IMG/VR virus record: IMGVR_UViG_3300009150_000008
Location: 1-27,096 of that record
Source: a virus
Reading direction: 5' to 3' (one strand)
DNA: 27,096 nt
Part shown: piece by piece, positions 1 to 27,096 of the stretch
How the letters are laid out: every line of letters begins with the position of its first letter
Numbering within the stretch: position 1 is the stretch's first letter
Translations under genes and position numbers: made by a program
Notes under the pieces: model-generated
Databases searched by the model: none
What the model was told of the DNA's origin: nothing
The model's input: the letters and a program-made list of their open reading frames with translations, nothing else

Positions 1-49
1 AACGGATTCGCCACGTTAGCTGTGGTGGACGAACTCGAGATGGTTGGTG

Positions 50-250
50 TTAAACTACTTGCCCACAATGAGGACAACGCTGAGCATTACAGTGTTCAAT
101 CTGTTTTTTCTTATGATAGTATCGTCTTGCCCATCTTGCTTTGCAAGACCGACACCACGACTGCAAACCGCTTTTAGTTGTTCGGTCTGTGCCGAAAGCG
201 GATATTGGTTTTGTCTGTTTGCACTTTGTGCAGGTTTTTAGTTGATTCAT
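50..250 (-). CDS. Orphan zinc-finger protein resembling the N-terminus of endonuclease VII-like HNH proteins
   Basis: The 66-residue protein begins with a four-cysteine finger (CTKCKQTKP at residues 7-15, then CRSC about 23 residues later), a basic Arg/Lys/Tyr-rich stretch, and a second pair, CPHC, near the C-terminus. The first finger matches the layout at the start of the two endonuclease VII-like genes at 4732-5283 and 9576-10070; CTKCKQ is identical to the latter. Here the DHDH nuclease core is absent. The ATG overlaps the stop of the upstream gene as ATGA, so the pair is probably translationally coupled. Role inferred: a DNA- or RNA-binding accessory protein, or the remnant of a truncated homing endonuclease. 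Seen: motif and overlap. Function not shown. Confidence 0.75.
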   Translation of the reverse strand: MNQLKTCTKCKQTKPISAFGTDRTTKSGLQSWCRSCKARWARRYYHKKKQIEHCNAQRCPHCGQVV

Positions 251-603
251 ACTGTAATCTCCGCTAATCTGCGTCCTGTATTTTCAATCCATATTTGTCG
301 TTGATAAAATGGTAATTCGTCAACATAGTCGCAACCTTCTGAACATTCACTATCATAATATTTGCCTTCATACCATATAAAGCAATGATAAGGTGCAATA
401 TGCGTGAACCAATCAGGAAAATCTCCTACATTATCCGACCAGCTTATCCAGTCTGCATCGCCCCAAACGGCTACGCCAAAACCGCTAAATTCTATATCAT
501 CAGCAAAATTTGAGCATAGTCCATTATTGATTTTCTTTGTAGTTAAACCAAGAGTATCATAATATTGATTGCAAAGGTTTTCTATTGCTTGTATGATATT
601 CAT
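247..603 (-). CDS. Hypothetical Trp-rich acidic early protein
   Basis: This 118-residue acidic protein is rich in Trp, Asp and Tyr. Its centre reads GDADWISWSDNVGDFPDW and is followed by HCFIWYEGKYYDSECSEG. A His followed by aromatic residues, a Gly-Lys turn and Tyr-Asp recalls the His/Asp part of transglutaminase-like or papain-like folds, but that is only a resemblance and no catalytic Cys is assignable. I start it at the ATG ending at 603 rather than the in-frame ATG at 615, because the 615 codon lies inside the -10 of the promoter at 611-639. The 603 ATG falls at the predicted +1 and lacks an SD. It is first in a two-gene operon with the zinc-finger gene, overlapping it by 4 bp. Confidence 0.7.
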   Translation of the reverse strand: MNIIQAIENLCNQYYDTLGLTTKKINNGLCSNFADDIEFSGFGVAVWGDADWISWSDNVGDFPDWFTHIAPYHCFIWYEGKYYDSECSEGCDYVDELPFYQRQIWIENTGRRLAEITV

Positions 604-610
604 AATGTCA

Positions 611-639
611 ATCATACCATATTACTAAGCCGATGTCAA
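611..639 (-). promoter_or_regulatory. Strong sigma70-type promoter, leftward, extended -10
   Basis: Read on the minus strand, a perfect TTGACA (639-634), a 17-bp spacer and TATGAT (616-611) are seen. TGG directly before the -10 gives an extended TGn element. Predicted initiation lies 7-8 nt past the -10, at about 603-604, which coincides with the A of an in-frame ATG. It drives the small operon 603-50. Confidence 0.75.
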
Positions 640-669
640 GTATAAAATCGGTCTATGTCAAACTAATTT

Positions 670-688
670 CAGGTAGACCGACTACCTG
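670..688. repeat. 7-bp inverted repeat with ACCGA centre
   Basis: CAGGTAG and CTACCTG flank ACCGA. The core TAGACCGACTA (674-684) occurs again exactly at 747-757, and ACCGACTA occurs inverted at 909-916. A recurring palindromic core upstream of the leftward promoter fits a protein-binding site. Confidence 0.5.
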
Positions 689-801
689 CGATTCTGGTTT
701 GTTAGAACATATCCGTCCATATAGGTCTGAGTAGTGTCCCTCTACATAGACCGACTATAAACTATTGTGGAGTATGGTGTTATAACTGTTTTTACTCTTT
801 T

Positions 802-999
802 ATGTCTATATAGATATTAAAACTATACTAAGAGAAAATAGAGATAAGATATAGTCTATATATAACAGTATAGACAAATAGGGATGTAAAATGTATATAG
901 AGATAGTTTAGTCGGTGTGTGTAGACATGGAAACAGGTCAAATGTCTTTATAGAGTCTGTGGCTGTATTGTAGTGCAGTTATAGCCATGTCTATATAGA
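802..999. repeat. Array of ATGTCTWTATAGA boxes
   Basis: ATGTCTATATAGA occurs exactly at 802-814 and 987-999, and with one mismatch at 942-954. A degenerate relative, ATGTATATAGA, is at 891-901. The core TCTATATAGA is a perfect 10-bp palindrome. Arms GTCTATA (854-860) and TATAGAC (869-875) form a further inverted pair, and single TATAGAC or GTCTAT half-sites lie at 651 and 1048. The pattern suggests a multimeric binding array (iterons or operators). Confidence 0.6.
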
Positions 1000-1089
1000 A
1001 TTTTTAGGGGGACTGATAGGCGTTTTTAGGCCAGTCTTGCTGATTTTTATAGACGGGTATATGGACATATTTAGGATTGAGGTGGACAT

Positions 1090-1125
1090 AAGCTGAGCTA
1101 ATACTATTATAAGCTAAGCTAATAC
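1090..1125. repeat. Two direct repeats with 21-bp period
   Basis: AAGCTGAGCTAATAC (1090-1104) and AAGCTAAGCTAATAC (1111-1125) differ at one base and are spaced by two helical turns. GCTAATACTAT from the first unit occurs again at 1760-1770. Confidence 0.55.
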
Positions 1126-1161
1126 CTACTGATTCTAAGAAAATCACTCCAGCCGACCAAC

Positions 1162-1198
1162 CAAAACAAAAGCCGACCATCGATGAGACAGTCGGCTT
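1162..1198 (-). terminator. Rho-independent terminator of the leftward small-gene operon
   Basis: On the minus strand, AAGCCGAC (1198-1191) pairs perfectly with GTCGGCTT (1177-1170) around a 13-nt loop. It is followed by TTGTTTTGG. It lies just past the last gene of the operon (ends at 1225). Confidence 0.75.
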
Positions 1199-1224
1199 GT
1201 GGTGAAAAAGGATATTTGGTGTGG

Positions 1225-1356
1225 TTATTTTTTCTTAATCCTGATTAGTAATGTGCAATCGCACTTATGTTTTCGACCGCGATAATCGCATCCGACAATC
1301 CGGCCACACTTTTTACAGGCTTGCTGGTTTTGTTTGTCTGATTCTGGTTTTCTCAT
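1225..1356 (-). CDS. Small zinc-ribbon-like protein (43 aa)
   Basis: This short gene encodes a Lys-rich peptide with CKKC at residues 14-17, a Cys at 23, and CDC at 32-34. The spacing suggests one zinc-binding knuckle pair. Its ATG overlaps the TGA of the upstream gene (ATGA), and a strong GGAGAG SD lies 5-6 nt before the start, inside the end of that gene, so coupled translation is likely. It is the last gene before the terminator at 1162-1198. The family is not recognised. A role as a small DNA-binding or host-takeover protein is inference from size, position and metal-binding motif. Confidence 0.7.
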   Translation of the reverse strand: MRKPESDKQNQQACKKCGRIVGCDYRGRKHKCDCTLLIRIKKK

Positions 1357-1592
1357 TTTTTCTCTCCAATAAAGTCTGATGTTATTGCATTAAACTCATC
1401 GCTTGAACAGTCTTTGTATCGTCCGTCAATGGTCATATCAACTAAATCGCCGTTTTTGTCAAATTCTGCATAAAGTCTATGGCCTGATAACTCTGAACAA
1501 GGCCAAATTGCACCGATTCTATTTGCCCAATTATAGGTATCATTAGCCGATAACCATAATTGTGTGCCGTAGTCTGATTTTCTAACTCTCAT
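1353..1592 (-). CDS. Hypothetical small early protein (79 aa)
   Basis: The start is supported by GGAGGG 7 nt upstream. The protein opens with a basic stretch (MRVRKSDYG), has a WLSANDTYNWANR segment, and ends with a pattern (DCSSDEFNAITSDFI) like one I know from small phage hypothetical proteins, D-x(3)-EFNA-x(3)-D. No enzyme motif is visible. It sits in the middle of the leftward operon, overlapping its upstream and downstream neighbours by 4 bp each (ATGA). Function unknown. Confidence 0.75.
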   Translation of the reverse strand: MRVRKSDYGTQLWLSANDTYNWANRIGAIWPCSELSGHRLYAEFDKNGDLVDMTIDGRYKDCSSDEFNAITSDFIGEKK

Positions 1593-1708
1593 TTCGTTAC
1601 CCTCCGATAGAGTTTCAAGTATTCACGCCACAACTGATTAGCCTGTTGTTGGCTGATATATCCCCACTGTACTAATTGTCTTAGTCTATTGCGTTTTAGA
1701 GTTTTCAT
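1589..1708 (-). CDS. Small basic protein (39 aa)
   Basis: The peptide is Arg/Lys/Gln-rich (MKTLKRNRLRQLVQWGYISQ...), probably a single long helix that could bind nucleic acid; it has a WGYIS-type turn followed by a QQQANQLWREY helix. GAGAGG lies 7 nt before the ATG. The stop TGA overlaps the next gene as ATGA. The overlap chain and good SD support it as real despite its length. No family is recognised. Confidence 0.65.
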   Translation of the reverse strand: MKTLKRNRLRQLVQWGYISQQQANQLWREYLKLYRRVTK

Positions 1709-1721
1709 TCTAAGCCCTCTC

Positions 1722-1764
1722 ACGTCCTCTGTACTGGACGTTAGCATAGACAGGCATATGCTAA
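1722..1764. promoter_or_regulatory. Two adjacent inverted repeats inside the leftward operon
   Basis: TTAGCATA (1741-1748) and TATGCTAA (1757-1764) form a perfect 8-bp inverted repeat with 8-nt spacing. Next to it, ACGTCC (1722-1727) and GGACGT (1736-1741) form another. The GGACGT half-site recurs upstream of the operon promoter at 2015-2029. They may be operators, or a hairpin that separates the first two genes from the rest of the message. Confidence 0.5.
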
Positions 1765-1821
1765 TACTATAAGCAGTAACATCTGTCCGTTTGATATGTT
1801 GTTGAATAGTCTATTTGTCAT
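1741..1821 (-). CDS. Putative 26-aa membrane peptide
   Basis: After a short polar head (MTNRLFNNISNGQ) the peptide is almost wholly hydrophobic (MLLLIVLAYACLC), enough for one membrane span. AAAGGTG lies 8 nt before the ATG. The gene overlaps the end of the upstream 44-aa ORF by 11 bp. Peptides of this kind occur among phage early genes, but the reading frame is short and could be fortuitous. Confidence 0.4.
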   Translation of the reverse strand: MTNRLFNNISNGQMLLLIVLAYACLC

Positions 1822-1945
1822 TGCAGTAGCACCTTTGGATTTTTTGTATTCTGCATTTGGTTTTAGATTTCTGCAAGTAGTATGCGTAATGGTGCACGCC
1901 ATTGCAACGTATCTCATACTTTTTGTATTTTTTTAGTATCTTCAT
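1811..1945 (-). CDS. Small Cys-containing basic protein (44 aa), possibly leaderless
   Basis: The first gene of the leftward operon encodes a basic peptide starting MKILKKYKKYEIRCNGVHHY with cysteines at 14, 31, 39 and 41. This arrangement could bind one zinc ion. The ATG begins seven bases after the -10 of the promoter at 1952-1980, i.e. at the expected transcription start, and no SD is possible on such a transcript. Leaderless initiation is therefore inferred; lambda cI from PRM is a known precedent. The family is not recognised. Confidence 0.6.
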   Translation of the reverse strand: MKILKKYKKYEIRCNGVHHYAYYLQKSKTKCRIQKIQRCYCNDK

Positions 1946-1951
1946 ATGTAT

Positions 1952-1980
1952 AGTATAGCACACGTAAGGCACAAGTGCAA
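1952..1980 (-). promoter_or_regulatory. Sigma70-type leftward promoter with extended -10
   Basis: On the minus strand: TTGCAC (1980-1975), a 17-bp spacer, and TATACT (1957-1952), with TGC directly upstream of the -10 giving the extended element. Predicted +1 is about 1945, the A of the first ATG of the operon. The layout is the same as at 611-639. Confidence 0.75.
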
Positions 1981-2014
1981 GTCTTTTCTTTTATTTTATG
2001 TAAATAGTCTTATA

Positions 2015-2029
2015 GGACGTAACACGTCC
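2015..2029. promoter_or_regulatory. Operator-like palindrome GGACGT-aac-ACGTCC
   Basis: A perfect 6-bp dyad with a 3-bp centre lies about 35 bp upstream of the -35 of the leftward promoter. The same half-sites recur at 1722-1741, suggesting one regulator acts at both places. Confidence 0.5.
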
Positions 2030-2061
2030 AGTAATGATGTGCCTTATGGTGTGGGAACCGC

Positions 2062-2080
2062 GTGACATAGGCAATGTCAC
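2062..2080. promoter_or_regulatory. Inverted repeat GTGACAT-aggca-ATGTCAC
   Basis: A perfect 7-bp dyad with a 5-bp centre, 19 bp in all, is typical in size for a dimeric repressor site. It lies between the two divergent promoters. Confidence 0.5.
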
Positions 2081-2113
2081 CACCGATTCAAGACTGTGAG
2101 TGCGGTTATTATC

Positions 2114-2153
2114 GACCCCCCGTACCGACCCTTATCGGACTGTGGGGGGAGTC
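2114..2153. other. GC-rich hairpin in the control region
   Basis: CCCCCC (2116-2121) can pair with GGGGGG (2144-2149). Inside it, CCGA (2125-2128) pairs with TCGG (2135-2138). No T-run follows on either strand, so a terminator is unlikely; a structured DNA or RNA element is possible. Confidence 0.4.
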
Positions 2154-2316
2154 CCTACCTCCCCTTCCTACAAGACCTCGATATCCCATTCCCCCTGTTA
2201 GATAATCACTTAACACTTAACCCTCTATCATACAACAGGTTAGCACGTTAACTGACCTACCGGGGGGTAACATGCTGCGTAAAGGGACCCCTCTCAAGGA
2301 GAATATAATAAAAAAA

Positions 2317-2345
2317 TTGAGAATATTCTCTAAAAACCCGATAAT
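2317..2345 (+). promoter_or_regulatory. Rightward promoter with overlapping 12-bp palindromic operator
   Basis: TTGAGA (2317-2322), a 17-bp spacer and GATAAT (2340-2345) match sigma70 boxes at five of six positions each. The perfect palindrome GAGAATATTCTC (2319-2330) covers the -35 and the upstream spacer, and a half-copy GAGAATAT lies at 2299-2306. Together these look like a regulated start point for the tRNA and the rightward late genes. Confidence 0.6.
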
Positions 2346-2388
2346 TAAGGCTGATCTCTCGGTAGTATAGAAGGACATATGTTTTTCT

Positions 2389-2458
2389 AAGCGGCCCAGG
2401 GGGTTTGTAGATCTATAAGGTGGGGTTTCGACCGCTTCCCTGTGGGATAGACCCCTGG
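2389..2458 (+). other. Structured leader segment upstream of the tRNA
   Basis: CCAGGGG (2396-2402) can pair with CCCCTGG (2452-2458), and AAGCGG (2389-2394) alternatively with CCGCTT (2432-2437). A smaller CCC-tgt-GGG hairpin lies inside. The segment sits between the predicted promoter and the tRNA-His, so it would form the 5' leader. It may be a processing site. It does not fold as a tRNA. Confidence 0.35.
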
Positions 2459-2470
2459 ATAAGCTTATAT

Positions 2471-2545
2471 GGTGAGAGTAGCTCAACTGGTCAGAGCATT
2501 GGGTTGTGATCCCAGGGGTTATGAGTTCGAGTCTCATCTCTTACC
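2471..2545 (+). tRNA. tRNA-His (anticodon GTG)
   Basis: A full cloverleaf can be drawn: a G at position -1, acceptor GTGAGAG/CTCTTAC with one G-T pair, D stem GCTC/GAGC, anticodon stem TTGGG/CCCAG with loop TTGTGAT (anticodon GTG at 34-36), T stem ATGAG/CTCAT with loop TTCGAGT, and discriminator C opposite G-1. The encoded G-1 paired with C73 is diagnostic of bacterial tRNA-His. CCA is not encoded. It lies about 125 bp downstream of the rightward promoter, apparently at the head of the late transcript. Confidence 0.93.
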
Positions 2546-2584
2546 CTTTCCAGGCCGCCAGAAGTGCGAAATGGTATTTATACT

Positions 2585-2663
2585 GGTAAGCAGCCCAGGT
2601 CAGCAGTAAGCTGAGATTAATGAGGCCGAGGGCTAATGTCGACATCCCTGGGCCATGCTTACC
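2585..2663 (+). ncRNA. Candidate structured RNA with a multi-branch fold
   Basis: GGTAAGCA (2585-2592) and GCCCAGG (2593-2599) pair with TGCTTACC (2656-2663) and CCTGGGC (2647-2653), with a 2-nt bulge, giving a 15-bp closing stem. Inside lie TCAGC-agtaa-GCTGA (2600-2614), ATTA/TAAT with GCC-gag-GGC (2616-2637), and the palindrome ATGTCGACAT (2636-2645). GACATCC (2641-2647) can alternatively pair with GGATGTC (2665-2671). No ORF covers it. It begins about 40 nt after the tRNA and ends about 20 nt before an SD. It does not match tRNA layout, and I recognise no known family. Confidence 0.55.
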
Positions 2664-2694
2664 CCGGATGTCAACCCCACGTTAGGAGACTGAT

Positions 2695-2901
2695 ATAAAC
2701 CGAACTCAAATAGGCCAGCTATACGACAGTTTCCCCGAATCCCAACGAGATATGCCCCGCGAACAGTTCATCAAGAAGACCATGAGCACCCTGGATCCGG
2801 TCAAGAATGCGAAGCTCCTTGATTCGATAGTTCAGCGTAAGCGGTGGGGTAATAGAAATAAGGCACAGATAGACCGAGCGATGAAGGGTGGTCCTGCGTG
2901 A
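2695..2901 (+). CDS. Hypothetical small protein, possible ATA start (68 aa)
   Basis: A reading frame is open from a TAG at 2683 to a TGA at 2899. The only good SD, AGGAG at 2684-2688, is 6 nt before an ATA codon at 2695. The first in-frame ATG is at 2752, would remove 19 sensible codons, and has only a weak GAG before it. From ATA the protein starts NRTQIGQLYDSFPESQ after the initiator, continues with a basic helix (KKTMSTLDPVKNAKLLDSIV) and ends QIDRAMKGGPA. The stop overlaps the next start as TGATG. Function unknown. If ATA is not used, the product is 49 aa. Confidence 0.55.
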   Translation: MNRTQIGQLYDSFPESQRDMPREQFIKKTMSTLDPVKNAKLLDSIVQRKRWGNRNKAQIDRAMKGGPA

Positions 2902-3200
2902 TGGCATCCAGGATGGACCCGAAAGAGTATGAACGGCGAAAACAGGTCAGATTGCCTAAAACAGCTACTTTTGCTGGGCGGTTGTATCATCTGATATTCG
3001 GTGAAATGGATGGAAACTGTGATACGGATGATAAATATTGGCTTATGGTTGAAAGTGATCTCTCAAAATGTGTAGGTCTGGAAACAGTTATCCACGAAGC
3101 ACTACACGCGTGTAGGTGGGCTGCTCACGAGAAGACAGTAGACCGGGATGCAAAGGATATAGCCCGGTTTTTATGGCGTTTGGGGTATCGCAAAATATGA
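2901..3200 (+). CDS. Phage HExxH metalloprotease-like protein
   Basis: The 99-residue protein contains HEALH at residues 65-69 within ETVIHEALHACRW, the zincin zinc-binding signature, followed by an acidic and basic helix (DRDAKDIARFLWRLGYRK) typical of short zincin-like proteins I know from phage packaging regions. Known for HExxH enzymes: the two His bind zinc and the Glu is catalytic. Here the third ligand is not clear (candidates H76, E77 or D81). I prefer the ATG at 2901, which overlaps the upstream stop, to the GTG at 2898. Role inferred: virion maturation or host-protein cleavage. It may be non-enzymatic. Confidence 0.7.
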   Translation: MASRMDPKEYERRKQVRLPKTATFAGRLYHLIFGEMDGNCDTDDKYWLMVESDLSKCVGLETVIHEALHACRWAAHEKTVDRDAKDIARFLWRLGYRKI

Positions 3201-3233
3201 AAACTAAAATAAATTACTTAAAGGAGAAATAAC

Positions 3234-3590
3234 ATGCCAGTAGGCGAAGTTTATCTATGTAGCAATTCAGGTGATCGCGTGCCCCCGCACCCATCGATGG
3301 CGAATCCGGTAGCGAACTCAGGCGTACAACTGGACGCTGGTAAGGATGTAGCTGGTACGGAAACAGTAGTTGGTGGACAATCATATATCATATCTACCTG
3401 TGGTAATCGTGCTGGTAGATGGTTATTCAGTATCACTGGTGCCCTGGCTACTGAAGCGTACATTGAGTGGGTATGTGCTCAAGGTGAGAAGATCATCATC
3501 AAGATACCGCAAGGTGTCACTACACTTTATTATTTGCAGAAAGATCAGGCTGGTTATGGTTATTTAGTGCCACTCGATCCGGAGAATTAA
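3234..3590 (+). CDS. Hypothetical beta-rich phage protein (118 aa)
   Basis: A strong SD (AAGGAG) lies 7 nt before the ATG. The N-terminal third is Pro/Asn/Gly-rich (SGDRVPPHPSMANPVANSG). The rest alternates hydrophobic residues and turns (QSYIISTCGNRAGRWLFSIT, EKIIIKIPQGVTTLYYLQ), as in a small beta sandwich. It has no signal peptide and no membrane span. It lies one base ahead of the protease gene, in the block before the terminase. A minor structural role is possible, but no family can be named with confidence. Confidence 0.7.
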   Translation: MPVGEVYLCSNSGDRVPPHPSMANPVANSGVQLDAGKDVAGTETVVGGQSYIISTCGNRAGRWLFSITGALATEAYIEWVCAQGEKIIIKIPQGVTTLYYLQKDQAGYGYLVPLDPEN

Positions 3591-3591
3591 G

Positions 3592-4218
3592 ATGAAGAAG
3601 TGGATTTTGGCGGTACTGTTGTTGGGTTTCTTATCTACGGCAGGTTTCCTATATAGGAAAACCGACCTATATGAGAACATGGTAGATGCTTCAGTGACAA
3701 TATATGGTTGTGGCTCCGGGGTATTTATTGATGATGATGTGATTTTAACCGCCGCTCATTGCCTTGAGGGAAGGAAATCTTTTACTATAGAGTTGAATGA
3801 TGGTACGATATTAGAATCGAATGATTTTTATATAGACAAAGAAAAGGACATCGGTTTTGTATTCGTAGAAGCAGATGAACTTTATATTGTCAAAGTGTCA
3901 TCTGTATCTGTGAAGGTAGGAGATTCTATTTATCTTGTTGGCAGACCCCAAGATATACTTTTCAAGTTTTCTCTAACCAAGGGAATTATATCTCATCTTA
4001 GTAGAGATATACCTGAAATGAATTGGGAAGACTTATTGCAGACTGATGCCGAAGGTGGACCAGGTAGTAGTGGTGGTCCACTCTATAATTCCGATGGTAA
4101 TCTGGTGGGCATGTATGTAGGACACGCTTGGAATGGTGGTATTGGTATTAGTTTATGCGAGAGTGCCAAGAGTATTCTGGAAGCATATGAGAGGTGTTTA
4201 GATGCCCGCCGCAAGTGA
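3592..4218 (+). CDS. Membrane-anchored trypsin-like serine protease
   Basis: This is a chymotrypsin-fold protease with a full catalytic triad: His56 in TAAHC, Asp86 in KDIGF, and Ser160 in GSSGGPL. The closing strands NLVGMYVG and GIGISL are typical of S1-family enzymes close to the DegP/V8 type (TDAEGGPGSSGGP). Residues 1-20 are hydrophobic after MKK and form a signal peptide or uncleaved anchor, so the protease domain should lie outside the cytoplasmic membrane. No PDZ domain follows. The start has GGAG 7 nt upstream. The gene is in the packaging block, so it could act on the host envelope or on virion proteins; both are inference. Confidence 0.9.
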   Translation: MKKWILAVLLLGFLSTAGFLYRKTDLYENMVDASVTIYGCGSGVFIDDDVILTAAHCLEGRKSFTIELNDGTILESNDFYIDKEKDIGFVFVEADELYIVKVSSVSVKVGDSIYLVGRPQDILFKFSLTKGIISHLSRDIPEMNWEDLLQTDAEGGPGSSGGPLYNSDGNLVGMYVGHAWNGGIGISLCESAKSILEAYERCLDARRK

Positions 4219-4357
4219 GAAACAAAGAATAGCAGCGGCGATTGCGAAACACCATCCTGAGAAACTCTATAAGAGAAATCGTGGTTTGTTGAAAATGTCT
4301 AAAGAAGATCTAAGTGATTATGCCAGACGACACAAAAGAAAAAAGCGAACACGGTAA
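4202..4357 (+). CDS. Small basic phage protein (51 aa), DUF3008-like
   Basis: The peptide MPAASEKQRIAAAIAKHHPE... ends with a Lys/Arg-rich tail and contains KMSKEDLSDYARRHKRKK. Short phage proteins of the DUF3008 type share the MPA-x-S-x-x-Q start and the MS-K-D-(L/F)-x(3)-A-x(2)-HK pattern; assignment rests on memory of that pattern. It starts 17 bp inside the protease gene and overlaps the next gene by 38 bp. This tight packing argues that it is translated. Role unknown. Confidence 0.6.
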   Translation: MPAASEKQRIAAAIAKHHPEKLYKRNRGLLKMSKEDLSDYARRHKRKKRTR

Positions 4358-4742
4358 GAAGATAGTAGCTGGTAAATTATTATCGAAGTTCATTAAAGAG
4401 ATCGCCAGTGAAATATGTGACGATCCTGTGATAAAGGCTAAGGGCGAAGAAGCTGTGATGTTGACTAAGGCTGAAACTATCGCGAGATATATATGGAAAG
4501 TTGCTCTTGGTTATGAAGAATCCATTGATGTTTTAGATAAAGCTGGAAAGAAAACTGGCATTAGACCTGAAGTTCATAAACCTGATAGATGGGCGATCAA
4601 CATGATCTGGGATAGGTTGGAAGGTCGTGCTGGTGCAGCGGATCTTAAAGGTGGTAGTGATAAGGCATCGTTAGCTGATCGGGTGTCGGCCTTGGGTAAG
4701 AAACATATGAATCAGATTGCTAAGGGGTCTAATGGTTCTTAA
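4320..4742 (+). CDS. terS: Putative small terminase subunit
   Basis: The 140-residue protein has a charged N-terminal helix, a central TKAETIARYIWKVALGYEE segment and then HKPDRWAINMIWDRLEGRAG. The pattern of a helical domain followed by (W/S)AIxxIxDRLEGR is one I associate with phage DNA-binding proteins encoded directly before the large terminase (DUF5681-like). Known role of small terminase: recognises viral DNA and feeds it to the large subunit. Position supports this; sequence alone does not prove it. ATG 4320 is preferred to GTG 4314. The 3' end overlaps the HNH gene by 11 bp. Confidence 0.6.
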   Translation: MPDDTKEKSEHGKKIVAGKLLSKFIKEIASEICDDPVIKAKGEEAVMLTKAETIARYIWKVALGYEESIDVLDKAGKKTGIRPEVHKPDRWAINMIWDRLEGRAGAADLKGGSDKASLADRVSALGKKHMNQIAKGSNGS

Positions 4743-5283
4743 ACATTGTATAAAATGTAATGAAGATAAAGTCCCCAGTAGATTTCATAGAGATGAACGA
4801 TATAAAGATGGTCGAAGTTCTTATTGCAAAACTTGTCATAATAAGGTAGCTCTTAAACATTCAAAAACAGAAAAGGGAAAAAAGACAAAAAATAAAGCCC
4901 AGAAAAAATATCGAAAAACGAAAAAGGGGAAGAGAACACAGCAAAGGTATTATGGACGGCATCCAGTTGAAAGCGTTAAAGGTCCTGTATTGGTTAAACA
5001 TAAAAATAGTATCTTAAAGAGAAAATACGGAATAACTCTTAAAGAATATGAACAAATATTCAAAGCCCAAAATGGAGTTTGTGCTGTTTGTGGCAATCCT
5101 GAAAACCAAATAGATAAGAGATATGGCACTAAGAAAAGATTAGCAGTTGATCACGATCATAAAACTGAAAAAGTAAGAGGTTTACTGTGCATGAATTGTA
5201 ATTGTCTTCTCGGAAAGATACAAGATAATCCCACGTTATTAAGAAGTGTTATAAATTATTTAGGTTGCTCTGTGACAAGTTAA
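4732..5283 (+). CDS. Free-standing HNH endonuclease, endonuclease VII family
   Basis: The 183-residue protein has an N-terminal four-Cys finger (C6, C9, C32, C35), a long Lys-rich linker (KTEKGKK, KTKKGKR repeats), and the endonuclease VII core: YGITLKEYEQIF, a CAVC pair (117-120), the catalytic DHDH at 140-143, and CMNC (153-156). Known for the family: zinc-stabilised HNH fold cutting DNA junctions or acting as a homing endonuclease. Its base composition is more AT- and Lys-rich than its neighbours. It is inserted between terminase subunits, overlapping the small one by 11 bp and ending 2 bp before terL. Start at ATG 4732 (AAGGGG upstream). A homing role is inferred. Confidence 0.88.
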   Translation: MVLKHCIKCNEDKVPSRFHRDERYKDGRSSYCKTCHNKVALKHSKTEKGKKTKNKAQKKYRKTKKGKRTQQRYYGRHPVESVKGPVLVKHKNSILKRKYGITLKEYEQIFKAQNGVCAVCGNPENQIDKRYGTKKRLAVDHDHKTEKVRGLLCMNCNCLLGKIQDNPTLLRSVINYLGCSVTS

Positions 5284-5285
5284 GA

Positions 5286-7205
5286 ATGGTAGATATAGCC
5301 GAAAAACTTCGACCTGAACTTCGGACTCCTTTTCCTGACGTACCCGAATTTTGGACTTGTTCAAGAACTGGACTTGTTGTTCCCAAGAGAACTGTGGCTA
5401 ATCTTAATTATCGAACAGAAATTTTGAAAGATACTGAATATGATAAAGGTTTTCAAAATGATTTGATGGCTGCAAGTGCAGAATCTCTTTTATTCTGGAT
5501 CAATACATTTTGTTTTACGTTTCATCAATTCGATGTTGAGGGCAGTACCGGGGAACGATATGAATCGAAAGAAGCATATCATCCGTTTATATCCTGGGAG
5601 ATTCAGGATGTTCTATTCGAGCGTTTGATTTGGCACCTCGCCAATGCTAAGGACATCTTGATTAACAAATCTCGTGATATGGGTGCAAGCTGGATGTGTG
5701 CTATATTCTTACATTGGCTTTGGTTATTCAGACCCAATTCACAACTTCTTGAATTATCAAGGACTGAACCTTATGTCGACCAACCCGGAAATTTAAAGGC
5801 ACTTTTCCAAAAACACGACTTGTTGAATATTTTCTTACCTGATTGGATGAAACCACCTCAGTGTGCAGTGGGGCAGAAATACCGTACCAAGATGCACCTG
5901 TATAATACTCTCAATGGTTCGTGTATTGACGGGGAATCAACGACCGAGCATGCTGCATCTGGTGATAGACGTTTAGTTGCTTTGTTAGATGAGTTTGCAA
6001 AAGTAAAACATGGTCGGTTGATGAGAAGTGCAACGAGGGATGCTGCTTTAGTGCGTATAGTCAACAGCACTGTAAGCGGTCCGGGGACTGAATATTCTAA
6101 ATGGAAAAATGATGGTACGATAGTTGTATTCCCATTATTATGGTGGGATCATCCAGAAAAAGGCCTTGGTCGCCATGTAGTTCAAGATTCAGTGACAAAC
6201 GCCTATAAGATCAGATCACCCTGGTATGATGCAGAATCAGAAGTCAGATCACCACAGGAAATGGCAAGGGAAATCGATGCTAATGACCTTGAGGCTGGTT
6301 CGACATTTTTCACTGTCACGAATATTGAGAAACACATAGCGATATTCGGTCGCCCACCTAAGACATGCTGGGATGTGGATTTCGTAAGAGGGATAGCAAA
6401 CGATAGTATCCCGATGATCCTGAAGAAGAAGGATCTGAAGAAGGTGGCGTGTAAACGAACAGTTAAAGGCAAACTCAAGATCTGGGTTAATCTGATAAAT
6501 GGCAGGTTGGACCAAAATCTTGATTATGTTATTGGTTTCGATCTGTCCAAAGGGCAAGGTGCCTCTAATTCAGTTGGATCGATTAAGTGTCGGCAGACTG
6601 GTGAGAAGGTAGGTGAGTGGGCTGATGCTAATACACCACCATATGAGATGGCTCGTGTTGGGATGGCTTTGGCATTATGGATAGGTGGTAGGAAGAAATT
6701 ACCGTTCTTGAAGTGGGAGATGAATGGTGATCCTGGTTTTGATTTTGGTAGGTTAGTTGTTAAAGTTTTTCATTATCCGTACTATTACAGGGACGTTAAG
6801 GTCGGTAATATTAGGGATAAGAAAACTAAAAAGTATGGCTGGCATAACAATGCGAAGTCTAAAGGTGAGCTTCTCAATGCGTATGATCGAGCGTTGGCTC
6901 ATGGTGGTTATCTGAACCACTCGATCAAAAGTTTAGAGGAAGCAAAAACTTATATTTATAATGATGATGGATCTATAGGCCCGGCATGTTTAGTAGAAGA
7001 AAGTTCATCTGCTAAAAAAACTCATGGAGACAGAGTAATGGCGGACGCTTTGACTATAGAAGACAAATATTATAAATTAAGGGCAGGAAGAGAATCATCA
7101 GAGGCACGAAACGATATGAGAACAGCAGCGGGACGCAAAGCAGCGTTGAAGCAGAGACGTGCCAAGCCGAGAGGATGGCGGTCGAAATTTGATTTTAGAG
7201 GATAG
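5286..7205 (+). CDS. terL: Terminase large subunit (packaging ATPase/nuclease)
   Basis: This protein powers DNA entry into the procapsid and cuts the concatemer. Motifs seen in 639 residues: a variant Walker A, KSRDMGASW (128-136), Walker B LVALLDE with Asp235-Glu236, and the RNase H-like nuclease domain with Asp419 in GFDLSKG, an acidic patch at WEMNGDPG (477-484), and Asp582 in HGDRVMADAL. The C-terminal tail is very basic. A start at ATG 5286 gives length in the normal range; the TTG 21 bp upstream lies inside the HNH gene. HNH genes flank it on both sides. Confidence 0.95.
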   Translation: MVDIAEKLRPELRTPFPDVPEFWTCSRTGLVVPKRTVANLNYRTEILKDTEYDKGFQNDLMAASAESLLFWINTFCFTFHQFDVEGSTGERYESKEAYHPFISWEIQDVLFERLIWHLANAKDILINKSRDMGASWMCAIFLHWLWLFRPNSQLLELSRTEPYVDQPGNLKALFQKHDLLNIFLPDWMKPPQCAVGQKYRTKMHLYNTLNGSCIDGESTTEHAASGDRRLVALLDEFAKVKHGRLMRSATRDAALVRIVNSTVSGPGTEYSKWKNDGTIVVFPLLWWDHPEKGLGRHVVQDSVTNAYKIRSPWYDAESEVRSPQEMAREIDANDLEAGSTFFTVTNIEKHIAIFGRPPKTCWDVDFVRGIANDSIPMILKKKDLKKVACKRTVKGKLKIWVNLINGRLDQNLDYVIGFDLSKGQGASNSVGSIKCRQTGEKVGEWADANTPPYEMARVGMALALWIGGRKKLPFLKWEMNGDPGFDFGRLVVKVFHYPYYYRDVKVGNIRDKKTKKYGWHNNAKSKGELLNAYDRALAHGGYLNHSIKSLEEAKTYIYNDDGSIGPACLVEESSSAKKTHGDRVMADALTIEDKYYKLRAGRESSEARNDMRTAAGRKAALKQRRAKPRGWRSKFDFRG

Positions 7206-7207
7206 AG

Positions 7208-7786
7208 ATGCCGGGTAGGAAAAGAATAAACATAGAAGGTCAGAAATTCGGTAGATTAACAGCTTTACATGATGCTGGAAGAAAGAAACGAGAACGTTTA
7301 TGGAAGTGTTTATGTGAATGTGGTCAATTTACTACTGTGATGGTATCGCAATTAAAAGCCGGAAGAGTTAAAAGTTGTGGATGTTTACGAAGTGAATTGG
7401 CAAGTCAACGAGCCAAAAGAGATCTTGTTATGGGATCTAATAAATTATCTGCGGGGGAAGCTAACTTAAATCATGTGATTAGAGGTTATAAAGGTGGGGC
7501 GAAGAAAAGAAATCTTGAATTTTCTCTAACTAAGGAACAATTTAGGGAATTAACTCAACAAAAATGTTTTTATTGCGAGACCAAACCACATAATATATGT
7601 CACTATCCACAATCTAACGGTGAATATATTTATAATGGCATAGATCGTGTAGATAATACTAAAGGATATACGATTGATAATTGTGTCGCTTGTTGTTTTG
7701 CTTGTAATCAGTGGAAACAAGCTTATACTCAACAAGAATTTTTATTGAGAATTAAACTCATTTATGAAAATTTGTTGAAGAAATAA
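7208..7786 (+). CDS. HNH homing-type endonuclease with N-terminal zinc domain
   Basis: The 192-residue protein starts with a module I know from phage HNH proteins: FGRLTAL, then WKCLCECG and KSCGC (Cys 34, 36, 38, 57, 59), probably a zinc domain that binds target DNA. The C-terminal nuclease part has CFYC (120-123), GIDRVDN at 145-151 (Asp in the place of the first His of HNH), the DN at 157-158, and CCFAC (162-166). It is unrelated in layout to the two endonuclease VII-like genes. It lies 2 bp after terL and 2 bp before the portal gene, so it fills the junction exactly. Homing is inferred. Confidence 0.85.
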   Translation: MPGRKRINIEGQKFGRLTALHDAGRKKRERLWKCLCECGQFTTVMVSQLKAGRVKSCGCLRSELASQRAKRDLVMGSNKLSAGEANLNHVIRGYKGGAKKRNLEFSLTKEQFRELTQQKCFYCETKPHNICHYPQSNGEYIYNGIDRVDNTKGYTIDNCVACCFACNQWKQAYTQQEFLLRIKLIYENLLKK

Positions 7787-7788
7787 TT

Positions 7789-9573
7789 ATGGAATATTTT
7801 ACGCCGAATAAATTTGCCCTCGCTGTTCGTCAAGGATTTGAACGCAATAAGCGGCACAGGCGTGCTCGTGCTATGTTCATCAAAGAGTACGTTGGAAAAT
7901 ATTACGCTTCTGAATATGGTCTAACTGGTGACGAACCGATCAACCTGATATTCAATACTATCAGAGCGACAGTGCCCAACCTCGTAATGAAAAGCGGTGT
8001 CAACAAAGTATCAACTGAGATAGTTGAGTACAGACAATATGCCTACCTACTCGGACTTGCACTTAATAAACTCGACATACAAATAAAAACTAAGGATACG
8101 TTGCGTGCCGCGATAGTTGATGCGTTCTTTATGATGGCCGTTGTTAAAACTGGTTTGGCCGGTGGTGGCCAGATATTGAACTTCGGTGACATCTTCGTTG
8201 ATGAAGGCCAGGTATTTACCGATCTTGTTGACTTTGATGATTTCACAGCCGACCCCTCTTGTAAGGACTATCGCAAGGCAGCTTTTCTTGGTGATAGAAA
8301 TCGAGTCCCACGACAGATCTTGCTGGATGATGATGAAATGGATCATGATCTGGTAATGAAAATGCCGAAATCGTTTCATCCTGATGCCAGGAGCAAAGTT
8401 GAAGCACTTACCAGGCGAGGTGTCAGTGATAGTGAAATGTATGAACTTCAGGATTTTGTTGATGTTGTAGAAATCTTCGTCCCTGGGGCTAACGCACTCA
8501 TTACTATTCCTGATCCGAAACAAATAATTTTCCCTGAGTATCTTGCTGCACGCGATTATTACGGTCCAAAGGAAGGACCATATTCTATACTTGCTTTGAC
8601 GCAACCAGTGCCGGGCAACCCATTCCCAGTAGCACCGGTATCAGTTCATTTCGATCTACATAGAATGGCCAATAAGATGATGGTCAAACAGATGAACCAA
8701 GCTGATCGAGAGAAAAGTATTGCTATGTATGATCCAGCAGGTGCAGATGAAGCTGAAGACATTAGAACTGCCAAAGATGGTGACGTAATAGCAGGTAATC
8801 CTGATACTGCTAAAGTGTTGACATTTGGTGGCAACAATGTCAAAAGTGAACAGATGCTTCAACAGTGTCAGATATGGCATAATTATATGTCAGGTAATCC
8901 TGATCAGATGTCTGGTCTGGTATCCAACGCTGAATCAGCAACACAAGCTAATATTCTGCAAGCTAATGCGACCATTACTATCGAAGATGCACGCGAGATG
9001 ATCTATGATTTCGCAGCAGAGAATGCCGGTAAGAGATTGTGGTATATACACACTGATCCATTCATGGATCATATGCTCGCCAGAAGGAAACCAGGTGGTG
9101 AATATGAGCAGTTGCGATTAACTCCTGAACAAAGAGATGGTGATTTTCTTGATTATACATGCACTCTGAAGGCGAGATCGATGTCACGTCTTGATCCGGC
9201 TGTTAGGACTAAGCGGATCGTTGAGTTTGCGGCCAATGTTATGCCGAGTGTTATGAACTCTGCTATGGTGGCAATGCAGATGGGATTGCCATTTAACGTT
9301 CAAGAAGCTCTTACTGATATTGCAGAAGAACAAGGTATTCTCGATGATGTCCAGGATTGGTTCAATGATCCTTCTTTCATGCAGCGTATGCAATTAGTAA
9401 TGGCAATGAACCCGCAACCAGCAGGTAAGGCTACACCGGGACAGACTGGTGCTGAACCGCGTGGTATCCCGCAACAGACTAAGATACAATCTCCATTTCA
9501 GGAGAGAAAACAATCAGAACAGATAGGTGCAAACGAATCACAGAGTGCCAGGACAAGTTCCCCTGGTGTATAG
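7789..9573 (+). CDS. Portal (head-tail connector) protein
   Basis: Assignment rests on position after terL and before scaffold and capsid, length (594 aa) and layout typical of podovirus-type portals: an N-terminal alpha/beta region, a central stretch with RMANKMMVKQMNQADREKS and NQMSGL-like turns (NPDQMSGLVSNAESATQAN, the helix-rich stem and crown), and a low-complexity Pro/Gln/Gly tail (from about residue 545). Known role: a dodecamer at one capsid vertex through which DNA is packaged and ejected. No short diagnostic motif exists, so confidence is below that of terL. No clear SD precedes the ATG, which comes 2 bp after the HNH stop. Confidence 0.85.
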   Translation: MEYFTPNKFALAVRQGFERNKRHRRARAMFIKEYVGKYYASEYGLTGDEPINLIFNTIRATVPNLVMKSGVNKVSTEIVEYRQYAYLLGLALNKLDIQIKTKDTLRAAIVDAFFMMAVVKTGLAGGGQILNFGDIFVDEGQVFTDLVDFDDFTADPSCKDYRKAAFLGDRNRVPRQILLDDDEMDHDLVMKMPKSFHPDARSKVEALTRRGVSDSEMYELQDFVDVVEIFVPGANALITIPDPKQIIFPEYLAARDYYGPKEGPYSILALTQPVPGNPFPVAPVSVHFDLHRMANKMMVKQMNQADREKSIAMYDPAGADEAEDIRTAKDGDVIAGNPDTAKVLTFGGNNVKSEQMLQQCQIWHNYMSGNPDQMSGLVSNAESATQANILQANATITIEDAREMIYDFAAENAGKRLWYIHTDPFMDHMLARRKPGGEYEQLRLTPEQRDGDFLDYTCTLKARSMSRLDPAVRTKRIVEFAANVMPSVMNSAMVAMQMGLPFNVQEALTDIAEEQGILDDVQDWFNDPSFMQRMQLVMAMNPQPAGKATPGQTGAEPRGIPQQTKIQSPFQERKQSEQIGANESQSARTSSPGV

Positions 9574-9575
9574 CT

Positions 9576-10070
9576 ATGAAAAAATGCACAAAATGTAAAC
9601 AACTTAAATCTTTAAGCGGGTTTTATAAAGATAAATCACATCAAGATGGCTTTCGTTCTTGGTGTAAAAAATGTATGAAAAAATATCACGAAAAAAATAA
9701 GATTAAAATTCATGAACAACAAAAAGAATATTATCAGATACATAAAGTTGAAATACTTGAATATCAAAAACAATTTGGTAAAACGAAAGAAGGTAAATCT
9801 GCCAATCTTAGAAAACGCTTAAAGAGCAGTTATGGTCTTACTCTTGAGCAATATGATGAAATGGTCGAGAACCAAGATGGGGTTTGTATAATTTGTGGCA
9901 ATGTAAATGAAAACGGTTATAGACTTTGCGTTGATCATGATCATGAAACAGGGAAAATAAGAGCATTGTTATGCCATCGTTGCAACCGTTTAATTGGTTG
10001 GGCCGGGGAAGATATAATTTTATTACGGTCATTAGCTAATTATCTTGAAAAATATAAAACAGGAGTATAA
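9576..10070 (+). CDS. Free-standing HNH endonuclease, endonuclease VII family (second copy)
   Basis: The 164-residue protein has the same domain order as the gene at 4732: a four-Cys finger (C4, C7, C30, C33), a helical Lys/Gln/Tyr linker, then YGLTLEQYDEMV, CIIC (104-107), DHDH (120-123, in VDHDHETGKIRALLC) and CHRC (133-136). The two copies share the motif frame but differ widely in the linker, so they are separate acquisitions or old duplicates. The gene starts 2 bp after the portal stop and ends just before the ATG of the next gene, with that gene's SD inside its last codons. Confidence 0.88.
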   Translation: MKKCTKCKQLKSLSGFYKDKSHQDGFRSWCKKCMKKYHEKNKIKIHEQQKEYYQIHKVEILEYQKQFGKTKEGKSANLRKRLKSSYGLTLEQYDEMVENQDGVCIICGNVNENGYRLCVDHDHETGKIRALLCHRCNRLIGWAGEDIILLRSLANYLEKYKTGV

Positions 10071-10071
10071 T

Positions 10072-10365
10072 ATGGCAATACGAAGACAACAATATGCGAG
10101 GGAACTTGAAAGACAGCTTGCGAAAGGTACAAGTCCTAAAGAAGCCCATGAAGCCGCAGTTGAGAAGAGTATAATTAAAAAACCCGCAAAGAAAAAAGTC
10201 GTAGCAAAGAAGATTCCGAAGAAAAAAGAGACTTGGGTTTCTCGGCTTAAAAGAGATATTCGACTCTTAATAAAAGGACCAACTGTACGTACAAAAGCAG
10301 TGAGAAAAGGGCTAAAACACGCACTTACCAAAGAAGAAATTGCTAAACTTAAAGGAAAGAAGTAA
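10072..10365 (+). CDS. Hypothetical basic protein (97 aa)
   Basis: AGGAG lies 6 nt before ATG 10072. An earlier in-frame start at 10045 would lie inside the HNH gene and is less likely. The N-terminal helix (RRQQYARELERQLAKG) is followed by a Lys/Pro-rich linker (KKPAKKKVVAKKIPKKK) and a basic C-terminal region. Such proteins next to the portal gene may bind packaged DNA or complete the head, but no family is recognised. The stop overlaps the next start as TAATG. Confidence 0.7.
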   Translation: MAIRRQQYARELERQLAKGTSPKEAHEAAVEKSIIKKPAKKKVVAKKIPKKKETWVSRLKRDIRLLIKGPTVRTKAVRKGLKHALTKEEIAKLKGKK

Positions 10366-10721
10366 TGCCTCTATATAGTTTCAAATGTCCGGAGTGCGGT
10401 GCCAAAGATGAGTGTGTTCGTGCAATGCAGAATGCTGGTAAGAAATGTATGTGCACATGTGGCACTAAGATGGTTCGTGATTTCGCTGCTGATTTGCCGT
10501 TTGCATCAGGTGGTGATTATAGTCGTCCTATCCATTCTGATTCATTAGCGATTAACCCCGAACAGCGAAGTGAACATGAGAAACTTTTCCCGGACATCAA
10601 ACTTGATTCGCAATGTCGTCCAGTGTTTGATAAATTTGGTCCTCATCAGGACTATTTGAATAAATGTAATCTTGTGAAGGACCGCAAGAAAGTGAAACCT
10701 AAAGGAGTGAGAATAGCCTAA
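10365..10721 (+). CDS. FmdB-type zinc-ribbon protein
   Basis: The N-terminus MPLYSFKCPECG is the signature of the FmdB/putative regulatory zinc-ribbon family; the second metal knuckle is KKCMCTCG (Cys 28, 30, 32). The remaining 80 residues have the DFAADLPFASGGDY and HSDSLAINPEQ features seen in phage versions, where the ribbon sits in front of a head-region extension. The metal site is seen; its function in phages is not established. The gene overlaps the previous stop by one base and lies in the head-gene block. Confidence 0.85.
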   Translation: MPLYSFKCPECGAKDECVRAMQNAGKKCMCTCGTKMVRDFAADLPFASGGDYSRPIHSDSLAINPEQRSEHEKLFPDIKLDSQCRPVFDKFGPHQDYLNKCNLVKDRKKVKPKGVRIA

Positions 10722-10732
10722 ATTAACCTACC

Positions 10733-10747
10733 CCCAACTTAGTTGGG
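10733..10747 (+). other. Short hairpin ahead of the scaffold gene
   Basis: CCCAAC-tta-GTTGGG forms a compact 6-bp stem in the 48-bp gap before the scaffold start. No T-run follows, so a terminator is unlikely; it may mark an mRNA processing or stability site. Confidence 0.4.
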
Positions 10748-10769
10748 CAGCTTAATGAAAGGGTAAAGC

Positions 10770-11924
10770 ATGAGAACACTTAAGGAAACCGAACAGGTCG
10801 CGGAAACTGAAGGCGATCACACAGAGAGTCTGAAGACAATCGATAAGCAGGCAATCGAAGACCCAAAACTTGTGAATACAGTTCAAGAAAGACTTGATAA
10901 CTTGAACGAACTCACGAAGGACGAGGACTTCAACAGACTCCCGAAAGAGAAAACGGCAGTTCCAGAAGAAGAATCAGAAGGTTCTACCCCTGAGCCAGAG
11001 GATGGTAGTGAACTGGAAGGAGACGGTCAGGCAGAATCCGAAGAGAAACCAGATGGGTCTACCCCGGAAGCGGAGAAGAAGGATGAAATCCCGGATGCTT
11101 ATATCAGAGCCGCGATTCATCAGAAATGGAGTCAAAAAGACGTTGATGAATTAGTAGAGAGTAATCCAGAGTTAGCCAAGAGAACATTTGAGAATTGTTA
11201 CAACAGTGTTGTCCAGGCTTCAAGGGATTTCTCGGAGATCGGTCGTGCGAAGATTGAGTTGGATCGCCAACAAGCCGGCGTGCAGACTACTCAACAGACT
11301 GCAACTGAAGTGGTTGAAGATTCAGATACGACAGCTTTGATTGCGAAACTTCAAAAAGAATATCCTGATGATCCGTTAATTGATGTTGTTGTTGCCGGGC
11401 TAAAAACTAAACCTAAACCTGTCCAGACACAGCCTGTTTCACAACAGCAACAAGGTTATGAAATTGCTACAGCACGACATAATGTGGCGGCAAATGCTGC
11501 CATCGATCAGAGAGTTAATTCTTTCTTTGATGCTGATAACATGAAACTTTACAACAAGTTTTATGGTAAACTTGAACTCGGCCAAATTCCAGAAGATCTT
11601 TCTAACGGTCAACAGCAGAATAGATTACATCTTCTTCAGGAAGCTGAGTTCATAATGGCCGGGCATGGTGTAAGGGGTCAGAAGATCGAAGTAGAACAAG
11701 CTCTCGAAAGAGCACATCTTATTGTCACCGAACCTATTAGAACGCAGATTGTGCGTGATAGTCTAAAAGCAACTGCAACGAAGCGTAAGAAAAGTATGAC
11801 ACTTAGACCATCCGAGAGCAAGCGTTCAAGTGACAATATGATTACTGATTCATCTAAACCAAGGAACAAAAGAGAATTGGAACAATCTGTTCAGCAACAT
11901 CTGAACAAAGTGTTCAAAAGTTAA
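10770..11924 (+). CDS. Capsid scaffolding protein
   Basis: The 384-residue protein is placed directly before the capsid gene and has scaffold-type composition: a highly acidic first third with two GSTPE repeats (about residues 71-100), a Gln-rich helical middle, and a basic C-terminal tail (TKRKKSMTLRPSESKRSS) of the kind that binds capsid subunits in known scaffolds. The SD is AAAGGG before ATG 10770. Known role: directs procapsid assembly and then leaves or is cleaved. No protease motif is visible within it, so the protease-like genes at 2901 or 3592 might act on it (speculation). Confidence 0.8.
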   Translation: MRTLKETEQVAETEGDHTESLKTIDKQAIEDPKLVNTVQERLDNLNELTKDEDFNRLPKEKTAVPEEESEGSTPEPEDGSELEGDGQAESEEKPDGSTPEAEKKDEIPDAYIRAAIHQKWSQKDVDELVESNPELAKRTFENCYNSVVQASRDFSEIGRAKIELDRQQAGVQTTQQTATEVVEDSDTTALIAKLQKEYPDDPLIDVVVAGLKTKPKPVQTQPVSQQQQGYEIATARHNVAANAAIDQRVNSFFDADNMKLYNKFYGKLELGQIPEDLSNGQQQNRLHLLQEAEFIMAGHGVRGQKIEVEQALERAHLIVTEPIRTQIVRDSLKATATKRKKSMTLRPSESKRSSDNMITDSSKPRNKRELEQSVQQHLNKVFKS

Positions 11925-11937
11925 AAAGGAGTAAATT

Positions 11938-13053
11938 ATGGCTGGAGTAGCAAATGCAGATCTTATTGATCTGATTGCAACCACTCTACCTCAGTTGCCT
12001 GAGCAATATTTTGAGGTAACGTGGACAAACAATGATTATGAAGCCTGTCGAATCTATCAGCGGGATCGTATGGAAGTTGACGGCGGGACTTCGATCAAGC
12101 GTAAAGTTATGTTCAATCACACTGGGAATGCTCGTTATCGAAGACTTTTCGATACCGATGATCCCGCTGTGTCGGACGTAATGAAAGAAATCGATGTACC
12201 TTGGTGTCAGATAGGTACACATTATTCATGGGACATTCTTGAGATCAAGCGTAACGCGAATTCTGCAAGAGGTTTCATTCGTTTGCTGGAAACCAGGCGA
12301 ATTGATGGTCTGTGGAGTCTTGCAGATCTGATCGAAGAGCGTTTCTGGAAAACCCCGGATAGTGCAACTGATGATCTGAATCCGTATGGTGTTCCGTATT
12401 ATATTCAGATGTTGGATGCTCTTTCAACGACCGCTGGTTTTCTGGGTCGTAGAGTTGTTTATGGAGATGGCAGTACGAGTGTTATTTGTGCAAGTATTAG
12501 TGCTGATACTGAGACGCGATGGAAAAACTGGGCGGCTACATATGCCAGTGTAAATAATGCTTTACTCGAAACTTTCCGAACAGCCTTTACAATGACCAAA
12601 TTCAAAGCTCCGTTGATCATCAATGATCCGGCACAGAAACGCAATGCTGCTAAGAGAGTTTATTGTAATGCTGCGACTATCGTAAAGTTACAAGTATTGG
12701 CTGATGCCAGAGATGACTTCCATCGTGGTAAAGATGTACTCGGTAATATTCGTATTGATGATGGTGCCACTGTGTACCTGAATCGTTTGCCAGTTATCTA
12801 TATCAGTGAACTCGATGGTGTTGCTAATCTGCAAACTGGTTATACGAATGAGACTGATCCGATTTATTGTGTTGATTTTGAGAAGTTCATCCCTTACGTC
12901 CAGGATGGTTATTGGATGGAAGAGAGTGAACCGATGACAGATCGTACACAACATACGACTTTCACCGTGTTCCTGGATGGTTCTCATAACAACCTGTGTA
13001 CTAATCGTAGGACCGCAGGATTTGTAGTTCATAAGCCAATCGTGGCTGATTAA
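11938..13053 (+). CDS. Major capsid protein
   Basis: The 371-residue protein follows the scaffold gene behind a strong SD (AAGGAG). Features I recognise from podovirus-type major capsid proteins of uncultured phages are VMFNHTGNARYRRLFDTD, WSLADLIEERFWKTP, NPYGVPYY, FKAPLIINDPAQKRNAAKR and the C-terminal FTVFLDGSHNNLC. Known role: forms the icosahedral shell with an HK97-like fold. The N-terminus has no obvious cleaved delta domain, in keeping with a separate scaffold. Confidence 0.92.
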   Translation: MAGVANADLIDLIATTLPQLPEQYFEVTWTNNDYEACRIYQRDRMEVDGGTSIKRKVMFNHTGNARYRRLFDTDDPAVSDVMKEIDVPWCQIGTHYSWDILEIKRNANSARGFIRLLETRRIDGLWSLADLIEERFWKTPDSATDDLNPYGVPYYIQMLDALSTTAGFLGRRVVYGDGSTSVICASISADTETRWKNWAATYASVNNALLETFRTAFTMTKFKAPLIINDPAQKRNAAKRVYCNAATIVKLQVLADARDDFHRGKDVLGNIRIDDGATVYLNRLPVIYISELDGVANLQTGYTNETDPIYCVDFEKFIPYVQDGYWMEESEPMTDRTQHTTFTVFLDGSHNNLCTNRRTAGFVVHKPIVAD

Positions 13054-13085
13054 TATTAACCTTAACTTAAAATGAGGAGCAAAAA

Positions 13086-13916
13086 ATGGCAAAAGGAAAA
13101 GCTAAAGTTAATTACTTAGGGAGAGCCGGGGTTGTAATGCCCCAAACAGTGCCAAGTTGGGATTTTATTTATGAAGTTTCAAGTATAAGAAATCCCAAAT
13201 ATAATATTGGTGATAGGGTTGTACTTCCCGATGGTCGTACATTTTATTATTGTAAGTCGTCTAATCCCTGTGATACTTATAAGGCCAATGCCTTTTACAA
13301 CGCTATTCCTGCAACAGGTATTGATTACGCGTCTGTAGCGGCGGCTGCGGCTAAAGGTGCTAAATCTGTTGTGTTGGATAATGGGGCTGTTGTTGCACAA
13401 ACATTAGATGGTTTACGTGGTGGAACTATTGTTATAACTGAAGATGATAACGCTACTGTGCAGCAAAGAGGGATCATAGGTAATTCAGCAGCCGCAATAA
13501 GTGCTGAATGCACTATCTATCTTGATGCAGCCCTTACTGCTGCTATAACTACAGCAGCATGGTCTGCTTATTGTATGCCATCACAGTATTCTGCTGTCGA
13601 AAGAACAGGTACTCGTATTGAGGGTGGTACTTCTAAAGGTAGAGTTGGTTTTGTAGGTTATGCTGCTGCCGTAGTTAATGCTGCTAATTTATATCATTGG
13701 GAGCAAACTTGGGGTCCGATTGGAGCATCTACGTATGGTAATGTCGTTGGTAAACAACAGTATAAGCGAGAAGTTGTTTTCCGTTATGACGGTAATCTTA
13801 TTTCTCGTGGTACTGCTGGAATACTCGGATTAGAAGCACAGACCGCAGGATTCATCATGGACAATAATAAATTAGATAATGGTGCTACTGTGGTTATGTT
13901 GCAGATCGCTCCGTAA
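13086..13916 (+). CDS. Putative capsid decoration or minor head protein
   Basis: The gene follows the capsid gene by 32 bp behind GAGGAG. The 276-residue product is Ala/Gly-rich with a central alternating segment (GGTIVITEDDNATVQQRGIIGNS), suggesting beta structure, and a C-terminal part with GRVGFVGYAAAVVNAANLYHWEQ. There is no signal peptide. Position right after the major capsid protein and an apparently structural sequence suggest a head decoration protein. No family name can be supported. Confidence 0.7.
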   Translation: MAKGKAKVNYLGRAGVVMPQTVPSWDFIYEVSSIRNPKYNIGDRVVLPDGRTFYYCKSSNPCDTYKANAFYNAIPATGIDYASVAAAAAKGAKSVVLDNGAVVAQTLDGLRGGTIVITEDDNATVQQRGIIGNSAAAISAECTIYLDAALTAAITTAAWSAYCMPSQYSAVERTGTRIEGGTSKGRVGFVGYAAAVVNAANLYHWEQTWGPIGASTYGNVVGKQQYKREVVFRYDGNLISRGTAGILGLEAQTAGFIMDNNKLDNGATVVMLQIAP

Positions 13917-13922
13917 TTAACT

Positions 13923-13971
13923 GACCCGCAACTCGGAATCCCTTGAAAACGTGGGGATTCCGGGTCGGGTC
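13923..13971 (+). other. Long GC-rich hairpin between structural genes
   Basis: GACCCG (13923-13928) pairs with CGGGTC (13966-13971), and ACTCGGAATCCC (13931-13942) pairs with GGGATTCCGGGT (13954-13965), leaving a 2-nt bulge and an 11-nt loop. No T-run follows. The loop-side AAAACGTGGG (13947-13956) can instead pair with CCCACGTTTT (13976-13985) just before the next SD, so two exclusive folds exist. A transcript-stability or switching element is possible. Confidence 0.7.
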
Positions 13972-14000
13972 TTAACCCACGTTTTGAAAGGGAAAGTGAC

Positions 14001-14378
14001 ATGAAGAAATTTAAGTTAGATCTAAGTGCGTACGAAGTGACAGCACAAGTGCCTGTCACTAAGACAGTAGATGGTAAAGAAGTTCGGCAGCTTGAAGACA
14101 AAACCGAAACGTATCCGCTAAGGGAAAATATAAGCGTGTGGTTACGTTCTGTAGGTATCTTCAAATCAGCCGAAGACATCGCTGAGGCCGTTAGTGTGGC
14201 TAAACAGGTACGTGATTGCACAGAGGATTCACTCGAACTGGATGAGCGTGAGATGAGCGTGCTGAAGCAAGCCCTAAATAGGCTCGTTGAGTTGACATCA
14301 GAGGGCAAGGCTAATCTCGGTGGTGAGATCCACGAAGAAGCCATCGTAAGAATTGTAAAGGCAGAAGAGGTAAAGTAA
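14001..14378 (+). CDS. Hypothetical virion-block protein (125 aa)
   Basis: AAAGGG lies 8 nt before the ATG. The protein begins KKFKLDLSAYEV and continues with a charged, helical sequence that includes DGKEVRQLEDKTETYPLREN and a C-terminal helix-rich half (DEREMSVLKQALNRLVELT). There is no membrane span and no enzyme motif. It lies between the decoration-type gene and the head-tail adaptor, immediately after the strong hairpin. A minor assembly role is likely from position only. Confidence 0.65.
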   Translation: MKKFKLDLSAYEVTAQVPVTKTVDGKEVRQLEDKTETYPLRENISVWLRSVGIFKSAEDIAEAVSVAKQVRDCTEDSLELDEREMSVLKQALNRLVELTSEGKANLGGEIHEEAIVRIVKAEEVK

Positions 14379-14379
14379 A

Positions 14380-15456
14380 ATGGCAGAACCCAGTGGTGCA
14401 ACTACAATGCAAGATCTGATGTTGCGTGTGGCTGAGAAACTCAGTATAGCCGAGTATCTTTCTACTGGTCAGATTCATATTCCGGTAGATTCATACAACT
14501 TCAATCTGTGTAAACGATACATCAATAACGGCATCAAGATGTTCATGGCCGATGTTCCGCGTAAGGGTTGGCGTTGGATGCGTAGACTTATGACCGTGAC
14601 ATTCGATGCTGAAGGTGATGGAGATGACAACATCAGTTCTGATGCAGCCAGATACAAACTTGCTGAGAATTTCGGCGGTACTGTTGATGGTCCAATTAAA
14701 TATGATGCTGATACTGCTGTTGGAACTATTATCGAGTGGTGCGATGAATCAGTTATACGAGCACGAAGATCTCTTGCCGTGAATACTGGTATCCCAACGT
14801 TGGCTGCTATACGACCATATCAGCCGACAAGTGAAGCCCTATCTGCTACAAGGCAGTGGGAGATGATAGTTGATCCGGCACCCGGATCTGCTTATGTAGT
14901 GAAGTTTCCATATACACTTCACTTTGATAAAATGCAAATGGAAAGTGGAACAGCCACAAATGGTGCTGCAACTGCTATTAGTAATAGCAGTTTAGCCAAT
15001 CTTTATCCCGATGACACTTACAAAGATTGGAGAGTGACTGTAATTGGTGGTACTGGTCAAGGGGCTACAGCTATCGTAACCAGTTATGTAGGTGCTGATG
15101 GTGAGTTTTTTGTCGCTGATTGGCTTTTATCAGATGATACAACCCCGGCAGCGACTAATCCGGCATCTGGTAGTAAATACATAGTTGAACCAGTCGCTAA
15201 TCTTCAACCGGCAGGTCATCAATTCGATGATGCTATTGAGGCAGCATGTTTGGCCAGAACCGAGATGGAATCTCAGGATGAACATTTTGACACATTCTGG
15301 TCTGATTATTACCACAAGAAAGCATTACGTAATGCTTATGCAGTAGATCAACGGAGTGCACCGAGGAAACTCGGTCCGATGTTGAATGGTCCAGTCCGGC
15401 CTCGTGGTCGGAGTTGGACAGACACGCGGTTTGGAATAACCGCACCTAATTATTAA
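14380..15456 (+). CDS. Putative head-tail adaptor / tail accessory protein
   Basis: The 358-residue protein has a helical N-terminal part with QDLMLRVAEKLSIAEY and CKRYINNGIKMFMADVPRKGWRWM, and a C-terminal helix (DDAIEAACLARTEMESQDEHF), as in podovirus adaptor proteins below the portal. In between (about residues 195-270) is a beta-rich insert with GGTGQGATAIVTSY and GSKYIVEP, a small domain I know from other phage virion proteins. Position after the head genes fits. Exact family assignment is inference. Confidence 0.65.
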   Translation: MAEPSGATTMQDLMLRVAEKLSIAEYLSTGQIHIPVDSYNFNLCKRYINNGIKMFMADVPRKGWRWMRRLMTVTFDAEGDGDDNISSDAARYKLAENFGGTVDGPIKYDADTAVGTIIEWCDESVIRARRSLAVNTGIPTLAAIRPYQPTSEALSATRQWEMIVDPAPGSAYVVKFPYTLHFDKMQMESGTATNGAATAISNSSLANLYPDDTYKDWRVTVIGGTGQGATAIVTSYVGADGEFFVADWLLSDDTTPAATNPASGSKYIVEPVANLQPAGHQFDDAIEAACLARTEMESQDEHFDTFWSDYYHKKALRNAYAVDQRSAPRKLGPMLNGPVRPRGRSWTDTRFGITAPNY

Positions 15457-15509
15457 TATGTAACCCGTTTAGGGCAATGGCCTTTCGGGAAAGTAAAAAG
15501 GAGAACAAG

Positions 15510-16004
15510 ATGGCGAACAATAGAGCTTTCTTAACCCATGATATTGAAAATTCACTCGAAGATGGTGAAGGTAAAATTGCAGGTAGAATCTATGACAAAA
15601 TCATAACCCTTACTAATGCAGAACTTAAAGCCCTAAACACTACAGCAAAAGAACTTGTAGCTGCACCAGGAGCAGGTAGATTCATTGAATTTGTGAGTGC
15701 TGTATTACACTTAGAAGCCGGTTCGGAAGTTTTAACAGAATCAGCAGATAATTTAGATATTGAATATGATGATGGTACAGGTGCCGCAGTTTGTACTACG
15801 ATTGAATGTACTAATTTTATCGATCAGGCTGTTGATCAAGTTATGCTTGCTATCGCTCTCGTACTTGCGGGTTCGACTACAGCATCATCAACGGTCAGCA
15901 AAAATCTTGTATTACTTAGTAATGAAGGAGATTTTGCGGGTAATGCAAGTGCTGATGCTGTGCTAAAAATAAAGGTAATGTACCGTATCCACGATTTTAA
16001 TTGA
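15510..16004 (+). CDS. Putative minor capsid / spike-like structural protein
   Basis: The start at ATG 15510 has AAGGAG 7 nt upstream; an in-frame ATG at 15477 has no SD. The 164-residue product has the pattern LTNAELKALNTTAKELVAAPGAGRFIEF, which I know from small phage structural proteins with a beta sandwich that begins with a PGAGK/R strand, then TIECTNFIDQAVDQVMLA. It is the last gene before the terminator at 16052. Function inferred as capsid decoration or vertex protein. Confidence 0.65.
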   Translation: MANNRAFLTHDIENSLEDGEGKIAGRIYDKIITLTNAELKALNTTAKELVAAPGAGRFIEFVSAVLHLEAGSEVLTESADNLDIEYDDGTGAAVCTTIECTNFIDQAVDQVMLAIALVLAGSTTASSTVSKNLVLLSNEGDFAGNASADAVLKIKVMYRIHDFN

Positions 16005-16051
16005 TACTACTGCCCCTGTCATCAGGATGAGTGACATGCAGATTATACCCC

Positions 16052-16090
16052 TGGGGCGGTGAACGTTTGAATGGAATCCGCCCCATTTTT
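16052..16090 (+). terminator. Rho-independent terminator between head and tail genes
   Basis: TGGGGCGG (16052-16059) pairs perfectly with CCGCCCCA (16078-16085) around an 18-nt loop. Five Ts follow at once (16086-16090). The next gene starts 11 bp downstream with no clear promoter between, so readthrough or antitermination would set tail-gene expression. Confidence 0.8.
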
Positions 16091-16101
16091 GGAATTATAA
16101 G

Positions 16102-16323
16102 ATGGACTTGCTATTCCCTCATAAAGGTTTTCATAAAGGCCTTGGTGCCGAGAAACAACCAGCCGGAACTACTCCCTGGATTCAGAATATGAGAGTAATA
16201 GATTGCCAGGACAATAGATTCCGAGGTGGTCAGCGTCCAGGTTTACAGAAAGCATATACTGATTTGATTGGTGGACTTGCTTCACCAATAGTAGTTTTAA
16301 CTTATATTACGATTGTTGATTAA
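16102..16323 (+). CDS. N-terminal fragment of a tail propeller protein (split gene)
   Basis: The 73-residue ORF begins LFPHKGFHKGLGAEKQPAGT and contains TTPWIQNMRVIDCQDNRFRGGQRPGL. I know this as the N-terminus of 600-700-residue beta-propeller tail proteins of podovirus-like phages, where a conserved RGGxRPGL is followed by a propeller. Here the frame stops at TAA 16321 after LTYITIVD. The remainder lies in the next ORF, whose ATG comes one base after this stop. It may be a true two-chain protein or a gene broken by a domain insertion. GGAA lies 8 nt before the start. Confidence 0.7.
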   Translation: MDLLFPHKGFHKGLGAEKQPAGTTPWIQNMRVIDCQDNRFRGGQRPGLQKAYTDLIGGLASPIVVLTYITIVD

Positions 16324-16324
16324 C

Positions 16325-18466
16325 ATGGCAGCAACACTTCGAGATAATTTTACTGGCGATACAGCAGACGGTACTGCAATTATGAATGCAGCGAATGATT
16401 GGGCCGGGCAATCGTTCACCACTACTATTGCTTATAGTCTAACTCGTATTGATGTATATCTTGCCAAAGGTGTAGGCGATGATGTTGGAGATATTACAGT
16501 TGCGTTATACGCGGTTGATGGAAGTGGACATCCCGCTGGAAGTGCTTTGGCAAGTGGAATCATAGCTAATGCCGTTATTACAGAAGCCGGTACTTATACT
16601 TGGAATGAATGTACACTTGATTCAGCAGTTAATCTTTCTAATAATACAAAGTATTGCATTGTAGTTCATGGGGGAGTAGCTCTCGATACCAATACACTTT
16701 ATTGGCCTTTTCACGATGATGGACTTGGATTAAGTGCATTTGCGGGTGGTGATGCAGAATGGAGTACGACAGGTGGTGTACCTGGTGGTTGGAGTACAGA
16801 TGATACCAGCGATTTTTTATTCAAATGTTGGGGTGACACTGCCCCACCATCTGATAAAACTTATACTAAAAGACTTATTGCCATAGGCAATCATGAAGTT
16901 TGGCATGAAGTTGCTGCCGGGGACATGGATGAATTAACAGATGCTAATGCACAAATAAACACTTCAAACAAAATGAATGTTTGTGTAGCATTTCAGAAAT
17001 TATTCATAGCCAATGAAGGTAATCTCAAAGTTGCTGATTTTGTTAATATAAAATTATCTACTGCTGATATTTCATCAGGAGCTAATTTACCACCAGATAG
17101 GGGCACTATACTTACTGGTGGGACATCCCTTGCTACAATGATTGTAGACTATATTGATGCTATCAATGGTACTACTCTTGTTTATGGTAAAAGGACATCA
17201 TCAGCTACATTTGTAGATACTGAAACAGTTACAGGTACTAATCCAGCCGGAAGTCCTTATGTTGGTGGTGTTTCATTTGTGCTTGATGCGGATGAAGATG
17301 CACCCCCACATTGGTATGATTGGACTGTATATGGTGCTGATGCTACTAATTTTGGTGCCATGCCATCAGAAGCTTATCTCGTATGTAATTTTATGGGTTG
17401 CTTAACACTATCCGGCCACTCAAAATATCCACATCAATGGTATATGTCACGACAAAGTAATCCGTTTGATTGGTTATATGCACAAGATGATGCTCAATCT
17501 GCTGTAGCTGGTAATGATGCCGATGCTGGTGAAGTTGGTGATGTGATCAAAGTCAATATACCATACAAGGATGATTATATAGTTCATGGTTGTGCTAATG
17601 AACTTTGGTATATGACTGGGCACCCATGTGCGGGCGGTACTATAATCGAACTTGATCTTACTACAGGTATTCTCGGAGATAGGGCATTTTGTTGGGATGA
17701 TGCTGGGAATCTTTATTTGATGTGTTCAGTAGGTTTGTTGAAAATACCACCTGGATTTGGCCAACCAGAAAATATTACTATAGAACTATGGCCGGACTTT
17801 ATTACAGATCTTGCTTTTGATTCTTCATTGCATAGGATAACATTGGCGTTTAATCCCGAAGATCGTGGTATTCATATCTTCAAAACTACATTAGTTGATG
17901 GAGTTAGTTCTGCCTGGTGGTATGATCTTCGCACTAATGGATTATTTCCCGATAGCTATGCGGCTGCTCATGGTGCATTCTCTGCTATTTATTATAAATC
18001 AGAAAGTCCAACATATAGAAAATTATTAGTTGGTTGTAATGATGGTTATATTAGATTCTGGGATAGGACAGCAGAAAACGATGATAGTACAGCAATAGAT
18101 AGTTATGTTGGGTTCGCACCATTATCACTAAGCACACATCCGAGAAAAGACGGTATAATTAAAAATATAGATCTTATAACAGCCGGTGGTGCATTAGGTG
18201 GTACTTATCAATCTGATTCAGATGATGTGCTTTGTAGTGTTCATATAGCAAGAACAGCAGAACAGATCATCGAGAAACTTAGAAGCGGTACAACTGCTGC
18301 ATATACTAAAACATTTACAGCACCGGGTTACCAAAAAGGCAATTTAGATCGTAGATCGATACGTGGTCAGTGGGCAGGTATAGTTCTAAGTAATAATACT
18401 GCTGATGAATCATGGTCTATGGAACGACTTATAATTGATACAAAAGAAACAGGAAGGAGTTTATAA
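16325..18466 (+). CDS. Tail propeller protein, C-terminal portion with added lectin-like domain
   Basis: From ATG 16325 the product has 713 residues. Residues about 1-175 form a separate domain: AGQSFTTTIAYSLTRIDVYL, ALYAVDGSGHPAGSALASG, LSNNTKYCIVV, a beta-sandwich pattern seen in 'choice-of-anchor R' surface domains. From KTYTKRLIAIGNHEVW on, the chain resumes a propeller-like series (FQKLFIANEGNLKVADF, HQWYMSRQSNPFDWLYAQ, DDYIVHGCANELWYMTG). It ends with a beta region. No SD precedes the ATG, so translation probably depends on termination of the 16102 ORF, one base upstream. Expected role: a virion tail or stopper protein. Confidence 0.75.
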   Translation: MAATLRDNFTGDTADGTAIMNAANDWAGQSFTTTIAYSLTRIDVYLAKGVGDDVGDITVALYAVDGSGHPAGSALASGIIANAVITEAGTYTWNECTLDSAVNLSNNTKYCIVVHGGVALDTNTLYWPFHDDGLGLSAFAGGDAEWSTTGGVPGGWSTDDTSDFLFKCWGDTAPPSDKTYTKRLIAIGNHEVWHEVAAGDMDELTDANAQINTSNKMNVCVAFQKLFIANEGNLKVADFVNIKLSTADISSGANLPPDRGTILTGGTSLATMIVDYIDAINGTTLVYGKRTSSATFVDTETVTGTNPAGSPYVGGVSFVLDADEDAPPHWYDWTVYGADATNFGAMPSEAYLVCNFMGCLTLSGHSKYPHQWYMSRQSNPFDWLYAQDDAQSAVAGNDADAGEVGDVIKVNIPYKDDYIVHGCANELWYMTGHPCAGGTIIELDLTTGILGDRAFCWDDAGNLYLMCSVGLLKIPPGFGQPENITIELWPDFITDLAFDSSLHRITLAFNPEDRGIHIFKTTLVDGVSSAWWYDLRTNGLFPDSYAAAHGAFSAIYYKSESPTYRKLLVGCNDGYIRFWDRTAENDDSTAIDSYVGFAPLSLSTHPRKDGIIKNIDLITAGGALGGTYQSDSDDVLCSVHIARTAEQIIEKLRSGTTAAYTKTFTAPGYQKGNLDRRSIRGQWAGIVLSNNTADESWSMERLIIDTKETGRSL

Positions 18467-19296
18467 TGGCCGAAGATCCTATGGCTATGTATAGGCAAAC
18501 TTTAGAACGTTTATCTACTGGTGGTAAAACATTGGAAGCTGATCTGGCAGATATAGAAGCTGGTAAAAGAACTGCTGTGGCTGGTGGGCAACAAGCACTT
18601 ATTGGTGCTGGTCTTGGTGGTACTACAGTAACGGGTGCTGTACCATTAGCAGCAGAGAAAACTGCTGGCCGAGCACGATTAAGAGCACGCGGTGGTGCTG
18701 AGAGTAGATATATGATTGCACTCATGTCATTCGCTAATTTGGCTGAGGCATCACGACAACAAGAATTGAATAGGCGAATGTCATATAAAACAAGTTTGAT
18801 GGGTGCCCAGACACAATTACAAATGGCAGGTCGGCCTGCTGGTGGAACGATGCAAGCACCTGTAAGAACTTATGGTGGTACATTTGGTGCCAGTAGTTTC
18901 CCTGATATGTTTGATCCTTTTGGTCTTAAAACACCTGGTGCTGGCGGACAAGCACAACAGTTTCCGTCTTTGTATGGTCAAGCAGGACAACAAGCACCGA
19001 GTTTAATGGGTGGTGCTGGTGCTACAGCAGATACACCATGGCCGACACCTGCACAAGGATTTTGGGGAGCATCTGAACAATGGAGAGGTGAACAACCTGG
19101 GTGGGTGACTGGAACGGGTACTGTTGAAGGACAAGCAAAACAAGCAGTAACAGCAGGTTTGCCACCATCAGCACAAGGTAAACCTCAAGTAGATACAACA
19201 GGTTGGTCAGAAGCCGAAAAGAGAGCTTGGGCAAATTATGTGCCAGGAGTGAGTGGTTATAATGTTGCCGCAGCGAAAGCACAGGGAAGAGCATAA
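18466..19296 (+). CDS. Gly/Ala/Gln-rich putative internal virion or tail protein
   Basis: The start overlaps the upstream stop (TAATG), with AAGGAG 8 nt before. The first half is helical (MYRQTLERLSTGGKTLEADL, then SRYMIALMSFANLAEASRQQ) with an Ala/Gly segment between (GAGLGGTTVTGAVPLAAEKT). The second half is low-complexity Gly, Ala, Gln and Pro with several Trp. This resembles small ejection proteins placed between tail and internal core genes of podoviruses. Assignment by position; no family motif is seen. Confidence 0.6.
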   Translation: MAEDPMAMYRQTLERLSTGGKTLEADLADIEAGKRTAVAGGQQALIGAGLGGTTVTGAVPLAAEKTAGRARLRARGGAESRYMIALMSFANLAEASRQQELNRRMSYKTSLMGAQTQLQMAGRPAGGTMQAPVRTYGGTFGASSFPDMFDPFGLKTPGAGGQAQQFPSLYGQAGQQAPSLMGGAGATADTPWPTPAQGFWGASEQWRGEQPGWVTGTGTVEGQAKQAVTAGLPPSAQGKPQVDTTGWSEAEKRAWANYVPGVSGYNVAAAKAQGRA

Positions 19297-21446
19297 TGAC
19301 GCTTGAGGTGCCATCAGTAAGAAAAGATGATTGGACTCGACTTAGGATTATTATTGATAAACTCAAACATAATAGTTTGGGTGTCAATTCACATCCTAAA
19401 TTCGCCGGACTCGCTCTAACTGATTTAACCGCATCTGCATTAATTGGTATTAATGCAAGTAAAATATTTGAATCAGTGACTATTGGTTCAAGTTTAGATT
19501 ATACCCGACCAACACTTGATACAATTCAAGATATTCGTACAACCGCAAGTCCGATATTTGCTGGTTTGATTTTCGATGGTGCTGAATTTACATTATATAG
19601 TACATCTTTAACTAAAAATGTAGTAGTATATACGGGCGATGGGGATGTAACAATACCAAATGGTATTATTACTGCAGGTAATTATACCGCAGTTTATCGT
19701 CTTACAGCTTGTGCAACTTATGCGGGAGAATTAGATTTTACTGCCGCCGATAAAAAGTTAGATGTAGAAGATAACGCTGTTGTTAGTCAAGATTATTCTG
19801 TTGATGCTGGTCCTACATTTGGTGGAATAAAATTAGGTAATGCGGGTTTACATTTACTCGAAAATGCCGACCCAGCAACTCATTATTTAATTATTGCACC
19901 TGGCTCAGCTTTATCAGCAAACAGAGTTTTATCGTTAATAACTGGTGATGCCGCAAGAGTTATAACATTATTAGGAAATCCAACATTGGCTGATTGGTTT
20001 GACCAAAGTGTAAAAGTCGCTGCAACGCCAACACTTGCCAGTTTGAATCTTACTACCAACACTGGTCTTTTATTAGTAGATGGCACAACTTTTCTTGCAG
20101 ATGATGGAACAAGGAATTTGTTTTTAGGTGCTGATGTTTTTGATAATGATAGTGGAAGTTATAATATAGGAATAGGTTTCGAGGCCGGAAAAAATAATGA
20201 TACTACTGGTGTGGGAGAAGAAGGTGATGCCAGTATTTATATTGGGTACAGGGCAGGATACGGGGGGACAGGAGGAACGGATAATACAGGATACGGAAAT
20301 ATTGCTATTGGGTCAGCAAGTCTCTATCTTAATACATCGGGGTATCATAATGTGGGAATAGGGAGGTCATCTCTTTATGATAATACTACTGGTGACTTTA
20401 ATATGGCAATCGGTGCTTATGCCTGCAAAAGTAATCTAATAGGCGACCGAAATGTTGCTATTGGTTTTCAAACACTATATTATAATGAAGACGGTTTTGA
20501 TAATACTGCTATAGGTGAAGCTGCTGGAAGGGGAACATCGGGACAATCTCAATGGTGGAATGTTCTTATAGGAAGAAAAGCAGGCTATTCAATCCAAGCT
20601 GCACACGGAAACGTTTGCATTGGCTACCAATCAGGTCAAAATCTCACAGCGGGTGATTACAATATTTTCGTTGGCTTTAATTCTGGTTATCGACAAACTA
20701 CTTTAGGCAACCTGTTTATTGTTGACAATTTGCAAAGAGCAGATGCAGCTACAGAAATAACTAATGCTATTCTTTACGGTGTTATGGCTGCTACACCTGC
20801 TGCTCAATCTCTTAGAATCAATGCAGAAGTTACTGTTACTGATGGTTTAATACTTGATAAAACATCAGGTAGCGGAATTAAAGTTGATTTAAGTGCTCCC
20901 ACTTTTGGATGGAGAGACCTTAAAGGAAAAATAACTAATAGCAAGGGTGCAACTAAACCCTCAGAGATAACTTATAGAGAAGGCATAACTCAATTTCAAT
21001 TTGGTGCTGGAGATGATGCTGGGCTTGAATATCATATACCTCATGATTATGTTCCAGGAACAGATATACATCTTCATGTTCACTGGTCGCATATTTCAGG
21101 TGCAGTAACAGGTGGAAACGTGGTCTTCACTTATGAAATAACTTATTGCAAAGGTCACAATCAGGCAGCATTTCCAGCGACAGTAACAGGAACTATAATA
21201 GGAACTGCATCAGCTACACAATATAAGCATATAATAAGTGAAGGACAAATATCTATCAGTACAGGCTCAGGAACACAAATAGATACAGATGATTTAGAAC
21301 CTGATGGATTGGTTTTATGCAGAATAGAAATGACAACAAACAATATGACAGGAGCAACACCAGACCCATTTATACATGAAGTTGATGTTCATTATCAGTC
21401 AACTAATTTAGGAACAAAACAAAAAGCACCAGACTTCTATACATAG
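19296..21446 (+). CDS. Tail fibre with YadA-head-like repeats and beta C-terminal domain
   Basis: The 716-residue protein binds the host surface by inference. Residues 78-92, 164-180 and 237-253 carry three copies of a spacer motif like TTASPIFAGL. Residues about 273-476 hold about ten repeats of the form N-x-x-I-G-x-x-(A/S)-x (NIGIGFEAG, NIAIGSASL, NVAIGFQTL, NTAIGEAAG), as in trimeric adhesin left-handed beta-roll heads. Residues 534-716 form a C-terminal domain with FGWRDLKGKI, YHIPHDYVPGTDIHLHVHWS and GNVVFTYEITYCKG, which I know from environmental phage tail fibres. The start overlaps the upstream stop as TAATG. Confidence 0.85.
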   Translation: MTLEVPSVRKDDWTRLRIIIDKLKHNSLGVNSHPKFAGLALTDLTASALIGINASKIFESVTIGSSLDYTRPTLDTIQDIRTTASPIFAGLIFDGAEFTLYSTSLTKNVVVYTGDGDVTIPNGIITAGNYTAVYRLTACATYAGELDFTAADKKLDVEDNAVVSQDYSVDAGPTFGGIKLGNAGLHLLENADPATHYLIIAPGSALSANRVLSLITGDAARVITLLGNPTLADWFDQSVKVAATPTLASLNLTTNTGLLLVDGTTFLADDGTRNLFLGADVFDNDSGSYNIGIGFEAGKNNDTTGVGEEGDASIYIGYRAGYGGTGGTDNTGYGNIAIGSASLYLNTSGYHNVGIGRSSLYDNTTGDFNMAIGAYACKSNLIGDRNVAIGFQTLYYNEDGFDNTAIGEAAGRGTSGQSQWWNVLIGRKAGYSIQAAHGNVCIGYQSGQNLTAGDYNIFVGFNSGYRQTTLGNLFIVDNLQRADAATEITNAILYGVMAATPAAQSLRINAEVTVTDGLILDKTSGSGIKVDLSAPTFGWRDLKGKITNSKGATKPSEITYREGITQFQFGAGDDAGLEYHIPHDYVPGTDIHLHVHWSHISGAVTGGNVVFTYEITYCKGHNQAAFPATVTGTIIGTASATQYKHIISEGQISISTGSGTQIDTDDLEPDGLVLCRIEMTTNNMTGATPDPFIHEVDVHYQSTNLGTKQKAPDFYT

Positions 21447-21454
21447 GAGATAAA

Positions 21455-22354
21455 ATGCCAGAAATGATATATGAAGGAAGAGCACCTGGGCGACAAAGGT
21501 TAGGTGGATTTCCTTTCAAACAACTTCCCGCTGCCGGTGATATGACACCAGAATCAATGGTCAATGAACAAGCTCGAACTGGCAGACAAGAAATACAACA
21601 ACGGTTCACTCTTGCGTGGAATGAGATAAATAGGAGTGCACGATTCATTGGACGGCGAAAAGCATTGAATATGCGGCGTGAATTATATACCAAAGCCAAA
21701 CAAGAGATGCTTCAATTCAATCAGAAAGCAGAAACACAAGCAGATCAACTGGATAATATCAATCGACTTGCAGAACAGGGATTTATTTATAATGCTGATG
21801 AACTTAAAGCACGTATAGTGTATGGATCTGATGTAGCACGATCTATGTATCCACCAAGTAAATTACCTGAGCAAGAGTTCGGTGCATTAGATATAGCACT
21901 TAATAGAATTGAAAATAGACTTGCTGATTTTGGACGAGAGAAAAAACGAATAAAAAAATGGTATCTGGGAGAGAAAAAAGAACCTTTGGTACCAGGTAAA
22001 CTTGAATACCTGGATCGTAGTCAGTTATATACAGACGATAAGGGTGTTGTTAGACAGGGTATATGGGTCAAAGCACCACCAGAAAAGATTGCAGAGCATA
22101 GAATGCTTTTGCAAGAAAAACAACGAATCAAACAATTACAAACCAGTATACTCGGACGACCGGATGTGCAAAGACGTGTTGTTCAACCTGGTACTAAAGG
22201 TGGTACATTCGATGATAAGATCGCTGAGTCTGTGAGGCCACAACCAACAAGAAGGCCAGCACAGAAAATAATCAAACAGCGAAGTAATCTTACCGGGCAA
22301 ATACGTATCTCATATGATGGCGGGAAAACATGGCAGATGAGTGGGAAACAATAA
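21455..22354 (+). CDS. Coiled-coil putative internal virion protein
   Basis: The 299-residue protein is basic and mostly helical: QEIQQRFTLAWNEINRSARF, a Lys/Gln-rich stretch (YTKAKQEMLQFNQKAETQAD), and ENRLADFGREKKRIKKWYLG. The N-terminus is Pro/Gly-rich. It ends with a beta hairpin, GQIRISYDGGKTWQMSGKQ. GGAG lies 8 nt before the ATG. It overlaps the next gene by 25 bp. Its place between fibre and the giant protein suggests a core or ejection protein, or an assembly partner of either. Confidence 0.65.
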   Translation: MPEMIYEGRAPGRQRLGGFPFKQLPAAGDMTPESMVNEQARTGRQEIQQRFTLAWNEINRSARFIGRRKALNMRRELYTKAKQEMLQFNQKAETQADQLDNINRLAEQGFIYNADELKARIVYGSDVARSMYPPSKLPEQEFGALDIALNRIENRLADFGREKKRIKKWYLGEKKEPLVPGKLEYLDRSQLYTDDKGVVRQGIWVKAPPEKIAEHRMLLQEKQRIKQLQTSILGRPDVQRRVVQPGTKGGTFDDKIAESVRPQPTRRPAQKIIKQRSNLTGQIRISYDGGKTWQMSGKQ

Positions 22355-25300
22355 CAGAAGAGGATGAGTGGGAAACTATTCTTCCACCAGCACAACAGGT
22401 ACGACCAATAGCTAAGCAATTAGCCGAGGCACAAAGATACGCCGCTGAATTGCCGCGTGAACCAAGTTATGTTCCTGAGTTTGCACCTGTTGAACCTGCT
22501 ACTCTACCAGAACAACCACCTACCAGTCGTCAGATTTATCTCGGTGATCTTAGGAAGATCTACCGCGAACCTGGCACCACAGAACAACGAGAAAAGAAAG
22601 CCAGAGTAAGAACCAGAGCACGTCTTGGCGAGCGAGTCGGTGAGATACAAGCGATAGTACAAGATCCTATTACCAGACGAAGATTGCGAGAAAATGAGGA
22701 AGCTTTGAAAGGTAAGTTCCTTGACAAAACTTATCGTAGGTGGGAACGTGGTGAAATCATGGTTGTCGGTGGTGGATTGTTTCTTGCCGATACTATTTCC
22801 AGATTATCCGTACCCGGTGTTCTTTTCGGCGGTGGGATAAGAGATACTATTGGTGATTGGAGTCGTTTGATGCATCGGGCGTTGCAGGAACCAGAGATGC
22901 AACCGGTGATAGAAAATACATTTGATAAATATTTCGGTGGTGCTGTTGAAACTGGTCCCTTTCTCGGAGCAGCTATCGGATCAGCCGCGTTATCTGGTGG
23001 AGCTACATTGCCAGCAACGATAAGTGGATTTCTTGTGGCCTACGGCGTTGAAGGTAATAACATTTACCAAACGTCACTTGATCAGGGCAGATCAGAACGT
23101 GAATCAAGAATACGTGGTACTGTTGGTGGTATGATCAATGGTGGTATTGAAATCGCTGGAGGTGGCGGTACTAAATATCTAAAAGCAGCCCGTTTGTCTG
23201 CTGTAAAGAAACTTGGCAAAGCCAGATATTTCAGTAGGCGTGTTCTACACACAGCCTTAACTGAAGGTTTAGCGGAAGAAATACCACAGGAATTAGTGGG
23301 TATGGTTCTGGGCGGTGATCCACCGAGGAATCCTGATGGATCTATAGATTATTACGCAACAGCAAGTAGATTAATAGATGCTGGTATTATGGGTACTATA
23401 CTTGGTGGTGCTGTAGATGCACCGTTCTCTGCTTATGCTATAACTAAATTACCAGATCTACCCAAGGGAGATATAATAGATATTGGCGGTGGCAGGTTTG
23501 CAGTACCAGGTGTAATAAATACCGAGGCAAATATAATATCAGAAGAATCCGGCAATGCTGTGAATCCGTGGATTAAACAAGATGTCACTGCATCTAATAA
23601 AGGTCGTACATTGGTAATTCAATCTGCCGAAGATGAAGACATATCATGGATGGGTGAAGTAAATAACACTGTTCCAAAAACAGATGTATATATTGTAAAA
23701 GATATAACCGAAGCTAAAATATTTTTGGCTAAGTCAGGTTATGATCATATAGTATTTAATGCCACTGATACTACTAAAGAAGGTGTGAAAGAATTGGCTA
23801 AAGATTTCACTGGTGAAGTTTCTATAGGTGGTCCTACCGATCTAAAATTTTTCGCTGATCTTGATAATGTTAAAACTTATAAGTCAATACAAGAAATGAC
23901 TGAAGATCGTGGACTTGAATACAAACCTGGTACAGATCTTAGTCATTTTGAAAGCACACAACCCGATCCTACTGAAGCTGAAATCAGGACAGAAATTCAA
24001 ACAGTAGATGAAGCCATCGGTGCTCAACTTGGTCTTACTCCTATACAAGTACAGGATAAATTGGTTAAGGCTGAAGATCGTTATCGTTTGTTAAAACAAA
24101 AGGATGTTGGCAAACGTAGTAAAGCAGACAAAGATGAACTTGCTTTTCTCAAACGTAATCGTGGTGATATTGAAGCGATAGTGAATGATTATACCTCTGA
24201 GAAACCTGTTGTACGTGGTCTATGGAAGAAACCTAAGAAACCAGCCAAGAAAGAACTATTGCGTAAAGGACATCAGATACCTGAACAGATGGGTATGAAA
24301 GACGAAGAACGCCGGGATCTTCAAGAGATGGTAACAGGTAAACGCACTATGGCTGAGATGTCTAAGGATCAGATGATCAAATGGGTAGAGTATCTTGATA
24401 CTGAACTCGCAGCCAGGGGCGAAGTATACGAAGAGCAACCTGAAGTATTTCCACAGATAATCGAAAGCTTAACAACTGCCGCTAAAGTTCCAGTTGGCAG
24501 AATAAGAAAATATTTTAGAGAATCCAGACTCGGCGGTTTATGGTCTGATCTCAAACGCATAGAGCGATGGTTAGAAGCCCTGGATGGATACGAAGATGGA
24601 CCGCTTCATCAACATATATGGAAACGCACTAAACGAGCTGATGAACTTCGTAATGTAAATATAGGTACAGGTCAGACAGAATTCTTTAGAACCATTGAAG
24701 ATCAAAACATTGACAGTGCCGTATGGTGTGGTGCTAAAGAAACAATTCGTGAAGGTCTCGAACTCACTTCGTTTGAACAGATTGGTGTTTACTTGCTGGC
24801 TCAAAACGATAACGGTTTTAAGTACCTTACTAAAGGTATGGCTATCACTGAAGAAGATATAGATCTGGTTGAAAATAAACTGACTGAAGAACAGTTAGCA
24901 GTAGCCGCCTGGTTAGATGAACAGTATCGGGCACAGTGGCCAATAATCAGAGCAGCGGCCATTGAAGTTGGTGTTGATCCTAAACTATTAGAACAAGAAT
25001 TAAATTATTCACCTATTCTTCGCACTGATCTTGAAGATGATGTTGATTTTGTATCTTTGCTTACGGAACAATTCAATCAACAATCGCTCAAACCGGAAAA
25101 AGGATTTCTTGAGCAGCGTAAGAAACGTGCCATTGGTAAAATTCAACTTGATGCCAGTGTGATCTACATGAAGAATATTCAACGAATTGAGACGTTCAAA
25201 GCTATGGCCCCGATAGCCAGAGATCTTGGTAGAATTTTCCATAACCCGATATTCAAAACAGCACTCAATGGAGCTACTGAAGGACATGGTGTTAAGGTTA

Positions 25301-26433
25301 TGAATACATGGCTTAGAGATACTATACGTGGATTCATGACAGGACCACAATCAGAACATGCCAAACTCATTTCTATAATGCGGCGAAATGGTATAATCTA
25401 TGCTATCGGTTATAACATACCGTCAGTTATGAGACAAACATTATCATTGAATAACGCTATCGCTCTTGATCCTCTCATGCTCAAATATGTTCCAGCTAAT
25501 TTGCTTGAAGCTACCAGAGGTAGATATAAAGCGATGGAACAATTCGTAGAAGAACGATCTTCGTTGGTCCGAACCAGAGAATATGATCGAGATCTTAAAA
25601 AGAAATGGAATGCCAGTACTCTTGGTAAACGACTAAGAGGTAAGAAACCTTGGAGTGAAAAGGCTACACGTTGGATTCGGTGGACAGATAAACGTACTGT
25701 AGTAACAGCATGGAAATCATTGTATGACGTAGCCCTTGAAAAAAATATGACCGAACAACAGGCTATAGAGTTCGCCGATCAGGGCATTACTCGCACACAG
25801 CCGATGGCCAACATGAAGGATCTTCCACACTTTTTTAGAGGTGGAACATTAGAACGTTTGTTGTCTACGTTTCAGAATCAGATAAACAATAATCTCAATT
25901 TCTATATACATGACATCATCGGTTCAAGGATAGCTGGCAAGATCAGTAATACTGAAGTAGCCTATCGTGTGATGTGGTCTTATGTAATCCCGGCCATAGT
26001 ATTCGGTATAATAGGCCGAGGTGGATTGCCTATGGATGAAGGTAAGATTAGTCTTCGGAAATTACTCGTAGATCTCACTACATACCCTATCGCAACATTG
26101 ATGTTAGCTGGTCGATTAATAAATCGTATGATCCGAGGATGGGGTAATTCTGGTACTGTAGGCGAGATTGCACCCGAAGAAGCAGTGAGAACAGTCCAAG
26201 CTGCAAGACGCGGTGATATTCCGGGTATGATTAAACACGCAACAGCTACTTACGGAGCATTCACTGGCAGGATACCGGCTCAAGCTATACGAACTACAGC
26301 AGGTATTATGGATTTAGCGGCTGGTACTACCAGAGATCCCAGGCGATTGATTTATACACAATGGGCATTAGATCAAGAAAAAACAACACGCCCGGCTGAA
26401 CGAAGAAGAGGTAGACCCGCAAGGAGACGATGA
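22330..26433 (+). CDS. Giant internal virion (DNA ejection) protein
   Basis: The 1367-residue protein opens with a DEWETI tandem (residues 3-8 and 12-17). It then has Gly-rich hydrophobic regions (141-170, 205-240, 262-280) able to enter membranes, and a C-terminal hydrophobic helix (about 1211-1232, MWSYVIPAIVFGIIGRGG) with another at about 1244-1272. Residues about 424-540 form an alpha/beta segment (GRTLVIQS, DVYIVKD, YDHIVFNATD, GEVSIGGPTD, DNVKTYKSIQEM) like a Rossmann-type sheet. The rest is helical. Known analogues are podovirus core proteins expelled into the host. No lysozyme or transglycosylase motif is evident. The start lies inside the previous gene. Confidence 0.75.
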   Translation: MADEWETITEEDEWETILPPAQQVRPIAKQLAEAQRYAAELPREPSYVPEFAPVEPATLPEQPPTSRQIYLGDLRKIYREPGTTEQREKKARVRTRARLGERVGEIQAIVQDPITRRRLRENEEALKGKFLDKTYRRWERGEIMVVGGGLFLADTISRLSVPGVLFGGGIRDTIGDWSRLMHRALQEPEMQPVIENTFDKYFGGAVETGPFLGAAIGSAALSGGATLPATISGFLVAYGVEGNNIYQTSLDQGRSERESRIRGTVGGMINGGIEIAGGGGTKYLKAARLSAVKKLGKARYFSRRVLHTALTEGLAEEIPQELVGMVLGGDPPRNPDGSIDYYATASRLIDAGIMGTILGGAVDAPFSAYAITKLPDLPKGDIIDIGGGRFAVPGVINTEANIISEESGNAVNPWIKQDVTASNKGRTLVIQSAEDEDISWMGEVNNTVPKTDVYIVKDITEAKIFLAKSGYDHIVFNATDTTKEGVKELAKDFTGEVSIGGPTDLKFFADLDNVKTYKSIQEMTEDRGLEYKPGTDLSHFESTQPDPTEAEIRTEIQTVDEAIGAQLGLTPIQVQDKLVKAEDRYRLLKQKDVGKRSKADKDELAFLKRNRGDIEAIVNDYTSEKPVVRGLWKKPKKPAKKELLRKGHQIPEQMGMKDEERRDLQEMVTGKRTMAEMSKDQMIKWVEYLDTELAARGEVYEEQPEVFPQIIESLTTAAKVPVGRIRKYFRESRLGGLWSDLKRIERWLEALDGYEDGPLHQHIWKRTKRADELRNVNIGTGQTEFFRTIEDQNIDSAVWCGAKETIREGLELTSFEQIGVYLLAQNDNGFKYLTKGMAITEEDIDLVENKLTEEQLAVAAWLDEQYRAQWPIIRAAAIEVGVDPKLLEQELNYSPILRTDLEDDVDFVSLLTEQFNQQSLKPEKGFLEQRKKRAIGKIQLDASVIYMKNIQRIETFKAMAPIARDLGRIFHNPIFKTALNGATEGHGVKVMNTWLRDTIRGFMTGPQSEHAKLISIMRRNGIIYAIGYNIPSVMRQTLSLNNAIALDPLMLKYVPANLLEATRGRYKAMEQFVEERSSLVRTREYDRDLKKKWNASTLGKRLRGKKPWSEKATRWIRWTDKRTVVTAWKSLYDVALEKNMTEQQAIEFADQGITRTQPMANMKDLPHFFRGGTLERLLSTFQNQINNNLNFYIHDIIGSRIAGKISNTEVAYRVMWSYVIPAIVFGIIGRGGLPMDEGKISLRKLLVDLTTYPIATLMLAGRLINRMIRGWGNSGTVGEIAPEEAVRTVQAARRGDIPGMIKHATATYGAFTGRIPAQAIRTTAGIMDLAAGTTRDPRRLIYTQWALDQEKTTRPAERRRGRPARRR

Positions 26434-26591
26434 TGACTGATGAAGAGCGTGATGAACTTCTGATCCGGGTTGACGAGCGAGTATGTAGTCTTACTAAGCA
26501 TTTCACTAATCACATTAAACATCATTGGATGATAGCTATTCCTGTGATTATGTTGGTGTTAGGATTGGTTATTGCTCTACTTATTAAGTAA
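26433..26591 (+). CDS. Small single-span membrane protein (holin-sized, 52 aa)
   Basis: The sequence MTDEERDELLIRVDERVCSL is followed by a His-rich link (KHFTNHIKHHW) and a membrane span (MIAIPVIMLVLGLVIALLIK). Charged head plus one C-terminal span is the layout of XhlA-like and small holin-type phage proteins, though no lysis enzyme is next to it here. AAGGAG is 6 nt before ATG 26433; the alternative ATG at 26430 is too close. It overlaps the upstream stop by one base and the convergent minus-strand gene by 15 bp. Holin role is inference. Confidence 0.7.
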   Translation: MTDEERDELLIRVDERVCSLTKHFTNHIKHHWMIAIPVIMLVLGLVIALLIK

Positions 26592-26768
26592 TTCATCTTT
26601 AATATCTTGAATAATACTTCCATCTGAATTAGCATATTCAACTCTACGCAATACCCACCTTAAGGCTTCCTTCCACATATTTTCACAACCGTTACATGAA
26701 GCCTCGTGAGGACAGTTTTTAGCTTTACAATTATCATTTTTCCATGCTTCAAATGCTTTCATCTTCAT
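26577..26768 (-). CDS. Small Cys-rich protein, possible zinc binding
   Basis: The peptide has cysteines in CKAKNC and CNGC with a His between (NCPHEASCNGC), a compact metal-site pattern, followed by a Trp/Arg-rich helix (MWKEALRWVLRRVEYAN) and an acidic C-terminus. Two starts are possible: ATG 26768, which overlaps the previous stop as ATGA, or ATG 26762, which has AGGAG at the better 7-nt distance (61 aa). It converges with and overlaps the late operon end by 15 bp. No family is recognised. Confidence 0.7.
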   Translation of the reverse strand: MKMKAFEAWKNDNCKAKNCPHEASCNGCENMWKEALRWVLRRVEYANSDGSIIQDIKDELLNK

Positions 26769-27034
26769 TCTCCTATCAAAGCCCTACCCGCCAGATTACT
26801 GATCGGGATGCCTTGGGACCACATAACTGAAACTATTGGATTAACAGTTTTACCAGAAGAGAGATTTTCATATACATTAAGAAGATCAACTGCATTTTGA
26901 ACTACAGCCATCGGTATTATACAGAACTCTCCATTTCTGTTCCAAACTATAGGTAAAGGTTTCAATAACATTGAATTTACCTTTATCATATCGCTTTGCT
27001 CATAAAATATATAAAAGCTATCTTTCTTTTTCAT
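26765..27034 (-). CDS. Hypothetical protein (89 aa)
   Basis: GGGAG lies 7-8 nt before the ATG. The sequence begins MKKKDSFYIFYEQSDMIKVN and includes LPIVWNRNGEFCIIPMAVVQ and an NLSSGKTVNP turn; it looks like a small alpha/beta soluble protein. Its stop overlaps the next ATG as ATGA, and its start overlaps the partial gene at the window edge by 17 bp, so the three form a tightly packed leftward operon. Function unknown. Confidence 0.75.
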   Translation of the reverse strand: MKKKDSFYIFYEQSDMIKVNSMLLKPLPIVWNRNGEFCIIPMAVVQNAVDLLNVYENLSSGKTVNPIVSVMWSQGIPISNLAGRALIGE

Positions 27035-27096
27035 TCCAAATCTCCCTCAATTTCAAATACTCTTCGGGGTGATTCCCACTATGCAACTGTTCTCTG
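27018..27096 (-). CDS. C-terminal end of a leftward gene cut by the window edge
   Basis: A frame open from the right edge ends at TAG 27018-27020 and encodes a charged tail (HSGNHPEEYLKLREIW, then NEKER). The overlap with the next gene and natural-looking codon content support it. The bulk lies outside the window. Confidence 0.45.
   Translation of the reverse strand, partial: REQLHSGNHPEEYLKLREIWNEKER

Follow-up and report, generated by a model that had tools for sequence, protein, structure and literature searches.

A conserved RNA structure with compensatory changes lies 5′ of the late operon in a group of uncultured phages, part of the evidence coming from one divergent homologue (L053) that was aligned by hand. 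Its base-paired arms form a clamp that is conserved in sequence, bulges and position among the sequences compared, while the interior that they enclose is freely replaced. The window, the whole stretch of DNA analysed here, is a virus record of 27,096 bases with a large terminase gene at 5265–7205. The same phage genome carries protease-like and endonuclease VII-like genes and a tail/virion protein, and the terminases of named phages are only distant from its own (<60% identity, <80% coverage). In the ORF list, long ORFs lie right of ~2.7 kb on the + strand; left of this point there are short ORFs only, the likelier ones on the − strand. As the preliminary description of this DNA had placed it, the element lies between tRNA-His (2472–2546, matched by both ARAGORN and Rfam) and the first late ORF. 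Its low z-score, its presence in nine distinct relatives, the compensatory changes and the absence of an Rfam family bear out the proposal that it is an undescribed structured RNA.

The 87-nt segment at 2585–2671 folds with an MFE of −34.7 kcal/mol (z −3.34), and none of 200 shuffles folded as well, in agreement with the earlier claim of a fold beyond chance. That description had also named the outcome that would speak against a structured RNA, a z-score near zero with no covariation among relatives; what was found is this low z-score and compensatory changes. With flanks added the z-score is −2.2 to −2.4 (separate shuffles), and a predicted fold of the entire leader keeps the element hairpin unbroken. 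The reverse strand of the segment folds about equally well, by symmetry.

The clamp consists of two 7-bp helices separated by an A/CAU internal loop, with a 2-bp outer helix beyond a CC bulge. On the + strand, the P0 5′ strand (CT, 2583–2584) pairs with GG at 2666–2667 across the CC bulge (2664–2665), an A following at 2668. The nearly invariant P1 5′ strand (GGTAAGC, 2585–2591) pairs with GCTTACC at 2657–2663, and the P2 5′ strand (GCCCAGG, 2593–2599) pairs with CCTGGGC at 2647–2653, the first and last P2 pairs covarying as GC/GU/AU. The closing stem described earlier is present in these two helices (2585–2591/2657–2663 and 2593–2599/2647–2653), with 14 Watson–Crick pairs rather than the 15 claimed. 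The internal-loop A (2592) faces CAU (2654–2656); it is A in 10/10 core sequences and U in L053, and CAU is kept in 9/10 core sequences, with UAU in L074. The P0 pairs are C-G/U-G in the core group and A-U and U-A in L053, where P1 changes A-U to G-C and U-A to U-G. Between the arms lies the hypervariable interior (2600–2646), whose inner hairpins and palindrome are private. The two inner hairpins singled out as features in the preliminary description are conserved in no distinct relative. Both the palindrome ATGTCGACAT and an alternative pairing with downstream sequence, GTCGACATCC/GGATGTCAAC, do exist in the window, but they are private to this phage and kept by no distinct relative.

Relatives were drawn from a terminase search, which gave 59 viral loci. 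Besides the window, the element occurs in nine distinct sequences (L003, L005, L011, L013, L016, L017, L019, L026 and L074), L012 being the same as L011 and L002 identical to the window contig. Most of the relatives' elements have z-scores of −3 to −5.7. A covariance model built from the carriers found one copy per record and no others, and scored a decayed copy in L004/L084 at 26.8 bits. The L053 leader, from the group L027/L098/L109 (terminase identity 69%), holds a divergent homologue, GGTAGGCTACCCAGG...GGATGCCTGCC, which was recognised by eye, is unreported by the covariance model and has a z-score of only −1.0 alone.

The core set of ten sequences (the window and the nine distinct relatives) shows pairing in 96.9% of cells and two pairs changed on both sides; its covariation score, reached by 26/500 shuffles, is only suggestive because most clamp pairs never vary. 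Adding L053 brings the pairs changed on both sides to five, with 0/500 shuffles reaching the score and slid controls giving none. The L053 arms were hand-aligned to the structure, so this result leans toward the structure, and a 3-nt GAA insertion in L005 was left out. The statistical case for covariation leans on this one divergent relative. Read on the + strand, the variant cells of the core set comprise nine G·U against one A·C, an excess that indicates + strand RNA; the nine cells are not nine independent events, the sequences being related. This orientation agrees with the direction of late transcription.

No Rfam family accommodates the element, in line with what had been claimed. Against Rfam release 15, the window gives only tRNA-His at threshold, a relaxed threshold adding one chance-level match, and the relatives give only the tRNAs of L034; no family in this release shows a likeness to the element. 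Nothing describing it was found in open PMC papers, and the listed hits in named phages covered no part of the query but the tRNA. Divergent relatives, scanned in the R1 search, yielded hits at chance level only. Pattern hits in L067 and L069–L072 occur in other contexts, without the leader arrangement, and spread beyond the phage group was rejected. The suggestion of a decoy resembling a tRNA is not supported, since the element itself has no Rfam or ARAGORN tRNA match and no conserved link to a tRNA. ARAGORN found no tRNA in the element-bearing relatives scanned, save the identical contig L002, which places the tRNA outside the conserved arrangement.

A putative late promoter block, GATAATTAAGGCTGATCTCTCGGTAGTATAGAAGG (2340–2375, + strand), with a −10-like TAGTAT at 2363–2368, is conserved 5′ of the leader in an alignment of 16 relatives, among those that carry the element and those that lack it alike. 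A simple consensus promoter scan also returned TTGAGA-17-GATAAT at 2317–2345. The element lies ~25–220 nt past the putative transcription start, and the first ORF follows directly. In every carrier it stands between the putative late promoter and the first late gene; because this gene is not the same in all phages, the element is a feature of the start of the operon, not of any particular gene. Of the roles proposed earlier, a regulatory RNA and a processing signal both stay candidates; the constant position at the start of the late operon speaks for a leader that acts in cis.

In the window, the first late ORF (68 aa, 2695–2901, + strand) has an apparent ATA start at 2695–2697, against ATG in relatives, with AGGAG 6 nt upstream and the first in-frame ATG at 2752. 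The ATA may be a rare start codon, translation may start at 2752, or the gene may be damaged. The module CAACCCCACGTTAGGAG (2672–2688, + strand), which includes the Shine–Dalgarno AGGAG (2684–2688), precedes several small late ORFs in relatives. Modules of the CAACCCCACGTTAGAGAGGA type stand 5′ of several small late ORFs in the window (2672–2688) and in many relatives, and resemble a portable ribosome-binding boundary. Further upstream, TGTTAGATAATCACTTAACA (~2198–2218 in the window) is nearly unchanged in the whole group, element present or absent; this imperfect palindrome could be an operator. A terminator scan gave a chance-level result only. Just 5′ of tRNA-His, the stretch 2388–2468 (TAAGCGGCCCAGG...CCCCTGGATAAGCTTA) resembles the element, with a 12/13 direct repeat, and is possibly a decayed copy; it was rejected as a second copy, being missed by the covariance model and having a z-score of only −1.9.

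Measured from CCCAG to CTGGG, the core interiors are 49, 39, 32, 31, 43, 36, 41, 31, 48 and 37 nt long. These lengths mix all three frames modulo 3, so the arms are not in one coding frame, and a coding interior was rejected. A mini-ORF starting from the ATG inside CATGC, often ending at or fusing with the next ORF, was dropped because the adjacent frame, inspected by eye as a control, behaves much alike. Taken alone, the interiors mostly fold like shuffles (window z −0.25), the exceptions being L005 (z −3.1) and L003 (z −2.3). Two carriers from one metagenome (3300048497), L026 and L074, have flanks that agree at 265/280 positions upstream and 237/272 downstream. Their 5′ arms are identical and their 3′ arms differ at 2/22, yet the two interiors, of 48 and 37 nt, are no more alike than shuffles; an assembly chimera is a possible source of this difference. 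L005 and L011, distant on the tree, have similar interiors. No interior proved to be an inverted copy of another, and flipping of the interior by way of the arms was rejected.

The presence of the element is patchy. No element was found in L007/L008, L009, L010, L014/L015 or L044, though the promoter block is present there, and this absence together with the decay in L004 indicates that the late operon can work without it. An apparent empty allele, TTTTATGCCCTGGAG, is seen at L044:3909–3930, where L005 has its element between TTTTAT and CCCTGGAG. On the terminase tree, several nodes of which are weakly supported, carriers and non-carriers are interleaved, with the L053 form outside. This distribution suggests that the element is old in the phage group and was lost several times, and hence is not essential, although recombination may have shaped the pattern instead.

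Our preferred reading, to which we give not quite even chances, is a cis-acting 5′-leader RNA of the late transcript, with put-like antitermination or 5′-end protection as its likeliest role. Late transcription would start at the upstream promoter and carry the element near the mRNA 5′ end, where the conserved clamp (P0, bulge, P1, internal loop, P2) would form soon after the start. A protein, or RNA polymerase itself, would then recognise the clamp, most probably with the effect that elongation is modified or the mRNA end protected. The interior would be a mere spacer and therefore free for exchange between phages, and we infer that interiors are swapped through recombination at the conserved arms. 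A clamp kept in sequence, bulges and place around a free core fits a cis-acting signal on nascent or mature late mRNA. The interior looks spacer-like because it has mostly no structure, and in the three records searched no antisense target, above shuffles. Counting against this reading are the chance-level terminator scan, the relatives whose late operon lacks the element or has only a decayed copy, and the weak covariation of the ten core sequences taken alone.

The put RNAs of phage HK022 may be the closest known way of working, by analogy. These RNAs (putL and putR) are ~70 nt long and lie just or ~270 nt downstream of a promoter (PMC9378689). They have two stem-loops, belong to early operons and bind the RNA polymerase beta′ zinc-binding domain (PMC9378689). 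Like put, the element would be a phage nascent leader RNA of ~70 nt near a promoter at the start of a long operon; its position relative to the putative late promoter fits such proximity. In contrast, the element has one clamp, a hypervariable interior and a late leader. Because it forms one clamp hairpin with a mostly unstructured interior in place of two stem-loops, we do not file it as a put RNA.

The main rival is an RNA-processing or mRNA-stability hairpin, either an RNase III-type site or a 5′-end shield, acting with no dedicated regulator. In favour of this model, the stem has ~14–16 bp and an asymmetric internal loop and is followed immediately by the first ORF; T7-type RNase III hairpins likewise carry such a loop before phage genes. 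Unrelated strong leader hairpins in L022 (z −3.6) and L155 (a long stem) also speak for it. However, a generic hairpin should need neither near-invariant arms nor a fixed A/CAU loop, and we know of no T7-type RNase III processing hairpin that keeps the sequence of both arms nearly invariant. The element also differs from these hairpins in being single-copy and at the operon head. We regard this explanation as unlikely, if still plausible. Strong leader hairpins were sought across the divergent relatives, and no general rule emerged. At L022:1755–1812 the layout is similar (two stems and an internal loop) in the same place with another sequence (z −3.6), and L155:3084–3190, of unrelated sequence, has a ~19–20 bp stem and a roughly 60-nt loop just 5′ of the first ORF. 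Another conserved and possibly structured late-leader stretch without an Rfam match (L019:361–460, L026:1085–1175 and the L074 leader) reads GAGGYGGGAAACYCACCCUYAUGGGCCAACUGCCU... and has CUACA/UGUAG against CCGCA/UGCGG. The L017:488–548 leader (GGATAGT...GGTTCGACTCC...ACTATCC) looks like a tRNA remnant with an acceptor stem and T-arm.

The variable interior could instead be a payload. In one version, which we consider improbable, the clamp is a scaffold for a trans-acting RNA and the interior is a specificity segment that serves immunity, anti-defence or the targeting of hosts and is under selection for diversity. The c4 and CI antisense immunity RNAs of P1, P7 and P4 base-pair with complementary sequences in the genome that encodes them; like the element, they are small, structured, leader-derived phage RNAs with segments differing between relatives. 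The complete replacement of the interior between L026 and L074 with the arms kept, and the similar interiors of the distant phages L005 and L011, are consistent with such a role. However, no complementary target was found for the element interior: in the window and in the greater part of the L005 and L016 records (those for the window and L005 being incomplete), duplex scores did not exceed the mean for shuffled interiors, and antisense pairing with its own genome was rejected. The element also has no Rfam match. There is also no conserved loop or seed and no sign of a separate 3′ end. In the other version, likewise improbable, the clamp would display a hypervariable, exchangeable RNA segment at the late-transcript head, selected for diversity so as, for example, to escape or disarm a factor of the host or of a rival phage; this would be the RNA counterpart of variable-region display. 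The failure to find any target weighs against a variable payload carried by a constant scaffold.

Translational control, in which the clamp partly hides the Shine–Dalgarno (CCGGAG) of the first late ORF until a ligand or ribosome opens it, has little probability in our view. The equivalent CCGGAG at the 3′ edge of the element can also be read as the next ORF's Shine–Dalgarno in several relatives, standing just before the start codon in L003, L013, L019, L026 and L074 (CTGGAG in L005). However, the window, L011, L016 and L017 have a separate Shine–Dalgarno module with the clamp equally conserved, and the downstream gene varies among phages. Just as improbable is a DNA-level element, with the inverted repeats as a recombination, operator or mobile site and the RNA fold a by-product. 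The near-perfect inverted repeat of the arms, the patchy presence, the replaced interior and the empty allele in L044 accord with it, whereas the G·U-biased variants on one strand, the conserved asymmetric bulges, the single copy and place per record, the lack of inverted interiors and an exact-pattern scan of bacterial genomes that returned 0 copies argue against it. A cos/pac site or phi29-type packaging RNA was rejected on the patchy presence despite similar terminases and the non-conserved interior.

Our analysis adds an RNA element that has not been catalogued before and that goes with the late operon in a group of uncultured phages. A frozen clamp with a freely replaced core is an unusual pattern for a cis-acting RNA. 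Should the element act on transcription, it would represent a new antitermination signal that needs one protein or none; should the core be a payload, the element would count as a hypervariable phage RNA. The two strain variants within one sample make the question of function testable.
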